NCBI GenBank assembly: GCA_016191145.1
Contig: JACPPD010000015.1
Span: forward strand, 80,100-144,099
Length of the DNA stretch: 64,000 nt
Direction: 5' to 3'
From: Ignavibacteria bacterium
GTDB lineage: Bacteria > Bacteroidota > Ignavibacteria > Kapaibacteriales > Kapaibacteriaceae
Part shown: positions 1-64,000 of the stretch, piece after piece
How the letters are laid out: each line of letters starts with the position of its first letter
Numbering within the stretch: the stretch's first letter is position 1
Program-made: the position numbers and the translations under genes
Notes under the pieces: model-generated
Seen by the model: only the letters and a program-made list of their open reading frames with translations
The model's database searches: none
What the model was told of the DNA's origin: nothing

Positions 1-2
1 CC

Positions 3-464
3 AGCGCATTGATTGGTGGTGGCGCTCTCAGTGGAAGAAAGATGGCTGATGAAGTTCGTGTTTCTGGTTCAGTTCTACCTGATGCCAATCTCACCGTTAG
101 CGTGGCTGCCAACACCATGTATGAAGTTGAGGTGTTTGTTCAATATTCAGGTACAAACAGCCCCCTCTCAACACTCGATTTATCGATTACAGCTCCCGTT
201 GCCGGCCCGGCAGACATCAGCTACGGCGTTGTTACAAGCGGTCAGGCACTGGCGCCTTCGAACGTAGATGGTTCAGGAACTGTTATCCCCAACATTGGAG
301 TCGATTTCGTTCCAAGTAACCGTCAGACAGTTGTTGTTAAGGGGCTTATCCAGACAAATGCCCTCGGATCAGTTACATTCAACTGGGGTGACAGCCTGAA
401 CTCTGCGGGAGAGTCGGTTACCATTCACAGAAATTCTTACATCAAGCTCACGCGCTTGAACTAA
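3..464 (+). CDS. C-terminal part of a fibre-like secreted protein (5' end outside window)
   Basis: The frame is open to the left edge, and the first in-frame start is only a TTG near base 9, so the gene probably begins upstream. The visible 150 or so residues are rich in Val, Ser, Thr, Asn and Gly with no cysteine, typical of beta-sandwich surface proteins. The end, GSVTFNWGDS...GESVTIHRNSYIKLTRL, resembles the C-terminal domain of phage tail-fibre-like proteins, where a GSY-type strand closes the fold; this is recognised by pattern only. The gene at 4727-5704 has a related ending. It lies 50 bases before the next secreted protein in the same direction, so it likely belongs to the same surface-protein cluster. 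Function unknown. Confidence 0.6.
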   Translation, partial: SALIGGGALSGRKMADEVRVSGSVLPDANLTVSVAANTMYEVEVFVQYSGTNSPLSTLDLSITAPVAGPADISYGVVTSGQALAPSNVDGSGTVIPNIGVDFVPSNRQTVVVKGLIQTNALGSVTFNWGDSLNSAGESVTIHRNSYIKLTRLN

Positions 465-514
465 GCGCGGGCTGATCCCTGGCCAAGGTGAAAATCATGA
501 AGGAGATTAATAAC

Positions 515-3500
515 ATGAATCGCACGCTCAAGGTCCTGATCGGCGCCGCTCTCATCTCGCTCGCGAGTTTGAGTATGGCTTCCGCCCAGACTGGTTCGCT
601 TCAAGGTGCCCGGCTATTCCTCTACGACGGAGGCATTGGAACCGGAATGAATCGAATCGGGCTTTTTACTCCAATGGATACGTCGCTATCGTTGAGTTAC
701 AATCTGACGTTGCCACCCAATTCGGGTTCTGCAGGGGACTTCCTCTACACGCCCGACGGATTAGGAACGCTTGCCTTTACTAGTGGCAACGACCTGTTCT
801 GGCGCTTGGACGGCAATTCCGGTACCACGCCGTGGAATGGCACCACAGGGAGCTTCGTGGGTACGGACGATCCTACGAGCCTTGTCATCCGTGCAGGGGG
901 CCCTAACGATATTCAATTCTGGAACGGCGCTCCCAGTTCGATGGTGATGAACATCAATCCGGTGGGTAATGTGGGCATTGGAATGCCAGCCACCGGCATG
1001 CAAAGACTCGTGGTAGCAGACTTAAGCGGTACATACGACGCCGCGTTCTTCCATTCCACTCGGCCAACCGGTTATGCACTTTCAGTGTTGCAGTCGGGCC
1101 CGGGAGGAACAGGGATTACAGTTCAGGCAGGCGATGTTGGCATCGGTATCGGCCAATACGTTGCACCGATTAACGGATTGGAAATTGACGCTCAGGGTGT
1201 TGGAATCCTCATTAAAAAGTGGGGAACTGCACCAGCCGTTGGTATTTCTATGGATGGTTCTACAACGGGACTCTTAATTGAAAATTCAACATTTGGTGTT
1301 GCAGTTGAGGGTTCAACCACAGGGCTGTACATTCGAAATGCTTCAACCTCAATCGATGCTGCAGGAAGCGTTGAAATTAATAACGGTTATTCAGCACCTG
1401 TAAACATTAACACAGCAGGTTCCACCGGTACCGTAACCATTGGTAATGCCTCTGCTGGAACGGTTTCGCTTCGCTCAGGTTCTGACATTATGATCCAGGT
1501 TCCTGGTAGCAGTTCTGGTAACGACCTGGTTCTGACTGGTATTGATGCCGGCGCGACAACAACTAAGATTTTAACGTTGGATGGCGCAAATAATGTCCGC
1601 TACAGAACCGTAAGCGGCGGCACGACAATCATTACTGGCAGCGGTACGCTCAACCACATTCCCAAGTGGACACCCGACGGCACGACGCTTGGCAATAGTT
1701 CCATTACAGATAATGGAACACTTGTAACTGTAACAAACCCATTAACGCAAGCTGGTGGCGGTCAGGTTACGTTCTCGGGCAACGTAGATGCCAATTTGGG
1801 TCTTGATGTAACCGGCGCTACAAATTTGACCGGCACTACCATTCAGATCGGTTCTCTGAGCGTTACCGGCGCGATAACTGCAAATACAACTGGTGGGGCA
1901 ACAACAAGCATCGGTAATACAACAAGTGGCGGTTCAGTAAACATATTAGCGAATGCCGATATTACCATCAACCCTGGTGCCGGCGCAGGTGACGTCGTCA
2001 TCCCTAACATTGATTTGGACGCAACGACAACCAAGGTGCTGACATTAGACGCCAGCAACAATGTAAGGTATCGTTCTATCAGTGCAGGGTCATCTATTCT
2101 CACTGGTACTGGAACGAACAACACTGTTGCCAAATGGACTCCCGATGGTATGACGCTTGGCAATAGTTCCATTACAGATAATGGAACACTTGTAACTGTA
2201 ACAAACCCATTAACGCAAGCTGGTGGCGGTCAGGTTACGTTCTCAGGCAACGTGGACGCAAACCTTGGTCTCGATGTTAGTGGCACTACAACGCTGACGG
2301 GTCCAACCACAGCAACTGGTGCGACGAATATCAACACAACGGGAGCCAGCCTTACAGTACTCGGTACAGTTGGCAATACTGTTCGCCTTGCTGCAAACGA
2401 CGTAGAAATGACGAACCTACCGGGCGGTGCTACAACCGACGAACTGGTTACGATTAGTGGATCTGACGTTCGCCGTGTTGCCGCGTCAACCTTTATCAAT
2501 GCAAACGCATGGAAACTTGGTGGCAACTCGTCGCCATCTCCAAACATTTTTGGCACTACGAATGCAACCGCTGTTGTGATGCAAACCAATAACCTAACGC
2601 GCCTAACGCTAACCTCAACAGGCGACATTACTCAGACCGGAAATGGGCAAGTAACCTTTTCTGGGAATGTTGATGCCAATTCTGGTCTTGATGTAAGCGG
2701 TATCACGACGGTAAATTCTACTGGTGGGGCAACAACAAGCATTGGTAATACAACAAGCGGCGGTACTGTTGACGTATTAGCGAATGCCGATATCACCATC
2801 AACCCAGGTGCAGGCGCCGGCGACCTTGTTATCCCAAACATTGATTTAGATGCTGCAACCACAAAGATCCTTACACTCGACGCTTCCAACAATGTGCGCT
2901 ATCGTTCAATCTCTTCCGGTTCAAGCGTGATAACAGGATCGGGGACACTCAACTATGTAGCTCGATGGACGCCAGATGGAGCAACACTGGGTAGCGGCGT
3001 TATTACAGATGATGGCTCAAATGTTGGTATCAGCACAGCAGGTACAGTAACAATCGCTTCGACGACTGTAAACGATGTTGCCATCAATGTTAGTGGCGGA
3101 GCAAGCAATGACCTTGTGCTGACAGGGATCGACACAGACAACACAACCACACGTGTTCTTGCTCTCGATGCCAGCAATAATGTTCGAGTTCACGATATCA
3201 GTGGCGGTGGAACCAATATCGTTACCGGTTCAGGTACACTCAATGCCATTCCAAAGTGGACACCAGATGGGTACACGCTTGGTGATTCAAAGATTTCAGA
3301 CAGCGGAACAAACGTTACGGTAGATGGAACAGCGGCCTTTAACGCTAATGGCAATGTGAACCTTGGTGATTTGAACACCGATGCTATAACCATCAAGGGC
3401 GATCTTAAGGTTCTGCCGATAGCCAATCAGTTTGCCGGACGCGTAATGATTACTGGAGCGCCAGGTGTTACAACCTTTGTGATTCCTAACACTCTTGTTG

Positions 3501-3667
3501 GTGCGAATTCAATCATCCTGTTGACGCTTGAAGATGGATCAAACGTTTCGAACTTCACGGCAGTTGTCAGCGCCAAATCGAGCGGTGTAAGTTTCACCGT
3601 TCGGTTATCGAGCGTGATGACGCCGGGGCAAACCAAGTTCGTCAACTATCAGATCATCAACCAGTAA
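515..3667 (+). CDS. Large secreted repeat protein, fibre/adhesin-like
   Basis: A 1050-residue protein with a clear Sec signal peptide (MNRTLKVLIGAALISLASL, cleavage near SAQ). The start at 515 is chosen because AAGGAG at 500-505 sits nine bases upstream; an in-frame GTG at 488 is less likely. The body is Gly/Thr/Asn/Ser-rich beta structure. Modules containing a KWTPDG or RWTPDG motif recur at least four times, alternating with a LDASNNVRYRSIS motif and an ITINPGAGAG motif. Two modules are 156 codons apart and share 93 identical bases. The N-terminal 100 residues resemble the proteins at 4142 and 4727. No C-terminal T9SS signature is visible. It is probably a cell-surface fibre or adhesin; the actual ligand or role is unknown. 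Confidence 0.75.
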   Translation: MNRTLKVLIGAALISLASLSMASAQTGSLQGARLFLYDGGIGTGMNRIGLFTPMDTSLSLSYNLTLPPNSGSAGDFLYTPDGLGTLAFTSGNDLFWRLDGNSGTTPWNGTTGSFVGTDDPTSLVIRAGGPNDIQFWNGAPSSMVMNINPVGNVGIGMPATGMQRLVVADLSGTYDAAFFHSTRPTGYALSVLQSGPGGTGITVQAGDVGIGIGQYVAPINGLEIDAQGVGILIKKWGTAPAVGISMDGSTTGLLIENSTFGVAVEGSTTGLYIRNASTSIDAAGSVEINNGYSAPVNINTAGSTGTVTIGNASAGTVSLRSGSDIMIQVPGSSSGNDLVLTGIDAGATTTKILTLDGANNVRYRTVSGGTTIITGSGTLNHIPKWTPDGTTLGNSSITDNGTLVTVTNPLTQAGGGQVTFSGNVDANLGLDVTGATNLTGTTIQIGSLSVTGAITANTTGGATTSIGNTTSGGSVNILANADITINPGAGAGDVVIPNIDLDATTTKVLTLDASNNVRYRSISAGSSILTGTGTNNTVAKWTPDGMTLGNSSITDNGTLVTVTNPLTQAGGGQVTFSGNVDANLGLDVSGTTTLTGPTTATGATNINTTGASLTVLGTVGNTVRLAANDVEMTNLPGGATTDELVTISGSDVRRVAASTFINANAWKLGGNSSPSPNIFGTTNATAVVMQTNNLTRLTLTSTGDITQTGNGQVTFSGNVDANSGLDVSGITTVNSTGGATTSIGNTTSGGTVDVLANADITINPGAGAGDLVIPNIDLDAATTKILTLDASNNVRYRSISSGSSVITGSGTLNYVARWTPDGATLGSGVITDDGSNVGISTAGTVTIASTTVNDVAINVSGGASNDLVLTGIDTDNTTTRVLALDASNNVRVHDISGGGTNIVTGSGTLNAIPKWTPDGYTLGDSKISDSGTNVTVDGTAAFNANGNVNLGDLNTDAITIKGDLKVLPIANQFAGRVMITGAPGVTTFVIPNTLVGANSIILLTLEDGSNVSNFTAVVSAKSSGVSFTVRLSSVMTPGQTKFVNYQIINQ
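1684..2244 (+). repeat. 93-bp perfect direct repeat inside the fibre-like gene
   Basis: Bases 1684-1776 and 2152-2244 are identical over 93 bp, exactly 468 bp (156 codons) apart and in frame, so recombination between them would remove or add one whole module without breaking the reading frame. Shorter near-identical stretches also occur around 1890-1935 and 2720-2765 (the NTTSGG region). Such identity exceeds what protein conservation alone would keep at synonymous sites. Confidence 0.9.
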
Positions 3668-3686
3668 TTGGGAAGGAAGTAAAAAG

Positions 3687-4109
3687 ATGAAAACAATGAA
3701 TATAACACTGTTTACTATTGCCTTCGCAGTTGCCATGGTACTTGCCGGGTCAAATATGCGAGCCGGTATTACTCCTCCGTCGGTTCTCCAGTGCGCAAAG
3801 TGGATGGTGTATGAAATGCGCAACTGTTCCCAGGAACAACCGGGAACTGCTCGTAAAACAGATGCAAAGGTTGGTCAGCCAACAGCATCCAAAGCAGTCA
3901 TGAAGGAGAGCGATAAGGGCGTTGATAAAGCTGCAAATACTGCTAAGGCAACGGAGCAAGTTCAGGTTGTTCCGGCTGAGACATGTGATGCGATAGCTTA
4001 TTGGAATTACCTGAGCTGTGTTGAGAATGGATTAGATCGGGTATCACCGCTCGGTGGAAAGAAAACGGACGACACGCCGAGTGTCAAGGCACCTTCAAAC
4101 ACAAAATGA
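3687..4109 (+). CDS. Small secreted protein with twin CX10C motifs
   Basis: A 140-residue protein with an N-terminal hydrophobic signal segment (about residues 5-22) and a GGAAGG-type ribosome site before the ATG. The mature part has exactly four cysteines arranged as two pairs, C36/C47 and C100/C111, each spaced by ten residues and each surrounded by aromatic residues (CAKWMVYEMRNC and CDAIAYWNYLSC). The pairs are joined by a Lys/Ala/Thr-rich low-complexity linker of about 50 residues. This suggests two small disulphide-stapled helical hairpins on a flexible tether. It sits between two fibre-like proteins, overlapping the open frame of the next by four bases, so it is likely part of the same surface system. 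I do not recognise the family. Confidence 0.6.
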   Translation: MKTMNITLFTIAFAVAMVLAGSNMRAGITPPSVLQCAKWMVYEMRNCSQEQPGTARKTDAKVGQPTASKAVMKESDKGVDKAANTAKATEQVQVVPAETCDAIAYWNYLSCVENGLDRVSPLGGKKTDDTPSVKAPSNTK

Positions 4110-4141
4110 TCGGAAGAAGAACACCAGACAGTGGAGTAAAC

Positions 4142-4702
4142 ATGTTCAAACAAGCGATCATCATTGTTGTTATCATCTGTGCTGCCGCTATTAGTGCTGT
4201 TTCGCAGAACTATCTGAGCGGCACGCGGCTGCGGCTTGTCGACGACGGACAGACGTTTGGCGGCGTACTGATACCGCCTACGCCAACAACTGCAGATGTG
4301 TTGTTCCTGTTGCCTTCCGTCGGCGGCCAATTCCTTGTAGACGACGGTAGTGGTAAATCGGCATGGTTGGTTGGAGGTCAGGCAGTGACGTCGACGTCAT
4401 TGATAGGTTCAACAACTGCATTCAATGTTCAGCTTGTTGCTGGTCCAACTTCGACAGTCCGTGCTGAAATAAATGCTTCATCAAAGGTTGTTGCTCTTCC
4501 AGACCAAACAGAACTTAGGTTCTACGAACCTTCTGCATCTGGCACAAACTATTCCGCAGTTAAGGCTGCAGATACACAGAGTGGCAACATTACTTTATTT
4601 CTACCGGCAACTGTTGGTCCTGCCGGCGCATGGTTAGGTGTTGCTGCTGCACCGGCGCCCACGGCCACAACGGCAACGCTAACGTGGATCACGCCTCCTT
4701 GA
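4142..4702 (+). CDS. Secreted fibre-like protein, short paralogue
   Basis: A 186-residue secreted protein. The start at 4142 follows GGAG at 4132-4135; the open frame extends upstream to 4106 but without a ribosome site. After a signal peptide ending near AVSQ, the mature protein begins NYLSGTRLRLVDDG and contains GGVLIPPTPT and LVDDGSGKSAWLVGG. The same blocks occur in the same order in the next gene, so the two are tandem duplicates. It ends at about the point where the neighbour continues into an extra 140-residue C-terminal domain, so it may be an assembly partner or a shortened copy. Function unknown. Confidence 0.65.
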   Translation: MFKQAIIIVVIICAAAISAVSQNYLSGTRLRLVDDGQTFGGVLIPPTPTTADVLFLLPSVGGQFLVDDGSGKSAWLVGGQAVTSTSLIGSTTAFNVQLVAGPTSTVRAEINASSKVVALPDQTELRFYEPSASGTNYSAVKAADTQSGNITLFLPATVGPAGAWLGVAAAPAPTATTATLTWITPP

Positions 4703-4726
4703 GTAACTGAAACGGAGACCTAAACA

Positions 4727-5704
4727 ATGTTCACTAGAATTACACTGATTGCTACTCTCCTGGTAATTGCGGTTAACGTAGCACCGGCGCAGAACTACCT
4801 CAGTGGTACACAGCTAAGGCTCGTGGAGCCGAATCCCACTCAGCAGTACGGTGGAGTGCTGATTCCCCCAACACCGACTGCTGCCGACGTCATCTTTACG
4901 TTTCCCAGCACTGGCGGGTATCTTCTTGTAGACGATGGATCCGGTAAGGTTGCCTGGCTGGTAGGGGGCAATCCATTAACGGCCACTGGGCTACTGGGAT
5001 CAACCACTGCGCAGGACGTAAGCTTTATTGCTGGCGGAACCAGTAACGTAAGGATGCGTTTGGAAGACGATGCCAAGGCAGTATCGCTTCCCGACCAAAC
5101 TTCTCTACGTTTGATGGAACTTACTGCTTCCGGCAGCAATTACACCGAAATTGCAGCGCAAGCCCAGGTTGGAAACATTACCTACACCTTGCCAAATACT
5201 GTTGGTTCAGCGGGGCAAGTACTGGCAATAGCAGACGTACCAGCTCCTACTGCAACATCTGCCACACTCATGTGGAAGACGCAGACACTACCAGGAAATA
5301 TCGAGTTGGGGTACATCCCCGTAAGCGAACAGATTCCTGCAAGCTGTGATATCCGATTCACATATAATGCTACTACTGCCGGGACGTACATGATAAAATC
5401 GCACATGAAATGGACGTCGGGGAGTTGGGCTACTAAGAAACCAGAAATCTGCTGGAATCTGCCAACGGGTGCAACAATTAGTTACAAGTGGGTAAGCATC
5501 GACAATCCAACAAATCTTGCGCAACAGGGGACATCATCGACTACTGCTGCAACTCAGCTCACTCTACCCGATGACACAGAAGAGTTTTCAATTACGGGGA
5601 CAATAACAGTAACAACGCCTGGCACCATAGATTTCCGCTTGGGAAAAACCGGTGGTACATGGCTTACATTGGAAGGCAGCTACATGATCGTCATCCAACC
5701 ATAA
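4727..5704 (+). CDS. Secreted fibre-like protein, long paralogue with C-terminal beta domain
   Basis: A 325-residue secreted protein preceded by a GGAG ribosome site. It repeats the NYLSGT..LRLV, GGVLIPPTPT and LVDDGSGK blocks of its upstream neighbour, then adds about 140 residues (from roughly residue 185) rich in Thr, Tyr and Trp. This part ends TIDFRLGKTGGTWLTLEGSY, the same kind of closing strand as in the partial gene at the left edge. The arrangement, shared head with variable tail, is that of tail-fibre or adhesin families. It is the last gene of the run; a strong terminator follows 52 bases later. Exact role unknown. Confidence 0.65.
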   Translation: MFTRITLIATLLVIAVNVAPAQNYLSGTQLRLVEPNPTQQYGGVLIPPTPTAADVIFTFPSTGGYLLVDDGSGKVAWLVGGNPLTATGLLGSTTAQDVSFIAGGTSNVRMRLEDDAKAVSLPDQTSLRLMELTASGSNYTEIAAQAQVGNITYTLPNTVGSAGQVLAIADVPAPTATSATLMWKTQTLPGNIELGYIPVSEQIPASCDIRFTYNATTAGTYMIKSHMKWTSGSWATKKPEICWNLPTGATISYKWVSIDNPTNLAQQGTSSTTAATQLTLPDDTEEFSITGTITVTTPGTIDFRLGKTGGTWLTLEGSYMIVIQP

Positions 5705-5756
5705 GTTTTAAAGAGACCCTCTTACATTTCTTCTATAGAGTGTTACGATTGATCAG

Positions 5757-5792
5757 CCCCTTACCAACGAATGGTAAGGGGTTGTGTTTTTT
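5757..5792 (+). terminator. Rho-independent terminator of the fibre-like cluster
   Basis: A perfect 10-bp stem (CCCCTTACCA at 5757-5766 with TGGTAAGGGG at 5772-5781) and 5-base loop, followed by TTGTG and a long T run. It closes the surface-protein run that begins left of the window. Confidence 0.9.
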
Positions 5793-5867
5793 TTTGGACG
5801 CACCTGGAATGTCTTGGCAAACAGTGGTGTCGCAGCTTGAGAATGCCGGGAGTGATATGCTGCCGGG

Positions 5868-5962
5868 GAACTTGCCGGGAGGCATATGCTGCCGGCGTTT
5901 CTCCCGGCGTTTCTCCCGGCGTTTCTCCCGGCGTTTCTCCCGGCGTTTCTCCCGGCAAGTTC
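5868..5962 (+). repeat. 12-bp minisatellite flanked by inverted arms
   Basis: Five tandem copies of a 12-bp unit (CCGGCGTTTCTC register, 5892-5951) lie between a 12-bp inverted pair, GAACTTGCCGGG at 5868-5879 and CCCGGCAAGTTC at 5951-5962. Frames across it give only monotonous repeats, so it is not coding. The rest of 5705-6078 holds the terminator just upstream and the leader hairpin of rpsD; I see no gene in it. Confidence 0.85.
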
Positions 5963-6048
5963 AGGATCTTGGATTCACATTTTTACCGTAAATTTGAGAT
6001 TCGGTTCGGACGGTTCGAATCGATTGTCCTTTTTATTAACATATTTGC

Positions 6049-6065
6049 CCCGCAACATTTGCGGG
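6049..6065 (+). promoter_or_regulatory. Leader hairpin upstream of rpsD
   Basis: CCCGCAA at 6049-6055 pairs perfectly with TTGCGGG at 6059-6065 around a CAT loop. It ends 13 bases before the rpsD ATG and abuts the purine-rich ribosome site. Ribosomal protein S4 is known in other bacteria to repress its own translation through leader RNA; that this hairpin does so here is inference. Confidence 0.45.
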
Positions 6066-6078
6066 AGCGAGGGACCCA

Positions 6079-6681
6079 ATGAAGTATAATGGCCCCAAAG
6101 TAAAACTTAGCCGTAAGGTTGGTTTTGCTATAGCGCCAAAGGCGCGCAAGGTAATGGATAGGAAGCCCGGTACTCCGGGACAGCACGGCAACAGTAGGCG
6201 ACGTCCGAAGGTTTCCGATTATGCTAAGCAATTGCTGGAGAAACAACGTCTGCGGTTACAGTACAACCTGCATGAACGCCAGATGACGAACACCATTGAG
6301 AAAGCATCTCGCATTCAAGGAAATAAGGTTGACATCCTTGTGCAGCTTCTGGAACGCCGACTCGATGCCCTCGTGTTTCGGGCAGGATTGGCAAGATCTA
6401 TTTATGCTGCCCGACAGTATGTTCGTCATGGACATATCCTTGTCAATGGCAACAAGGTTGATATGCCGGCATACTCCGTTGATCCAAACGATGTGATAGA
6501 AGTGAAAGAAAAAAGCCGCAAACTCGAGGCAATTCAGGAGGCGATTAGATCTTCTTCTCCGCCACCGTATCTCGATGTAAGCAAAGCAGACTTTTCAGCA
6601 AAGTTTCTGTACCTGCCTCCGAGGGATGAAGTCCCCGTGGTGTGCGAGGTTCCTCTGGTTATCGAATACTACTCACGATAA
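6079..6681 (+). CDS. rpsD: 30S ribosomal protein S4
   Basis: A 200-residue S4 of normal length. S4 binds 16S rRNA early in small-subunit assembly. The N-terminus (YNGPKVKLSRKVG) has Ser where zinc-binding forms have Cys, so this is a zinc-independent form. The conserved S4 domain is seen at LERRLDALVFRAGLARSIYAARQ and VRHGHILVNG (about residues 95-130). The gene stands alone with its own leader hairpin and terminator, whereas rpsD usually lies in the alpha operon with rpsM, rpsK and rpoA. It may therefore be a relocated single copy or a second paralogue; the window cannot tell. Confidence 0.95.
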   Translation: MKYNGPKVKLSRKVGFAIAPKARKVMDRKPGTPGQHGNSRRRPKVSDYAKQLLEKQRLRLQYNLHERQMTNTIEKASRIQGNKVDILVQLLERRLDALVFRAGLARSIYAARQYVRHGHILVNGNKVDMPAYSVDPNDVIEVKEKSRKLEAIQEAIRSSSPPPYLDVSKADFSAKFLYLPPRDEVPVVCEVPLVIEYYSR

Positions 6682-6691
6682 AATTAAATAT

Positions 6692-6720
6692 AAAGCCCGA
6701 TCACGTCGGGCTTTTCTTTT
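6692..6720 (+). terminator. Rho-independent terminator after rpsD
   Basis: A 9-bp perfect stem (AAAGCCCGA at 6692-6700 with TCGGGCTTT at 6706-6714), 5-base loop and T-rich tail, 10 bases after the rpsD stop. Confidence 0.92.
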
Positions 6721-6732
6721 TAAGGGGCTTGT

Positions 6733-7692
6733 ATGCTGTTCGGCATCGACATCGGCGGAACCAACATCAAATTCGGTTTTGTTGATGACGATGGAATCAT
6801 CGTAGAAAAACATTCTGTTGCAACGAAAGCTCACGAAGGTCGGAATGCAGTTATCGACCGCATTGTGAGCATTGCTTCAGAGCTGGCTGATACTGCAGCA
6901 ACAATGAATCCATCTGCCGCAGTGAATCGTGACACTGGTCTGCCAATTGGCATCTGCGTTCCCGGCATTGTTGATCCTCTCTCCCGCCATGTACTTAAGC
7001 CCCCTAACCTGCAGGGATGGGATGATGTGCACCTGGGAGAGATTGTTGAGTCCGGTACAGGCCGACGTGTGACAGCTACCGTTGAGAACGATGCCAATGC
7101 AGCAGCCCTTGCAGAGTACCATCTTGGAGCTGGTAAGGGGCATGCAGATTTTTTATACATCACGCTTGGAACTGGCATTGGCGGAGGTGTTATACTCAAC
7201 GGACGGTTGTACACAGGTCCGCATGGCGAGGCAGGAGAGATAGGCCACACCGTAATTGATTGGCGTGCCAGCTATGCTGGACGTACACCATCATACAGAA
7301 CAGGTGTACTCGAAGAGCTGGCAGGCAATGCCGGGATTGTGCGAAGGTATGTGGATGCAACCGGCCGTGTAGATGTTAAGGATGTGGAAACAATTGCAGC
7401 CATGGCGAAGAATGGCGACGAAGCAGCAAAAAAAATTCTCGAAGAAACAGGAACAATCGTTGGATTAGGAATCTGTTCGGCTTTTGCAGTGCTTGGGTTG
7501 CATCGTGCTGTGGTTGGCGGAGGAGTGTCGAAGTCCGATGTGATAATGAATTCCATTGTAAAAACTGTCCGCGAGCGAGCGATTCCCACAATTGCACGAG
7601 ATGCGACGGTTGTTCGTGCACACTTCCTCGACGATGCCGGATTGGTCGGTTCAGCTATGCTGAATCGATTATCTTTGCCACTTCATTCATAG
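6733..7692 (+). CDS. ROK-family sugar kinase (glucokinase-like)
   Basis: A 319-residue ROK kinase, likely phosphorylating glucose or a related hexose with ATP in the cytoplasm. The phosphate motif DIGGTNIKFG is at residues 5-14, the catalytic region ENDANAAALAE near 118, and the ROK signature GTGIGGGVILNG followed by GEAGEIGH near 150-180. The usual zinc-binding CxCGxxGC segment after GH is absent: the equivalent stretch here (WRASYAGRTPSYRTGVLEE) has no cysteine. An AAGGGG ribosome site precedes the ATG. It lies 11 bases before the DUF2723 gene. Glucokinase is the likeliest activity, but N-acetyl sugar kinases look alike. Confidence 0.85.
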   Translation: MLFGIDIGGTNIKFGFVDDDGIIVEKHSVATKAHEGRNAVIDRIVSIASELADTAATMNPSAAVNRDTGLPIGICVPGIVDPLSRHVLKPPNLQGWDDVHLGEIVESGTGRRVTATVENDANAAALAEYHLGAGKGHADFLYITLGTGIGGGVILNGRLYTGPHGEAGEIGHTVIDWRASYAGRTPSYRTGVLEELAGNAGIVRRYVDATGRVDVKDVETIAAMAKNGDEAAKKILEETGTIVGLGICSAFAVLGLHRAVVGGGVSKSDVIMNSIVKTVRERAIPTIARDATVVRAHFLDDAGLVGSAMLNRLSLPLHS

Positions 7693-7703
7693 TACAGTTT
7701 CAC

Positions 7704-10700
7704 ATGCAGAATTCAATGCGCTCGCTGCACTACGGCTTTGCAGTATTGGCACTAGTTATTTCGCTTACAACCTACCTCCTTACAGTTCAGCCCACCGTTC
7801 CATTCTGGGATTGCGGTGAGTTTACAGCAGCTGCCGTGCAGCAGCAGGTGCCGCACCCACCTGGCGCGCCGTTGTTCCTGATGATAGGAAAGATATTTCA
7901 TCTTCTGCCTTTTGGCGATCCAGGCTGGCGAGTAAATCTCGTCTCGGTGATTTCGAGCGCACTTACGGTGCTGATTCTGTACTTGATCACCGTCCATGTT
8001 ATTAAAAACTTTTATAAAGAGAACATCAACGAGTTCGGGAATGCCATGCTGGTCTATGGCAGCGCATTTGTTGGTGCACTTGCCTACGCTTTTTCCGATA
8101 CGTTTTGGTTCAATGCAGTGGAAAGTGAGGTTTATGCCGCATCGTCGCTCTTTGTGGCTTTAATTGTGTGGCTGCTCATGGTCTGGAACGAGAAGGCCGA
8201 CGAGCCTGGGCACGAGCGGTACCTGTTGCTGATAGCATACCTTATCGGAGTGTCCATTGGCGTCCACCTGCTATCAATCCTCACAATCTTCTCCATTGTT
8301 CTGCTCATCTATCTGCGCAGGTATCAGCATTCCACAAAGCGACTGATTTATACATTGCTTATTGGTCTTGGTTTATTCTTCTTTGTATATAATTTTATTA
8401 TCATGAAGCTGCCTGCGCTTTTTGCCGGCACGTTTCCGTTTGGAAGAAACGAAGCAAGGGAGTATCCGATAACAGACAGCATGGCAGTTACGATGCTTGG
8501 CGTAGGAGTAATTGCGCTTGGTGTTTGGGCTGCATGGTATGGTAAAAAGAAAAACCATGGTCTGCTTTCGTTATGCGCTACTTCGTTTCTGCTGCTTGTG
8601 GTTGGCTACAGTACGTATGCTCACATTCTCATCCGCGCAAATGCTAATCCGCCGATGAATGAGAATAAGCCGACGACGTTTGAAAAACTTATGTCGTATC
8701 TCGGACGTGAACAATATGGCGAAGCCCCCTTATGGCCAAGGCGGTATCAGGAAGAACAACGATTTATTACGCATTATAAAAAGTATGGTCCGTGGTCGCC
8801 TGCGCCAAGAAAAGTCATCACACTAAAAGACGGCAACCGTGTTTCAGTGCCAGACAGAGAGAACTGGAAAACAAACACGAGTGCAGAGCTCGGATATCTT
8901 GTCGACTTTCAAATCGACCACATGTATATGCGATACTTCATGTGGAACTTCGTGGGCAGAACCAGCGATGTGCAGGATGCGCCGGCATACTGGCCGTTTA
9001 CTTCAAAGGAGACGGTTGATTATTGGAACCATAAAAGCGGCGTGTCGGATAGGTTCCCTGTGAACTTTTGGATGCTGCCTCTCCTGCTCGGTTTTATCGG
9101 CTTGTACGTACACTTTGCACGCGACAAACAGATGGCATGGGTATTCCTCGTGCTGTTTCTTATGACGGGTGTTCTTGCTGCCATTCAGCAGAACCAGCAG
9201 AATCCACAACCCAGGGAACGAGACTATTTCTACGTCTCATCATTTATGGTGTGGGCAATGTGGATTGGCATTGGTGTATTCGGCTTGCTTGAGCGCGTCA
9301 AGAAGAATAAAGTGTATGTGGGAGGGGGCTTGTTAGCCGTGCTGCTTCTTGTGCCACTCAACATGGGTTGGCAGGGATGGAAATCTCATACACGTGCCAA
9401 TAATTACATGGCATTCGATTATGCATACAACATTCTGCAGAGTCTTGAAAAAGATGCCATCGTGTTTACCAATGGCGACAACGATACCTTCCCTGTGTGG
9501 TACCTGCAGGATGTTGCCGGTGTTAGGCGCGACGTGCGCGTTGTTAATTTGTCTCTCGGACAAACCACGTGGTACGTTGAACAACTCAAGAACCGAGAAC
9601 CATTTGGCGCAAAAAAAGTGCCGCTGTCTTTTAAAGATGAACAGCTCAACGTATCGGAAGATGATCCAAAGGCCTTGTCGTACGAATTCGGATACGAACA
9701 ACTTGTCACCGTTCCAGTAGATCCTAAAATAATTGCTAAATTTACCAACGATTCGGTAATCATCAACAGCGGAAAGATGCAGTGGGTGTACAAGGGAGCA
9801 CGCAAAGGTCAGGATGATAAGGGGCGGGTGCAATACTTCTTTGGCGTGCAGCACAAATTGGTGCGCGATATCATCGAGCAGGTTAAGTTTACGCGACCCG
9901 TTTACTTTAGCACATCTGTTGGAGATCCGTCCTGGGCCGATGAATACATTGGGTTGGATAATTATTTGCGGCTCGAAGGCATGGCGTTCCGTGTTTGCCC
10001 TGCTCCGCAGCGCTCCGTGATTGGCGAGGGTATTAACGAAGAAGTGATGGACAAGAGCCTTCTTCAGGCACGCAACGACAATGGCTTTTCTACGGAACCG
10101 GCGTACGGGTTAAAATTCCGCAATCTCAGCACTGCGTCGAATGTGTATTACGACGACGTTCACCGAGATTACGTGCTGAACTACCGCAACGTGTTTTATA
10201 AATACGCCACGTATTTACTGCATGAAAAGAAGAGCAATGCAAAAGCGGCAAAAGTATTAAAGGAAATGAACAATTTTTTGTCGCTGGACAAATTCCCTGT
10301 CGGTATGGGCTTCGAATTACAGATAGCAACATTCTTTGAAACCAGCGGCGATACTGCTGATGCAAAAGACATGGCAGCGAGGGCTCTGGCGAGTGCTACT
10401 GTTATCATCCAAAAACCATCCTTGCTGCAGCGCGAGCCTCAAACCTCTGAGGAAGCCATGCCCGAGCAGACTGCCGCCGAAGCGTGTATCATTCTTGGCA
10501 GATGGAAAGAAGCCGAGCAGTATTACAGGCAGGTTGGCTCTCAGCAGCCCAATGACATATTGCTAAATTATATTATAGACGAAATTCAGATTATTAAACA
10601 AGAGCGCGAAGGAAATCTGCAGGGCGCTCTTGCAACCGCTGAATCACTACGTCCAAAGTATCTGGCGAATGCAGCCGACAAGCGAGCCGTGCAGGTGTCT

Positions 10701-10769
10701 ACGCGCCTGCAGGCATACATTGACAAGCTGCGTCTCAGGCTTGGCATGCCCCCTGAAAAATGGAGCTAG
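7704..10769 (+). CDS. DUF2723 multi-pass membrane protein, putative glycosyltransferase
   Basis: A 1021-residue protein with many hydrophobic segments in the first 560 residues and a soluble C-terminal part. The N-terminus carries the DUF2723 hallmark FWDCGEFTAAAVQQQVPHPPG, with acidic residues in the first loop as in C-type (dolichol/polyprenol-dependent) glycosyltransferases. The family includes eukaryotic TMEM260, a protein O-mannosyltransferase; a role in glycosylating exported proteins is inference. A second block QNQQNPQPRERDYFYV (near 500) is also typical of the family. The C-terminal third looks like helical TPR-type repeats. It overlaps the rhomboid gene by ten bases, suggesting translational coupling. 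Confidence 0.85.
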   Translation: MQNSMRSLHYGFAVLALVISLTTYLLTVQPTVPFWDCGEFTAAAVQQQVPHPPGAPLFLMIGKIFHLLPFGDPGWRVNLVSVISSALTVLILYLITVHVIKNFYKENINEFGNAMLVYGSAFVGALAYAFSDTFWFNAVESEVYAASSLFVALIVWLLMVWNEKADEPGHERYLLLIAYLIGVSIGVHLLSILTIFSIVLLIYLRRYQHSTKRLIYTLLIGLGLFFFVYNFIIMKLPALFAGTFPFGRNEAREYPITDSMAVTMLGVGVIALGVWAAWYGKKKNHGLLSLCATSFLLLVVGYSTYAHILIRANANPPMNENKPTTFEKLMSYLGREQYGEAPLWPRRYQEEQRFITHYKKYGPWSPAPRKVITLKDGNRVSVPDRENWKTNTSAELGYLVDFQIDHMYMRYFMWNFVGRTSDVQDAPAYWPFTSKETVDYWNHKSGVSDRFPVNFWMLPLLLGFIGLYVHFARDKQMAWVFLVLFLMTGVLAAIQQNQQNPQPRERDYFYVSSFMVWAMWIGIGVFGLLERVKKNKVYVGGGLLAVLLLVPLNMGWQGWKSHTRANNYMAFDYAYNILQSLEKDAIVFTNGDNDTFPVWYLQDVAGVRRDVRVVNLSLGQTTWYVEQLKNREPFGAKKVPLSFKDEQLNVSEDDPKALSYEFGYEQLVTVPVDPKIIAKFTNDSVIINSGKMQWVYKGARKGQDDKGRVQYFFGVQHKLVRDIIEQVKFTRPVYFSTSVGDPSWADEYIGLDNYLRLEGMAFRVCPAPQRSVIGEGINEEVMDKSLLQARNDNGFSTEPAYGLKFRNLSTASNVYYDDVHRDYVLNYRNVFYKYATYLLHEKKSNAKAAKVLKEMNNFLSLDKFPVGMGFELQIATFFETSGDTADAKDMAARALASATVIIQKPSLLQREPQTSEEAMPEQTAAEACIILGRWKEAEQYYRQVGSQQPNDILLNYIIDEIQIIKQEREGNLQGALATAESLRPKYLANAADKRAVQVSTRLQAYIDKLRLRLGMPPEKWS

Positions 10770-11425
10770 CAACAGCTCCGGCAACGCTTACGATTGTGGC
10801 GGTAACAGCTACCGTCACAATCCTTGCGTTCCGTAACGAGCGTCTCTACGAACGATTAATGCTGAGCGTCGATGCAGTGCTCTCGCGCAGCGAGTGGTGG
10901 CGCATGTTAACGTCGTCTCTGGTACATGCAGACTGGCTCCACCTCTTTGCCAACATGATATCGCTCTTTGCCTTTGGGATGTGGTTTGAGCACACCATCG
11001 CGCCGTGGAGATTTGGTTTGCTGTACATCATAGGCGTCGTAATAGCCAGCTTCACATCAGTAATCGCCTATCGCACTGCTGTTGATTATCGCGCAGTTGG
11101 TGCATCTGGTGGCGTATGTGCCGTCATTGGCGGCGCCACCGTCATGTTCCCCGACATCAAGATGATGGTATTCCCTGTACCTGTTGGCATACCTGCCTGG
11201 ATTATTGGCGCCTTGTTCATCGTATACAGCATCGTAGGGTCTCGCGAGCGTTGGGACAACGTTGGGCACGCAGCGCACCTTGGCGGCACACTTGGCGGCA
11301 TGGGTCTTGTTGCTGCATTCTTCCCCGGATATGTACTTGGTAATATTATTTACGTTCTGGCAATCTTAGCCTCTGGCGCTGCAGCATGGATATGGATACG
11401 TCGGCGCGGCACGATAAAAAACTAA
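10760..11425 (+). CDS. Rhomboid family intramembrane serine protease
   Basis: A 221-residue polytopic membrane protein. The catalytic Ser is in GASGGVCAV (about residue 116) and the catalytic His in GHAAHLGG (about 173); the HLFANM motif in the second helix matches the rhomboid HxxxN region. These enzymes cleave transmembrane helices within the inner membrane; the substrate is unknown. The start lies inside the end of the DUF2723 gene, so the two may be cotranscribed. Downstream come about 230 bases without a gene and then tRNA-Pro. Confidence 0.9.
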   Translation: MELATAPATLTIVAVTATVTILAFRNERLYERLMLSVDAVLSRSEWWRMLTSSLVHADWLHLFANMISLFAFGMWFEHTIAPWRFGLLYIIGVVIASFTSVIAYRTAVDYRAVGASGGVCAVIGGATVMFPDIKMMVFPVPVGIPAWIIGALFIVYSIVGSRERWDNVGHAAHLGGTLGGMGLVAAFFPGYVLGNIIYVLAILASGAAAWIWIRRRGTIKN

Positions 11426-11605
11426 ATTGTAATTCCCAACAGCGTGGTAGCGGCAACGTCGGGCACAGATATTTTACCCCCTAACAAATTTTGATACTCC
11501 GATGAACATCGGTGTATTTGGGACAGGCGTGGATGCGAGCACCATTGGCACAAAACTCCTTTGCTGCTCATCCGAGCCAAGGTGAAGATCCTCACGCGCT
11601 GGCTC

Positions 11606-11635
11606 CCTCTCCTGGTGGAGAGGTGGAGAATTTTT
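11606..11635 (+). terminator. Possible weak terminator before tRNA-Pro
   Basis: CCTCTCC at 11606-11612 pairs with GGAGAGG at 11617-11623 around a TGGT loop; a T5 run starts eight bases later. A second hairpin (CCGAT at 11499-11503 with ATCGG at 11508-11512) lies upstream. The stretch 11426-11657 holds nothing else I can identify. Confidence 0.4.
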
Positions 11636-11657
11636 ATTCCTCCGTATCTTTATGATT

Positions 11658-11731
11658 CGGCGTATAGCGCAGCCCGGTAGCGCACCACTTTGGGGTAGTG
11701 GGGGTCGTGGGTTCAAATCCCGCTACGCCGA
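11658..11731 (+). tRNA. tRNA-Pro (anticodon GGG)
   Basis: A full 74-base cloverleaf: acceptor CGGCGTA/TACGCCG, D stem GCGC/GCGC, anticodon stem CCACT/AGTGG with loop TTGGGGT giving anticodon GGG, T arm GCGGG-type with TTCAAAT loop, discriminator A. CCA is not encoded. It marks the left edge of the accessory region. Confidence 0.95.
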
Positions 11732-12032
11732 CGGAAGTAGAATGAAGTCAAGTAGTTAAGCGAAATAGAGATAACGGTTTGAGGCAGCTTTGTGAATTGA
11801 CTTATTGAATCTAAGCCTAAATACCTGTATAACATTGGCAACATACGCGCATTCCAATCAATCTCCGTACATGATCGAGCAGCTTTGAGGGTGCCATTCC
11901 TGACGAGTGCTTTAATTCTCACTGTAATGTAACCGGGCAGCTTTCTGGCTCTGAATTAATTGCATTAATAACGTCATTGATTGTTTCTAAGAAGTCATTG
12001 GCGGAGAAGGTTTTTCAATTGAAAATAGTTTA
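11732..12032. other. AT-rich gap without a recognisable gene
   Basis: The 300 or so bases between tRNA-Pro and the toxin-antitoxin operator show no open frame with a credible start. I found no integrase gene and no second copy of the tRNA 3' end elsewhere in the window. Confidence 0.6.
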
Positions 12033-12060
12033 TACGTATATTGTACGTACAATGTACGTA
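12033..12060 (+). promoter_or_regulatory. Probable autoregulatory operator of the toxin-antitoxin pair
   Basis: TACGTA occurs three times at exactly 11-bp steps (12033, 12044, 12055), and the middle one is the centre of a perfect 14-bp palindrome ATTGTACGTACAAT (12040-12053). It ends 14 bases before the antitoxin ATG. Ribbon-helix-helix antitoxins are known to bind such repeated short palindromes cooperatively along one DNA face, which fits; binding here is inferred. Confidence 0.7.
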
Positions 12061-12074
12061 AGAAAGAAGTTGTC

Positions 12075-12374
12075 ATGCCAGCCACTGAAAGAATAGACCT
12101 CAGAATCGATTCTGCCAGCAAAAAGAAGGTGGATAGATTCTCAAAACGACAAAAAATCTCAAGTTCCCAATTCATCAAGACGGCGATTGAGTATTATATG
12201 CGCTACCTTGAAGTGAAAGAATCTGAAACAATCACGTTATCGCGAGAAGAATTTTCAATTCTAAGTAAGCTTATTGCCACTGAAGAGGAACCAAATAAAA
12301 AGCTGACAAAGGCTGCGGAAGAATATCGTCGGTTCACTCTGAGAAAGTCCAAGCCTTTGAAGAATGATCACTAA
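12075..12374 (+). CDS. DUF1778-type antitoxin (ribbon-helix-helix)
   Basis: A 99-residue protein starting TERIDLRIDSASKKKVDRFS, the classic DUF1778 N-terminal beta strand and first helix, followed by ISSSQFIKTAIEYYM. This forms the DNA-binding ribbon-helix-helix; the charged C-terminal part would wrap and neutralise the toxin. The start has a GAAAGAAG purine run before it. It overlaps the GNAT toxin gene by 11 bases, the usual antitoxin-first arrangement. It likely represses its own promoter through the TACGTA array directly upstream. Confidence is high for the family, moderate that the pair is active. Confidence 0.88.
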   Translation: MPATERIDLRIDSASKKKVDRFSKRQKISSSQFIKTAIEYYMRYLEVKESETITLSREEFSILSKLIATEEEPNKKLTKAAEEYRRFTLRKSKPLKNDH

Positions 12375-12861
12375 GAGATTCGACCCAAGTGTCCGCAGGC
12401 GCGATTCGTTTGACTGTGGGGAAGACACTGTCAACGATTTCATGATGACGAAGGCCAAACAATGGACAAAAAAGGGTCTTTCAGCCTGCTGGATTTTGGA
12501 GGGAGACCAGAGAGGCTCGATTGCGGGATTTTACACGCTCAGTGCACTTTCAATTCCGAGCGAACAAGCTCTTAAAGCAGGATCTAAAGATTTACCACAA
12601 GCGATGGACATTCCTGCAATTCTCATCGGTCAATTGGGTGTAGACAAAGGGTATCAAGGCAAAGGATATGGTACTAAACTATTGATGGACTCACTAAAAA
12701 GAGTGTTGTCCAATCAGGATATTGCTTGGTCTTGTGTAATTGTAGACGCACTCAACGATCGCGTGGCAAGATGGTATGAAGAGTACGGCTTTAAGAGGGT
12801 CTCAACGGAGCCAATTCGATTGGCGATTGCGCGAACAACTGTACAGAAATTGATCTTATAA
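12364..12861 (+). CDS. GNAT-family acetyltransferase toxin (TacT/AtaT-like)
   Basis: A 165-residue GNAT acetyltransferase. The start FDPSVRRRDSFDCGEDTVNDFM is the standard opening of the TacT-like toxins (F-C-G---LN-FL pattern). The acetyl-CoA binding motif is GYQGKGYG (about residues 98-105) and the catalytic Tyr region is RWYEEYGF (about 138-145). Characterised relatives acetylate the amino group of aminoacyl-tRNA and stop translation. Its 11-base overlap with the DUF1778 gene supports the toxin role rather than a housekeeping acetyltransferase. Target tRNA cannot be read from the sequence. Confidence 0.88.
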   Translation: MITKRFDPSVRRRDSFDCGEDTVNDFMMTKAKQWTKKGLSACWILEGDQRGSIAGFYTLSALSIPSEQALKAGSKDLPQAMDIPAILIGQLGVDKGYQGKGYGTKLLMDSLKRVLSNQDIAWSCVIVDALNDRVARWYEEYGFKRVSTEPIRLAIARTTVQKLIL

Positions 12862-12883
12862 TTTTTGAGCGAATTGACACCTC

Positions 12884-13006
12884 GTGCCCGACCTTAAACC
12901 TTCCCACAAGCCAATCAAAGACTACTTCACCGAACTCGCACAGTTCGAGAAACACGGTCACTCCAGCGAGATAACCATGCGCAATGCATTTCTGGATCTG
13001 CTGTAA
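12884..13006 (+). pseudogene. N-terminal fragment of a type ISP restriction-modification enzyme
   Basis: A GTG-started 40-codon frame reads KPIKDYFTELAQFEKHGHSS and then EITMRNAFLDLL before a TAA. This closely resembles the first residues of the very large single-chain type ISP restriction-modification enzymes (LlaBIII-like), which are about 1500 residues long. Nothing of the helicase, methylase or nuclease parts follows, so it is a relic. The call rests on recognising this short stretch by memory. Confidence 0.6.
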
Positions 13007-13040
13007 ATGTTGGCGATGAAAGTGCAATGACAGGCTGCCC

Positions 13041-13324
13041 CTTCCCCCCACTTTACCTTCAATCTTCTACTCCACTCCGCATGCCGAATATCTCTTGATA
13101 CCCGGCATCATAACTGGTGTGGCATTCGATCCCGCATTTTCCAGTGTTAGTGTGTCACGTTCGGCCTGACATCCTGCACCGCATACTCCTTTCACACAAA
13201 CCCGCTCTGAATCAATGCCTCTGTTACACTCAACATTTCCTCTTGTTTGTTCATCGCTCCACTTTCGTATGTTGTGGCGCGAAAATATTTCATAATTTAG
13301 TTGAATGAAAGATGCACTTGCTGG
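13041..13324 (+). repeat. Interspersed repeat, copy A (near full length)
   Basis: Bases 13041-13306 align without gaps to copy B at an offset of 4008, with about 32 mismatches by hand count. It contains the hairpin element ATGCCGAATATC-TCTT-GATACCCGGCAT (13081-13108, imperfect here). On the minus strand a 20-codon frame starts with ATG at 13254 and ends with TGA at 13192; an AAGGAG and a GTG (13179) follow. No transposase is encoded. Confidence 0.85.
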
Positions 13325-13404
13325 CGTACATATGTTGTGACCTTGAGAAACGAAAGACTTGAAGAATATATTTGTGGTGATCTTTAGCATGTTCCCCGTG
13401 AAGC

Positions 13405-13716
13405 GTGGCGCTTCATAAAAAAAATATCAGGAATCGACGCTACTCAACTCTCAAGAACACCACACTGGATGTATTCGTAGGTGCGTACATTCGTAAACGA
13501 CGATTGACTAAGGTGAGTGTCTATTTTGTGGGACCAGCCCTCACACGCAGCGTCACCAATTGGTGCACACCGGATCAGCGATTGCGATGGGCTTCATTTG
13601 CTGCGCTTACAGCAGAACGACGTATGAACAAACTCCACAACCACAAACACACACCAACACTGGCGAAAGCAATTTCAGATTTTCTTCGTAAATCGAAGCG
13701 GAGCAAGGACTCGTGA
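13405..13716 (+). CDS. Hypothetical small basic protein (uncertain)
   Basis: A 103-codon frame with a GTG start and no convincing ribosome site. The product is basic (many Arg, Lys and His), with the segment AYIRKRRLTKVSVYFVGPAL near residues 25-45 and a helix-like C-terminal tail. Part of it (AYIRKRRLTKVSV) is echoed as TYFRKQHLAKTSV in a broken frame at 20388-20427, so it belongs to a repeated sequence and may itself be a relic of a mobile or recombined gene. It lies in the 150-550 bases after repeat copy A. I do not recognise the family. Confidence 0.3.
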   Translation: MALHKKNIRNRRYSTLKNTTLDVFVGAYIRKRRLTKVSVYFVGPALTRSVTNWCTPDQRLRWASFAALTAERRMNKLHNHKHTPTLAKAISDFLRKSKRSKDS

Positions 13717-13868
13717 TATTTCAACTAAGAATTGGACACTGCCATCCTCAGTTCACCATAAAATACTATTTTTTTTTAATAACGCAAATGTTATATTGAA
13801 TAGTGAAGATAATTACTGCGCTATTGTGTTGCTTGACAACGTCATTCCGTAGTTAAGAGCGGGTTAAA

Positions 13869-14222
13869 ATGAAAGGAATCATGAGAACATTTTTGATCTG
13901 CTTGCTTTTTGTGTTGGTTCCGAACGTTAGTAGAGTTTACAGTTTCCAGGCCACCTTTAGAGTTTATACGTTTCCAACAATAGCCAATCAGATGTTCACG
14001 ATTGCGATAAGAAATTTTGATCGTGCACCTAGCGACTCCTTGGACATTTCAGTATATCACATTTCCGGAGTACTTTTTTGGCATACGCAGGAACCTCTAC
14101 TAAAGTCCCTGGGTGATAACGACATTACAATCAATTGTTCAAGCTGGCCGATTGGACCTTACTTTTGTCACATTACAAATGGCATTGGAAGGGAAACTAT
14201 CAAAATGGCGATCGTTAGGTAG
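13869..14222 (+). CDS. Short secreted protein resembling an isolated T9SS sorting domain
   Basis: A 117-residue protein with a signal peptide (MRTFLICLLFVLVPNVSRVYS region) followed almost immediately by a domain that looks like a type A T9SS C-terminal sorting signal: a strand with DISVYHISGVLFW, then WPIGPYFCHITNG and a basic ending KMAIVR. In normal cargo proteins this 75-85-residue domain follows a large passenger; here there is no passenger. It could be a truncated cargo, a decoy or ligand for the secretion machinery, or a small surface protein. It opens a co-directional run of secreted proteins between repeat copies A and B. Confidence 0.6.
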   Translation: MKGIMRTFLICLLFVLVPNVSRVYSFQATFRVYTFPTIANQMFTIAIRNFDRAPSDSLDISVYHISGVLFWHTQEPLLKSLGDNDITINCSSWPIGPYFCHITNGIGRETIKMAIVR

Positions 14223-14265
14223 TGCAGCTTGTACCTTTCTTCATTTTCTGTCACAGGAGTATTTT

Positions 14266-14670
14266 ATGAAGATATATATTTTAATTGCAGCACTGCTTAT
14301 TGCCGTATGCATTTATGACGCAAATGCATATTATAAGCGGGTCGCTAAAGGTGGTCGATCGAATGGAGGTGGTGCTGTGACGTATTATGTTGTTTCCGTT
14401 CACACTGATATGTGGGGAACATCAATTTGGTGTGAAGGAGATGGCAATAATGGTTGTCCTTATACGGCTTCAGCTGTCACCCAACAGGAATCAGATGCAC
14501 GAGATTGGGTTCTGGATCAGATTTCACAGAACGTTATAACTGGCGACGGTTACGCACCAAACGGCAAACGAGCCAAGTGGTCGGCAAGTGCTTCTATGAA
14601 TCCTGTTAATGTGAATATCTGGGTTTGGGGCATTTCGGAAAGTTTACCTAGCGATTACTTTGACTATTGA
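14266..14670 (+). CDS. Small secreted protein of unknown family
   Basis: A 134-residue protein. The start at 14266 is chosen because AGGAG at 14255-14259 lies six bases upstream and a signal peptide follows directly (MKIYILIAALLIAVCIYDANA). The mature part of about 113 residues is Gly-rich at first (KGGRSNGGG), then has two cysteines (IWCEGDGNNGC) and many Trp, ending in an acidic SLPSDYFDY tail. A strong hairpin terminator follows. Small signal-peptide-bearing proteins next to lipoproteins and thioredoxin-like proteins recall the NVEAL-type loci of Bacteroides, but the NVEAL motif itself is not present, so this is only an analogy. Confidence 0.6.
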   Translation: MKIYILIAALLIAVCIYDANAYYKRVAKGGRSNGGGAVTYYVVSVHTDMWGTSIWCEGDGNNGCPYTASAVTQQESDARDWVLDQISQNVITGDGYAPNGKRAKWSASASMNPVNVNIWVWGISESLPSDYFDY

Positions 14671-14693
14671 AAAGGACATTTGCAGTGTCGCGC

Positions 14694-14740
14694 ACGGTTT
14701 GTTGCTATATTCAACTGTAGCAACAAACCGTTGTGTTTGT
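14694..14740 (+). terminator. Strong stem-loop terminator
   Basis: A 14-bp perfect inverted repeat: ACGGTTTGTTGCTA at 14694-14707 and TAGCAACAAACCGT at 14718-14731, with a 10-base loop and a T-rich tail (TGTGTTTGTC). It lies 23 bases after the secreted-protein stop and probably ends that transcript, at least partly separating it from the lipoprotein genes. Confidence 0.8.
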
Positions 14741-14790
14741 CAGAATATTTTCTATTAGAAAAGTTCCCCAATGGTGGTTTCTTTCCGAGA

Positions 14791-15141
14791 ATGAAACACT
14801 TTCTTTCTTTGCTGACTTTTGCATGCTTGTTGGTTTCATGCTTGCCACAGAAAAATGACGTTATGATTGTCGAACTGGATTCAATCAGCCTATGCGGATT
14901 TTATTCTGTTGAACTTACCGTAGACAACGCAGAATCGATTCATGCTGTAGCTCGTGGAAGGGGACATGAATGTTTGCCACAGTCTGTTCCGGGGAAGTAT
15001 CGCGACCGTTGGAAGGTAGTCATATCAGTGATTCAGGTGATGGAGAACGATGGACTTCATCGTGAATCAATCGATACTGTGATTAACTACGTCCGAATAG
15101 TTGGGATGGCAGAAAAGTATACATTAACTGTTGGTGAGTAA
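14791..15141 (+). CDS. Putative lipoprotein of unknown function
   Basis: A 116-residue protein beginning MKHFLSLLTFACLLVSC, a typical lipoprotein signal with the lipid-bearing Cys at residue 17. The open frame extends upstream into the terminator hairpin, so the ATG at 14791 is preferred although its ribosome site is weak. The mature part is short, mixed alpha/beta in appearance, with a DSISLCGFYSVELTVDN segment. Its end overlaps the start of the next lipoprotein gene by a few bases, and a third gene overlaps that, so the three probably form one operon. No family recognised. Confidence 0.6.
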   Translation: MKHFLSLLTFACLLVSCLPQKNDVMIVELDSISLCGFYSVELTVDNAESIHAVARGRGHECLPQSVPGKYRDRWKVVISVIQVMENDGLHRESIDTVINYVRIVGMAEKYTLTVGE

Positions 15142-16333
15142 ACTTCTCATGAGCATTATTTTGATGGCACTGCTGTTGGTCTTGTGTTGTGGATGTTCGT
15201 CTGAAGTGCCCAGGGAAAGAATGTCTCTGACGAAATCGGTACCTACTGATATCCCATTTTCAGCTCGAGTTGTTCAAGCACCATCTCCTGATGGCACATT
15301 TGTAGTAGCATTCCACAGAAATATTGATACGCTCACAGTTTATAGATACGATCGCTATTTGGCTAGGATTGATTCTCAGGCAGTTTCGATTCGCGAAGCC
15401 ATAGGTGCATCACCAAGCATAAATGCTCCAAGTGCTATTCAGATTATCGGAGGTCGGCTTTTCGCACTATATTATGAAGGTATTATCAGTGTGAATCTGG
15501 ATTCGCTGGGTAAATCCGACGTGAAGTTCATACCAACTTCTGAACCGTTCACACAATTCTTTGTTAATGATGACATCATAATTTTAGGACGCTTTTACGA
15601 TGCGGTGTTCGGAAATAGCAGGTGTGTGCTTGCTTGCTACGACCTCAGGGGAAATTTCTTGTATCGTACTAATCTCGACATTCGATCCGTTGTCATGACG
15701 CGCTTACTTCCGTGCAATTTCGCGTCGTTCTCCGGCAACACTTGTGTTGTAGTCGATCCTCTCGACATGACAATATTGCAGCTCTCGTGTACGCGTACAG
15801 GCCTCGACACAATTTTTTACGGGCAGCTTAAAATCGATGATCGTTATAAAAAACCTGATGTCGATAGCATATTACAACAAACGACTGGGATAGAGGCACG
15901 ATTACAGATTGATCGCATCATGGACTTCGTAACTAAGGAAGGATCCAGTATCAAGCAAGTTGTATTGTTTGATGACAGCACACTTTATATCGCACGCAAT
16001 AAGCCATCGCAACTCGCCAAGAGATCGTTCGAATACACGTTGACCTTCTACCGAATTTCAGACGACAAATCGCCTCAGGAGTTATTAAGTTTTGTTTCTC
16101 CCGGGTTTGAATCTGATTACATAGTAAATCACTCCAGACCTTTCGTTTTTGCTTACAATAACCCACCTATTAGAGTTGATAAAAAACACTTCATTTGTAT
16201 TGGTATGTTTTCACACGACTCGATGGAAGGGACAAACAAGTCCGCACGCGATGTTTTTCAATCCGTCTTTGCTGCGTATCAGAAGGGTGCTCCAATGACA
16301 TATTCTATATTTAAGTATAAAGTGGATTTATGA
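15134..16333 (+). CDS. Lipoprotein resembling six-bladed beta-propeller proteins
   Basis: About 399 residues. GTG at 15134 is preferred over ATG at 15149 because it adds a Lys to the signal peptide (SKLLMSIILMALLLVLCC); the lipobox is LCCGC. The mature part has repeated short strands (DTLTVYRYDRYLARID, VLACYDLRGNFLYRTN, QLSCTRTGLDTIFYGQ) and aromatic/Asp-Gly turns, the look of the lipidated six-bladed propellers common in Bacteroidota. It overlaps genes on both sides: eight bases with the small lipoprotein upstream and four with the thioredoxin-like gene downstream, so the three are likely translated together. Ligand unknown; the fold assignment needs a profile search. Confidence 0.6.
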   Translation: MSKLLMSIILMALLLVLCCGCSSEVPRERMSLTKSVPTDIPFSARVVQAPSPDGTFVVAFHRNIDTLTVYRYDRYLARIDSQAVSIREAIGASPSINAPSAIQIIGGRLFALYYEGIISVNLDSLGKSDVKFIPTSEPFTQFFVNDDIIILGRFYDAVFGNSRCVLACYDLRGNFLYRTNLDIRSVVMTRLLPCNFASFSGNTCVVVDPLDMTILQLSCTRTGLDTIFYGQLKIDDRYKKPDVDSILQQTTGIEARLQIDRIMDFVTKEGSSIKQVVLFDDSTLYIARNKPSQLAKRSFEYTLTFYRISDDKSPQELLSFVSPGFESDYIVNHSRPFVFAYNNPPIRVDKKHFICIGMFSHDSMEGTNKSARDVFQSVFAAYQKGAPMTYSIFKYKVDL

Positions 16334-16821
16334 ACGGACCTAAATGGATATTTCTTCTTGGGACCATTCTGATTGCTTGTGAACTGTCGTATATAAAGGA
16401 ATCGCAATTTCCGGGGAATGACATTGATTGGCTGCGTGATTTCAGTCCAGATCGCGACACTGTCTCAATCATCGTTCTTAGCGCCAACTACTGTAAACCT
16501 TGTGTTTTCGATCTTGTCGAAGCAATTCTAAAGAAAGACAGCGCGTTGCCGTTTGTGCCTATTTATACAACATCAATTAACAACTGGGTTGGAGCCCGAT
16601 TGTTGTCGGATCAGTTTCATCAGTCTTCGAAGGCAACATTCAACGTTGGTTATTGCAAAGCCTATGAAAGTTCGTCAGTTTCGTTAGTAGACTCTTTAGC
16701 AGCCATTTCAAAGAAGAAGTCACCATTTATCATTCAAACTGTATCCAATCGTATTAATCGGGTAATACCATACGACTCCCTCTTTAATAATGATGGCGAA
16801 TTTAAAACTGGCGTATTATGA
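16330..16821 (+). CDS. Thioredoxin-like lipoprotein or periplasmic protein
   Basis: A 163-residue protein whose ATG overlaps the preceding stop (ATGA). An N-terminal hydrophobic segment with Cys (LLGTILIAC) suggests a lipoprotein. At about residues 50-60 it has VLSANYCKPCVFDLVEA, a CxxC motif after a beta strand and before a helix as in thioredoxin-fold redox proteins, though the Trp usually before CxxC is Tyr-like. The chain is shorter than TlpA-type proteins and lacks an obvious cis-Pro block. Coupled with the propeller-like lipoprotein it may act on disulphides of the small Cys-containing secreted protein encoded upstream; that link is inference. Confidence 0.55.
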   Translation: MNGPKWIFLLGTILIACELSYIKESQFPGNDIDWLRDFSPDRDTVSIIVLSANYCKPCVFDLVEAILKKDSALPFVPIYTTSINNWVGARLLSDQFHQSSKATFNVGYCKAYESSSVSLVDSLAAISKKKSPFIIQTVSNRINRVIPYDSLFNNDGEFKTGVL

Positions 16822-16849
16822 ACATCTTTCAATTTATAGCAACTGGGGT

Positions 16850-17000
16850 GGTCCTGAAATTGTAGACACTCTCCTTAGTCGTTATCTATCAGACTGACAC
16901 AAAGAGAAGATCATGAAGAGGGGTTTTAGAATTTTCGATGAAGAATATAAACGACACGTATTACACATGGTTGAGACATATCCGCCCCAACAATTACACC
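16850..17000 (+). mobile_element. Left-end relic of an IS3-like insertion sequence
   Basis: A GGTCCTGAAATTGTAGACAC stretch (about 16851-16870) resembles the terminal inverted repeats of IS3-family elements. Forty bases on, an AGAGAAG ribosome site and ATG at 16913 begin a frame MKRGFRIFDEEYKRHVLHMV, similar to the start of IS3 OrfA helix-turn-helix proteins. The similarity fades after about 30 codons where repeat copy B takes over. No OrfB or right end is present, so it is a remnant. Recognised by pattern only. Confidence 0.4.
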
Positions 17001-17048
17001 TTACAAGTCAGCTGAGCAGTTTTTTGTCGATGCGACGAGACAAGTTGT

Positions 17049-17331
17049 CTTCCCCCCTCTTTACCTCCAACCCTCCACTCCACCCCCCATGCCGGGTATC
17101 TCTTGATACCCGGCATCATAACTGGTGTGGCGTTCGATACCGCACTTTCCATTGTTGCTGTGCCACATTCGGCCTGACATCCTGCACCGCGTACTCCTTT
17201 CACGCGAACCCGCTCTGAATCAATGCCTCTGTCACACTCAACATTTCCACCTGCCTGTTCATCTCTCCACTTTCGTATGTTGTGACGCGAAAATATTTCG
17301 TCACTCGGTTGAATAATTGGGGACTTGCTGG
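17049..17331 (+). repeat. Interspersed repeat, copy B (full length)
   Basis: Best-preserved copy. It carries a perfect hairpin, ATGCCGGGTATC (17089-17100), TCTT loop, GATACCCGGCAT (17105-17116). On the minus strand lie two consecutive mini-frames: ATG at 17262 to TGA at 17200 (20 codons) and, after an AAGGAG, GTG at 17187 to TGA at 17116 (23 codons), ending exactly at the hairpin. It sits between the IS3-like relic and the M1 peptidase gene. Confidence 0.88.
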
Positions 17332-17386
17332 GGCGGATTCTTTGCTACAACGCTTTCTTTTCGTACCACAATAAATCGTATTGCGT

Positions 17387-19660
17387 ATGAATTTTCATTT
17401 GTACTGCCTGCTGTTTTTGAGTTGCGTTCTCACACTTAATGCCCAGTCGACAAATCGATATTTCGAATTGCGCAACCAGGTCAAGACTGTGCGCGTTGAT
17501 TCCAATTCGGTTAGAAGTGTCAGTGGAATATTCTACGAACATGGTCTCATTTCCGTAATTCTTGATTCTGGTTCAATCGCACTAGCCGAGCCAATCAACG
17601 GTAATCAAATTGGAGTTGTGTTTATTGGAAAGGGGTCGGTTTCTTTCCGACCGAATATGGAGACCGAACGAACGAACCTCATGCGGTTTATTCACTCTGA
17701 AGTTTTTGTGGTTGATATTTCTAAGGCTGTATTCATTACAACGGACAAAGAATTTCTGACGCTGGTCAACGATCAACCAAAGGGTGGCAGCAGAGAAGGA
17801 ATGTCGAAACTGATCGATGCCTATTGGTCTTCTCTGGCTATGGGAGAGCAGGACACATTGATGGATGAAACTTTTGCTAAGACTTTTCTGAATGGCTTTC
17901 AGAAGGATTTCATGCTGATGCGGATTGGGAATCCTACAGGCACGGATGCTATCCTTGCTTATAATCCATACGCAATTGAACCCTACCTACTCGAACTGCG
18001 TGCGGATAAGAAGTTTCATATTAGTGATCCTACGCTGGTCTGCCAGTGTCAGGCCGACAACATCATTGCAGAAACTTCCAATGATGGAGTTGATGATGGT
18101 GACCTCATTAGAACACTTAAACACGTCGCAAATATTGATATTCAAAGAAACCTCGATCTCGCTGGCAGCGATCAGGTAGACATGAAGGTAAACGAAGACT
18201 CGGTACGTTGGATCAATTTTGATTTGTACCCGACTCTAACACTTGATTCAGTTACCTTCAATGACTCGACTGCTGCGTCGCGAGCTTTGCTGACATTTAT
18301 TCGCGCAAAAGAATCAGCGACGGCGTGGGTGGAACTTCCAAGGACACTGTATTTAGACAACAAGTTCAGTTTGACGTTCTACTATCATGGTGATGTGATT
18401 GAACGAATCGAAGATTATCCGATTCTGGTTACGTCTATGATGTGGTATCCGGCGCACTCATATTTCCACAAGACAATTTTCGACGTCTCGTTTACATATC
18501 CATCGTCCATGACATTAGCATCAGTCGGACGCAGGACAGCATTCACAACTGTAGACGACAGGCTTCATGCTCGATGGGAATCTATAAATGCAGTTCGTAA
18601 TTACTCCTTCCACATTGGCTTCTTTAAACGAAAGGTTATTGAAGCTAACGGCGTTGCACCAAAAGCTGTTGTGCTTTATACAACACCAGATCAGGTAGAC
18701 GTTGTAGCTCAGGACATTCAACAATCTCTGCTTTTTTTCTCAAGACTCTTTGGAAAACTACCTATCGATTCTTTGATTGCAACGGAGCTGCCGGGTAATC
18801 ACGGTGAATCCTTCCCAGGCTTACTTCATTTATCGTGGCAGACATTTTATACGTCTGACAATTATGATTTTTTTGCCGAGCAATTCATTGCTCACGAGGT
18901 AGCCCATCAGTGGTGGGGATCCAATCTCGATTTCAAATCGTATAGAGATCAGTGGTTGAGTGAGGGTTTTGCAGAGTACTCAGCGTTGATGTATTCACAG
19001 CTTGCCTCTTCCGATGCAAAAAAATTCTTCAAACTCCTCAATTCATATAAAGCAAAGATCCTTTCCTATGGCAAGCGATTTATGAGCAAAGATTTAGCGC
19101 CCCCTGCCATCAGTCTTGGATACAGAGTCAACATTGGTTCTTTACAGCCGGACGCCTACAGCATTTTTGTGTACTATAAAGGGGCTTGGGTGCTTCACAT
19201 GCTAAGAAATATGATGTTAAATATTAGTACAATGAATGAGGAGACATATTTTACGGTAATGCGTACGTTTTATACACAGTACCAAGGCAAAAGGACTTCA
19301 ACAGATGAATTTCGGAAAACGATTGAGCAGTTAACAGGAACGGACCTGGGATGGTTTTTCGATCAGTGGGTGTATGGCAATGCGATTCCAAAGTACACGT
19401 ATGCGTGGAAGAAGGAGAAGCAGCAGGATGGGAAATGGAAAATCACTATGAGAATTAAACAATCTGACGTGCCAGCCTCGTTCCAAATGTATATCCCACT
19501 GAAAATTACATTCGACGATGATGCACTAACGCGACTGCGCATTGTTGTAACAGGTGAAGAATCCATAATAGAGCTGCCACTTTTTGAAAAGGAACCAGAT
19601 GCATTGACCTTTAACGATCTCTCGTCTGTGCTTTGTGATGTTGATGAAGAGTCGTTCTAA
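17387..19660 (+). CDS. Secreted M1-family metallopeptidase
   Basis: About 757 residues with a signal peptide ending near LNAQS. The zinc site is HEVAHQWWGSN with the third ligand Glu in LSEGFAEYSALMY, the M1 (gluzincin) HEXXH-18-E arrangement, around residues 500-525. A catalytic Tyr lies in YKGAWVLHML. The exopeptidase GxMEN motif is not evident: the equivalent position reads TELPGNHGESFPGLLHLSW, so N-terminal recognition may differ. The N-terminal 200 residues are poorly conserved. The ATG at 17387 is preferred to a TTG six bases earlier. It lies between repeat copies B and C. A periplasmic or surface aminopeptidase is likely. Confidence 0.88.
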   Translation: MNFHLYCLLFLSCVLTLNAQSTNRYFELRNQVKTVRVDSNSVRSVSGIFYEHGLISVILDSGSIALAEPINGNQIGVVFIGKGSVSFRPNMETERTNLMRFIHSEVFVVDISKAVFITTDKEFLTLVNDQPKGGSREGMSKLIDAYWSSLAMGEQDTLMDETFAKTFLNGFQKDFMLMRIGNPTGTDAILAYNPYAIEPYLLELRADKKFHISDPTLVCQCQADNIIAETSNDGVDDGDLIRTLKHVANIDIQRNLDLAGSDQVDMKVNEDSVRWINFDLYPTLTLDSVTFNDSTAASRALLTFIRAKESATAWVELPRTLYLDNKFSLTFYYHGDVIERIEDYPILVTSMMWYPAHSYFHKTIFDVSFTYPSSMTLASVGRRTAFTTVDDRLHARWESINAVRNYSFHIGFFKRKVIEANGVAPKAVVLYTTPDQVDVVAQDIQQSLLFFSRLFGKLPIDSLIATELPGNHGESFPGLLHLSWQTFYTSDNYDFFAEQFIAHEVAHQWWGSNLDFKSYRDQWLSEGFAEYSALMYSQLASSDAKKFFKLLNSYKAKILSYGKRFMSKDLAPPAISLGYRVNIGSLQPDAYSIFVYYKGAWVLHMLRNMMLNISTMNEETYFTVMRTFYTQYQGKRTSTDEFRKTIEQLTGTDLGWFFDQWVYGNAIPKYTYAWKKEKQQDGKWKITMRIKQSDVPASFQMYIPLKITFDDDALTRLRIVVTGEESIIELPLFEKEPDALTFNDLSSVLCDVDEESF

Positions 19661-19741
19661 CTGAAAATTCCAGGGAACACTGACTACAGTTTGCTCAAAG
19701 AAAATCTCCTGATTATGGTTGATATGGTTAACTGATTTATC

Positions 19742-19759
19742 CCGAACACCAATGTTCGG
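19742..19759 (+). terminator. Possible hairpin terminator after the M1 peptidase
   Basis: CCGAACA at 19742-19748 pairs perfectly with TGTTCGG at 19753-19759 around CCAA. The following bases are AT-rich but without a clean T run. Apart from this, 19661-20461 holds a tRNA-like relic, repeat copy C, an 18-bp palindrome and a broken frame, but no gene I can support. Confidence 0.4.
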
Positions 19760-19858
19760 AAATATATGTTAAGAATGGCAGCTACACTGATTGCTGTGAA
19801 TAGACGCGAGTGTTATATCAAGTCTTATATTTTAAGAAAAATGAAGATACAGAGAACA

Positions 19859-19918
19859 ATTGGCACAGGAAACCACCATTTACGCGTCCAGGTCGCAGGT
19901 GCGATCCCGCCTGCCAAT
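19859..19918 (+). pseudogene. Degenerate tRNA-like element
   Basis: ATTGGCA (19859-19865) can pair with TGCCAAT (19912-19918) as an acceptor stem. Just before the 3' arm lies a T-arm-like stretch, GCAGG-TGCGATC-CCGCC, in the correct register for a tRNA (loop close to TTCGATC, outer pairs kept, inner pairs mismatched). Only about 60 bases separate the ends and no anticodon arm can be drawn, so it is at most a decayed or deleted tRNA, or a chance fold. Confidence 0.35.
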
Positions 19919-19950
19919 TGAACAAAGATCAATCCTAACTGTAATTTCTA

Positions 19951-20100
19951 GCATTGCTGTGTCACATTTGGCCTCACATCCTGCACCGCGTACTCCTTTC
20001 ACGCGAACCCGCTCTGAATCAATGCCTCTGCCACACTCAACGTGTCCTCTTGCATGCTCATAGCGCTACTATCATAAGATGTGATGAGGAACAATATCAT
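19951..20100 (+). repeat. Interspersed repeat, copy C (partial)
   Basis: Matches the right-hand 150 bases of copies A and B, including the conserved block around CTCTGAATCAATGCCTCTG, but lacks the hairpin. On the minus strand it keeps the first mini-frame (ending QSGF-Ala then TGA), the AAGGAG and the start of the second (KEYAVQDVRPNV in the same frame). Confidence 0.8.
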
Positions 20101-20382
20101 AAAAAAGTAGAGTAAAAAGCGACATGCTAGAGCCGATATAATAAGACAGTATCGCCAATAGCTTAAGCATCCCTATAAAGTACGGTAGAGTATGAGTCAC
20201 CATGATCATTGGTAAGACAATACACTGGTGCAATCGTTGTTCTCGATACTCAAGTCTGAGAGGATTGACCTCATGGACTTCAGTTTGTCTAACCATAGGA
20301 GTTTCGAATTCTGAAATTATATCGAATATTACAATCAACGACACCTGAATTCATCAGTCGGATACACTACGCCATTAGGGTC

Positions 20383-20400
20383 CGAAAGTACGTACTTTCG
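20383..20400 (+). promoter_or_regulatory. 18-bp perfect palindrome
   Basis: CGAAAGTACGTACTTTCG reads the same on both strands. It lies 62 bases upstream of the next gene's ATG, a plausible operator position, but no regulator is encoded nearby. The 48 bases from 20388 also resemble 13481-13527 inside the small basic frame, so the palindrome may instead be part of a repeated element. Confidence 0.4.
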
Positions 20401-20435
20401 TAAACAACACTTGGCTAAAACCAGTGTCAGATCTT
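20388..20435 (+). repeat. Relic of the sequence also found at 13481-13527
   Basis: The two stretches agree at roughly three of four bases; the frame here reads TYFRKQHLAKTSV and then stops. It follows repeat copy C as its partner follows copy A, so the two repeats share a second module. Confidence 0.5.
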
Positions 20436-20461
20436 GAGGTGACAACCCAATTTTCAAAAAC

Positions 20462-22306
20462 ATGCTCCGATTGCGACGATATGAAATACTGCTGGTGATA
20501 CACACAATTTGCGTGTTTCATACCGTTTGCGGCCAAACACAATATGACTCTGCCTATATGCGCGCTGGAGGGCATGGTCTCGTGTATGCAGGCGCAGGGA
20601 CGTTTGTTGGCGGGTATTTGCTTTGTAACAACGGATCATACAATTCAGCAGAACAAGGTTGTCCGGGCAATTTTGTCAAGCGCTCTTTTGATGGCGGGGT
20701 GACGTGGAAATACGACACCGTGCGTACGCCAGAACCGTCGCTGGACCAGGTTGTTCGCTTGGCGAACGGACAGTTGATTGCAGCCTCTACCTTGTTCAGA
20801 AATGGATTCAATGCCAGTGTTGATGGTGGGCAAAATTGGCAGACATTGTCAGAGGGTACCGGTCCAGCATACTCGCCAACTGTTTGGGGCCGAAGACTGA
20901 GTCGAGACGCCAATGGCAATTTGTATTGGGTAGACACCTATGGCAGAGGATTTTGCAGCATTGATGGCGGTTTGACTTCGATAGAAATAGAAAGCTGGGA
21001 CGTTGGGCAAATGGACGATTTGTACATTATCGGTCATGGTATCCTGGCCGTAAAAAGAAATTTTACAGGTGCGATTGAATTCGAGGTAATAATTACCACA
21101 AACAACGGAATCTCATGGCGGAGGTTGTGGCCCCGTAAGAACGAACACGTTAGTGCCAGACAGTGGGGAATTACACTTATTTATGATACTCTCGTAGTAG
21201 AGATTCATACTAACGATACCGGACTGGTTTATTCGTATTTGAGATATGACATCGATGCTGACAGTCTTGTTGAGGCTCCTGAATTAGAAATGTGTTTTTC
21301 GAATGGCAACGTGCTCGACAGTGCAGGCTATAGTTATACCGCGCAATATCTCTTTCTCAGTGGTGGGAAACGAGGTAAGGACGATTGTGAGTATTTGATT
21401 AGGGCGGCAGAAGTACCCGATGATGATCCACGGCTCCCACCCGGTGGACTGCCGCAAAGCGCAGGGGGAATCTATGGTGTTTTCATGGACATTGAAGGCA
21501 ACATTCATCCGTATGGATCTGAGGTATACGTACAGGCAAATGCTCCGAGACCCATTTCAGTGCTGGATAGAATCTTGGACTGCAATCGCATAACGTATGT
21601 TCTTGGTGGTCCAAAGATGGGTTCAATCAGGCTCATTGAGAAAGCCAGTACCAATGCTGAGCTGCGATTTCGTGTTGAACTTAATAGACGGATTGCTGAA
21701 ATCGAGGTCAGTAAAATCGACACAACCCGTTCAATGTCATACCAGTTGATCATTGTGGGTAACGGTATTCAGGATACTCTCATCATCGCCGATTCGACCT
21801 ATAGCAGTCTTCCTTCAAAGCCAGTGATCAAGGTCATCGGCAGAAATGACAGGGTTACGGCGCTTCAGGTCGAATGGACGCAGGGTCCATTTTATTGGCT
21901 GCGAAACGGTGAAAAACTACGTACCCTTTCAGGCGACGCCGTTATGATTTCTCCGTTAGTCGATATTTCGTCAGGAGTTTATTCAGTTGTCGCGCGCGAC
22001 GCAAATGGTTGCCTTGTAACCTCCGATGATGTTTCGGTGCTGACGACTAGCTTGTTTGATGAAAGCGGACAAGTAGGTGAAATAGGTATTCATAGGGATG
22101 ACGGCAACAGGCTTGTGATCGAATCCAAAGCGTTGGACTTAGTAGGCTGCGTTGTCAGAGTCTACAACATGATAGGTCAGCTATTGCTCGAGCAGGAGCT
22201 TGGCGGAGGAAAGGGCAGAACATTCGAAATTGAAACACGTGCTGTTGGCCCCGTCCTGATCCGCATTGACGGTGGAGATGTACACTTTGCAAAGTTGATC
22301 CTTTGA
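20462..22306 (+). CDS. Secreted T9SS cargo protein with BNR-like and Ig-like parts
   Basis: A 614-residue secreted protein with an Arg-rich signal peptide (MLRLRRYEILLVIHTICVF). The N-terminal 330 residues show repeated Asp-box-like turns (SFDGGVTWK, SVDGGQNWQ, TTNNGISWR) as in BNR/sialidase-type propellers. Around residues 475-520 an Ig-like segment has PFYWLRNGEKL and YSVVARDANGC. The last 75 residues (VVRVYNMIGQLLLEQE then VGPVLIRIDGGDVHFAKLIL) resemble a type A T9SS sorting domain, so it is probably exported to the cell surface. The ribosome site is weak, so the start is moderately certain. Lies between repeat copies C and D. Confidence 0.75.
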   Translation: MLRLRRYEILLVIHTICVFHTVCGQTQYDSAYMRAGGHGLVYAGAGTFVGGYLLCNNGSYNSAEQGCPGNFVKRSFDGGVTWKYDTVRTPEPSLDQVVRLANGQLIAASTLFRNGFNASVDGGQNWQTLSEGTGPAYSPTVWGRRLSRDANGNLYWVDTYGRGFCSIDGGLTSIEIESWDVGQMDDLYIIGHGILAVKRNFTGAIEFEVIITTNNGISWRRLWPRKNEHVSARQWGITLIYDTLVVEIHTNDTGLVYSYLRYDIDADSLVEAPELEMCFSNGNVLDSAGYSYTAQYLFLSGGKRGKDDCEYLIRAAEVPDDDPRLPPGGLPQSAGGIYGVFMDIEGNIHPYGSEVYVQANAPRPISVLDRILDCNRITYVLGGPKMGSIRLIEKASTNAELRFRVELNRRIAEIEVSKIDTTRSMSYQLIIVGNGIQDTLIIADSTYSSLPSKPVIKVIGRNDRVTALQVEWTQGPFYWLRNGEKLRTLSGDAVMISPLVDISSGVYSVVARDANGCLVTSDDVSVLTTSLFDESGQVGEIGIHRDDGNRLVIESKALDLVGCVVRVYNMIGQLLLEQELGGGKGRTFEIETRAVGPVLIRIDGGDVHFAKLIL

Positions 22307-22368
22307 ACGACCAGCAATGTTGTTTTGATTTTCTCCGGCTATAGCTTCAACCTTTCACACATTTTCCA

Positions 22369-22413
22369 TGTCTTGTATCTCTTGATACCCGGCATCGTGG
22401 TCGGTGTGGCGAT
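22369..22413 (+). repeat. Interspersed repeat, copy D (hairpin fragment)
   Basis: Keeps TATC-TCTT-GATACCCGGCAT and the following GGTGTGGCG of copies A and B over about 45 bases. The left hairpin arm has decayed (ATGTCTTGTATC). It lies 62 bases after the T9SS cargo gene and marks the right limit of the repeat family. Confidence 0.65.
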
Positions 22414-22496
22414 TTTTCATCAGTTTTCATGCTTTCACATAGCCTTTCAGGAATTAATTTCTGAAATAAGATAGCGAGGTCTTAAAACTCGTAATT

Positions 22497-23426
22497 TTGG
22501 ATGTGGCTGGTCTGCACGATGAAATTCTCGAACTCAAACGACAACGCAATGCTGCCGTTGTTGCCCATTATTACCAAACACCCGATGTAAAAGCTGTTGC
22601 CGATTTTGTTGGTGATAGTCTTGCAATGGCTCAGTGGGCGCAACTGTGCACAGCCGATGTCTTGGTGGTTGCTGGCGTGCGCTTTATGGCCGAAACTGCT
22701 GCAGTGCTCGTCCCAAACGTAACGGTGCTCTCACCCGATCCCGATGCTACGTGCTCGCTGGCGGAAGGATGTCCGGCCGATGCATTTAGTAAATTTGTTG
22801 AACAACATCCCAATCATGTTGTAGTAACGTATGTGAATAGCTCGGTGGAAGTGAAAGCCCTGAGCGATATAACCTGCACTTCGTCGAATGCCGTGAGGGT
22901 GATTAATTCTTTACCAATGGATAAGGAAATCATCTTCGCTCCGGATAGGAATATGGGGAAGTGGCTGCAGAAGATTACCGGACGTAACCTTGTTTTGTGG
23001 GACGCTGTGTGTGAAGTGCACGATGCCTTTTCGATCGATCAGGTAAGGGGCTTGAAAGCCGCAAATCCAACGGCACGGATAATCGCACATCCGGAGTGTA
23101 CGCCAGAATTGCTGAAGATTGCCAATTTTATCGGATCCACATCGGCATTGCTAAACTATGTTAGCAAGGAGTCTTCTGGTACGTATATCGTGGTAACAGA
23201 AGAGGGTATCCTGAAGGAAATGCGCCAGGCTGCGCCGTACGCGAAGCTGATTCCCGCTCCAACGGACGAGCCCACAACGTGCGCATGCGGCGTCTGCCCG
23301 TATATGAAGATGATAACGCTCGAAAAAATTAAATCGTCGCTTGAAACCCTTACTCACAAAATTGTTATTCCCGAACATTTACGCGAACGTGCTGCTCTTC
23401 CAATAATCAAAATGATGACTCTATGA
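22497..23426 (+). CDS. nadA: Quinolinate synthase A
   Basis: A 309-residue NadA. It condenses iminoaspartate with dihydroxyacetone phosphate to quinolinate for NAD synthesis. Substrate and fold motifs are VAHYYQTPDV, GDSLAMAQWA and GVRFMAETA; likely [4Fe-4S] ligands are Cys86 (ATCSLAEGC), Cys172 (DAVCEVH) and one of the C-terminal CACGVCPYM cysteines. The start is a TTG with no clear ribosome site; an in-frame GTG lies six bases on. Its stop overlaps the nadB ATG, so iminoaspartate can be made and used by cotranslated enzymes. Confidence 0.95.
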   Translation: MDVAGLHDEILELKRQRNAAVVAHYYQTPDVKAVADFVGDSLAMAQWAQLCTADVLVVAGVRFMAETAAVLVPNVTVLSPDPDATCSLAEGCPADAFSKFVEQHPNHVVVTYVNSSVEVKALSDITCTSSNAVRVINSLPMDKEIIFAPDRNMGKWLQKITGRNLVLWDAVCEVHDAFSIDQVRGLKAANPTARIIAHPECTPELLKIANFIGSTSALLNYVSKESSGTYIVVTEEGILKEMRQAAPYAKLIPAPTDEPTTCACGVCPYMKMITLEKIKSSLETLTHKIVIPEHLRERAALPIIKMMTL

Positions 23427-24670
23427 ATCGTGTAATAATCATCGGAACTGGCGTGGCGGGCTTGAGCGTTGCACGAGCGCTCACGCCATACGTTGATGTG
23501 CTGATGTTTAGCAAGGGTTCTGTGGATGATGGTGCAACGCCTCTTGCTCAAGGTGGTATTGCAGTTCCCATAGGGCCTGCTGATAGCGTTCACTTACACG
23601 TTCATGATACGCTGCGTGCAGGACATTTTACAAACGATGTGCGGACAGTAGCAACAGTCGTCGGCGATGCAAAAAATAGACTGAATGATTTGCTGTCGAT
23701 TGGATTTCATCCCGACAGAAACGCCGATGGTTCGATAAATCTCGCACTTGAGGGCGGACATAGTCTGCCCCGTGTTGTCCATTCAAAAGACCACAGCGGA
23801 AAGCATTTGCACGACGTGTTACTTGCCGATGTTAGAAAGCATGATTCTGTTTGTATCATGCCCTATTCGAGTGTTGAATCGTTAATACAAGATGACGCTG
23901 CGATTTCAGGCGTAATTGCTAAGAGTACTCTTACTCACGAAGTCAGGTATTACACTGCCGATGCTGTAGTGATTGCAACGGGCGGTATTGGCGCTGTGTT
24001 TCCAACGACGACGAATCCGGAATCTGCAACGGGAGACGGTTTGCAGTTGGCACTGGAAGTTGGTGCGCAAATTTCGAACCTGGATAAAATCCAGTGGCAC
24101 CCAACGGCGCTCGTTGCAGATGGTCCCTTTGATGTGCACGACGGCCCGCCTCTCACTCACGTTAGGATGCCCCTTATCACAGAAGCTCTCAGAGGTGCGG
24201 GTGCACGATTGGTGGATGTGAATGGCAACGACGTGGTGCCACTGAGCATGCACCCGCAGGGCTGCCTTGCTCCGCGCGATGTTGTAACTGCTGCCTGCTG
24301 GGACAGCATGAAAGAAACTGGTAAATCATGTGTGTATCTCGATGCAACTGGACTCGACAAAACTGAATTGCTAACGAAATTCCCCGGAGTGGTGCACACG
24401 TGTATGGTGAATGGAATCGATCCAACTTTTCAGCGTATTCCCGTGGCGCCTGCCGTCCATTACCTGTGCGGAGGAATCACTACCAACATAAATGGCGTCA
24501 CGAATGTCGAGGGTTTGTATGCCGTTGGTGAATGTGCAGATACCGGACTGCATGGCTCCAACAGACTTGCATCGAACTCGCTTCTCGAAGGATTAGTTAT
24601 GGGGCATCGGTGCGGTCTATTTCTTAATACGAAGCATCGTCATCACAAAATGGAATACATGGTAATTTGA
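23423..24670 (+). CDS. nadB: L-aspartate oxidase, short form
   Basis: A 415-residue flavoprotein that oxidises L-aspartate to iminoaspartate for NadA. The FAD-binding motif GTGVAGLSVARAL is at residues 8-20; the succinate dehydrogenase-type motifs GGIGAVFPTTTNPESATGDG, HPTAL, and the C-terminal GLYAVGECADTGLHGSNRLA and SNSLLEGLVMG are intact. Usual NadB is about 510-540 residues: here the C-terminal helical domain is missing and the chain ends soon after the FAD-domain helix. The end is a clean TGA followed by the next gene, so this may be a genuine short form or a late frameshift. Confidence 0.93.
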   Translation: MNRVIIIGTGVAGLSVARALTPYVDVLMFSKGSVDDGATPLAQGGIAVPIGPADSVHLHVHDTLRAGHFTNDVRTVATVVGDAKNRLNDLLSIGFHPDRNADGSINLALEGGHSLPRVVHSKDHSGKHLHDVLLADVRKHDSVCIMPYSSVESLIQDDAAISGVIAKSTLTHEVRYYTADAVVIATGGIGAVFPTTTNPESATGDGLQLALEVGAQISNLDKIQWHPTALVADGPFDVHDGPPLTHVRMPLITEALRGAGARLVDVNGNDVVPLSMHPQGCLAPRDVVTAACWDSMKETGKSCVYLDATGLDKTELLTKFPGVVHTCMVNGIDPTFQRIPVAPAVHYLCGGITTNINGVTNVEGLYAVGECADTGLHGSNRLASNSLLEGLVMGHRCGLFLNTKHRHHKMEYMVI

Positions 24671-24674
24671 GCAG

Positions 24675-27161
24675 GTGAATAAGATCCTCGCAATACTGCT
24701 GGCGCTGCTCCCTGCCGTTTCCCTTGCTCAAGTCCAGGTGCCTTCAAATCAGCGCGAAGGTGCGGAGCATAAAAAACAAGCCGACGAATTTTTTGAATCA
24801 CTCCATGTTGTTCCTCCGGGAATGAATTGGAGAATTGTTAACCAACATGTGCGCGATGCGCGTGTTGCGCGTATGCTGGCACGCAAGGGGGAGAGCGTAC
24901 AAGCTGATACACCTCGTGTAAGCGGACTCTGGCGCGAGATTGGAAGCATCAACCAGGCTGGACGTATTGTGGCCGTGGATTTCGATGAGGCATCCGACCG
25001 TGTATGGGTAGGGGGCGATGGCGGCACAGTCTGGGTGGGAAGTACGCAAGGAAATTCCTGGAAAATTCTCAATGAGTCGCAGCGAATTAGTTATCCCAGG
25101 TTAATAAAAAATATTAGAATGGCCGATGGATCCGAACGGATTGTAGTTGTTTCCAATTCGCCTCGATCCTACATTCTGAATGAAGGCGATACTCTGTGGT
25201 CTCAGGCTGTGGGTTTGGAGGAAATGCAGCGCTGGGGATCTTTTTTCAGAGTTGTCTCCTGTCAAAGGTCCGGAAGACTCGAAATCATTGGCATTGGTAA
25301 TGAGTGGGATTACGGACCGGAATGGCGTGCCCGCGGAGTTGTTTATCGAAGTGTGGATTCCGGCGCGTCGTTCACACGCATAGCTTTTCTCGACGGTGTT
25401 CAAACTGTCTGGACGGATGGCGGCGATAACGTCAAGATTATTTATGGCGATACGATTGCAGTGTTTAAGAGCAGCGGCGAAATTGTGCCAGTGAGTGTGC
25501 TGCCCAAGCTCAATTATGTTGGGCAGAGGCTTGTTGCAGGTCAGTCTGCGCAGCAACTCATGCTTGCTCTCACCGATTCAGATTCTACACATTTTTATAT
25601 TAGCTACGATGAGGGAGTTACGTGGGAGCCAAGATCGGGCGTAGGGTTTGGTCCGTTCGAGCAGCGCTCGTTTTGTCAGGTAGCTGGCGATGACCTTACG
25701 TGGCTATTTGGCGGTGTTGATGTGTATAGATCGGACGATGAAGGATATTCGTGGTCTCCCATCAATACTTGGGGAGAGTATTATGCCGATCCGTTAAATA
25801 AGCTGCACGCCGACATTCCTTCATTATCATCATTGTTAAAATCTGATGGATCGTCGTTAACGTTTCTATGCACCGATGGCGGCATCTATGTATCTACAGA
25901 TAGAGGCAAGACTGTGAGAAACATAGGTCTCCAGAATCTCAATGTGAGCCAGTACTATGGTTCGTATACAAGCCGCGACAACGTGGCTGTTGTGTCTGCC
26001 GGCGCGCAGGATCAGGGATTTCAGCGCAGCACTGTTGATACAGCCGTCGCTGCAAGAGCATTCATTCAACTGATTTCCGGAGATTATGCCAATCTCGTTT
26101 CGGGAGACAACGGACAATCACTGTTTGCTGTTTATCCCGGATTTGTATTGTACAACAGACAGGCAGAATTGGGATGGAATGCTGTAGGAAAGGATTTTGC
26201 GCACAAAAATCAGATGTGGCTTCCGCCATTAGCCGTAAATAAAAACAAGCCCGAGCAAGTTTTGTTAGGCGGCGGGACAAATTCAGTTGGTGCATTTGTG
26301 TATCGTTATACGGACAATCGAAGCGAACTTGTAGTTGACTCACTGCCATTCGATTTCGGCGAAGGTATTGCAGATGTTCGCATCTCCACCCTTGCTGTTT
26401 CCGATGCAGATCCGAGGTATCAGTTTGTTGTTACTACTAACGGTCTCGTATGGTCGAGTAACGATTTTGGTGTTTCATGGAAGCGGTATCAGCGGCCCGA
26501 TGGTCTCGATGGGCACTACTTCAGCGGTAATGCAATTGCAACCGATGCTAACACCGCCAGCAGATTCTATGTGGGTGGTAGCGGCTATGCTGGGCCAGGT
26601 GTATATGTTTCAGCCGATGCGGGAGCATCGTTTAGCGCATTAGATGGGTTGCCGCCATCCTTGGTAATGAGTCTTGCAATCACGGATGACGGTCGGTTTC
26701 TTGCTGCCGCAACCGATGCCGGCGCATTTGTTTATGATACAACCACTCATGTCTGGACTGATATTACTGAGCTGGGAGCGCCCGATCAAACGTATTGGGA
26801 TGTTGATTGGGTAGCCCCCTTACGACTTTTCAGATTCAGCACGTATGGCAGAGGTCTTTGGGATTTCGCGCCAACATTTCCAACTTCTGTAATGCATGGT
26901 AGTTCGGGAATTACGCAGTTTAATGTGCAGGGTATTTGGAAGGGGCAGGCAGCCGCGTTGAAAATTGAGAGCGCAGTACAAACCCAAGCTACATGCGTTT
27001 ATTATGATGTGGATGGACGAAGAATACTGTCCACGGAGATTCAGCTTTCAGTGGGAACACAATTTGTTGAGGTTCCGTCTGAGGCACGGTCGGCAACGAT
27101 GGCAGTGCTCATTCTCAGGGATGGAACCGTGGGCGCTTCTGTCATACCAATGAACCATTAA
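24675..27161 (+). CDS. Large secreted propeller protein, probable T9SS cargo
   Basis: An 828-residue secreted protein (GTG start, signal peptide ending SLAQ). It has many Asp-box-like repeats of the sortilin/BNR kind: VWVGGDGGTVWVGSTQGNSW, SVDSGASFTR, SYDEGVTWE, RSDDEGYSW, STDRGKTVR, SSNDFGVSWK, SADAGASF, spread from residue 110 to 690. This predicts a large beta-propeller. The last 80 residues (TCVYYDVDGRRILS... ATMAVLILRDG) look like a T9SS type A sorting domain. It starts five bases after nadB, but its function is unrelated; a terminator follows immediately. A surface or secreted binding protein is likely; no enzyme motif is visible. Confidence 0.75.
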   Translation: MNKILAILLALLPAVSLAQVQVPSNQREGAEHKKQADEFFESLHVVPPGMNWRIVNQHVRDARVARMLARKGESVQADTPRVSGLWREIGSINQAGRIVAVDFDEASDRVWVGGDGGTVWVGSTQGNSWKILNESQRISYPRLIKNIRMADGSERIVVVSNSPRSYILNEGDTLWSQAVGLEEMQRWGSFFRVVSCQRSGRLEIIGIGNEWDYGPEWRARGVVYRSVDSGASFTRIAFLDGVQTVWTDGGDNVKIIYGDTIAVFKSSGEIVPVSVLPKLNYVGQRLVAGQSAQQLMLALTDSDSTHFYISYDEGVTWEPRSGVGFGPFEQRSFCQVAGDDLTWLFGGVDVYRSDDEGYSWSPINTWGEYYADPLNKLHADIPSLSSLLKSDGSSLTFLCTDGGIYVSTDRGKTVRNIGLQNLNVSQYYGSYTSRDNVAVVSAGAQDQGFQRSTVDTAVAARAFIQLISGDYANLVSGDNGQSLFAVYPGFVLYNRQAELGWNAVGKDFAHKNQMWLPPLAVNKNKPEQVLLGGGTNSVGAFVYRYTDNRSELVVDSLPFDFGEGIADVRISTLAVSDADPRYQFVVTTNGLVWSSNDFGVSWKRYQRPDGLDGHYFSGNAIATDANTASRFYVGGSGYAGPGVYVSADAGASFSALDGLPPSLVMSLAITDDGRFLAAATDAGAFVYDTTTHVWTDITELGAPDQTYWDVDWVAPLRLFRFSTYGRGLWDFAPTFPTSVMHGSSGITQFNVQGIWKGQAAALKIESAVQTQATCVYYDVDGRRILSTEIQLSVGTQFVEVPSEARSATMAVLILRDGTVGASVIPMNH

Positions 27162-27163
27162 AC

Positions 27164-27200
27164 TGCGAACGTTTCGTTCGCAACTATTTTTTTCATTTTT
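27164..27200 (+). terminator. Rho-independent terminator
   Basis: TGCGAACG at 27164-27171 pairs perfectly with CGTTCGCA at 27175-27182 around TTT, followed by an AT-rich tail with two T runs. It ends the nadA-nadB-propeller gene run. Confidence 0.85.
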
Positions 27201-27215
27201 ATTAGAAGTTGAGTC

Positions 27216-27435
27216 ATGCGACGCATGTTACTTACGTGCCTTGCTGATTCAGCATAGCTCTCGGTGCAGTCGACGTAGATCGATTATCAGGCAAGCTCGG
27301 AGGCAACATCGTTTCATCCGACGCTTCTCCCAACCCTGCCAGTGGATACGTTACTTTGAACCATGAACCATTTGGCATTGGAAGAATTGTTGCCGTGCGG
27401 TAACACAGAGCGGAGACGTACTTAGGTTCAGTTAA
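27216..27435 (+). pseudogene. Frameshifted short secreted protein with T9SS-like tail
   Basis: Three frames join into one sensible protein: MRRMLLTCLA, then FSIALGAVDVDRLSG with SSDASPNPASGYVTLNHEP, then RAVTQSGDVLRFS. The first junction (27240-27255) falls inside an otherwise perfect signal peptide, the second near 27394. PNPASGYVTL is the opening of type A T9SS sorting domains. A terminator begins eight bases after the final stop, which supports the reconstructed end. It would be about 73 residues, again a signal peptide plus a short sorting-like domain. Confidence 0.55.
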
Positions 27436-27442
27436 AATGAGA

Positions 27443-27475
27443 AAAACGCCCGCAGATATTATCGGCGGGCGTTTT
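27443..27475. terminator. Bidirectional terminator between convergent genes
   Basis: AAAACGCCCGC at 27443-27453 pairs perfectly with GCGGGCGTTTT at 27465-27475, giving T runs on both strands. It separates plus-strand genes from the minus-strand barrel gene. Confidence 0.88.
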
Positions 27476-27534
27476 CCCATCCAACCAAACAGGACTAGTG
27501 TACAGTTTCTACCGCACTGTGATCCTGATACCGT

Positions 27535-28163
27535 CTACCGACCATACGTGAATCCAACCTTCAACCCAATCCAGGAATACGAATTGTCGTCCCCACCAGC
27601 AAGGTTGGTGCCTGAATCAAATGCGGCATTATAGTCAACCTGAACATCGAGCGACGACTTTCTATCCATTCTAAATTTCAACTCCAGCCCGGGCATTAGG
27701 CCAAAATGTGTTGTGCTGTTGTTGTAAGTATACATACCAATTTCCATCCAAGACGCCATGAAGTACATCCCTGCACCCAGCGTCATGTAGGGCTGTATCC
27801 TGTCGATGGGACCTGCAAGGTTATCTGTTGCAGTCAACATCAGCGAAACGGCACTAAACTAACAATGCGTAGCTGAGTTCCGAACACTGCACCCTGCGGG
27901 AGCTGTTGCGTACGGTCGCGATACAGCGCATCAAAGCGTTGCCACCCGCTGGTTACACCCACGTAGTTGAAGTCGTCCATTCTGTATTGAATGCTCACTC
28001 CAAAACCAGTCCACGAAAACCGTTCGATGTAATCGCCGAGGTTTCCGGTACCCGATGCAGTTGTATAACTGATGTTGGTATTCCAATCATGAGCTGCGGA
28101 GGCGGAGCCGGTAAGCGCGGCGAAAATACACAAGAGACCAAGAATTTTTTTCATGTTCCGCAT
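27535..28163 (-). pseudogene. Outer-membrane beta-barrel protein split by a frameshift
   Basis: Two adjacent minus-strand frames. The upstream one (27840-28163, 107 codons) has a signal peptide (KKILGLLCIFAALTGSASAA) and barrel strands ending RIVSLVPFR; the downstream one (27535-27840, 101 codons) continues IQPYMTLGAGMYFM and ends SWIGLKVGFTYGR, the alternating pattern and terminal aromatic/basic strand of small OMP barrels. Together they make a normal barrel of about 205 residues. The stop of the first overlaps the start of the second (TGATG) at 27838-27842, so translational coupling is formally possible, but a frameshift is the simpler reading because neither half is a complete barrel. Confidence 0.6.
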
Positions 28164-28168
28164 CCTGA

Positions 28169-28816
28169 TTACTGTTCGGTAAGAACTAAATAAGGTGATT
28201 GTCTAAACATTTGTTGAACGGCGTTCGAGATAATCGCAGCATTGTCGGCTTCACTGGAGCTGAGCAAACCGTTGCTGGAACCGATCCATAAGGGTCTCAG
28301 TTGCAGTGAATCCGCAGCAGTCGATGGAAGTTGAACTCCATCCATCTGCAAAAACAGCGAGCCGGTAGAATACGAATACGTATACCCACCGTATGCCGGG
28401 TAATATGGATACCCCCAGCCCGGATAGCCCCACCATCCTCCATAGCCATACCATGGATACCACGAATAGTAGTAGCCCCATGTAGTAGATGAGCTTGCAG
28501 TAATCCTTACAGTGGTGGCTGGCGGCGCTCCAACTGTGTCTGTTATTCTAACCCATCCGTAACTGTCAAGCAAGCCGGCAACTCCGCTGAGTAATCGCTG
28601 ATCATACTTTCGTGTGATTTCGTCGATAGTGACGACGCTGGAGTCTACCAAGTGATGAACAGTGTCAAAGAGATAATATGTTCTCAGGTCGTTGAAATTC
28701 TGCGACGTGTCATATATCGTAACAACGGTACGGTAATCTTCCACGGATGTACGGTAATCCGGTTTACATGATGCAACAATTCCAAGAGCATGAAGAGTAG
28801 GAATAATGTACTTCAT
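28169..28816 (-). CDS. DUF4136-like lipoprotein
   Basis: A 215-residue protein with a short lipoprotein signal (MKYIIPTLHALGIVASC). The segment NFNDLRTYYLFD resembles the start of DUF4136 domains, small periplasm-facing lipoproteins of unknown function. The middle contains an extraordinary Tyr/Trp/Gly/Pro run (about residues 113-150, with repeated YPWYGYGGWWGYPGW-like units), which may stack on a surface or membrane. Unlike its two neighbours it is intact. It lies five bases upstream of the barrel gene, in the same direction, so they are likely cotranscribed. Confidence 0.65.
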   Translation of the reverse strand: MKYIIPTLHALGIVASCKPDYRTSVEDYRTVVTIYDTSQNFNDLRTYYLFDTVHHLVDSSVVTIDEITRKYDQRLLSGVAGLLDSYGWVRITDTVGAPPATTVRITASSSTTWGYYYSWYPWYGYGGWWGYPGWGYPYYPAYGGYTYSYSTGSLFLQMDGVQLPSTAADSLQLRPLWIGSSNGLLSSSEADNAAIISNAVQQMFRQSPYLVLTEQ

Positions 28817-28845
28817 TGTAGGTTTTCTCTCGTTGTTTACATTTT

Positions 28846-29549
28846 TTACATCATAATAAATAATCCGCCCGATAATTCTCCCTCGAGCGTCCCCGTACCG
28901 CTAACGCCAGTCCCGCAGCCGCCTCCGCTACAGTAAAATGCCAGGCTGCCAAAGTATATAGGCAGGATAAGTCTTCCCTGAAGGCGCAGGCCAATTCTAT
29001 CACTGATGAAAAGTTTTGCTCCGCCGAGACCCGACACTGCAAAAAATGTGTTCGTCTGATATTGGTTTCTTTCCGGATCATAAATACCAAGACCCAACTG
29101 ACCGCCCAAATAAAGGTGCTCCCTTAGCTTTTCTAAATGTTTTTAATGTACCAAGCTGAATATAATTTGTAGAAAGGTTATCCAGGCTTACCGTTGTCTC
29201 GGGATTGAACCCGGTGTAGTACTGAGCTAACATTTCACCGGAGCAATACATGTAAGAAATTTCAAAAAGAATATCTCACAAATATGCAAAGTCGATCGCT
29301 CCACCGTACCATTCAAAACCGGTACTGGTGATGTCGGCCTCGTAGGTTCGAACTAAGGCTTCAAACGAATAGCCTGCCTGAGCGCTCACGTATATTTTAT
29401 GGGTGGGCGGTGCTGGGTCTCTCAAATCAGGCTGACCGTTGAACTGAGCTGATATAATGACCGTCCTCAAGCATCAACATCGTAACAGCGCATAGTAACA
29501 ATGGTGTGAACGTTAAGAAAGCCTTTGATTGAACGTGAGAATTAGACAA
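28846..29549 (-). pseudogene. Outer-membrane protein gene broken by three frameshifts
   Basis: Minus-strand segments in different frames join into one secreted barrel-like protein: a signal peptide KAFLTFTPLLLCAVTMLML (starting near a TTG at 29549), then RTVIISAQFNGQPD to GAIDFAYL (29470-29276), then DILFEISYMYCSGE to KAKGAP (29275-29115), then LYLGGQLGLGIYD to ISDRIGLRLQGRLILP (to 28846). Frame changes are needed near 29465, 29275 and 29115. All pieces are in order and have the alternating hydrophobic pattern of OMP strands, so this was one gene. Natural decay or sequence error cannot be told apart from one sequence. Confidence 0.6.
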
Positions 29550-29604
29550 CTAAGTCGTATTCAAACAATTTAATAGATAATGAAATCACTCCCTTCAAAA
29601 AATC

Positions 29605-29685
29605 ATTGAGGAATGTACATTGAATGAGGAGTATTCATTGATCAATGATGGGTATACATTAATCAATGAGGAGTATTCATTTGAG
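29605..29685. repeat. Four imperfect tandem copies of a 21-bp unit
   Basis: AATGAGGAGTATTCATTGATC-like units start at 29623, 29644 and 29665, preceded by an 18-bp version at about 29605. Each unit is itself a near palindrome (AATGA...TCATT). The last unit encodes the final residues MNTPH and stop of the receptor-like gene on the minus strand, so the array runs out of the gene's 3' end. Confidence 0.75.
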
Positions 29686-32509
29686 GATCGCTCAAGGATT
29701 TTAAATCATAAGTAAAGGTAAGCATAGCATAACGCGTGATTACACTTGATTGCGAGTCCTCTACATAAATGTCGTTTACAGACCGACCCACATTATCATT
29801 TTGTCGTAATAAATCAAAAACCGTAATCCTCAACTCGCCAGCATTGTTATCAAAGAAACGATACCCAAGGCCGGCATTCCATACTGTGTAGACTCTATCA
29901 TAGTCTGGACCGAGCCCGGTATAAAATGTGTTGCTTACATCGGTACTGCAAGCCACCGCGCCAATATTCCAGATCAATCTGCCGCTTGCATTGTGGGTGA
30001 AATAGTTTGCATTTCTCTCTCGCTGAAGTGAATTCACTACGATGTTGTACTGTCCATCATAAGAAGCGATGATATCGACATCTTCGGAAATGTTGGAACT
30101 GAGAAAAAACCCTGCTCGAACAACTGTTGTGTTGGCAAAATTTTCAAAACCGTTAACCAATCCCGGAACTCTTGAATAATTGATGCCTGTGTTAAGGTTC
30201 ACATTGCTTGGAATAAATGATATCGGTATGCCATAAGAAAAACGTGAGCGAATAGAGATGTATCCATCGAGATTCTGCGGCGCTGTTATCTGTGCCCCTG
30301 GTGGCAGCAGTATGCCGTTAACTGTAGTGTCGGCAGCAGTTACAACGGACGTTGAACCAATGTAATCGTTTGTAAGCGATATCGAGACAAACGCAAACAT
30401 GGAGCGGTTGCTCATCCAATCCGAATTAATAAATCGCAGGCTCAAATTGTGAGTGTAGTCCTGAACAAGATTGGGATTGCCCAGCTTTAGTTGAATTGGA
30501 TTGGTGTTGTCGACTACGTTTTGAAGTTGTGATACACTAGGCGGCGACGTCGATGTACTGTATCGCAGCCTAATGTTACTGCTCCGAGAAAATTTTTGCT
30601 GCCACATGGCCGATGGCAGGACGTTATTAAATGTTCGTACAATTCTATCCGAAGCTGGAAATAAAGCTTGACCTGTGAGATCTGCGAACTGATATGCGGC
30701 GCCTGCAGTAATAATTGTGTTTTCACCCTGCCATCGGTATAATGCCTGAGTGCGCTGAGTGGTGTACGTGTTTTTAAAATTATTTGTCAGCAGTGTGTCA
30801 GTTGTTGAGTACGATCCGGTTGTAGAATTGAACGATGACGTCAGTTTATCGGATGTCGATTGTGTTACAGATGGCGTGTATGAAACCTGGAGAAGTCCAT
30901 CTTTAAATATGGGTTCTGTCCATGCCACTGTTCCGGAATACGTGGAGGACTTTACTCGTTGCGTTGAGATCTGATCTAAAGCGAAGACAGAATCGATTCC
31001 TGAAAATTCATTCGACGATACTAAATCGCCGTTAGATGTACCGGAGTTGGCATCTGTGTTAACGGTGAAGGCAACGTTTCTTCCATCGTTGCCAAAGCGA
31101 TGCCGAAAGGTTAGCGAACCGCTTCCAACAATGCCAAGATTGAGGATTGAGTTGTTTGTCTGCGTTGTGCTCAACAACACACCTTTGTTTGAAGTCTCGC
31201 CAAACGAACCAGTAAAGGACGATCCATCCTGCAGAGTAAATCGGGGTGCAAGGATCAGCGAATTAAGTGAATCTATTGTTGCTTCGACTCTCAAATTCAG
31301 TCTGTGAACTCTGTTAAGCGATACTGCATCGTTACGTTCAGTATAGAATTGATCCTTTGGCGTTACATAGTCCCTGTTTAGCGAACTTTTGTTCCCATTA
31401 TCGGCATAGTTAAAGAAGTACGATCCCGAAAGGTTTACATCGTCGCCGATGGCATTACTGTAGTTGGTTCCCAGAGCATGCGTTGTGGTGACGCCATTTT
31501 GTTGGCTGACAAACAAATTTCCGAAATCACCTCTGCCGCCAAATCCGCTGCCAGAACGTGATGTTATCATTCGTTGCCCCGCCGACGATGAAGCGAACCG
31601 ATTGACTAGACGCCCCGCTGGTCCGCCGATGCCCATAGACCCAACAATATCCTGCGCCGAGAAATTCTGCTGGTTAATGTTGTTGGAAAGACCGAGTACA
31701 ACAAGGCGTTGTGGTCCGTCGAAGTAATTGAACGTTGCACCGGCAGCATAACGCTCCTGACTTCCATACCCTCCGTAGAATTTTCCAAATTCACCCTTCC
31801 GGCGCTCTCGTTTAGTAATAAGATTTATGGTCTTCTGTGTATTACCGTCGTCGAAGCCGGAAAACATCGACATGTCCGACCCTCTATCATACACCTGAAC
31901 TCTATCCACCATGTCTGCCGGAACATTGCGCAGTGTTGAACTCGGATCATCGCCAAAAAATTCTCGTCCATCAACCAATACTCTTCTTACATCTTCTCCA
32001 TGCGCCGTTACCGTGCCCCCTTCAACATTCACGCCAGGCATTTTCTTTACTAAATCTTCGGCGGATGCGTTAACGTTTGTTTTATATGCCTTGCTATTGT
32101 ATTCAGTGGTATCGCCTTTTACTTGGACAGCCGCGGCATCGGCCTCGACGTTGATTGTCTTTGTGCTAACGGTATCTTGCTGCAGTGCAATTGTTCCTAA
32201 GTCGACATTGGATGATCGGATAAATATCGTCGATGAATATTTGCGAAAGCCAATGAACGATATTGATAGGCGCCATGGTCCAGGCGGCACGTTCTTGATA
32301 GCAAAGGAACCTGATTTCGCTGTAATTGCCCCGAACTTTATTGTGGAGTCCTGCGGTGATGCAAGGACTACAGTCGTACCCTGTAAAGGTGATTTATTGG
32401 CAGCATCTATCACGCGACCCTGAACATCCTCATTTGCAGAAGCGTGTGTATAGGCAACGACGAAGATTATGGATGTGAAAAGTATTAACGTTCTACTTAA
32501 CGTCGGCAT
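29663..32509 (-). CDS. TonB-receptor-like outer-membrane protein with regulatory N-domain
   Basis: About 948 residues from the ATG at 32509, which starts a signal peptide (SRTLILFTSIIFVVAYTHA); the frame is open further upstream. Residues about 30-115 form a carboxypeptidase-regulatory-like domain (VQGRVIDAANKSPLQGTTVV). A plug-like domain follows (AEDLVKKMPGVNVEGGTV, RRVLVDGREFFGDDPSSTL, VDRVQVYDRGSD), then a barrel of the outer membrane beta-barrel family 3 type. No clear TonB box is visible. It lies 109 bases after nosY in the same direction; copper or siderophore uptake for NosZ would be an attractive role but is speculation. Confidence 0.85.
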   Translation of the reverse strand: MPTLSRTLILFTSIIFVVAYTHASANEDVQGRVIDAANKSPLQGTTVVLASPQDSTIKFGAITAKSGSFAIKNVPPGPWRLSISFIGFRKYSSTIFIRSSNVDLGTIALQQDTVSTKTINVEADAAAVQVKGDTTEYNSKAYKTNVNASAEDLVKKMPGVNVEGGTVTAHGEDVRRVLVDGREFFGDDPSSTLRNVPADMVDRVQVYDRGSDMSMFSGFDDGNTQKTINLITKRERRKGEFGKFYGGYGSQERYAAGATFNYFDGPQRLVVLGLSNNINQQNFSAQDIVGSMGIGGPAGRLVNRFASSSAGQRMITSRSGSGFGGRGDFGNLFVSQQNGVTTTHALGTNYSNAIGDDVNLSGSYFFNYADNGNKSSLNRDYVTPKDQFYTERNDAVSLNRVHRLNLRVEATIDSLNSLILAPRFTLQDGSSFTGSFGETSNKGVLLSTTQTNNSILNLGIVGSGSLTFRHRFGNDGRNVAFTVNTDANSGTSNGDLVSSNEFSGIDSVFALDQISTQRVKSSTYSGTVAWTEPIFKDGLLQVSYTPSVTQSTSDKLTSSFNSTTGSYSTTDTLLTNNFKNTYTTQRTQALYRWQGENTIITAGAAYQFADLTGQALFPASDRIVRTFNNVLPSAMWQQKFSRSSNIRLRYSTSTSPPSVSQLQNVVDNTNPIQLKLGNPNLVQDYTHNLSLRFINSDWMSNRSMFAFVSISLTNDYIGSTSVVTAADTTVNGILLPPGAQITAPQNLDGYISIRSRFSYGIPISFIPSNVNLNTGINYSRVPGLVNGFENFANTTVVRAGFFLSSNISEDVDIIASYDGQYNIVVNSLQRERNANYFTHNASGRLIWNIGAVACSTDVSNTFYTGLGPDYDRVYTVWNAGLGYRFFDNNAGELRITVFDLLRQNDNVGRSVNDIYVEDSQSSVITRYAMLTFTYDLKSLSDPQMNTPH

Positions 32510-32618
32510 GAAGTAGGGGTCTTGTGGCAGAATTGCCCCCAAACGCATTGAACATGCAAAAAGTTTAAGAGCGGAGACTGACAAGAGCTGATTGTAAGAT
32601 AACGCACACGCTTTCGGT

Positions 32619-33392
32619 TTACCAGTCCTTGTTGTTAAAGCTCCTTAAACCGACTCCGAAGGGGATAGCGATCCACAGAAGAAGGGACATAGCCGAAAGC
32701 ATTACTCCGAAACCGCTTCCAAAAAATTTTTGAACAACCGCACCTGTATATCCCATCAACGCTGCATAGTCGACAGTGAGCATAACGGCAATCCGTGCAA
32801 GGTCTATCGGATTGAGAATAACCATTGCAATTGTTGGCTGCTCCATGGGATAATCCTGGAACATGACCGTTATCACAAGAAGAACACCATCATAAATAAC
32901 CGTAAAGAACAGCCAGAGGATGAATGCGAGCCCCATGCCTGCAGCTTTGTCGTTAATAACAATGCCAAGGTAGAATGCGATCGATGTAAACACGAACGTC
33001 AAGGCAGCGCCAGTTGTAAGTAGTGTGACAATTGCCGGCGAAAACGCTGCTGCATGTATAAATGCCGGAATACCTACGCCTAACAGAAAGGAGCATACAA
33101 ATGGTATGGCTACTCCCAGGTACAGAGCGCAGAACACCGTTGAGCGGCGAACTGGCTGCGTTAGAATGAGTTCAATAAAATCGCGGCTGTTGTGCAAATG
33201 CAAGGTGCCGAACATTATCGAAGCAAGAGGTATCAACAAAAACACAACGTTCATCAATCCAACGATGGTTTTGGCTTCGCCTGCAGTGAAAAACAACAAG
33301 CCTTCCGTCACCGCAAAAAAGAATAGGAAGTACAGCAGAACCCATCGTCCTCTGGATATATCGCGGAGCACATATTTCAGGAGCCTCATCAC
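32619..33392 (-). CDS. nosY: NosY-like ABC transporter permease
   Basis: A 257-residue membrane protein with about six transmembrane helices; the N-terminus MRLLKYVLRDISRGRWVLLYF is cytoplasmic and typical of ABC-2 permeases of the NosY type. Motifs HNSRDFIELILTQPVRRSTVF and the final GLRSFNNKDW fit NosY. With NosF and NosD it forms a complex needed to mature the copper sites of nitrous oxide reductase, probably by supplying sulphur. Its start overlaps nosF by four bases. Last gene of the nos operon. Confidence 0.9.
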   Translation of the reverse strand: MMRLLKYVLRDISRGRWVLLYFLFFFAVTEGLLFFTAGEAKTIVGLMNVVFLLIPLASIMFGTLHLHNSRDFIELILTQPVRRSTVFCALYLGVAIPFVCSFLLGVGIPAFIHAAAFSPAIVTLLTTGAALTFVFTSIAFYLGIVINDKAAGMGLAFILWLFFTVIYDGVLLVITVMFQDYPMEQPTIAMVILNPIDLARIAVMLTVDYAALMGYTGAVVQKFFGSGFGVMLSAMSLLLWIAIPFGVGLRSFNNKDW

Positions 33393-34057
33393 CGAAGCAC
33401 CTCTAGTTGTTGGCGAATCGAGGATACGCTGCCTTCGTGAATTACCATCCCTTCGTGGAGAAACACTGCACGATCGGCAAGTTCTTCGATCTCGGCAATG
33501 ATGTGCGATGTAATAATCACTGCAGCGCCTCTAATTTTAGCGGCCTCGATCTGGTCCTTCATTTGTTGCGATGCAACCGGGTCGAGTCCAGCTGTCGGCT
33601 CGTCGAGAAGTAACGAATGAGGACTGAACATTAGAGCGACAACTGCCCCAACTTTTTGTCGCGTGCCGCCGCTCAGTGTACGCATCGGTTTGTTGAGGTG
33701 AGGTTTTAAATCGAAGGCGTTTATTAGTGTGTCCGAAGTGTCGGCAGTGCGTTCCCGCAGCCCCTTAACCATGTCAATCACTTCTCGTGCCTTGAGATTA
33801 TCCGGATAGCGTGCAATCTGAGCCATGTAGCCTATATCTGCGTGGCAGCGAACATCGGTGAGTGCATTGAATCCGTTGATGACTACTGATCCCTCGGTTG
33901 GCTTTACCAGACCCAGAATACATTTCATCAGGGTTGATTTGCCAGATCCGTTCGGTCCGATTATAGCAGTAACAGTGCCTGGGCGAAACTCAAGAGATAG
34001 GTTGTTGAGTACCGTGTGTTTACCGAAGCGCTTTGTTAGATGATCGATTACTATCAT
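33389..34057 (-). CDS. nosF: NosF-like ABC transporter ATP-binding protein
   Basis: A 222-residue ABC ATPase. Walker A is GPNGSGKST (about residues 35-43), the signature LSGGTRQKVG (about 128-137), Walker B LLLDEPTAGLDP (about 148-160) and the H-loop ITSH. It powers the NosFY transporter that assembles the CuZ centre of NosZ. It overlaps both nosD and nosY by four bases, indicating tight translational coupling. The position between nosD and nosY supports the specific name over a generic ABC exporter. Confidence 0.92.
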   Translation of the reverse strand: MIVIDHLTKRFGKHTVLNNLSLEFRPGTVTAIIGPNGSGKSTLMKCILGLVKPTEGSVVINGFNALTDVRCHADIGYMAQIARYPDNLKAREVIDMVKGLRERTADTSDTLINAFDLKPHLNKPMRTLSGGTRQKVGAVVALMFSPHSLLLDEPTAGLDPVASQQMKDQIEAAKIRGAAVIITSHIIAEIEELADRAVFLHEGMVIHEGSVSSIRQQLEVLR

Positions 34058-35319
34058 TGTTTAGGGACCGACATTCGCGGTTTGGAATCGACGAGTGTTT
34101 CCGGCGTGACGGTGGGCAAGACGCGCTCGGCCAAATCTAAGATGTTGACGAAAGGAGTATGCATAAGGATTACCGACGACGGTACCTGTTCCACTAACAG
34201 TGAGTATAGCCGAACAGGATGGAAGGGCACGTCACCAATACCATCCTTATTCAAATCATAACCAACATACGAACTCCAGTAATTGTTGATAAATGTATTC
34301 TGCGAGTTCACTGAATTTGTTGTGACATCGAAACTGTTCCCCTCAAATGTGTTGTCACGAACTGTGGTTTCAACACAGTTGCCTAATAATCTCAACGCAT
34401 ATCCATTATTTCTGAACACGTTGTGTTCAAGTAAAATTCTCGCGGCGCCTTCGGCATGTATGGCAATCGAATTTCTATCAAACACGTTGCCACTCAAATG
34501 GCTGTCAGATATTTCTTTCAACAGAAGACCGTATGACGTGGGTCCCCAGTTATTGGCGAATGTATTGTCCATCATCTGTACATAATGAGTGAACATTACA
34601 GCCACACCAGCTCCGTTATGAATGAACCTGTTCTTGTTATACGAGCAACTATCGCTGAACATGAAATGCAATCCGTATCGAATATTATTCCTGATAGTAT
34701 TGCCGACGACCGTCCCTCGATTCATGAATTCAAAGTAAATGCCATCTCGGTGACCTTCTATGATGTTGCCGCTGACGTAGACATCTTTACTCGTCCAGCA
34801 ATGAATACCATTGCCTGAATTCATCTCAAAATCTTTGTCAGCTTTGAGAATGTTGTCGGCAACGCGGCAATGTTCCGAATTACTGAGATAGATAGCAAAA
34901 AACCCGTTCAAGATTCTGCAACGCAACACTTCGCAATGTTTGGAATTAATAATTTTTATCGCTGCGTTATCATCAACGTAGCTGACGGCTACATTCCGCA
35001 ATTCCAAATCTGAAATGAGAACGGAATCCGATTCAACTGAAATTAACGTTCCCGGAGTGTTATTGCCATCTATAACAGCCCCTTTCCTTCCTCTCAGTTC
35101 CAATGGATGTTTGATGACGATATTCGACTCGATAAACACGCCGGGTTCCACTAGCACCACATCGCCCCGCTGAGAACTTGAAACGGCCTGACGTACCGAT
35201 GTAAACCGACCATTTTTCGATACCTTGATTGTTTCGGCATTAGCCATGCTCACCAATACCATTAGCGTTGCAGCAAGCATCATGGTCGGAATCATGGTGG
35301 AAAGAGCCATGCTACGCAC
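34054..35319 (-). CDS. nosD: NosD, periplasmic copper-site maturation protein
   Basis: A 421-residue protein with a Sec signal (MIPTMMLAATLMVLVSMANA region). The body is a right-handed parallel beta-helix (CASH/pectate-lyase type) with many N-x-I and NNxI steps such as ISGNIIEGHRDGIYFEF and GNTIRNNIRYGLHFMFSD, the hallmark of NosD. It works with NosFY to build the CuZ cluster of NosZ in the periplasm. The start is a GTG overlapping the nosL stop by one base; an ATG lies nine bases on and could be the true start. Normal length for the family. Confidence 0.93.
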   Translation of the reverse strand: MRSMALSTMIPTMMLAATLMVLVSMANAETIKVSKNGRFTSVRQAVSSSQRGDVVLVEPGVFIESNIVIKHPLELRGRKGAVIDGNNTPGTLISVESDSVLISDLELRNVAVSYVDDNAAIKIINSKHCEVLRCRILNGFFAIYLSNSEHCRVADNILKADKDFEMNSGNGIHCWTSKDVYVSGNIIEGHRDGIYFEFMNRGTVVGNTIRNNIRYGLHFMFSDSCSYNKNRFIHNGAGVAVMFTHYVQMMDNTFANNWGPTSYGLLLKEISDSHLSGNVFDRNSIAIHAEGAARILLEHNVFRNNGYALRLLGNCVETTVRDNTFEGNSFDVTTNSVNSQNTFINNYWSSYVGYDLNKDGIGDVPFHPVRLYSLLVEQVPSSVILMHTPFVNILDLAERVLPTVTPETLVDSKPRMSVPKQ

Positions 35320-35759
35320 TACCTTCCCGTAGCGAGCTTGACAACACTATCGAAATTTAAAATCATTCCAGGATACCTCTCAAGCATGGCCGAAGCCTCT
35401 TGGTTGTTTACAAATGCTGCAACGTTGAGGCCCATTGGAGAGTGCAATTCGGAACTCCGCAGATACGAAGCAGATTTGGCATCGATTAGTTCGCCGGGTT
35501 TATTAAAATTCGAAACCCATATCGAAGTAATTCTGGTGTGCGACTCCACTGATGTCTGGTAATAATATCCAATCAAACATTCAGGTGAATCGAACTTAAG
35601 CGCTTTACCCGTATAGCTTACCAACTCAGAAGCAAACTTCTTGTCGGTAATCGTCATTCTGCAATGTGCACACGGGTCGGCTCCAAAATTTATTGGAGTT
35701 GGTCCGGAAGCTGTGCACGCAACAAGTATGAAGAACAGGGCACCAAGGTAGGTCCTCAT
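35319..35759 (-). CDS. nosL: NosL copper-chaperone lipoprotein
   Basis: A 146-residue lipoprotein from the ATG at 35759, whose ATGA overlaps the upstream stop; the frame extends further but without reason to use it. The lipobox is LVAC (Cys15). The NosL signature DPCAHCRMTITDKKFASELV holds the Cys and Met residues that carry Cu(I) to NosZ; a later AFVNNQEA and PMGLNVAAF block is typical. Anchored in the outer face of a membrane, it delivers copper during NosZ assembly. Confidence is high from motif and operon position. Confidence 0.92.
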   Translation of the reverse strand: MRTYLGALFFILVACTASGPTPINFGADPCAHCRMTITDKKFASELVSYTGKALKFDSPECLIGYYYQTSVESHTRITSIWVSNFNKPGELIDAKSASYLRSSELHSPMGLNVAAFVNNQEASAMLERYPGMILNFDSVVKLATGR

Positions 35760-36364
35760 GTTCCTGCAGTGGCCAATGGCAATTTTGTAGCAGCCTTCCT
35801 GGATGCCCACCACGCCCAACCAGCTAATGCAACCGATAGCAAGATTAAGTAGGAACCTAACGCCGGATAGGAGTATGCGGTAATATTCAATAACTTTTCC
35901 GAACCGAAGAGAGGGGGCTGGTACGACATTCCCGGGATTTTAATCGCAGCTCGGGGATCGAGATTGTGACCGTAGTCATATTCCCACCTGTAGAAGTCGT
36001 ACATGCCTAACGTTCCAGCAATCAATAGTAGCACAAGCCAGACAATGACTAATTGGCGTTTCCCGATCAGCGAAGTCAGGAGACCAACTGCAATCAGAAC
36101 ACCAACAATGAGCGGCATGTATTCAAGTTCCGGAATCGCTTTTTCATCGATCGGCTTCATGCCAATGTAGTGATTTAGCCCGTTAACATTTTGCAGGTCA
36201 AATTCGTTGGCGCCACGTACCTCATTAATAGAAATCAAAATTCCAAGCTCATAGCCTTTGGGGTACTGAGGCGCTTCGAGGGTGATCGACCACATTGGCA
36301 CGAAGAATAGTCCGATCAATAATGCTGAAGCGAGAACCATAAACAGTCGCGATTTCATTGTCAT
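35756..36364 (-). CDS. Four-helix membrane protein of the nos operon
   Basis: A 202-residue protein with predicted helices near residues 8-24, 85-102, 105-123 and 175-195. Between the first two lies a 60-residue loop outside the membrane (EAPQYPKGYELGILISINEV with FDLQNVNGLNHYIGMKPID). Conserved-looking Met and His residues (NHYIGMKP) may bind copper or support electron flow; this is inference. It sits directly after nosZ (10 bases) and overlaps nosL. In clade II clusters this position is often taken by the membrane protein called NosB, of unknown function; whether this protein is homologous I cannot tell. Confidence 0.75.
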   Translation of the reverse strand: MTMKSRLFMVLASALLIGLFFVPMWSITLEAPQYPKGYELGILISINEVRGANEFDLQNVNGLNHYIGMKPIDEKAIPELEYMPLIVGVLIAVGLLTSLIGKRQLVIVWLVLLLIAGTLGMYDFYRWEYDYGHNLDPRAAIKIPGMSYQPPLFGSEKLLNITAYSYPALGSYLILLSVALAGWAWWASRKAATKLPLATAGT

Positions 36365-36374
36365 CTAGTGCTCT

Positions 36375-38336
36375 TTATTTTCTTGAATTCCATGTCAATG
36401 CTGTGCTTGACCCGCTGGGTGAAACGCGGACATAACCCTGCATTTCCTGATGCAGCGCCGAACAAAAGTCTGTGCAATAGAATGGATATATACCAGGTGT
36501 CTTTGGTTCCCACAAAAGAGTGCACGTTTCTCCGGGCATAATGAGGAGTTCAGAATTATTTGCTCCAAGTACGGCAAAGCCGTGAGGTACATCCCAGTCC
36601 TGCTCGAGATTTGTTATGTGCCAATACACCTTATCGCCAACCTTAATACCTTCAATGTTATCTGGGGCGAAGTGCGATCGGATCGACGTCATGTACACAT
36701 GAACTTCGTTACCCTTGCGTACAACCCTGGCATCGGCTTCCTTCTTAGTTGCATAGGGGTGTTTATTCTGGGCTAACTGATAAATCTTTTTAGAGTTCTT
36801 CACAATCAGGTCTGCGGGGCAAGCCTGAGCATAGTGTGGTTCGCCAATTGTTGGAAAATCAAGCAGCAGCTTCATCTTTTCGCCCGTGATATCATACAAC
36901 TGAGCAGATTGGAAGAGCTCAGGTCCCGTTGGCAGAAATCTGTCCTTTGTGATTTTGTTATAAGCGAGAACATATTTTCCCCATGGCTTCTTAGTATCGC
37001 CTCCTGGAATACCCAGATGGCCTATGGAGTAGTATGTGGGAACGCGATCGACGACTTTGAAATCCTTGAGCGACCACTTGACGATTTCTGAGGACACGAA
37101 CATCGATGTGTATGCAAATCCCTTGTCGTCAAATTCAGTATGAAGGGGGCCAAGTCCCGGTTTCTCCACTTCGCCTGCCAGACATGCCTTGTAGTTTAAC
37201 ACCGGAATTCCATCAATCTCCTTGTCAATCTTCCCGTCTTGGATTGCTTTCAACATTTTAGAAAACGACAATACGGGAATAACTGTTGCCAGTTTGCCTC
37301 CACCTACAATCAATTCACCATTTGGGGCTACATCGCATCCATGAGGAGATTTCGGTGTAGGCATATAATACACATTACCCTTTGTATCTGCCGATGTAAG
37401 GATTCTCACATCTTTCTCCATCACAGAAGAGGCAGTATGCGTTTCATCATTATAAATATTATGAGCATAAGAAACGTTAACTATTTGCCCCTTACCCTGA
37501 GCAGCAAGTTCTTCGCATTTTTTCCAGTTAACTGCTACGATAAAGTCCTTGTCGTTCTGCGATGCATTGATCTCCAGCATCGTATTTGCTTTTTCCGTGT
37601 TATAGCAGGAGAAGAATATCCAGTCGTGCGACGGTCCCTTACCGGCATGTGCCAGGTCGTAGTCGAACCCGGGCATCATAAGCTGAAAAGCCAGGCTCAA
37701 CCGACCCGTTGCTTTATCCATCTTAACAAAGCTTAGAGTTCCCTTGAATTTTTCGGAATACGCCTGAATGCTGACGTCTTCGTTTGGAATTGGTAAAGAA
37801 AACCGTGTGCCAGCAACGATGTACTCAGAATTCTCCGTTGTAAACGGCGAACTATGATTCCCGGAGCTGTTTGGAATCTCAAGGATTTCCTTTGTTCTAA
37901 AATCGGTCAGGTCTATTCTCGCAACACGCGGTGTGTTGTTTGCATTGATGAACAGAAACCTGCCATCGGGAACGCCATCGGACATCGAGAATTCCGGATG
38001 GTGCGAATCGTCCCATGGGATAAATCCGTGCGACGTCATCAGCATTGGCTTCGTCTCTTCCGAAAAGCCATAGGCTTTTTCAGGGTCCATGGAGAAGACC
38101 GGAATAACGCGGATTAAACGTCCACTCGGTAAACCGATAACGGCCATTTGTCCGCTGAAGCCGCCCGATGCAAAATCATAGAACTCGTCCTTAGCACCAG
38201 GCGCAACATATACCTTCATGGCGGCATCGGCTACGCTGCCGATTGCCTTAGTGTCTGTGCCGCCAGAGCATCCTGTAAAAAACAAGGCCGATGTAGCGAT
38301 ACTGCTAATCAGCAAAAGAGTTAACATAGATTTCAT
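36375..38336 (-). CDS. nosZ: Nitrous oxide reductase, clade II (Sec/lipoprotein type)
   Basis: About 653 residues from the ATG at 38336, which has an AAGGAAG ribosome site; the longer frame is not needed. It reduces N2O to N2 in the periplasm. The signal is a lipoprotein type (FFTGC, Cys23) without the Tat twin-arginine, as in clade II enzymes. CuZ ligand regions include DDSHHPEFS, HAGKGPSHDW, SPHGCDVAP, GPLHTEFDD and EPHYAQA. The C-terminal cupredoxin domain carries the CuA motif YCTDFCSALHQEM. Operon partners are a cytochrome c, NosL, NosD, NosF and NosY. A complete, apparently functional enzyme. Confidence 0.97.
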   Translation of the reverse strand: MKSMLTLLLISSIATSALFFTGCSGGTDTKAIGSVADAAMKVYVAPGAKDEFYDFASGGFSGQMAVIGLPSGRLIRVIPVFSMDPEKAYGFSEETKPMLMTSHGFIPWDDSHHPEFSMSDGVPDGRFLFINANNTPRVARIDLTDFRTKEILEIPNSSGNHSSPFTTENSEYIVAGTRFSLPIPNEDVSIQAYSEKFKGTLSFVKMDKATGRLSLAFQLMMPGFDYDLAHAGKGPSHDWIFFSCYNTEKANTMLEINASQNDKDFIVAVNWKKCEELAAQGKGQIVNVSYAHNIYNDETHTASSVMEKDVRILTSADTKGNVYYMPTPKSPHGCDVAPNGELIVGGGKLATVIPVLSFSKMLKAIQDGKIDKEIDGIPVLNYKACLAGEVEKPGLGPLHTEFDDKGFAYTSMFVSSEIVKWSLKDFKVVDRVPTYYSIGHLGIPGGDTKKPWGKYVLAYNKITKDRFLPTGPELFQSAQLYDITGEKMKLLLDFPTIGEPHYAQACPADLIVKNSKKIYQLAQNKHPYATKKEADARVVRKGNEVHVYMTSIRSHFAPDNIEGIKVGDKVYWHITNLEQDWDVPHGFAVLGANNSELLIMPGETCTLLWEPKTPGIYPFYCTDFCSALHQEMQGYVRVSPSGSSTALTWNSRK

Positions 38337-38394
38337 CTCAATTCTTCCTTTCGGGATGTACATGAGTGTTGATAATCGTGATTGTGCGATTCGT

Positions 38395-38868
38395 TTAGTT
38401 TTTTTGTGCATAGTCTCTCAGATGCTCGAGCACATTGCGTGCATCCTGCTCCTGGAGGTTCAGATTAGGCATGCGCAGCATAAACGTTTGAATAAGGGCC
38501 TTAACGGTGTCATCATTGTCTTGCATCGTTTCAGGAAACAGAATCATATTCATCACATATTCTGGCGTTCGGCGCGCAGTAACCTTTCCGAGAGGTGGCC
38601 CTACATACCGCTCATCGTACTTATGGCACGCACCGCACTTTGTCTCGAAAATCTCCTTACCTGCTGTTGCCATTTTCACATCGATTTTGGGTGAAACATC
38701 GACGTTTTTGATCTTGAAGTACGACGGCTCGTCTTTAGATACGTCGGCTTCGTTCCTTTCTGTCCCTTCATCTGAGGATTCTCTTTCGACGGTGCATGCA
38801 GGTACTACACCCAGGACTATTGAAGCAGACGCAATTGAGACTAGTAGTTTGCTAACTACGGTTTTCAT
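38395..38868 (-). CDS. Monohaem cytochrome c lipoprotein, likely electron donor to NosZ
   Basis: A 157-residue protein; the ATG at 38868 follows AAGGAG at eight bases. Lipobox VVPAC gives a lipid anchor at Cys25. After an acidic Ser/Glu/Asp linker, the haem motif CGACH is at residues 78-82 and the axial Met is likely in LRMPNL near residue 137. A cytochrome directly upstream of nosZ (58 bases) is typical of clade II clusters, where c-type cytochromes carry electrons from the quinol pool. It lies 35 bases after ric, so it probably shares its promoter. Confidence 0.9.
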   Translation of the reverse strand: MKTVVSKLLVSIASASIVLGVVPACTVERESSDEGTERNEADVSKDEPSYFKIKNVDVSPKIDVKMATAGKEIFETKCGACHKYDERYVGPPLGKVTARRTPEYVMNMILFPETMQDNDDTVKALIQTFMLRMPNLNLQEQDARNVLEHLRDYAQKN

Positions 38869-38903
38869 TGTTTTCTCCTTGAACATGGAGTATAAGAAGT
38901 CAA

Positions 38904-39578
38904 TTATCCAAGCTTCTCCTGGAGGAGCTTGGGAAACAAAACAGAATTTTCCAGGAATACGTGGTGCATTGTGTCTTGAAAAACTTCGCGAAGAAGCCGA
39001 TACGTTGTTCGGTGAGTTGTGCATGCCTCTGCAGGAGGAGTGAACCTGTTTGTAAGATCTCGAAGTTTTAGAAGCACCGTCCCTACATGTTGATGCTCTG
39101 TGTCGAGACTGTCAATCATTGGTTTCAATTCTTCGTACCGCAGTTCCATCACCTGCGGTGAGAAGACAACAGCTTCTTCTTCATCCAGATGTGCCAGGAG
39201 TTCTTCGCACAAGTCTTCGATGATTTCTGCCAGAGAGTAGGTTTCGGGGAACCTTTCGCCATGCTTTGATGCCACTCGTAAGATGGAAGATTTTAATAAG
39301 GGAAGCGAATGTCTGAGATATCGGTGGTGGTTTTGCACGATATAGCTGATCAGCATTGGGGCATCCCATAACCAGGGCCGAAAGACCGAAGAAGTCTCTG
39401 AGGCTTCGGTGTTTCGTATTTCCTGAAGGATTTCCGATGCACTGATCTGAGCGTTCTGACAAGCATCTTCAAGCGTTTGCTGCCCCTTACAGCAATAATC
39501 GAAGTCGTATTTCTCTAAAACGAATACTGCAGCCTGTGAGCCAAGGGCAAGCGACGACAAAGTTGATGTGATTTCCAT
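38904..39578 (-). CDS. ric: Di-iron iron-sulphur cluster repair protein (Ric/YtfE/ScdA)
   Basis: A 224-residue protein from the ATG at 39578, which gives the usual spacing to the N-terminal ScdA domain; an ATG at 39599 is possible. The ScdA motif is YDFDYCCKGQQTLEDAC (CCGG is more common). The hemerythrin-like part has the di-iron His/Glu set: NHHRYLRH, HGERFPE, HLDEEEAVVF, EHQHVG and MHHVFLENSVLFP. Ric repairs iron-sulphur clusters damaged by nitric oxide. Here it is the first gene of the nos operon, with an FNR/DNR-type box just upstream, so NO repair and N2O reduction seem co-regulated. Confidence 0.92.
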   Translation of the reverse strand: MEITSTLSSLALGSQAAVFVLEKYDFDYCCKGQQTLEDACQNAQISASEILQEIRNTEASETSSVFRPWLWDAPMLISYIVQNHHRYLRHSLPLLKSSILRVASKHGERFPETYSLAEIIEDLCEELLAHLDEEEAVVFSPQVMELRYEELKPMIDSLDTEHQHVGTVLLKLRDLTNRFTPPAEACTTHRTTYRLLREVFQDTMHHVFLENSVLFPKLLQEKLG

Positions 39579-39611
39579 ACAGCTAATTACGGAAGTCAAT
39601 TGTGGCGATAA

Positions 39612-39625
39612 ATGATTTTTATCAT
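39612..39625 (-). promoter_or_regulatory. FNR/DNR-type binding site upstream of ric-nos
   Basis: A perfect palindrome ATGAT-TTTT-ATCAT, four of five bases per half matching the FNR/CRP-family consensus TTGAT-N4-ATCAA. Its centre lies about 40 bases before the ric ATG. FNR/DNR proteins sense oxygen or NO. No such regulator gene is in this window. Confidence 0.7.
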
Positions 39626-39925
39626 GGTCTAATTCAAGAACCCTTTAGAAAAATAATTTTCTTCTCAAAAGGTCATAGCAACCGAGTCTGCCCAACTGGT
39701 CGGAAACGGTAATTGTATTCGTAGAGTCTGAGCGTGATTCATTATGTCAAGGTTATCAGCGATTTCAGAAATAGGGTTATACTCACGTTCGTCACTATGA
39801 ACAGCCAGATCATCACATTTTTACCCAACCATTCATTTTTTTTTTAACACATAAGAAAGATTTTGTTCGGTGAATAATGTAACGGTTGTTAAATTCGCCT
39901 TCTAACACATATTTAGGATTCACTC
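39626..39925. other. Divergent intergenic region between ric and the MarR gene
   Basis: About 300 AT-rich bases with long T runs near 39838 and no open frame of note. It should hold the promoter of the MarR gene, but I cannot point to exact hexamers. Confidence 0.5.
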
Positions 39926-40375
39926 ATGACTAAAAAGAAAACCAGCCAGCCGAGTTCCGTAGGTGCAGGACCAGGCTTGCTCATAACGGTTGCCTCTTTC
40001 AAATGGCAGCGTTCTGCTAACGAAGCTCTCGACGAGCTCGATCTCTCGCCAACGCAATTCGCAATGCTGAGCGGTATTGATGCTCTTTCGTCGCAGGAAG
40101 ACAACATCACGCAAACGAAACTTGCGCGATTCGTAGGCGCTGATATGATGCTTACGTCGAAGCACGTTCGTGAACTCGAAGAGCGCGACCTTGTTAACAG
40201 AGATGAACACCCAACCGATACTCGGGCACGGTCGCTTAGCCTTACACGCGAAGGCTCTGCCTTGTTAAAAAAGGCTATCAGAGTTGTTACGCGAGTAGAC
40301 AAGTCTGTGTTTGCTGATGCTCCAGGTATCGACAAGGTGAGAAAGGCTCTCTCTGACCTCACCGGATGGGAGTAG
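39926..40375 (+). CDS. MarR-family transcriptional regulator
   Basis: A 149-residue winged-helix regulator. The recognition helix region is ITQTKLARFVGADMMLTSKHVRELEERDLV (about residues 63-92), followed by the wing HPTDTRARSLSLTREG with the conserved Asp-Arg. MarR proteins are dimeric repressors often released by phenolics, oxidants or metals. It overlaps the NAD synthetase gene by ten bases, so the two share a transcript and the regulator may control it or be simply read through. Its inducer cannot be deduced. The relation to the divergent nos operon is open. Confidence 0.88.
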   Translation: MTKKKTSQPSSVGAGPGLLITVASFKWQRSANEALDELDLSPTQFAMLSGIDALSSQEDNITQTKLARFVGADMMLTSKHVRELEERDLVNRDEHPTDTRARSLSLTREGSALLKKAIRVVTRVDKSVFADAPGIDKVRKALSDLTGWE

Positions 40376-42339
40376 TGAAGTCTAGCATAATCACGTCTCT
40401 CGGATTTCGCCGGGTGGCTACGATTAGTCCACGAACAAGTGCGGGAGACGTGAATGCTAACATCACAGAAATCATCAAATGGTGCGATCATGCATCGCAT
40501 GAGGGCGCCGATGTTATCGTACTTCCAGAGCTCTGTATAACCGGATACGCTATTGGCGATCTTGTTAGACTTCCGGATTTGCTCTCGGATGCCTTACAGG
40601 GACTTGAACAACTCCGAAAGTGGACAACGGGGAAGACGGCGATGGTTTTCGCCGGGCTTCCTTTGGAAGTAGGTTCGAAGATTTATAATGTTGGAGTGGC
40701 TCTTCACGACGCACACATTCTTGCAGTTGTCCCGAAAAGCTACCTTCCCTCCACCCGCGAGTACTACGATCTCCGTTGGTTCGCCAGTGGTGCCGATTCC
40801 GTTGCTCAAACAGTACGGATTGGTATTGCAGACGTGCCCTTTGGGACAGATATTCTCATAGAGGATGCCCGAGATGCATCCATGATATGCGGAATTGAGT
40901 TATGCGAAGATGTGTGGGCAGTAGAACCTCCAAGCCTTGCTATGGCTCGTGCAGGAGCAACATTGATTGTGAATTTATCAGCAAGCAATGAATTGGTTGG
41001 CAAAGCCCCCTACCGTCGCAGCCTGATTGTTCAGCAAAGCGCTCGCACATACTCATGTTATGCATACTCGTCTGCCGGACCAAGCGAGAGTACGACAGAT
41101 ATGGTGTTCAGCGGCCATTGCATGATCGCAGAATCTGGTGAGCTACTGGCAGAAAGTGAACGGCTGGTAATTGCAGGCACAATGGTTCTTTCAGATGTAA
41201 ATCTTAGACACTGTGTGCAGGAACGTTTGAATGGACAGTCGTTCAAACAAGGGCCGCCGACGAAAAAATTCCGACGTGTATCGCGTCCGCTGGAAGTCTC
41301 ATCAAAAACCGATGTACGACGAAAAATCAGTCCGTTGCCGTTTGTGCCATTCGATGCATCGGATCGGTCGGCACGGTGCATGGAAATTGTGCGCATGCAG
41401 GCAACTGCCCTAGCTGTTCGGATGAACCACATGGGTACAAAGAGAATGGTGTTGGGATTGTCGGGCGGGTTGGATTCGACACTTGCAGCATTGGTCTGCG
41501 AAGAAGCGTGTGAATTGCTTTCGTTCCCACGCACTGAAATGCTGTTTGTTACCATGCCTGGAATGGGAACTTCGCAGCGCACTAAGAATAATGCAGACCA
41601 TTTAGCAAAAGCGTTGGGTGCAGAGCTCCGATCAATTGATATTTCGAAGAGTGTACATCAGCACTTTGCCGATATCTCGCACAATGAAAATGATAAATCA
41701 ATTGTGTATGAGAATGCTCAGGCTAGGGAACGAACGCAAATATTGATGGACATTGCCAATTCGGTAGGGGGCTTGGTAGTGGGCACAGGCGACCTCAGCG
41801 AGTTGGCTCTTGGATGGAGTACGTATAACGCAGACCACATGTCGATGTATAACGTAAACAGTGGTGTGCCTAAGACACTTGTCCGGCATCTGATAGAGTG
41901 GTTTGCTGAGTCGAAAGCCGACGCTAAAACGCGCGATGTACTGCGAGATATTCTTGACACGCCGATTTCACCAGAGTTGCTTCCTCCTACCGATGAGGGG
42001 ATTATTGCTCAGCGAACCGAGGAGATGATAGGACCATTCGAGCTTCACGACTTTTTTCTGTTCCATCTCATCCGCCTGGAAGAGCCCGTGAGAAATGTGG
42101 CAATTCTTGCCTGCCTTGCGTTCGAGGGCAAGTACACGCAGGAACAGATCGTTGGCTGGCTCGAAATATTCATCACTCGGTTTTTCATCCACCAGTTTAA
42201 GCGGTCGTGCATGCCCGATGGCGTAAAGATTGGATCGGTCGCGCTCTCGCCGCGGGCCGACTGGCGGATGCCAAGTGATGCCAAGCCACAGACTTGGCTG
42301 AGGCAGCTGACAGAAATCGGGCTTGAACTTTCATCCTAA
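40366..42339 (+). CDS. nadE: Glutamine-dependent NAD+ synthetase
   Basis: A 657-residue two-domain enzyme that amidates nicotinate adenine dinucleotide to NAD+ using glutamine and ATP. The N-terminal nitrilase-type glutaminase has its triad in LPELCITGYA (Glu), PKSYLPSTREYYD (Lys) and GIELCEDVW (Cys), about residues 50-190. The C-terminal synthetase has the P-loop LGLSGGLDSTLAAL near 360 and the NAD-site blocks GTGDLSELALGWSTYNADHM and YNVNSGVPKTLV. Usual length for this large bacterial form. The ATG overlaps the MarR gene; a GTG at 40375 is an alternative. With nadA and nadB it completes much of NAD synthesis in this window. Confidence 0.96.
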   Translation: MGVVKSSIITSLGFRRVATISPRTSAGDVNANITEIIKWCDHASHEGADVIVLPELCITGYAIGDLVRLPDLLSDALQGLEQLRKWTTGKTAMVFAGLPLEVGSKIYNVGVALHDAHILAVVPKSYLPSTREYYDLRWFASGADSVAQTVRIGIADVPFGTDILIEDARDASMICGIELCEDVWAVEPPSLAMARAGATLIVNLSASNELVGKAPYRRSLIVQQSARTYSCYAYSSAGPSESTTDMVFSGHCMIAESGELLAESERLVIAGTMVLSDVNLRHCVQERLNGQSFKQGPPTKKFRRVSRPLEVSSKTDVRRKISPLPFVPFDASDRSARCMEIVRMQATALAVRMNHMGTKRMVLGLSGGLDSTLAALVCEEACELLSFPRTEMLFVTMPGMGTSQRTKNNADHLAKALGAELRSIDISKSVHQHFADISHNENDKSIVYENAQARERTQILMDIANSVGGLVVGTGDLSELALGWSTYNADHMSMYNVNSGVPKTLVRHLIEWFAESKADAKTRDVLRDILDTPISPELLPPTDEGIIAQRTEEMIGPFELHDFFLFHLIRLEEPVRNVAILACLAFEGKYTQEQIVGWLEIFITRFFIHQFKRSCMPDGVKIGSVALSPRADWRMPSDAKPQTWLRQLTEIGLELSS

Positions 42340-42414
42340 TCCTGAGATTTTTATACCGTCCGTATCGATTTCATTCGTATTTTTAGGTACGTAAAAACAT
42401 ACACTGGGTTCGAT

Positions 42415-43092
42415 ATGAACGGGGTCGGGAATCCCATTCGAATCATCATCGCCGATGATCACGAGATTTCTCGCATTGGCATCAGGCGGTTAGTTTCAAA
42501 TACGCCTGATATTGAGGTGGTGGCTGAGGCTGTTAATGGTGCACAGACAATCGACCTTGCTCGATCGCTGAAACCGGACGTCATCCTCATGGATGTACTC
42601 ATGCCTAACGTAAACGGCATCGAGGCTGCACAGAGGATTAAATCCGATATGCAATCCATTTCTATCATTATGTTGAGTTCTGCTGAAGATCCTTCGTCCA
42701 TTGAGAGAGCAATGTATGCAGGCGCCGACGGATACCTTTCCAAAGAAGTCGGCTCGCAGGAACTGGTTCAGGCTATCAAACATGTTCAAATAGGGGAGCG
42801 CGTGTTTAGTAAGACTGTGCTAAACTTACTCGAAGGCAAGGCCGTTGAAGCAAGGGAATCCGAGCCGCCGATAGCTCTTACAAAACGCGAAGAAGAGATT
42901 GTTACGCTTGTTGCTAAGGGGCTTACCAGCCAGGAAATTGGAAAGAGATTGTTCATTAGTCCGCGTACGGTTGAAACACACCGTGCACGAATTATGGACA
43001 AGCTTGGAGTGAACAATGCTGCAGGTCTTGTGCGCTTTGCACTACTGCATGCAACTTACTTCAACCTCCACAGCACGAATGAGGAAGCGTAA
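42415..43092 (+). CDS. NarL/FixJ-family response regulator
   Basis: A 225-residue two-domain regulator. The receiver has the acidic pocket ADDHEIS (about 14-20), phospho-acceptor Asp in DVILMDVLMPNVNG (about 62), and Lys in LSKEVGS (about 112). The C-terminal LuxR helix-turn-helix is LTKREEEIVTLVAKGLTSQE followed by RLFISPRTVETHRARIMDKL. No sensor kinase gene is adjacent, so it is an orphan here. It precedes the DUF58 gene by ten bases. Targets unknown; family members often respond to nitrate, stress or cell density. Confidence 0.92.
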   Translation: MNGVGNPIRIIIADDHEISRIGIRRLVSNTPDIEVVAEAVNGAQTIDLARSLKPDVILMDVLMPNVNGIEAAQRIKSDMQSISIIMLSSAEDPSSIERAMYAGADGYLSKEVGSQELVQAIKHVQIGERVFSKTVLNLLEGKAVEARESEPPIALTKREEEIVTLVAKGLTSQEIGKRLFISPRTVETHRARIMDKLGVNNAAGLVRFALLHATYFNLHSTNEEA

Positions 43093-43102
43093 ACGTCGGT
43101 GA

Positions 43103-44014
43103 ATGCCGACGAATATGGATAGTGTTACTACCTACCTTCATCCCGATGTAGTTGCCAAACTTGGCAGCATGGAGTTGCGCGCCCGCCTTGTTGTAGAAGG
43201 CTTCATAACTGGCTTGCACCGGTCGCCGTTTCATGGTTTCTCTGCTGAGTTCTCCGAACACAGACAGTATCGTCCGGGCGACGCATTAAAACACATCGAC
43301 TGGAAAATCTACGGCAGATCCGATAGGTTTTATGTTAAACAATATGAAGATGAGACGAATCTTCGGTGCATGATTGCGCTCGATATGAGTGCTTCCATGG
43401 GTTATGCATCTCCTGGCCACATCACAAAATTTCAGTATGCATCGTATTTGAGTGCGTCGCTATCCTACCTTGTACTTAAACAGAGAGATGCTGCGGGATT
43501 GGCTCTTTATACTACCGATGTTAAAGCCTACATCCCACCCAGGTCGAAGTCGTCATACGCGCGCGAAATCATTCGCAGTCTCGAAGCAGCGCATCCGCAA
43601 AGCACTACCGGGACTGCATTCGCATTGCATCGGTTGGCCGAACGACTTACCCGCAGGGGACTCGTCATCATTATCAGCGATTTATTTGATGAGCCTGCCT
43701 CGCTGCTTCAGGCGCTTCGGCATTTCCGTCACGATAAGCACGACGTCCTTGTCATGCACGTACTCGACCCACGCGAAGTTGATTTCAACTTTACTTCTGC
43801 AGCAGTTTTTAAGGATATGGAAAGCGGTGAGGAGCTCACCACACAGCCGCTGCACATACAGCGCAGCTATCGTGCCGTCTTTGAAGAGTTTTGCACAACG
43901 ATTAAGCGGGGCTGTCATGCGCAGAATGTGGATTATGTTCGCATAACTACAGAAACACCATTTGATGTAGCATTGCGGCAATATTTAAACAAGCGGCATC
44001 ATGTTCACACCTAG
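43103..44014 (+). CDS. DUF58-domain protein
   Basis: A 303-residue protein with the DUF58 signature FSEHRQYRPGDALKHIDWKIYGRSDRFY... (about residues 50-80; residues YRPGD and IDW are diagnostic) and a von Willebrand A-like part with the MIDAS start ALDMSASMGY (about 93-102). DUF58 proteins usually accompany MoxR AAA+ ATPases and act in envelope protein assembly or stress; no moxR is adjacent in this window. Overlaps dapA by 14 bases, so translation may be coupled although the functions differ. Two in-frame ATGs at the start; the first is taken. Confidence 0.88.
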   Translation: MPTNMDSVTTYLHPDVVAKLGSMELRARLVVEGFITGLHRSPFHGFSAEFSEHRQYRPGDALKHIDWKIYGRSDRFYVKQYEDETNLRCMIALDMSASMGYASPGHITKFQYASYLSASLSYLVLKQRDAAGLALYTTDVKAYIPPRSKSSYAREIIRSLEAAHPQSTTGTAFALHRLAERLTRRGLVIIISDLFDEPASLLQALRHFRHDKHDVLVMHVLDPREVDFNFTSAAVFKDMESGEELTTQPLHIQRSYRAVFEEFCTTIKRGCHAQNVDYVRITTETPFDVALRQYLNKRHHVHT

Positions 44015-44900
44015 AGGACTATATACAGCAATAATCACTCCGTTTACTTCTTCGGGTGATGTTGCCAAGCACATTTTTTTAAACCTAGTCGACCAGCAAA
44101 TTGCAGCGGGCGTTAACGGAATAGTTGTGTGCGGATCTACCGGCGAAGGGGCAACACTTTCGTCCATCGAAAAACTTGAGCTGTTCCGGTGGGCAACAGA
44201 ACATTCAAACGGCCGCGTTCCCATCATTGCCGGTACCGGATCGAATGATACAAATGCAACAATCGAGTTATCGAGACGGGCAAAACTGTTCGGAGTCGAT
44301 GCACTACTCGTAGTTGTTCCCTATTACAACAAACCAACTCCTGCAGGGCAAATAGAACATTTTAGAGCTGTCAGCGATGCCGTAGATCTTCCTCAAATTC
44401 TTTACAATGTGCCGGGACGGACTGCAACAAACATGTCGGCTGCAACTCAGATAAAAATTGCAGAGCTCTGTCCAAACGTTGTTGCCACCAAAGAAGCGTC
44501 GGCTAATCTTGAACAGATAAGTGAAATCATTGGGCATGCACCGCCTACATTCAGCGTATTATCCGGCGACGACTCTCTTACTCTGCCTGTAATTGCGTCT
44601 GGCGGAACCGGCGTTGTCTCTGTAATTTCAAATTATTTACCAAGGACGTTCGGAGCCTTGGTCAAAGCCTGCCTAACGGAAGACTTTCCAAGGGCGCGTG
44701 CAATTCAGGAACGTTTGATTCCCTATTTCAAGGCAAACTTTTTAGAATCAAACCCAATTCCCGTCAAGTACATTATGCATAAGCTGCACTCAGTGCTGCT
44801 GAAATACCGCTTACCTCTAACACCTCCGTCGGATCTTACAGCGGCGGCATTGAACGAAATCGTTGCACCCGTTGAACAGTTGGAGCAGGAATTCGCCTAG
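44001..44900 (+). CDS. dapA: 4-hydroxy-tetrahydrodipicolinate synthase
   Basis: A 299-residue TIM-barrel lyase condensing aspartate semialdehyde with pyruvate, the first committed step of lysine and diaminopimelate synthesis. Motifs: GSTGEGATLSS (residues about 44-54), the Tyr of ILYNVPGRT (about 135), and the Schiff-base Lys in VVATKEAS (about 163). GTGVVSVISN near 208 binds substrate. Length is normal. It overlaps the neighbouring DUF58 gene and is followed 13 bases later by folP, giving an apparent mixed operon of housekeeping genes. Confidence 0.96.
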   Translation: MFTPRGLYTAIITPFTSSGDVAKHIFLNLVDQQIAAGVNGIVVCGSTGEGATLSSIEKLELFRWATEHSNGRVPIIAGTGSNDTNATIELSRRAKLFGVDALLVVVPYYNKPTPAGQIEHFRAVSDAVDLPQILYNVPGRTATNMSAATQIKIAELCPNVVATKEASANLEQISEIIGHAPPTFSVLSGDDSLTLPVIASGGTGVVSVISNYLPRTFGALVKACLTEDFPRARAIQERLIPYFKANFLESNPIPVKYIMHKLHSVLLKYRLPLTPPSDLTAAALNEIVAPVEQLEQEFA

Positions 44901-44913
44901 AAAGCCCGTTACC

Positions 44914-45708
44914 ATGAAGCCGCTCTTAATGGGCATCGTCAACTGCACGCCCGACTCCTTCTCCGATGGCGGTCTCTATTACACGCCTTCTTCCGCAGTC
45001 GATCATGCTCTGCGGCTTCTTGATGATGGCGCGAGTTTTCTTGATGTAGGGGGCGAGAGTACTCGCCCAGGTTCCTATGGCGTGAGTTCGCAGGAAGAAC
45101 TGCAGCGCGTGATTCCAGTCATCAAGGGGATTAGGTCTCAAAATACTTCGACGCCGATTTCCATTGATACCTCGAAAGCGGATGTTGCAGAACAGGCCCT
45201 GGATGCTGGCGCTACGATGATCAACGACGTGACGGCCGGTACCGGCGATGAGAGAATGTTTGCAGTTGCAGTAGAACGAAACGTTCCCATAATTCTGATG
45301 CACATGCAGGGTACTCCCAGGACGATGCAAGACAACACACGGTACGATGATGTTGTTGGAGAAGTGAAATCCTACTTGCAGGAAAGGGTCATCAGGGTAA
45401 AGGAAACGTCTGTCGAATCTCATTCCTCATATAATCAACAAATTTATGTTGATCCCGGAATCGGTTTTAGTAAGACGCCAAGCCAGTGTTTAACGCTCTT
45501 ACACGCGTTGGATGAGTTCGCTGCAGTTGGCCCTGTTCTTGTTGGAATCTCGAGAAAAAGTTTCCTGGGAAAAATTTCGGGAATCGAACACGCAGCCGAA
45601 AGAGATTCGGTTACGGCAGCACTTCACGCCATATTACTTACCAAACCCATAACCATTGCCCGCGTGCACAATGTGGCGCTCATTGCCAGGGTTTTGCAGA
45701 TTCTATAG
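44914..45708 (+). CDS. folP: Dihydropteroate synthase
   Basis: A 264-residue enzyme joining p-aminobenzoate to the pterin diphosphate in folate synthesis. The start at 44914 is chosen because the family begins right at LMGIVNCTPDSFSDGG; the frame extends upstream into dapA. Other signatures: DVGGESTRPGS (about 47-57), ISIDTSK (about 88), NDVTAG (about 109), HMQGTP (about 130), DPGIGFSKT (about 190) and GISRKSFLG (about 215). The last is the sulphonamide-site loop. folK and folB lie about 11 kb away. Confident. Confidence 0.95.
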   Translation: MKPLLMGIVNCTPDSFSDGGLYYTPSSAVDHALRLLDDGASFLDVGGESTRPGSYGVSSQEELQRVIPVIKGIRSQNTSTPISIDTSKADVAEQALDAGATMINDVTAGTGDERMFAVAVERNVPIILMHMQGTPRTMQDNTRYDDVVGEVKSYLQERVIRVKETSVESHSSYNQQIYVDPGIGFSKTPSQCLTLLHALDEFAAVGPVLVGISRKSFLGKISGIEHAAERDSVTAALHAILLTKPITIARVHNVALIARVLQIL

Positions 45709-45743
45709 GGTATTCAACAAACCTTAGGTCTACAGAGTCTTTG

Positions 45744-47207
45744 CTAATTCTTACCTCTGAAGGAATCTATTTCGATTCCATATTTCCGGATTTTGTTGTG
45801 GAGCGTTTCTCGGCTGACGCCGAGTATAGCAGCGGCCTTGCTGACGTTGCCTCCGGTACGTTCAAGCGTCTTTTCAACTTTTAGCTTATCCACTCGGGCA
45901 AGATCATCCTTAAGACCCAGGTCGCTGGATATATCAACGGCAGATACGTCGCGGGCCGACGAAGCGCCAGACACAGGCGGTAGGGGATCGTGTTCTCTGC
46001 CTACCGTCTCTGTTGCCATTACGCGTGCTCCTGCCGGACTGCGCTTCAAAATTCTATGAAGGTCGGACACTTCCAGTTGATCGCTGGTAATTGTCTGCAG
46101 TGCAACGCGAAGAACGCTCGACAGCTCTCGAATATTTCCAGGCCACTGGTAATCGCAGAGGTAATCCATTGCTGCAGGCCCAATTGATTTGTTGTCTTCA
46201 AGATCCCGGTTGTGCTGCGACAAGAAATATTCGACAATGAATGGGATATCTTCAGATCGTTCTCGCAATGTGGGAACGTAGATTTCGCATTCTCGTAAAC
46301 GATGATACAATTGATCGCGGAAGCGTCCATCGGCCATGGCAGAAACTAAATCGCGGTCGGTGGCAGAAATAAATCTGATGTCGACTTCTTCTGTTTCCAC
46401 AGAGCCGACGCGGCGTACTGCCTTTTGCTCCAACGGCAGCAACAGGTTTGCCTGCAGAGGCATCGGCATGTCGCCGATTTCATCGAGGAACAACGAGCCC
46501 TTATGCGCCTGATGAAACAACCCGCGCTTGTTTTCCATTGCACCGGAGAAGGCGCCTTTTGTGTGACCGAACAATTCACTCTGAAAAAGATCGCGGGGGA
46601 TGTTGGGGATGTCGACGGTAATGAATGGATGTTTAGCTCTGCGGCTTACGGCATGAAGAGCATGAGCAACGAGCTTCTTACCAGTTCCGGTTTCGCCAGT
46701 AATGAGCACATTTAATCCCGTACGCCCATACCGAAGAACTTTGTCTGCAACGTCCATGATCTCGGAGCTTCTGCCGATAATTCCCTGCGGCTCTATCACC
46801 TTTCTCAATTCTTCATTCGATCTATCTGCAGCAACACGTTCGAGTGCACTTGTTAAAACACCAATCAGGCGCTCGTTGGTTAACGTTGATTTGTCGATGA
46901 AATTAATGGCGCCAAGTTTTGTTGCGCGAACAGCAGTTTCAATAGTGCCCTTACCGCTAATCATGATTACCGGAATCATTGGGTAGTGTCGGATAGAATG
47001 CTCCAACACATCTAACCCCGTGAGATTCGATTCGCTGCCAAATTCAATGTCGAGCAGCATCAGTCCGATTTCACCCGACATTGCCTCAAGTATTTCAAGA
47101 GCATCTTCGGGACGATGGCTTGCCAAAGGCAGCCAGCCCTGACTAATCACAACATCTGCGATTGTGCCGCAAAAATCCTTGTTATCGTCTACGATGAGAA
47201 TCTTCAT
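45744..47207 (-). CDS. NtrC-family sigma-54-dependent response regulator
   Basis: A 487-residue three-domain regulator. The receiver (1-120) has DDNKDF and phospho-acceptor LLDIEFG with the conserved Lys in FIDKSTL. The AAA+ domain has Walker A GETGTGKKL (about 170; the second Lys replaces the usual Ser/Thr region), the sigma-54 contact loop GAFSGA where GAFTGA is usual, and Walker B SLFLDEIGD. A Fis-type helix-turn-helix ends the protein (GGNVSKAAAILGVSRETLHN). No partner kinase is adjacent. It would activate sigma-54 promoters; which ones cannot be read here. Convergent with folP. Confidence 0.93.
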   Translation of the reverse strand: MKILIVDDNKDFCGTIADVVISQGWLPLASHRPEDALEILEAMSGEIGLMLLDIEFGSESNLTGLDVLEHSIRHYPMIPVIMISGKGTIETAVRATKLGAINFIDKSTLTNERLIGVLTSALERVAADRSNEELRKVIEPQGIIGRSSEIMDVADKVLRYGRTGLNVLITGETGTGKKLVAHALHAVSRRAKHPFITVDIPNIPRDLFQSELFGHTKGAFSGAMENKRGLFHQAHKGSLFLDEIGDMPMPLQANLLLPLEQKAVRRVGSVETEEVDIRFISATDRDLVSAMADGRFRDQLYHRLRECEIYVPTLRERSEDIPFIVEYFLSQHNRDLEDNKSIGPAAMDYLCDYQWPGNIRELSSVLRVALQTITSDQLEVSDLHRILKRSPAGARVMATETVGREHDPLPPVSGASSARDVSAVDISSDLGLKDDLARVDKLKVEKTLERTGGNVSKAAAILGVSRETLHNKIRKYGIEIDSFRGKN

Positions 47208-47218
47208 TTTTTCAATTG

Positions 47219-47695
47219 TTATTCGGGAATCAGGAGCATCAACGAATCATACTGGAACCTCATGTCGCGGCTTTGAAAAGTTTGTAATTCCGGATTCCAT
47301 ACAGCTCGTAAATATACACTTGACGTACGATTGGAGTATTCGATGAAGCGATATAGTTTCCCAGGAGAATGTAAAGCTTGCGTTTTTAAGAACGCAATAT
47401 TGAGATTCGAAGCCACAGAGCAGTATTTCTGTTGGTCTACAGGCAACAAATAATCCAGTGTAGTATCGCCAGCGCCTGATATAGCCCCCTTAAAAAGTTC
47501 TCCTTTGGCATTGAGCTCGTACCAGTGCATTTCCGGCGTGGAGTCCGACCCGTTACCCCACCGAATCATCAAGTTTGTTTGTGTCGGCTTTATACAAGGT
47601 GCAACTGATATTGGACGCGGCGTCCCACAGGAAATAGCTGCACAGCAAAAAAGCGTGGAGATTATGAAAGAAATGCGTTGATTCTTGCGATACAT
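47219..47695 (-). CDS. Putative lipoprotein of unknown function
   Basis: A 158-residue protein with a lipoprotein signal (SFIISTLFCCAAISC, lipobox AISC at about residue 23). The mature part has short strands and Trp (IRWGNGS, MHWYELNAKGELF), with an AISGAGDTTLDYLLP segment; no family comes to mind. It overlaps the end of gltX by 34 bases in the same direction, so it is probably translated from the gltX transcript. It sits 11 bases before the NtrC-type regulator gene. Confidence 0.6.
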   Translation of the reverse strand: MYRKNQRISFIISTLFCCAAISCGTPRPISVAPCIKPTQTNLMIRWGNGSDSTPEMHWYELNAKGELFKGAISGAGDTTLDYLLPVDQQKYCSVASNLNIAFLKTQALHSPGKLYRFIEYSNRTSSVYLRAVWNPELQTFQSRDMRFQYDSLMLLIPE

Positions 47696-49107
47696 CGGTT
47701 CATGCCAAGCAAATGCATTGTGTCGAATAATTCTGCTCCAACGTTGCGATGAGTGATAATCTGGCGCAATGGCTTTAGGAAGGCTCCCATCTTCAGCCCA
47801 GAGGCTTGGGCAGAGGCTTGAGTGTGTGCAGTAAAGGCTTCGTGCGATGCCAGCACTGTCTCAGAAAAACCATCACGAAATACTTGCAGGGCTTGTTTGA
47901 GCTGCGTGTTGGTTATCAATTGGGACTCCGTCTCAGCGTCGAGAGGCTGTAACGAATCAGAGAAGAAATAATCTCCGAATTCAACTATCTCGCTCAAGAA
48001 CGTAACACGGTCGCGCAAGAGTCTAATCACGTTCTTCACAAATTCAGCAGTTGTGAATTCGTACTTGTGTTCTGCCAACATTGGTATGAGAACACCGGCA
48101 AGTTCATCCAATGACGTTGCTTTAAGATACTCGTTATTCATCCAATCGAGTTTCTTGTAATCGAAAATGGCGCCAGCCTTGCTTACTCGCTCAAGGGAAA
48201 ACGCAGTCTCCAGTTCGTGGCGCGAGAACACTTCCTGTTCAGTGCCGGCATTCCATCCGCAAAGCGCCACGTAGTTGACGAGAGCATCTGGAAAGTATCC
48301 ACGTGCAATAAAGTCTTTAACCATTACATCGCCATGCCGCTTGCTCATCTTTGACCGATCTGCATTTAACAGCAATGGCACATGAGCAAAAACTGGCAGT
48401 TCCCAACCAAATGCTTCATACAACAGAATGTGTTTTGGTGTAGAGGGAAGCCATTCCTCGGCGCGAATAACGTGCGAGATTTCCATGAGATGATCGTCGA
48501 CGACGTTTGCCAAATGATACGTTGGGAAACCATCGCTCTTCAGTAGAATCTGATCGTCGATTTCTCTGCCGTTTACGATTACTTCGCCGCGGACAGCATC
48601 ATGAAACCGGATGTCGGAGTGAAGCGGAACCTTCAGGCGAATTACATGTTCGGCCTGCTCGCCAAGCAGCCGCTGCGTTTCGTGCTCGCCTAACGTGTAT
48701 TGATTTCGCATCGACGACCGATCGTACTTAGGAGCAATTCCTGCTGCCTGTTGCCTTTGCCGCATGTTATCGAGTTCTTCGGCAGTATCGAAAGCATGAT
48801 AGGCAGTACCGTTTTCAACAAGCTGCATACCGTATTGAGCATAGATATCGAAGCGTTCGCTTTGTATGTAGGGGCCATACTGTCCGCCAACATGCGGCCC
48901 TTCATCGAATTCAATACCTGCCCAACGCAACGATTCAATTTGTTCTTCCATAGCCCCCGGTACAAATCTTGTTCTGTCCGTGTCCTCGATGCGGAGTACA
49001 CAAACGCCGGAATGCCCCTTAGCAAAAAGAGAATTATACAGCGCAGTCCGCAGGCTGCCGATATGAAGAAAGCCTGTTGGTGAGGGGGCGAAACGAACGC
49101 GAACCAT
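47662..49107 (-). CDS. gltX: Glutamyl-tRNA synthetase
   Basis: A 481-residue class I aminoacyl-tRNA synthetase that charges tRNA-Glu. The HIGH motif is FAPSPTGFLHIGSLRTALYN (residues about 6-25) and the KMSKS motif is DRSKMSKRHG (about 250). RIEDTD and the ILLKSDGFPTYHLANVVDDH block complete the catalytic core; the C-terminal 200 residues form the helical anticodon-binding part. Length and motifs are normal. A non-discriminating function cannot be excluded from sequence alone. It precedes queD's stop by 33 bases on the same strand. Confidence 0.96.
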   Translation of the reverse strand: MVRVRFAPSPTGFLHIGSLRTALYNSLFAKGHSGVCVLRIEDTDRTRFVPGAMEEQIESLRWAGIEFDEGPHVGGQYGPYIQSERFDIYAQYGMQLVENGTAYHAFDTAEELDNMRQRQQAAGIAPKYDRSSMRNQYTLGEHETQRLLGEQAEHVIRLKVPLHSDIRFHDAVRGEVIVNGREIDDQILLKSDGFPTYHLANVVDDHLMEISHVIRAEEWLPSTPKHILLYEAFGWELPVFAHVPLLLNADRSKMSKRHGDVMVKDFIARGYFPDALVNYVALCGWNAGTEQEVFSRHELETAFSLERVSKAGAIFDYKKLDWMNNEYLKATSLDELAGVLIPMLAEHKYEFTTAEFVKNVIRLLRDRVTFLSEIVEFGDYFFSDSLQPLDAETESQLITNTQLKQALQVFRDGFSETVLASHEAFTAHTQASAQASGLKMGAFLKPLRQIITHRNVGAELFDTMHLLGMNRCIARINAFLS

Positions 49108-49140
49108 TGTGTAATTCAGCAGTGTATGTGTGTGGTTAGA

Positions 49141-49569
49141 TCAGCCGGATAGTTTACCCGATACCTCGGCGAAGGTCTTTTCAGTTTCGTAAACGCGGAT
49201 GCTAATATTTGTTAATGTGTTTGGAACAGAGAGAACATCAACTATTCGCCGGAGCAGATACACAGCGATGTTCTCTGCAGTGGTATCGACGTTGATTTCC
49301 ACAACTTTCATGGAGTGCGCCCGAAGAAAATCCTTCATGACTGAGTCGTGAGCATCAACGAGAAAACAATGATCAAGTTCATCGATAATGGGGCGAACCA
49401 ATGATGAGAGATCAAAGTAGTCCATCACCATTCCGCGGGCGTCGGGCTCGCCGGTGAGCATAACATGGGCTTCGTAGGAATGACCGTGAATGTTCCTGCA
49501 AAGACCGGAGTGATTGGGCAACCGATGACCCATCTCCCAGCGGAATTGCTTGGAGATTTTAGTGAGCAT
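49141..49569 (-). CDS. queD: 6-carboxy-tetrahydropterin synthase
   Basis: A 142-residue QueD, making the 6-carboxy-tetrahydropterin intermediate of queuosine (7-deazaguanine) synthesis. Zinc-binding His residues appear in MGHRLPNHSGLCRNIHGHSY (His at about 15, 29 and 31 in the GHRL and HGHS motifs), with the catalytic Cys between them. DYFDLSSLVRPIIDELDHCFL and the late VRVYET block are typical of the family. It lies four bases after queF, in one small operon. A pterin synthase of folate type is less likely given queF next door. Confidence 0.92.
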   Translation of the reverse strand: MLTKISKQFRWEMGHRLPNHSGLCRNIHGHSYEAHVMLTGEPDARGMVMDYFDLSSLVRPIIDELDHCFLVDAHDSVMKDFLRAHSMKVVEINVDTTAENIAVYLLRRIVDVLSVPNTLTNISIRVYETEKTFAEVSGKLSG

Positions 49570-49572
49570 GTT

Positions 49573-49911
49573 TTAGGTTTTATTGAATTCAGCCACAACA
49601 ACACTGCGAATGCCGCCGCGTGTGGACCATTCAGTTGTGACTTTCATCCACAACGGACTGCAGCACTCAACTAAGTCGTCGAGGATCTGATTGGTAACTG
49701 CCTCGTAAAAAATTCCACGATTTCGATAATCAAGGAAGTAATACTTGAGCGCTTTCAGCTCTAAACACAACGCATCCGGAATGTATGATATGGTTACTGT
49801 TCCAAAGTCGGGTAAGCCTGTCTTTGGGCAGACCGACGTAAACTCAGAGTTTACGTGGGTGATCTCATATCTACGTCCCGGACGCGGATTTGGGAATGTT
49901 TCAATTTCCAT
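49573..49911 (-). CDS. queF: NADPH-dependent preQ0 reductase
   Basis: A 112-residue short-form QueF (YkvM type), reducing preQ0 to preQ1. The catalytic Cys is in EFTSVCPKTGLPDFG (about residue 27) and the QueF signature is ELKALKYYFLDYRNRGIFYE with the conserved Glu and the nearby HE-like region. The ATG at 49911 is preferred over 49920 because the family starts close to it. It is followed by queD, and queA lies 2 kb away divergently, so three queuosine steps are encoded here; queC, queE and tgt are not in the window. Confidence 0.93.
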   Translation of the reverse strand: MEIETFPNPRPGRRYEITHVNSEFTSVCPKTGLPDFGTVTISYIPDALCLELKALKYYFLDYRNRGIFYEAVTNQILDDLVECCSPLWMKVTTEWSTRGGIRSVVVAEFNKT

Positions 49912-49939
49912 GAGCCACAAAAATACGGCTCACAAGCTG

Positions 49940-51889
49940 CTACTCAATTGTGATGTGTGCCGGCAGCATCATGAGTACGTGTTCGCGCTGGCCGATTTCG
50001 GTCAGACGAACTGTGTGCTCTACATCGTCCCGTGCCGATTGTGGCAAGGTTTTCCAAATCTCAGATATAGGAGACAACGCTGGAGCGAGTTTGGCGAACG
50101 ACTTCATCAGCGGTACATGTTCAGACTCTTCGTCTGCCTCATCGTCGGTATTAATTCCAAACATTTTCAGAATAGCAGATAGGTTATCTATCTTTTCCGG
50201 ATAAACATGGATCTTAACCTTAGTAGACGCATCCACTCCGATGCGTTTTTTGGCCAGCTTGATTGATTCGAGAAGACCGCCGTTTACGTCAACGAGACCA
50301 TTTTTCAATGCATCTGCACCTGTCCATACCCGGCCCTTAGCCAGAGCTCGCGTTTCTTCGAACGATTTCTTTCTTGCAGCAGCAACCTTCGAAACAAAAC
50401 GATGATAGATGCCTCCACCAAACTCTTTGAGTTTGGTCTTACTCGCATCGTCGAATGGGATAAGGGTATTCATAAATGTCGAAGATTTTCCAAGACTAAA
50501 AGTGTCTGTTGTAATTCCAACCTTACCCAGCGTTCCAGAAATATTTGGAATAGCCATGATAACGCCAATGGAGCCGGTAATTGTTGATGGATGGGCGATA
50601 ATTGTGTCGCAGCCCACAGCGATGTAATAACCGCCCGAGGCGGCAACGTCGCTCATCGACGCATAGATCGGCTTTGTTTTCCGAATGTCCTGAATGGCAG
50701 CCCAAATTTCATCTGAAGCGAGAGCGGAACCGCCCGGGCTATCGATACGCAGTATGATGATGTCGACTTCATCGTTTTTCTCCGCCTTACGAAGGTCGGA
50801 TATTAACGATTTAGAATAAATGCCACTGGACTCGAATGGATCTGAATTTTTTCCAGATGAAATTGCACCAGAAGCATAGACGATTGCGATCCCATGATCC
50901 TCATCGATCTTATCTTCATCGGAATCGCGTTTGTCGTTGTAAGCCGAAATCGAAATTGTTCTCAGCTTCGGATGTTTTGTTGTGTCGTCGGAGTTCATGC
51001 GTCGGTGAATACGTTCACGCAATTCCCATTCACGTGCAAAACCGTCTATTAAACCTGCAGTCAGCAGTGAGTCGGGGATAAACACGCCTCTATCGAGTGC
51101 CTGCATTACAACGCTGCGATCAAGGTGTCTGCCTTGTGCAACTGCGTCGACAAATGTTTTATTCCAATCTTCAATTAAAACACGCAGCTCTTGTTTGGCA
51201 GGCTCGCTCCATCGTTCGCGACTCAATGCCTCTGCTGCTGATTTGTATTCTTCAAATTGCTCTACATGCCAGCTAATTCCGATGTTATCGGAAAGCTTCT
51301 TAAAGAACAATCCTGTAGCCCCAAATGCCTTAAATTCCAACAGCCCTTCCTGCGGCATAAAGATTGAATCCGCGACGCTTGCAAGGTAGTAATGCCTTTT
51401 AGAGCCTGATTCGATAAATGCGTATACAAACTTGCCCGAGGATTTAAAATCGAGCATGGCGTCGCGCAATTCGGTCAGCTTCGTCATGCCAACGGCCTCT
51501 GGGCCAGACCGGTATAAAATGCCCGAGATCTTGTTGTCGGATTTCGCAGCCCGAATAGCTTGCACGATATCCATCAGTGACGTGCCAGCGTTGTCTCCGC
51601 CAAAATTGAAAACCAAGGGCGGTCGGTACTCAACAACGCCATTTGATAAGTCTACGACGAGTACTGTTTTATCCTTGAGCGGCGTATCGTCTTTCTTTGA
51701 ACCCAATTCGCTGAAGGTTGAGAGTCCGCCGAAGATGATGCTGAGGAATACACCTGTTACAACAATAACCAGGACTAACAGACCACCGATAATAACTAAC
51801 GGTATCCACCATCGTGTCCGGCGGCGCGGCTGCATATAGCCTGGCGGCGGCGGAACGGGAGGCGTTGAAGAAGTGGGAGTATCTTGCAT
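49940..51889 (-). CDS. sppA: Signal peptide peptidase SppA, 67K type
   Basis: A 649-residue membrane protease that degrades cleaved signal peptides in the periplasm. A Pro-rich N-terminus (TSSTPPVPPPPGY) precedes one transmembrane helix (about residues 28-52). The two tandem crotonase-like domains have the nucleophile Ser in DVAASGGYYIAVGCDTI (about 417) and the general-base Lys in the first half near FEEYKSAAEALSRE (about 215), the split Ser-Lys dyad of the long SppA class. The C-terminal GRVWTGADALKNGLVD is also typical. Divergent from queA across 86 bases. Confidence 0.93.
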   Translation of the reverse strand: MQDTPTSSTPPVPPPPGYMQPRRRTRWWIPLVIIGGLLVLVIVVTGVFLSIIFGGLSTFSELGSKKDDTPLKDKTVLVVDLSNGVVEYRPPLVFNFGGDNAGTSLMDIVQAIRAAKSDNKISGILYRSGPEAVGMTKLTELRDAMLDFKSSGKFVYAFIESGSKRHYYLASVADSIFMPQEGLLEFKAFGATGLFFKKLSDNIGISWHVEQFEEYKSAAEALSRERWSEPAKQELRVLIEDWNKTFVDAVAQGRHLDRSVVMQALDRGVFIPDSLLTAGLIDGFAREWELRERIHRRMNSDDTTKHPKLRTISISAYNDKRDSDEDKIDEDHGIAIVYASGAISSGKNSDPFESSGIYSKSLISDLRKAEKNDEVDIIILRIDSPGGSALASDEIWAAIQDIRKTKPIYASMSDVAASGGYYIAVGCDTIIAHPSTITGSIGVIMAIPNISGTLGKVGITTDTFSLGKSSTFMNTLIPFDDASKTKLKEFGGGIYHRFVSKVAAARKKSFEETRALAKGRVWTGADALKNGLVDVNGGLLESIKLAKKRIGVDASTKVKIHVYPEKIDNLSAILKMFGINTDDEADEESEHVPLMKSFAKLAPALSPISEIWKTLPQSARDDVEHTVRLTEIGQREHVLMMLPAHITIE

Positions 51890-51975
51890 TATTGTATCCT
51901 TACTGATTGAAAATGAACGCCGTGTACGGAAGCTAATACTTCGGGTTACAGGATGTTCCGAAAATTACGATTTGA

Positions 51976-53205
51976 ATGCCTATCCCTGACTTTGCACCTT
52001 CGCTCAATACTGCCAACTTTTTCTACGATCTCCCCAGAGACAACATAGCGCAGTATCCCCTGGCCGATCGGGATCAGTCCAGATTGTTGGTGTTTTCTCG
52101 AAGCAGGCGTGAAATTTCCCACCGCATATTTTCTGATCTTCCGAGTTTATTGCCGCGTGACTCATGCGTCGTCGTCAATAATTCGCGCGTTGTTTCTGCG
52201 CGCCTGTTTCTAAAGAAATTGTCGGGCGGTAAAGTTGAAATCTTCCTCACTGAGCCAGTTAGTCCCGTGCACGACCCTGCAATTGTGCTGCACCATCATG
52301 GGCCATCGGTATGGCAGTGCATGATTGGCGGAAGAAATGTTGATGCCGGTACAATTCTGCGTGATAAAGCAGACACCCTGGAAGCGTTAGTGATTTCACG
52401 CAATGGAACTGAAGGAGTTGTGAAACTAACGTGGAGCAGCGATGAATCTTTGTCCGTGGTGCTCTCTCGCCTTGGTCATGTGCCATTGCCGCCTTACATA
52501 CACAGGCCCGATGATGATGCCGACGCTGAACGATATCAGACTATCTATGCGCAGAACGAGGGATCCGTTGCCGCTCCGACTGCTGGATTACATTTCACCG
52601 AACGGACCCTGAGCGGGCTTGCAGAGAAGAATGTGACTATTAATCCTATCACGCTTCACGTTGGGCTGGGAACGTTCAAACTCATCGATGTTGGAAACAT
52701 CCGCGATTACGTAATGCATGCGGAGAGATTCGAATTCACAGCATCGTTCATCAATAAAATGATCAATAACCTCAGCAGTGACCATCGATTTGTGACGTGT
52801 GTTGGGACTACTTCTCTTCGGGCTTTGGAATCCGTGCGTTGGTTTGGCGCCAAACTTGTCTGTAATAACGGAATCGCCACCTGTGTTACCGTCGAGCAAT
52901 GGTCTGCATACAATCCCGATCTTCAGCAGGTTGGCATCCTCGAATCATTTCAAGCCGTGGCTAATTGGATGATAGATTCAGGGCGTATTCATACTGCCGG
53001 CTATACATCGCTGCTCATTGCGCCTGGATGTTCGCTAGGCACGGCTAATGCACTGATTACCAATTTCCATCAGCCTGGCAATACTCTTCTAATGTTGGTT
53101 GCAGCGTTTGCAGGCGAGGAACATTGGAAAGATATTTATCAGTCTGCTCTTGAGCATTCGTACAGAATGCTGAGTTACGGCGACGCCTCATTAATCACAA
53201 CATGA
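51976..53205 (+). CDS. queA: S-adenosylmethionine:tRNA ribosyltransferase-isomerase
   Basis: A 409-residue QueA, which adds the ribosyl group of S-adenosylmethionine to preQ1-tRNA to form epoxyqueuosine. Signatures: FFYDLPRDNIAQYPL with AxRDxSRLL near the start, VVNNSRVVSARL (about 58-69), GHVPLPPYI and RYQTIYAQNEGSVAAPTAGLHF (about 185-210), and LITNFHQPGNTLLMLVAAF near the end. The chain is somewhat longer than the usual 340-350 residues, with extra sequence around 290-320. Its last 31 bases overlap, in antisense, the end of the YbbR-like gene. Confidence 0.95.
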   Translation: MPIPDFAPSLNTANFFYDLPRDNIAQYPLADRDQSRLLVFSRSRREISHRIFSDLPSLLPRDSCVVVNNSRVVSARLFLKKLSGGKVEIFLTEPVSPVHDPAIVLHHHGPSVWQCMIGGRNVDAGTILRDKADTLEALVISRNGTEGVVKLTWSSDESLSVVLSRLGHVPLPPYIHRPDDDADAERYQTIYAQNEGSVAAPTAGLHFTERTLSGLAEKNVTINPITLHVGLGTFKLIDVGNIRDYVMHAERFEFTASFINKMINNLSSDHRFVTCVGTTSLRALESVRWFGAKLVCNNGIATCVTVEQWSAYNPDLQQVGILESFQAVANWMIDSGRIHTAGYTSLLIAPGCSLGTANALITNFHQPGNTLLMLVAAFAGEEHWKDIYQSALEHSYRMLSYGDASLITT

Positions 53206-54098
53206 ACGAATCGCGGTTCAACACCGATAACGGTAACGCCATCGGGTGAAGTAATAATTGGCTGAACGATGCCCTTTGCGTTATTCGGAATTTTAGCTGA
53301 AAAATCTGCAGGTGTGAGATTCGAAGCTATATCCACACCGCTCTTTACGATGATCTTTACCTTCGATGGAAATAAGATGCGAGATTGCTCGCTTCCAGGT
53401 GAGTTCTCGATAGGAATATTCTCGATCTCCACGGTGGCTGTTTGCTGTATGTCGAGGTGGACTTTAACTATTGAGGGTACAACATTCAGCACCGTCATCA
53501 GGGAGTCGCTCATCAGCACATCGGCGTCCACAGATTCGTAAAGGTCTTCCAGCGACAGTTTTGCAGACGGCCACCGTTTAATACTATCAATTACATTTTT
53601 CGAACCCCTTACCATCACAAACTCAGGATCGGGTCTTGGAGGTCTTACCATAATGAAGCCATCGCGTATGGCGATGTTGGTGCGAAGTTCAACAGGAACG
53701 CGTTTGCTCGTCATGTCGCCCGTCGACATTGTAATGTCTGTAGGTGTAACCGAAACTACGCGCACACTGCTCGGCATTGGAATCGAACGAATGATATCGT
53801 CCCTGCCCACATTGTAAACAGATTGACTATGCGGCCTTAGCAGCGCAAGATCCATGCGGCATTCAATGCGTTCACTCAGGTACTGCAGATTAATAATCTG
53901 CAACCCAGTACCACGAATCCTGATTGTAACTGAGCTTGGAATTGTTGAAAGCAGCGCCTGGTTTGGCGGTGGTTCTACGATAAGCGGAATCTCGACGTCG
54001 TTTTCATAAATGCGTGTGAGTGTAACGTAGCCCCACAGCACTGCAGCGAGGAGGATACAGCCAGTCAGGATACCAAATTGTTGTTTTCTTCGAGCCAT
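53175..54098 (-). CDS. YbbR-domain (CdaR-like) protein
   Basis: A 307-residue protein with one N-terminal transmembrane helix (FGILTGCILLAAVLWGYVTL) and about three YbbR-type beta repeats (IRGTGLQI..LSERIE, RVVSVTPTDITM, MVRGSKNVIDSI). In Firmicutes such proteins (CdaR) bind and regulate the diadenylate cyclase CdaA; no cyclase gene is seen here, so the role is open. It overlaps dnaG by 34 bases at its start and queA by 31 bases at its convergent end. Confidence 0.8.
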   Translation of the reverse strand: MARRKQQFGILTGCILLAAVLWGYVTLTRIYENDVEIPLIVEPPPNQALLSTIPSSVTIRIRGTGLQIINLQYLSERIECRMDLALLRPHSQSVYNVGRDDIIRSIPMPSSVRVVSVTPTDITMSTGDMTSKRVPVELRTNIAIRDGFIMVRPPRPDPEFVMVRGSKNVIDSIKRWPSAKLSLEDLYESVDADVLMSDSLMTVLNVVPSIVKVHLDIQQTATVEIENIPIENSPGSEQSRILFPSKVKIIVKSGVDIASNLTPADFSAKIPNNAKGIVQPIITSPDGVTVIGVEPRFVHVVINEASP

Positions 54099-55984
54099 AA
54101 CAAATCGTCATCAGCCGGTGAATCTCCCGGCGGTGAATGCAGTTTAAGTGTAATCCTGTGTTTGAATTCAATCAGACGCTGAAGCTGTAAAGCAATTCGC
54201 TGCGACTCATCGAAATCATCAACAGCCTGTTGTTGTCGGGAAAGCAACTCGATTTCTTTCTGAAGCCCATACTCTCTGAGTCGGAGAATGGAATCGTGTA
54301 CAAGCCTCCTAACATCGAACTCCGGAACTTCTACTTCAAATTTTCGCCACACGATACTCGGTTTTGTAGCGAGTTCAACTAAATCCTTCACTGCATGACG
54401 TTCCTCATCGGTTAGCGCCGGATCGAGTGCCAACTGCTGAGCTACATCATGATGTTCCTGCTCTGCAATAGTTATCCGCTCAAATATTCGTTTTCCGGCG
54501 ACAGAGATAAATTGCGATGCTTCGATACCAAAATGATTTACTATCAGCGCGAGTCCATTACTTTCGGTTAACGCAATTTTTATCAATTCTCTTTCGGATG
54601 GGAGCAGTCCAACTTCGGGAGTTGTGCGAATTGTGGAATTGTAAGGGGCAGGTAAGCGTGTCTGAGGCGTTATTGGACGCGTTGTTGCAATGCCGAGCTG
54701 CTTTGAAAGATAGTGTTCCTCTATGTGAAATTCCGAAGCCAACTCTTTTACTAAAAATGGTTTTCGCAACTCATCGGGGACACGAGAGATCCACGAAAGA
54801 ATGGTTTTCAGGGCTTCTGTTTGTTTGACGGAATCTTCTAATGCACCTTCTTCGCGAAACCGATTGATTTGGTACTCCATCCATGGAGATGCAGTGTCGA
54901 TTAGATCCCGCAATTCCACTGAGCTGTTCTTGGCAAGGAACGAATCGGGGTCTTCGCCAGATGGAAGCAAAACGCATTTAACATCGAATCCTTCTGCAAG
55001 TGCGTTTTCAATTCCACGCGACATAGCTTTTTGCCCAGCAGAGTCGGCGTCGAAAATCAAAACAACAGTGTCGGCCATGCGTTTCAGACTTCGCAGTTGT
55101 TCAACAGTAAGCGACGTGCCGGACGAGGCTACAGCCTGACTGAATCCATGCTGGTGCATGGAAATGACGTCTATCTGTCCCTCGACAATGAAGGCTGCGC
55201 GGCGCTGAATTATTGATGGTTTTGCAATGTCGAGGCCATATAGCACTCGGCTCTTGTCAAAGACAATACCCTGTGGAGAGTTAATGTATTTGGGCGAGTC
55301 GGAGTCGGCTGAAATTCTTCGGGCGCTGAACCCAACGATGCGTCCTGCATCATCTCGTATCGTAAACATGGCGCGGCCTCGGAACCGATCGTAGACGCTG
55401 CCATCATCGCGGCGAATTATCAAGCCTGCATCTTCGAGATGTTCGTCGGTAAATCCACGAGCAGATAAGAATGTGTGGAGAGCATCCCATGAGGCTGGCG
55501 CTGCACCTAATTTAAAAAGTTTTATTATCTCCGGACTAAAACCCCTCGAGCTGTAGAACGCCCGCGCCGGAGCTCCGTCGGAAGACGAAAGAGCGTCGCA
55601 GTAAAACTGAGCGGCATCGAACAATGCCTTACGCGCCGCATCGCGTTGAGCGCCAACTCCAGTTTTTTCATCGTCGGCATCGTCGGGAATAACGATTCCC
55701 ATCTGTGCTGCCAGGTAGCGTATGGCATCGGGGAACGTAAGATGCAGGTGTTCTTCGACGAAAGTGATAACATTACCTGCTCGACCGCAGCCGAAGCACT
55801 TGTAGATGCCCCTTTCAACATTCACGTTAAAAGAAGGAGTCTTCTCTCGATGAAAGGGGCAAAGACCAACATAATTTCTGCCTGCCTTCCGCAATTGAAC
55901 ATGGGCGCCAATTACGCTCACGATGTTGGCTTGCGTCCGAATTGTTTCGATGATATCGTCGGGAATTCTCAAAGTCTTAGGCAA
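54065..55984 (-). CDS. dnaG: DNA primase
   Basis: A 639-residue DnaG that lays RNA primers at the replication fork. The N-terminal zinc ribbon is CPFHREKTPSFNVN..YKCFGCGRAGN (Cys/His ligands at about 43-68). The RNA polymerase domain has the basic motif and TOPRIM blocks VEGQIDVISMHQHG (about 268) and LIFDADSAGQKA (about 310). The C-terminal 200 residues, poorly conserved, include the helicase-interaction region. Overlaps folK by eight bases and ybbR by 34, so the three form one transcript. Normal length. Confidence 0.96.
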   Translation of the reverse strand: MPKTLRIPDDIIETIRTQANIVSVIGAHVQLRKAGRNYVGLCPFHREKTPSFNVNVERGIYKCFGCGRAGNVITFVEEHLHLTFPDAIRYLAAQMGIVIPDDADDEKTGVGAQRDAARKALFDAAQFYCDALSSSDGAPARAFYSSRGFSPEIIKLFKLGAAPASWDALHTFLSARGFTDEHLEDAGLIIRRDDGSVYDRFRGRAMFTIRDDAGRIVGFSARRISADSDSPKYINSPQGIVFDKSRVLYGLDIAKPSIIQRRAAFIVEGQIDVISMHQHGFSQAVASSGTSLTVEQLRSLKRMADTVVLIFDADSAGQKAMSRGIENALAEGFDVKCVLLPSGEDPDSFLAKNSSVELRDLIDTASPWMEYQINRFREEGALEDSVKQTEALKTILSWISRVPDELRKPFLVKELASEFHIEEHYLSKQLGIATTRPITPQTRLPAPYNSTIRTTPEVGLLPSERELIKIALTESNGLALIVNHFGIEASQFISVAGKRIFERITIAEQEHHDVAQQLALDPALTDEERHAVKDLVELATKPSIVWRKFEVEVPEFDVRRLVHDSILRLREYGLQKEIELLSRQQQAVDDFDESQRIALQLQRLIEFKHRITLKLHSPPGDSPADDDLLWLEENNNLVS

Positions 55985-56471
55985 TGCTCCAATCTACAAC
56001 TGCTACAGAGGAATGATCTTTGCAATTATCCACGAGCTGATACAAAGTGAGGTGCGACAGTGGATCAACTGCATCTGGCGCTATCTCAGCCGCCGGAACC
56101 AAAACAAATCTTCGCTCTCGAAATCTTGGATGCGGAATTTGTAACTCGCTACTTTCCAGAATCAGATCACCGAACAAAATAATGTCGACGTCAATTTCAC
56201 GTTCGTGCCACTGCATGCGCTGAACCCGCCCCAACTGAACCTCAAGCTCCTTGCATGCCACGTGAAGCTGCATTGCAGAAAGGTTTGTTGCACCGCGAAT
56301 GCACAGATTCAAAAACGATGCCTGTTCCAGAAAACCGACTGGGGCTGTTTCATACATTGATGATGTGACGGACTCCGTTAAGATGCTAGTGCGAATAATT
56401 TCGACGGCATCGCGCAGCGTCTGTCCCCTTGGCTCGATGTTGGAACCAAGCGATAGCAACACCATTGTCAT
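55977..56471 (-). CDS. folK: HPPK, 2-amino-4-hydroxy-6-hydroxymethyl-dihydropteridine pyrophosphokinase
   Basis: A 164-residue FolK, transferring pyrophosphate from ATP to the pterin in folate synthesis. Signatures: VLLSLGSNIEPRGQTL (residues 4-19), TAPVGFLEQASFLNLCI (about 43), the HPPK signature REIDVDIILFGD (about 92-103), PHPRFRERRFVLVPAAEIAP (about 113). An ATG two codons downstream is an equally good start. Lies nine bases after folB, so the two pterin steps are adjacent. Confidence 0.95.
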   Translation of the reverse strand: MTMVLLSLGSNIEPRGQTLRDAVEIIRTSILTESVTSSMYETAPVGFLEQASFLNLCIRGATNLSAMQLHVACKELEVQLGRVQRMQWHEREIDVDIILFGDLILESSELQIPHPRFRERRFVLVPAAEIAPDAVDPLSHLTLYQLVDNCKDHSSVAVVDWSIA

Positions 56472-56480
56472 AATTATTCA

Positions 56481-56864
56481 CTACGAATCACGTTTTGCGG
56501 TAATCTCAGCTTCGACGTAATCCAGAACCTGTTGGACGGGAACATTAAGTTTACGTACACGTACTGTTACAGTTTGAACCAATGCGAATTGTTCAATAAT
56601 TGAGGTTGCAATGTCGAACGCAATCGTTTCAATCAATTCGTATGGTTCGCCGTTCATGTGTTCATTGACTGCGAAAAGGATTTCTTCGTAATTGACGGTG
56701 TCGCTCAGATCGTCGCTCATCACTGCAGCTGATGCATCGTATTCAACATCAATATCAACTTGATAGCGTCCGCCCAACGAGCGTTCTTCTTCCCGGACTC
56801 CGTGATAAGCGTAGAAATCAGCATTTGCAATTGAAAGCCGTGCACTTCGAGCATGTGTCTTCAT
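56481..56864 (-). CDS. folB: Dihydroneopterin aldolase
   Basis: A 127-residue FolB, which cleaves dihydroneopterin to the hydroxymethyl pterin used by FolK. Family pattern: ANADFYAYHGVREEERSLGG near residue 12-30, VDIDVEYDASAA, DTVNYEEILFAVNEHM (about 62) and ELIETIAFDIATSII (about 77-91) with the conserved Glu, and VRVRKLNVPVQQV near the end. Epimerase activity is also possible for the family. First gene of the folB-folK-dnaG-ybbR run, divergent from the ferritin gene. Confidence 0.93.
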   Translation of the reverse strand: MKTHARSARLSIANADFYAYHGVREEERSLGGRYQVDIDVEYDASAAVMSDDLSDTVNYEEILFAVNEHMNGEPYELIETIAFDIATSIIEQFALVQTVTVRVRKLNVPVQQVLDYVEAEITAKRDS

Positions 56865-56965
56865 GATGTGTCCGAATATGAAAATTCTGAATGAAGTCCG
56901 AAACTAGGGGCTTTTCGTAATATCGTAGCGATTCAGATGGTCTATAAATTCTGATGGAGGTCTCG

Positions 56966-57472
56966 ATGCCGATGAAAACCAGTCTTATTGAAGCAGTTAA
57001 CGAACAAATTCGAAACGAATTCCAAAGCGCCTATCTGTACCTGTCTATGTCGGCATGGTTCACACACAAAAACCTGCCGGGCTTTGCCCATTGGATGAAG
57101 ATTCAGTGGGAGGAGGAAACAGGTCACGCTTTAAAATTGTTTCAGTTTGTGCACGACAGAGGGGGAATCGTTACCCTAATGCCGCTCGAAGCCCCCGCCA
57201 TTGAGTATGATTCACCTACGGCGCTGTTTGAGGAAGTGTTGAATCACGAGCAGCAGGTGACGGCTGAAATAAACGATTTGCACGACCTTGCTGTAAAAGA
57301 GCGCGACCTACCATTGCAAATTATTTTACAATGGTACATAACAGAACAGGTCGAAGAAGAAGCACAGGTTGAAGAAATCCTTGGGAAGCTGAAATACCTG
57401 GGCGCCGACGGGCCGTCCTTGTATTTGCTTGACCGGAACCTTGCAACTCGAACGGTACCAGGCAGGGGATAG
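56966..57472 (+). CDS. ftnA: Bacterial non-haem ferritin
   Basis: A 168-residue four-helix ferritin that oxidises and stores iron in a 24-mer shell. The start at 56966 has GGAGG at 56956-56960; an ATG twelve bases earlier is only the ribosome-site region. Ferroxidase residues are seen in EQIRNEFQSAYLYLSM, the Glu-x-x-His of EEETGHALKLFQFVHDR and EQVEEEAQVEEIL. Length and lack of haem-binding Met at the dimer interface fit FtnA rather than bacterioferritin. Followed three bases later by the heptose kinase gene, an unrelated function. Confidence 0.93.
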   Translation: MPMKTSLIEAVNEQIRNEFQSAYLYLSMSAWFTHKNLPGFAHWMKIQWEEETGHALKLFQFVHDRGGIVTLMPLEAPAIEYDSPTALFEEVLNHEQQVTAEINDLHDLAVKERDLPLQIILQWYITEQVEEEAQVEEILGKLKYLGADGPSLYLLDRNLATRTVPGRG

Positions 57473-57475
57473 TAC

Positions 57476-58477
57476 GTGACTCATATCACAGTTGAGAGGT
57501 TGCGCCATCTCCTCGACACTGCGCGTGGCTCGGAGATCGCCGTGTTTGGCGATGTTATGCTGGATAGGTACTTCTGGGGCGAAGTAACGAGAATATCGCC
57601 TGAGGCTCCAGTGCCTGTTGTCGACGTCAGCGACGAATCGTTTCACCTCGGCGGCGCCGCAAACGTGGCTGCCAATCTTCACGCAATGGGTGTGGTTCCA
57701 ATGTTATATGGCATCGTAGGTAATGATGCCTCCGGTAAGACGTTTCTGCAGGTTGCAGCAAATGAAGAACTCGATACATCGGGAATCATTATTTCGCAAT
57801 CGCGTCCAACAACGGTGAAAACCCGTGTAATAGGCAACAACCAGCAGTTGATTCGACTCGACAGAGAAACGCGGGGCGAAGTGACGGATGATGTGGTTTC
57901 GCACGTTGTCAAAGACATGGAACACAGATCACTTGCAGGTATTGTGTTCGAGGACTACGACAAAGGTTTTTTGTCCGATGCATTAATTACTCGAGTCATC
58001 GAAGTTGCTAAACAACGCAACATTCCAGTGTTAGTAGATCCAAAGCGAACGGTTCTGACGCCATATCGCAATTGCTTTGTGTACAAACCAAATCGGAAAG
58101 AAGCACAGGAAGCGCTGGGAACGACGATCAACAATCAGGATGATATCCTACAGGCAGGCTCCATGCTTCTGGAAAAGCTTCACTGCGATAACGTCCTCAT
58201 CACCCTTGGATCCGCAGGAATGATGCTGTTCGAGCGAAATGGATCGGTGAGTTCTGTGCCAACGATGGCAAAACGCATCGCAGATGTTTCGGGCGCTGGC
58301 GACACTGCCATAGCAACGCTTTCGGCAATGGTGGCCGGAGGTGCGACTATTCGGGAAGCCGCAGCACTGGCAAACATTGCTGCCGGTGTTGCTGTTGGGG
58401 AACCAGGTATAGTTTCCGTCACACCCAAGATGCTCGAAGAAGGAGTCTTAGAGCACGTACTACACTATCCGGAGTAA
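57476..58477 (+). CDS. rfaE1: D-glycero-beta-D-manno-heptose-7-phosphate kinase
   Basis: A 333-residue PfkB-family kinase (the HldE kinase half, also called hldE1). It phosphorylates heptose-7-phosphate at O1 on the path to ADP-heptose for lipopolysaccharide core. Motifs: AVFGDVMLDRYFWGEVTRIS (substrate entry), GGAANVAANLHAMG (about 58-71), DPKRT..FVYKPNRKEAQEAL and the anion-hole signature DVSGAGDTAIATLSAM near 263. GTG start. It is immediately followed by the adenylyltransferase half as a separate gene, so the usual fused HldE is split here. Confidence 0.93.
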   Translation: MTHITVERLRHLLDTARGSEIAVFGDVMLDRYFWGEVTRISPEAPVPVVDVSDESFHLGGAANVAANLHAMGVVPMLYGIVGNDASGKTFLQVAANEELDTSGIIISQSRPTTVKTRVIGNNQQLIRLDRETRGEVTDDVVSHVVKDMEHRSLAGIVFEDYDKGFLSDALITRVIEVAKQRNIPVLVDPKRTVLTPYRNCFVYKPNRKEAQEALGTTINNQDDILQAGSMLLEKLHCDNVLITLGSAGMMLFERNGSVSSVPTMAKRIADVSGAGDTAIATLSAMVAGGATIREAAALANIAAGVAVGEPGIVSVTPKMLEEGVLEHVLHYPE

Positions 58478-58479
58478 CG

Positions 58480-58947
58480 GTGATAATCACTTCGCTTGAT
58501 CACTTATGTGACGTTCGCGACGAATTACGCCGTTTGAATCGTGTTGTCGTTTTTACAAATGGTGTGTTTGATATTCTCCATGCAGGCCACGTTATCTATT
58601 TGGAAACAGCCAGGATGTTTGGAGATGTGCTGATTGTTGGTATCAACAGCGATAAATCTGTGCGTCGAATAAAAGGTGAGGCACGTCCCATCAACATACT
58701 ATTCGACAGGATGACGGTATTAGCGGCTTTGAGGGCAGTTGATCATGTAATATCTTTTGATGAAGACACGCCCATCGCTCTCATCGAATCGCTTGTGCCC
58801 GATGTGCTTGTGAAAGGGGGCGATTACATGCGCGATGCAGTTGTTGGCGCAGACATCGTTGAACAGCATGGCGGAAGAGTGGAGATTGTACCTCTGGTAC
58901 AAGGCAGGTCAACTACTTCGATAATCAATCGCGCACGAAAGGCTTAA
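58480..58947 (+). CDS. rfaE2: D-glycero-beta-D-manno-heptose 1-phosphate adenylyltransferase
   Basis: A 155-residue nucleotidyltransferase (HldC, or the C-terminal half of HldE). The TNGVFDILHAGHVIYLETAR motif (about residues 24-43, with HxGH as HAGH) is the nucleotide-binding signature; INSDKSVRRIKG and LVKGGDY follow. It forms ADP-D-glycero-beta-D-manno-heptose, the LPS heptose donor. A GTG start lies two bases after the kinase stop. Its 3' end overlaps in antisense the end of the outer-membrane protein gene by 23 bases. Confidence 0.93.
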   Translation: MIITSLDHLCDVRDELRRLNRVVVFTNGVFDILHAGHVIYLETARMFGDVLIVGINSDKSVRRIKGEARPINILFDRMTVLAALRAVDHVISFDEDTPIALIESLVPDVLVKGGDYMRDAVVGADIVEQHGGRVEIVPLVQGRSTTSIINRARKA

Positions 58948-60160
58948 ACCATGCCTCGCCGATGCTTACGGTAACGGTTAACCTGCCGAACAGATCAGCC
59001 AGGTAATTGTCGATGCTAGGACCTCTCCGTCCAACCTGCACACTGGCGTCCACTATTGCATGACCTCCCAGAGGAAAACTAATTCCCAAGCTACCGGCAT
59101 ATTCATACAAATCGACGCCGTTGTACGTTACATACAATTTTTCGAAGTATGCGCCACCATGATAACCAATATTATCAATAAATGTAGAGATGGAACTCAT
59201 CTCGCCAGGTTTTGAATACCCTAGACTAGTCCGATACATTGTTGTATACTTGGCATCCGGTCTGGCATTGACTGTAACACCTGAATAGTCACCCCACATC
59301 AAATCCATACCTAGCAAATTCTTTCCTAAGTTTAAGCTCCATCCCACACCCGCAGTAATTGGCAAGCCGGTTTGCGATTTTTCGACTCTCACAGTATCGG
59401 CATAGGCGCCGGCCGGATTATAGCCGGTTGCCTGACGTGTGATGAAAACGGAAGCATTAGCGCCACCGGAAAAAAATGCGCCGATGTTAAACCCTTTTGC
59501 CGGCTTCCACCAAAGGCCCCCTTTAAAAATTAAACCTCTGATATCATAAGCCTGAGTACTATTTAAGGACCAATAGCTCCCGTCAATTGTCACCTTATCT
59601 GAATACTCGAGGACTCCGAATAATGCCGAGGTGGAAATGCCAATCTGCAAGTCGGTGAACACCTTAACCGATGCACCCAGTTGAAGTTGTGAAACGCCGC
59701 CCTTGCCCAACTGAGTGCTGCGTCCGCTTATAACTTCTCCATTCAAATCGGTCTGAATAATGCGTGCCGTTGAATAGTTAAGAGAGCTGTACGGAAGGAT
59801 TCCAAGTGAAATGCCGAAGCCTTGTGCAGTGTCGACACTAAACATTGCAAGTAAACCATCGAGCTTGCCATTATTTTGTGCCGATGTTACTCCTTCGCTC
59901 TTAATTACATGCTGGCTGAATTTATAGCCTGTCTGAATACGGGTTGTTGTTGCCAATCCAAGCAGCGCGGGATTCATAACATTAATCCCATGCACCATTG
60001 GCATTGCTATGGAGGTGCCTGACATAGCATCATACAATGCACCAACGCTATAGCGCAAATCGCCGATGCCAAGTGCGGAGTAATTAGAACCGCCTTGGGA
60101 GAGTGCTGTGATCTTTGAAAGCATCAACAGCAGCAGAAGCAATGGAATAATTCGCCTCAT
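58925..60160 (-). CDS. Outer-membrane beta-barrel protein, FadL/PorV-like
   Basis: A 411-residue secreted protein with a Leu-rich signal (RRIIPLLLLLLMLSKITALS). It begins NYSALGIGDLRYSVGALYDAMSG, then has ...INVMNPALLGLATTTRIQ, the usual opening of Bacteroidota barrels of the FadL/PorV-like group in which an N-terminal hatch follows NPA. The body alternates glycine/aromatic strands to the end (TVSIGEAWFKPFVRD). PorV is a T9SS shuttle, and this window has T9SS cargo, but the assignment to that subfamily is uncertain. Its start overlaps the DUF4270 gene by four bases. Confidence 0.7.
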   Translation of the reverse strand: MRRIIPLLLLLLMLSKITALSQGGSNYSALGIGDLRYSVGALYDAMSGTSIAMPMVHGINVMNPALLGLATTTRIQTGYKFSQHVIKSEGVTSAQNNGKLDGLLAMFSVDTAQGFGISLGILPYSSLNYSTARIIQTDLNGEVISGRSTQLGKGGVSQLQLGASVKVFTDLQIGISTSALFGVLEYSDKVTIDGSYWSLNSTQAYDIRGLIFKGGLWWKPAKGFNIGAFFSGGANASVFITRQATGYNPAGAYADTVRVEKSQTGLPITAGVGWSLNLGKNLLGMDLMWGDYSGVTVNARPDAKYTTMYRTSLGYSKPGEMSSISTFIDNIGYHGGAYFEKLYVTYNGVDLYEYAGSLGISFPLGGHAIVDASVQVGRRGPSIDNYLADLFGRLTVTVSIGEAWFKPFVRD

Positions 60161-61353
60161 TGATAGACAGTTGGAATGGCGTAAATGATGTCGAGTCGGG
60201 GCCGATGCAGAGAATCAGACTGCATGTTGAAGAGTTTCAACCGATTCATCCGCCTAAATTTATTAATGCCTTCGGGCTCGATAAAAATCGTTCCCGAGCC
60301 CCCTTCCTTTCTAATCGTTTGAGTGATGGAAGTGATGTTGGGGAAGCTAAAAACGCCTGATGCATCACCGCGTGTAACAAATGCATAATTCGCACCAGAG
60401 GCGCTTGTAAATGAGAGTGAGAAGAGTTCGTCGCGTCCCAACGTCCCTATGGTGCTGGAAAAATCATCGACAAATACCTGAAACATCGATCCTAAAATAA
60501 TTGAATATGGCGGCAGCGAGTCAATAATGAATTTGAATGCTGCTCTGTGAACGCGCGCTCCTTGCACAATCGGCTCGGAAGAGTCGGCAGGCAGTGGAGT
60601 GTCGACGAAGTTTGCTACAGCCGATCGGAGGTATGTAGTGTCGTTGTCGGCGCTATCTGCGTGCTTATAGATCACTCTCAACTTCATGTTCTGAACGCCG
60701 TTAGTCTGATTGCGGAACGAGCGGACGGATCCCGAAGCCTCGGGCAGCAGCACAAGCCCGAATAACTGATCTCGTGTACTTGAATCCGAACCGAGAACTA
60801 TCCACCGTTTGGTGGCTTCGGTATTGAATGGCACATAGACGATAGAATCCGTTGATGTTAGCACCGATTCAAAGGAGCATACTTTTGGATCGGAAGGTGA
60901 ATAGTACGACGTAGATCCATCAGGCGCCCAAATACTATCCCACGTAGCCTGCGGATACCATAGCTGCTTGAGTTCATAGCCGCTGATGCTGAGTGCGAGA
61001 TTAGATGTATCGCCGTATTTATAATCTTCAGGGTACATCACAAGGTCGCTGGCAATAACTTCGAATGAATCGGCAGCGCCAAGGCGGATGTAATTAATAA
61101 ATTCTATGAATAACCGGCCTTCGCTGTCCGAAGCCTTGCCGTAAAGAAACGTCTCAGGATTATACAGCGGTATGCGTTCCGGTGAAGTATATGCTTCGGA
61201 GATTAACGGCACCGAGAGCGACGAGATGGCGTAGAGAGTATCCGTACCCGGTACTAACTCCGTACCAACTGTATTAGGTGCATCATTGCATGATGCAAGC
61301 AGACAGGCGGCGGCAAGAAAAGTCCAACCGATAACTCTGGCAGTGAAATGCAT
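60157..61353 (-). CDS. DUF4270 lipoprotein
   Basis: A 398-residue lipoprotein (signal ending LLASC, Cys22). The start of the mature part, APNTVGTELVPGTDTLY, is the DUF4270 pattern; the body is beta-rich with DIIYAIPTVYQ at the end. In Bacteroides and relatives a DUF4270 lipoprotein follows glgA, the same order as here (glgA, then this gene, 11 bases apart), so the association is conserved but the function is not known. It overlaps the next outer-membrane gene by four bases. Confidence 0.78.
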   Translation of the reverse strand: MHFTARVIGWTFLAAACLLASCNDAPNTVGTELVPGTDTLYAISSLSVPLISEAYTSPERIPLYNPETFLYGKASDSEGRLFIEFINYIRLGAADSFEVIASDLVMYPEDYKYGDTSNLALSISGYELKQLWYPQATWDSIWAPDGSTSYYSPSDPKVCSFESVLTSTDSIVYVPFNTEATKRWIVLGSDSSTRDQLFGLVLLPEASGSVRSFRNQTNGVQNMKLRVIYKHADSADNDTTYLRSAVANFVDTPLPADSSEPIVQGARVHRAAFKFIIDSLPPYSIILGSMFQVFVDDFSSTIGTLGRDELFSLSFTSASGANYAFVTRGDASGVFSFPNITSITQTIRKEGGSGTIFIEPEGINKFRRMNRLKLFNMQSDSLHRPRLDIIYAIPTVYQ

Positions 61354-61364
61354 GATGGACGTAG

Positions 61365-62843
61365 TTACCTGCCAACCTTTACCATTGAACGGTACAGTTC
61401 ATCGTACGGCTTGGCGGAGAGAGCCCATCCGACTGGTGTTTTCATTGCGTTGCCGACGACCTTGTTCCAAAGTTCTTGTTGCTCGTATGCTTCCTTTGCA
61501 CGCAAGATTGCACGGGTAAGATCTTTAACGTCAGCCTTTTTGAAAAGAAAAGCATTACCCGTCCCTTCCGTGGCGTCGACGTCTTCCAACCCTTCTGCAA
61601 TACCTCCCGTTGTGCGTACAACTGGTATTGTTCCGTACACAAGAGAGCAGCGCTGGTACTGACCAGAAGCTTCAGATCGGGACGGCTTAATGAGCAGCGT
61701 GGAACCTGCGATTGCATTGTGCACGAATTCCTCGTCGATACCAAAATTCACAGACACCATGCCCGGAAATTTCTTTACTAGAGCATCGAATGTCTTCTTC
61801 ATCTCAGTTGGGATAACCGAAGCAACAATGATCTGAATTCCATCTTTCACGAGTGCAGGAACAGCTTCAGCAAAAAGGTCGGCACCATACAATTCTGTTA
61901 GGGGGCCAATAAACGTTGCTACAACTGCCGACCCATTGACTTTAAGTTTTGCGCTACGCTGAAGTTGTTCCTTCACACGGCTCTTATTCGATGGATCTTT
62001 TGCGTCGAATTTTGAGCGAAGAAATGCATCCGTTTTCGGATTCCACTGCATCAGGTCCACGCCGTGAGGAATACCAATAATTTTCTGCCCCTTACCAAGA
62101 AGTGGAGCCCAATTTGTCTTCCACTCTTTCATTTCATTCAATTCATGGGCATAGCCGAGGGAGAGTGTTGTAACGGCATCTGCATAAGCAATCCCTGCAC
62201 GAAGAAAATTCGCTTTACCCTTGTACCTTGCAAACGCAAGAGCTTCTTCGGGAAGTCCGGTTTTAGAAAGAGATTTCAGCGGGAACACACCTTGCTCATC
62301 GAACGATGAGATGGTTTGAATAATCGTCGTCTTTTTAAAATCGTTTGCATACAGAGTTCTCACATAGGCTGGAACCAAGGCAGTTTCCCAACCAACGCAA
62401 TGGATGATGTCGGGGTACCAACCTAGAAGTTGGCAGGTTTCAAGAACCGTTCTGTTGTAGAAGATGAACCGATCGTCGTTATCAGCGAATAGTTTTCCTG
62501 TTGTGTAATCAGCCAGTAATCCTTTGTTTGCATCAAGGAAGTTCACATTCGTTGTGATATATGCCTGAACCTTGACGCGCGGATTGTTGATGGAGGATGA
62601 CTTCACCGTGGCCGGATAAGACTCTGAACCAACAGGAATGGGAATATCGCGTAGTCTATTGATTTCGTGAATTCGATTCTTGCGTTCAGAAATAAAACCA
62701 TACTTAGGCATCATTACCCGAAGGTCGTGGCCGACTTCGCGGGTTCCGAGGGAATGTGCATAGAGCAGGTCTGCAAGTTCTGAGGCCTTAAGGAAAGGAT
62801 AGACTTCACTAGTGACCAGTAGGACGCTGACAGGTTTGGACAT
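61365..62843 (-). CDS. glgA: Glycogen/starch synthase, Bacteroidota type
   Basis: A 492-residue GT5-like glycosyltransferase that extends glycogen from a nucleotide glucose. The usual KTGGL donor-binding motif near residue 20 reads FLKASELADLLYA, and the C-terminal SRFEPCG region reads SRSEASGQ. Bacteroidota glgA proteins also lack KTGGL (typically PETEMA), so this is a lineage feature, not decay. Other conserved blocks are DNDDRFIFYNR, DIIHCVGWETALVPAYV, IPHGVDLMQWNPKTD and VVRTTGGIAEGLED. DUF4270 follows it, as in other members of the phylum. Divergent from the SIMPL gene. Confidence 0.85.
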   Translation of the reverse strand: MSKPVSVLLVTSEVYPFLKASELADLLYAHSLGTREVGHDLRVMMPKYGFISERKNRIHEINRLRDIPIPVGSESYPATVKSSSINNPRVKVQAYITTNVNFLDANKGLLADYTTGKLFADNDDRFIFYNRTVLETCQLLGWYPDIIHCVGWETALVPAYVRTLYANDFKKTTIIQTISSFDEQGVFPLKSLSKTGLPEEALAFARYKGKANFLRAGIAYADAVTTLSLGYAHELNEMKEWKTNWAPLLGKGQKIIGIPHGVDLMQWNPKTDAFLRSKFDAKDPSNKSRVKEQLQRSAKLKVNGSAVVATFIGPLTELYGADLFAEAVPALVKDGIQIIVASVIPTEMKKTFDALVKKFPGMVSVNFGIDEEFVHNAIAGSTLLIKPSRSEASGQYQRCSLVYGTIPVVRTTGGIAEGLEDVDATEGTGNAFLFKKADVKDLTRAILRAKEAYEQQELWNKVVGNAMKTPVGWALSAKPYDELYRSMVKVGR

Positions 62844-62968
62844 GTGATGGCGTACCGATCGAAGGATACGTTAATAGATAAAGTGCAAAAATACCAAAAC
62901 TTATGCCCGTAACCGTGTTCCGTCGGTGTATCTTGGCACTATGGCTAAAAACGCGTTATGAGGAACGT

Positions 62969-63700
62969 ATGGATAATAAAGGCATTATTCCGCCGGTTGC
63001 AATATCAATTGCAGTAATAATTGTAGCCGTTGTGTTTAGTCACGCATGGACGGACACACATCCTGCGTCGGAAAAAATAAATGTAACAGGACTCGCGCAA
63101 AGAGATTTCACAGGCGACTTCATCGTATGGCGTGCATCGTTTGAGCGCCGGGCAACATCAATCAACGATGCGTACACAATGATGAAGCGCGATGCAGATA
63201 TTGTCCGCAGATATTTGATGGGAAGGGGCGTAAAATCTTCGGAGCTCATCTTTGATGCCATCGACATTCAAAAAGAATATCGCAGCGTAAAGGTAGGAGA
63301 TACATACGACAAAGTTTTTACCGGGTATCGGTTATGGCAGGCCATACGGATAGAATCTAAACATGTTGATCAAATCGAAGCGCTCTCGCGTGAAATCTCC
63401 GAGCTGTTAAATATGGGAGTTGAACTCAATTCGCAGTCGCCGGAATATTATTACACCAGGCTTTCGGAACTAAAGGTTGATCTGTTGGCAAAGGCTGCTG
63501 CCGACGGCAGGGTCAGAGCCGAGAAGATTGCAGAGAATGCTGGTGGTAGCGTTGGCAGCATACGTCGGGCCGACATGGGGATTTTTCAGATTACAGCTCA
63601 GAACAGCAGTGAAGATTACAGTTGGGGCGGAGCATTTAACACGTCATCAAAGAACAAGACAGCATCCATCACCGTTCGCATGGAATTCGGGATGCGATAA
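62969..63700 (+). CDS. SIMPL-domain (DUF541) periplasmic protein
   Basis: A 243-residue protein from the ATG at 62969 (GAGGAA upstream; the frame opens earlier without a ribosome site). An N-terminal transmembrane or signal-anchor helix (PPVAISIAVIIVAVVFSHAW) is followed by the SIMPL domain: INVTGLAQRDFTGDFIVW, the Arg/Asp-rich helix, IDIQKEYRSVKVGD and GYRLWQAIRIESKHVDQIE, then ADGRVRAEKIAENAGGSVGS and a closing ASITVRMEFGM strand. Members include an oxidative-stress protein and mammalian SIMPL; the function of the bacterial ones is unclear. Monocistronic as far as seen. Confidence 0.88.
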   Translation: MDNKGIIPPVAISIAVIIVAVVFSHAWTDTHPASEKINVTGLAQRDFTGDFIVWRASFERRATSINDAYTMMKRDADIVRRYLMGRGVKSSELIFDAIDIQKEYRSVKVGDTYDKVFTGYRLWQAIRIESKHVDQIEALSREISELLNMGVELNSQSPEYYYTRLSELKVDLLAKAAADGRVRAEKIAENAGGSVGSIRRADMGIFQITAQNSSEDYSWGGAFNTSSKNKTASITVRMEFGMR

Positions 63701-63931
63701 TTCGCAGGTACTGAAGACACTTCATTCTGCGCACCACCACGAGGCATGGTTTACGTGTAAAATCCAGTCGACAAAGCTGCACAACTCACCTCATTTTGAG
63801 CATCCAGAACACGTGGATAATCGGTGTACAATTTGTTCTTCATTTAATTCATCCTATCATCGGAACCGTTTTGTGGAGTGAGTGAATTGGCGTAAGTTTG
63901 TTGTCCTGCCACAACGAAGGTGAGCAGGGAG
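63701..63931. other. Intergenic stretch without a gene
   Basis: No open frame with a credible start. A short inverted repeat GTTGT-CCTGCC-ACAAC is present near 63901-63916. Nothing else is identifiable before the terminator. Confidence 0.5.
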
Positions 63932-63964
63932 CAGGATACAGCGGGAGTTGTGTCCTGTTTTTTT
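63932..63964 (+). terminator. Rho-independent terminator near the right edge
   Basis: CAGGATAC at 63932-63939 pairs with GTGTCCTG at 63950-63957 (one G-T wobble), followed by seven T. The transcript it ends is unclear: either the SIMPL gene, about 230 bases upstream, or a small RNA. Confidence 0.7.
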
Positions 63965-64000
63965 CGGGGACCCGCAAGGGGACCAATGGTCTTTGACAAC

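Follow-up and report, generated by a model that had tools for sequence, protein, structure and literature searches.

Identification and relative arrangement of the repeats

The locus considered here raises the question of which kind of element is repeated, in one orientation, between successive blocks of genes, and whether the repeats have any part in the exchange of these blocks. The window, i.e., the whole stretch of DNA analysed (64,000 nt of the Ignavibacteria bacterium assembly GCA_016191145.1, contig JACPPD010000015.1, positions 80,100-144,099, forward strand), was originally predicted to hold a repeat family represented by two long and two partial copies, and this arrangement was confirmed. 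Copy A (13041-13306) and copy B (17049-17314) align over 266 bp without gaps at 88% identity, copy C (19938-20137) matches B at 77% over a 200-nt reference (86% over 131 nt in a separate alignment), and copy D (22366-22411) reaches 83% over 46 nt. All four have the same orientation, for which the chance expectation is 1 in 8. Both a 21-mer and a 49-mer from the core give three matches within the window, a number reached in none of 100 shuffles, so that the repeats are not due to chance. The perfect 12-bp hairpin predicted for B is indeed there, with loop TCTT and a core at 17089-17116; this 28-nt core is found in A with two and in D with three mismatches to the consensus, and the palindrome is absent from copy C. 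By alignment, eight additional places in the genome bear the longer repeat body or part of it. The features of the four copies are as follows.

13041..13332, minus strand: copy A, IS66 left-end remnant (tnpA start and damaged inverted repeat) with palindrome, right end missing; IS 27-197 against 13324-13154, 74%, E 4e-26; TnpA tblastn E 3e-8
13081..13108, plus strand: palindrome core of A, two mismatches to the consensus
16978..17340, minus strand: copy B (363 bp), MITE-like derivative of IS66 that retains both ends and has an internal deletion; left IS 12-172 against 17346-17187 (75%, E 2e-23), right IS 1982-2042 against 17039-16979 (77%, E 4e-7); TnpA tblastn E 4e-9
17089..17116, plus strand: palindrome core of B, perfect 12-bp stem, loop TCTT
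19938..20086, minus strand: copy C, inner portion of the left end of IS66, without palindrome; IS 72-172 against 20086-19986, 70%, E 4e-7; TnpA tblastn E 6e-5
22366..22411, plus strand: copy D, palindrome (core 22368-22395, three mismatches) and about 17 bp of element context

Origin of the repeat body from an IS66-family insertion sequence

The repeat body of about 200 bp corresponds to the left end and the tnpA start of an IS66-family insertion sequence lying on the minus strand, and the genome contains an IS66 copy sharing the same end with the window repeats. The initial statement that no transposase is present therefore applies to complete genes in the vicinity of the copies, but neither to the genome, which has this IS66 copy, nor to the region, where two IS3-family transposase remnants are located. 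Both IS66-type ends without a complete gene are found in B, which makes it an internally deleted, MITE-like remnant, its right IS end being matched over 61 bp only; the copy C5_25907 also possesses both IS ends, the right one being weak (E 0.004). Inspection by eye revealed no target duplication at B or at the IS copy on contig C19, and because none is visible at B this copy is considered an old remnant. Thus the proposed non-autonomous mobile element is recovered for B, as a relic lacking the anticipated duplications at its ends, while A, C, and D are fragments. Taken together, the window repeats are remnants of the IS66 family, comprising one MITE-like internally deleted derivative and fragments, and they are composite, consisting of an IS66 body and a separate REP-like hairpin family situated between the IS ends.

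That the repeats could be remains of a repeated gene was also suggested, and this is correct insofar as the body corresponds to the 5′ portion of tnpA, although copies occur beyond the locus. Had one ancestral gene been duplicated in tandem here, four copies in one orientation and a body that was part of a reading frame would be accounted for; however, copies reside on other contigs amid unrelated flanks and B has IS ends. Since the copies proved to be distributed genome-wide, the local duplication considered beforehand as the refuting outcome did not occur, and we regard it as next to impossible.

Genomic context and the exchange of gene blocks

Remnants of other genes and elements accompany the repeats.

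12885..13033, plus strand: fragment of a large gene, represented in genome G004 by a 1034-aa ORF close to the same tRNA-Pro; the gene is putatively of restriction-modification type
13444..13540, plus strand: IS3-family transposase 3′ remnant after A; the homologous ORF of the sister species (G001) matches NF033516 transpos_IS3 with E 2.9e-10, below cut-off as a fragment
20162..20439, plus strand: second IS3-family transposase remnant after C, 71% to contig C14 of the own genome and 74% to G001 C83
20449..22308, plus strand: gene-sized segment with sharp ends not located on repeats, 98% to G001 C55 and 86% to C14 of the own genome

In terms of the original prediction, the repeats might be recombination sites of a cassette array exchanging the gene blocks between them. 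The variation expected in such a case does exist, as G001 lacks, at the corresponding place, the block containing B, C, and D, a layout that depends on contig overlap, and the gene at 20449-22308 is 98% identical to a G001 gene found at another place, against 84-88% for its neighbors. Nevertheless, this is the one gene with sharp, recent junctions, and both of them (20449 and 22308) fall outside the repeats, which are themselves IS ends. Cassette recombination was rejected for the reason of these junctions, and we judge it very improbable. For the window itself this means that the repeats are IS debris and not a cassette system.

A palindrome family dispersed over the genome

The repeats were initially described as punctuating secreted-protein genes; the palindrome (hairpin consensus ATGCCGGGTATC-TCTT-GATACCCGGCAT) is spread over the whole genome, its pattern giving 54 forward and 55 reverse matches, where every copy scores on both strands, and the reversed control pattern giving 0 and 0. 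Totally, 57 copies were listed, 47 of them perfect, with 13 mismatches in 1596 nt; this listing missed the copy at C13:27541 and hairpins with other centres, and a later census arrived at 61 in the own genome. According to a crude gene call, 37 of the 57 lie outside ORFs of at least 80 aa and 10 more inside ORFs shorter than 120 aa. Being a short repeated palindrome of mainly extragenic location, it belongs to REPs in the broad sense. Uptake-sequence-like half sites were considered and discarded: the 11-mer arm occurs exactly four times in the 64-kb window (one in A, two in B, one in D) along with one single-mismatch match, at 0.92 expected with at most one mismatch, and with so few matches half sites are not common here.

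The distribution among relatives is narrow. The palindrome is present in one of five congeners and was not found in any of 54 other relatives; in one search the hairpin counts were 52 for the own genome, 28 for G001, and 0 for 20 other genomes, and the exact 28-mer is confined to one MAG. For the site C6:67116, each stretch fetched from congeners contained one flanking gene only.

Such a palindrome might serve as a protein-binding site or bidirectional terminator under host selection, with RNA folding or a DNA-binding protein fixing the arms and a centre that acts as a free spacer. This would agree with nearly invariant arms amid diverged flanks, with the position of 17 of the 37 intergenic copies between convergent genes, and with centre-to-centre spacings of paired hairpins (45-46 bp in 8 doublets and 55-57 bp in 4) whose difference is close to one helical turn. 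Drift at each individual site would be expected of a free spacer, yet the centres are near-uniform, with TCTT/AAGA in 55 of the 61 own-genome hairpins. Covariation is mostly missing at paired positions of the flanks (20 Watson-Crick pairs versus 26 expected at -9/20), the exception being -13/24 (27 versus 17.2 expected), and RNA structure under selection was rejected on this basis. Besides, the gene pair of site C7:35202 has no such hairpin in G002, G003, and G004. The assumption of a binding site or terminator is, in our estimation, improbable.

Common hairpin sites and changed centres in the sister species

Comparison with G001 demonstrated that 20 of 22 examined hairpin loci of this species sit at hairpin sites of the own genome, while the candidate for a fresh hairpin at C208 was dismissed because the own genome (C13) has one there as well. 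Among 22 hairpin pairs drawn from 19 loci (L171 and L185, having no match, and L184 were left out), 5 of 484 arm nt differ and the flanks are 83% identical, as calculated from aligned columns only with sides shorter than 40 nt excluded. The centres of these pairs are of another type in 16 cases, inverted in 3, and equal in 3, so that loop direction is flipped at three of the six sites having one centre type in both species; L184, matched later, has the same centre and one arm difference. In a set of 20 pairs (without L188, L189, and the second L186 pair, with L184 added), 19 of 40 flank sides reach 12 of 20 ungapped identities and several align poorly. The 31 centres counted in G001, one hairpin probably being counted twice owing to overlap of contigs C178 and C83, include 17 CCGTA, 7 TCTT/AAGA, and 7 others; the hairpins at C124, C224, and C266:3724 were left out of the fetched loci. 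Since G001 hairpins were found via intact arms, arm conservation there is in part a consequence of this way of detection, the own-genome side (hairpins at 20 of 22 loci) being less biased. Hairpins are about twice as numerous in the own genome as in G001, where many of the own-genome sites may be without one. Fixed arms together with changed or inverted centres are thus observed at sites common to two species, and this pattern suggests in-place exchange of hairpin centres.

These data also bear on the notion of a classical REP/REPIN family mobilised by RAYTs and inserting at new sites. Three RAYT genes above the curated cut-off are encoded in the genome, and 24 of the 57 hairpins (42%) are combined in doublets; judged by loop direction, 10 of these 12 doublets are inverted. 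Doublet orientation, however, means little given that loop direction flips between species, and nearly all examined sites are common to both species and not new. Neither GTAG nor CGTC was detected within 12 nt of any of the 114 hairpin ends on both strands. RAYT-linked REPs would be expected beside RAYT genes, but these are flanked by other repeat arrays, and the palindrome was not found in the stretches fetched around the three genes. We therefore consider mobilisation of this kind rather unlikely.

Possible evolution of the hairpins

On the whole, we find it likely that IS66 remnants bearing a REP-like palindrome between their ends lie here in a variable region that is linked to tRNA-Pro and strewn with relics of IS66 and IS3, and that the palindrome, as the main repeat, represents a REP-like family, untagged and specific to the lineage, whose roughly 60 mostly intergenic copies are arranged as singlets and doublets and rewritten at fixed sites. 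The spread of the hairpins would predate the separation of the two species, after which very short tracts of copies at fixed sites may have been overwritten from other copies. Candidate routes are template switching, gene conversion among hairpins, or a HuH enzyme, e.g., RAYT, that cuts and rejoins the DNA; rewriting of this kind would keep the arms uniform and let one centre type replace another. No RAYT was found in the G001 assembly (80% complete, 300 contigs), and this makes RAYTs a less plausible agent in that species.

With considerably more reserve we put forward a REP-like hairpin population evolving by in-place replacement, where sites would have been fixed before the split, the 11-nt arms would be the recognition unit, and centres of 5-6 nt would be copied between hairpins and flipped. 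TCTT might thereby, without any move to new sites, have swept most sites in one genome and about one quarter of those seen in the sister. The agent would perhaps be template switching or an enzyme of RAYT/HuH type that cuts hairpins, acting on tracts of no more than 28 nt. Two genomes with common sites, the same arms, and different centres offer a direct readout, each site being a natural assay for whether a hairpin was copied in place or inserted anew, and may show how hairpin families stay uniform.

Comparison with known systems

Like IS66-family elements and IS-derived MITEs, the window repeats have terminal inverted repeats, the tnpA start, and, in B, both ends without coding capacity; they differ by the REP-like palindrome between the ends and by the lack of visible target duplications. 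REPs are said, in the title of the 1988 work of Higgins, McLaren and Newbury, to evolve by gene conversion, and the pattern of fixed sites with changed centres would fit such a process. The literature search, covering papers outside subscription, returned nothing on this palindrome or on centre exchange at common REP sites. The mechanisms by which REP families are disseminated are called poorly understood in one report (PMC8266576). The GTAG and CGTC superfamilies (PMC3733652) are likewise 20-40 bp long, intergenic, and often located between convergent or unidirectional genes, and CGTC REPs share with the hairpins described here a stem beginning with AT and loops of 4-5 nt, although their stem is 8-9 bp versus 12 bp here; they carry an unpaired tag at one end, instead of which a degenerate AYCAYS flank is present here on both sides of the palindrome. 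REPs and REPINs (PMC3116915) are also short, repeated, mostly extragenic palindromes occurring as singlets and doublets in genomes with RAYT genes, with 61% of SBW25 REPs in doublets compared to the lower share here; no copy was found beside RAYT in our case, and REP sites that differ strongly between relatives in that work are here common to two species.

Composition of the window repeats

On inspection of the sequences, all four copies of the original prediction (A to D) were present as it had described them, A and B being 88% identical without gaps over 266 bp and the hairpin of B having a perfect stem of 12 bp. Two core patterns matched three times each in the window, a number reached in 0 of 100 shuffles. 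B used as query against the own genome gave 98 matches with E values of 10 or below, which are not equivalent to 98 copies because palindromes match both strands; they are divided between a long element found at few places and a palindrome of ~30 bp found at many. Two things, a long element and a palindrome, are superimposed in the window repeats.

The long element belongs to IS66. Blast of the long copies against each other extended their homology to one common end, also found on own contig C19 (stretch L039), where a reading frame follows; family search with this C19 element retrieved the TnpA accessory protein NF047593 (E 2.8e-18), LZ_Tnp_IS66 (E 2e-6) and the DDE transposase NF033517 (E 4.7e-83). 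The C19 copy looks damaged because its transposase part is split over two overlapping frames. B matches both of its ends, left (IS 12-172, E 2e-23) and right (61 bp, 77%, E 4e-7), arranged and oriented as in an internally deleted element, and both ends recur in a copy on contig C5, the right one weakly (E 0.004). TnpA aligned to the minus strand of B (E 4e-9), A (E 3e-8) and C (E 6e-5). Inspection of B and of the C19 copy by eye showed no target duplication. The other copies, with the gene fragment adjoining A, are as follows (window positions).

Copy A: left IS end kept, the other side abutting gene fragment 12885-13033
12885-13033: gene fragment, in the relative G004 an ORF of 1034 aa, likewise close to this tRNA-Pro
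Copy C: fragment of the IS left end
Copy D: palindrome plus ~17 bp of element context

Elsewhere in the genome, a tandem array (L161 1732-2326, contig C15:434231-434825; period 138 bp, 4.3 copies) holds in each unit a stretch resembling the IS66 left end, that is, a repeated IS end. Just before copy C a short inverted repeat (19860-19920) faintly resembles a tRNA 3' half by eye; the only tRNA called in the window by ARAGORN was tRNA-Pro 11658-11732.

The window locus in the sister species

Contigs C178 and C83 of the sister species G001 share a perfect 99-bp overlap, palindrome included, and joined give the order rhomboid gene, tRNA-Pro, TIR and caspase-type genes, gene fragment, palindrome, IS3 remnant and nadA. 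Both window remnants are matched by this IS3 remnant, 13444-13539 at 82% and 20303-20427 at 74%, and a related series, fragment-palindrome-IS3-IS66, is found on own contig C14. The repeats had been proposed as possible sites shuffling gene cassettes, with presence or absence of blocks between copies as the check. Judged by the joined gene order, and so depending on a contig overlap, a block of ~8.9 kb (13541-22443) with B, C and D is indeed absent at the G001 locus; however, the recent movement of genes did not occur at the repeats, which speaks against the shuffling role. It is marked by a gene-sized segment with sharp ends, 20449-22308 (L157 3207-5066), 98% identical to G001 contig C55 whereas neighbouring genes reach 84-88%; in C55 and own C14 its counterpart sits in ~2.2 kb of longer shared context.

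The region linked to tRNA-Pro (window 11658-13033; L155 1573-4204) is variable, with an antitoxin TacA-like/GNAT acetyltransferase pair in the window and ThsB-type TIR and caspase genes in G001, the 1034-aa ORF of G004 surviving in the window as a fragment only. Stretch 13572-13753 is a dispersed repeat matching own contigs C15, C2 and C6 and G001 contigs C38 and C170.

The palindrome family

The claim of an undescribed repeat family fails for the long element, which is ordinary IS66 debris, but may stand for the palindrome, no description of which was found in the literature searched. Pattern GGGTATCN{2,6}GATACC gave 54 forward and 55 reverse matches in the own genome, its reversed control none. 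Among 57 hairpins listed in fetched own-genome stretches, 47 are perfect 28-mers (13 mismatches in 1596 nt). Conservation outside the core is partial and limited to about six positions, with AYCAYS on either side; these six positions hold 4.2 bits, the next six 0.8. The GTAG and CGTC tags of known REP superfamilies occur at 0 of 114 hairpin ends. Twelve doublets are spaced centre to centre by 45-46 bp (eight) or 55-57 bp (four); classed by the direction of their loops, they comprise nine convergent pairs, one divergent pair and two direct pairs. A crude ORF call places 20 hairpins within ORFs, 10 of these ORFs being shorter than 120 aa, and the other 37 in intervals separating ORFs, of which 17 are convergent, 13 tandem and 7 divergent. 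Read along one strand, the two bases immediately flanking the arms of the 57 hairpins are preferentially identical (C/C 22, G/G 15, mixed 18; Fisher p 0.015), contrary to a paired arrangement.

B as query found matches in one of five congeners and in none of 54 other relatives; the arms as pattern, applied to 22 genomes, gave 52 in the own genome, 28 in G001 and none in the remaining 20. The exact 28-mer was met in six stretches of genome_contigs, all in one MAG, SW_29, by a search from which entries of the own genome or of one very close to it may have been excluded.

Shared sites with changed centres

Hairpin centres appear to have been exchanged at sites that look fixed. Starting from G001 hairpins (assembly 80% complete, 300 contigs), 19 of 22 loci matched a hairpin-bearing own-genome stretch and one more was reached by direct search. 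Alignments place the hairpin at the same base in both species; at least one close flank is retained, and in L170/L060 and L180/L062 both are. In a comparison of 22 hairpin pairs, 5 of 484 arm positions carry a difference, G001 hairpins having been detected through intact arms; in the flanks, taken up to 60 nt per side and in several cases aligning poorly, 1604 of 1933 aligned positions are identical. Centres are of another type in 16 pairs, inverted in three and identical in three. Nearly all centres of the own genome share one type (55 of 61); those of G001 are a mixture (CCGTA 17, TCTT/AAGA 7, others 7; n=31, one probably counted twice). That independent mutations converted a 5-nt centre to one and the same 6-nt centre in many places is unlikely; copying between hairpins is a likely source of the changed centres. 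Where the convergent genes around hairpin C7:35202 recur as a pair in G002, G003 and G004, no such hairpin is present, so at that site it was either gained in the G000/G001 lineage (own genome and sister species) or lost in the others.

Relation to REP-associated transposases

Three RAYT (REP-associated tyrosine transposase) proteins exceed the curated cut-off in the own genome; a fourth Y1 gene, just past the C19 IS66 copy, has only sub-threshold matches, to IS200-type transposases. In the stretches fetched around them, the three RAYT genes lack the palindrome and are flanked by other arrays, among these a similar 29-bp unit. Among 23 genomes a RAYT match was obtained in 16, above cut-off in four, and none in G001. 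Tandem arrays of the RAYT-flanking kind also occupy window 5850-5956, among them a 12-bp unit, CCGGCGTTTCTC, in 5.4 perfect copies; a related 29-bp unit occurs at many places in the own genome and G001.

With sites that look fixed and centres that appear to be exchanged, the palindrome family deserves attention more than the window locus, the feature there being ordinary IS66 debris that carries members of this untagged REP-like family.
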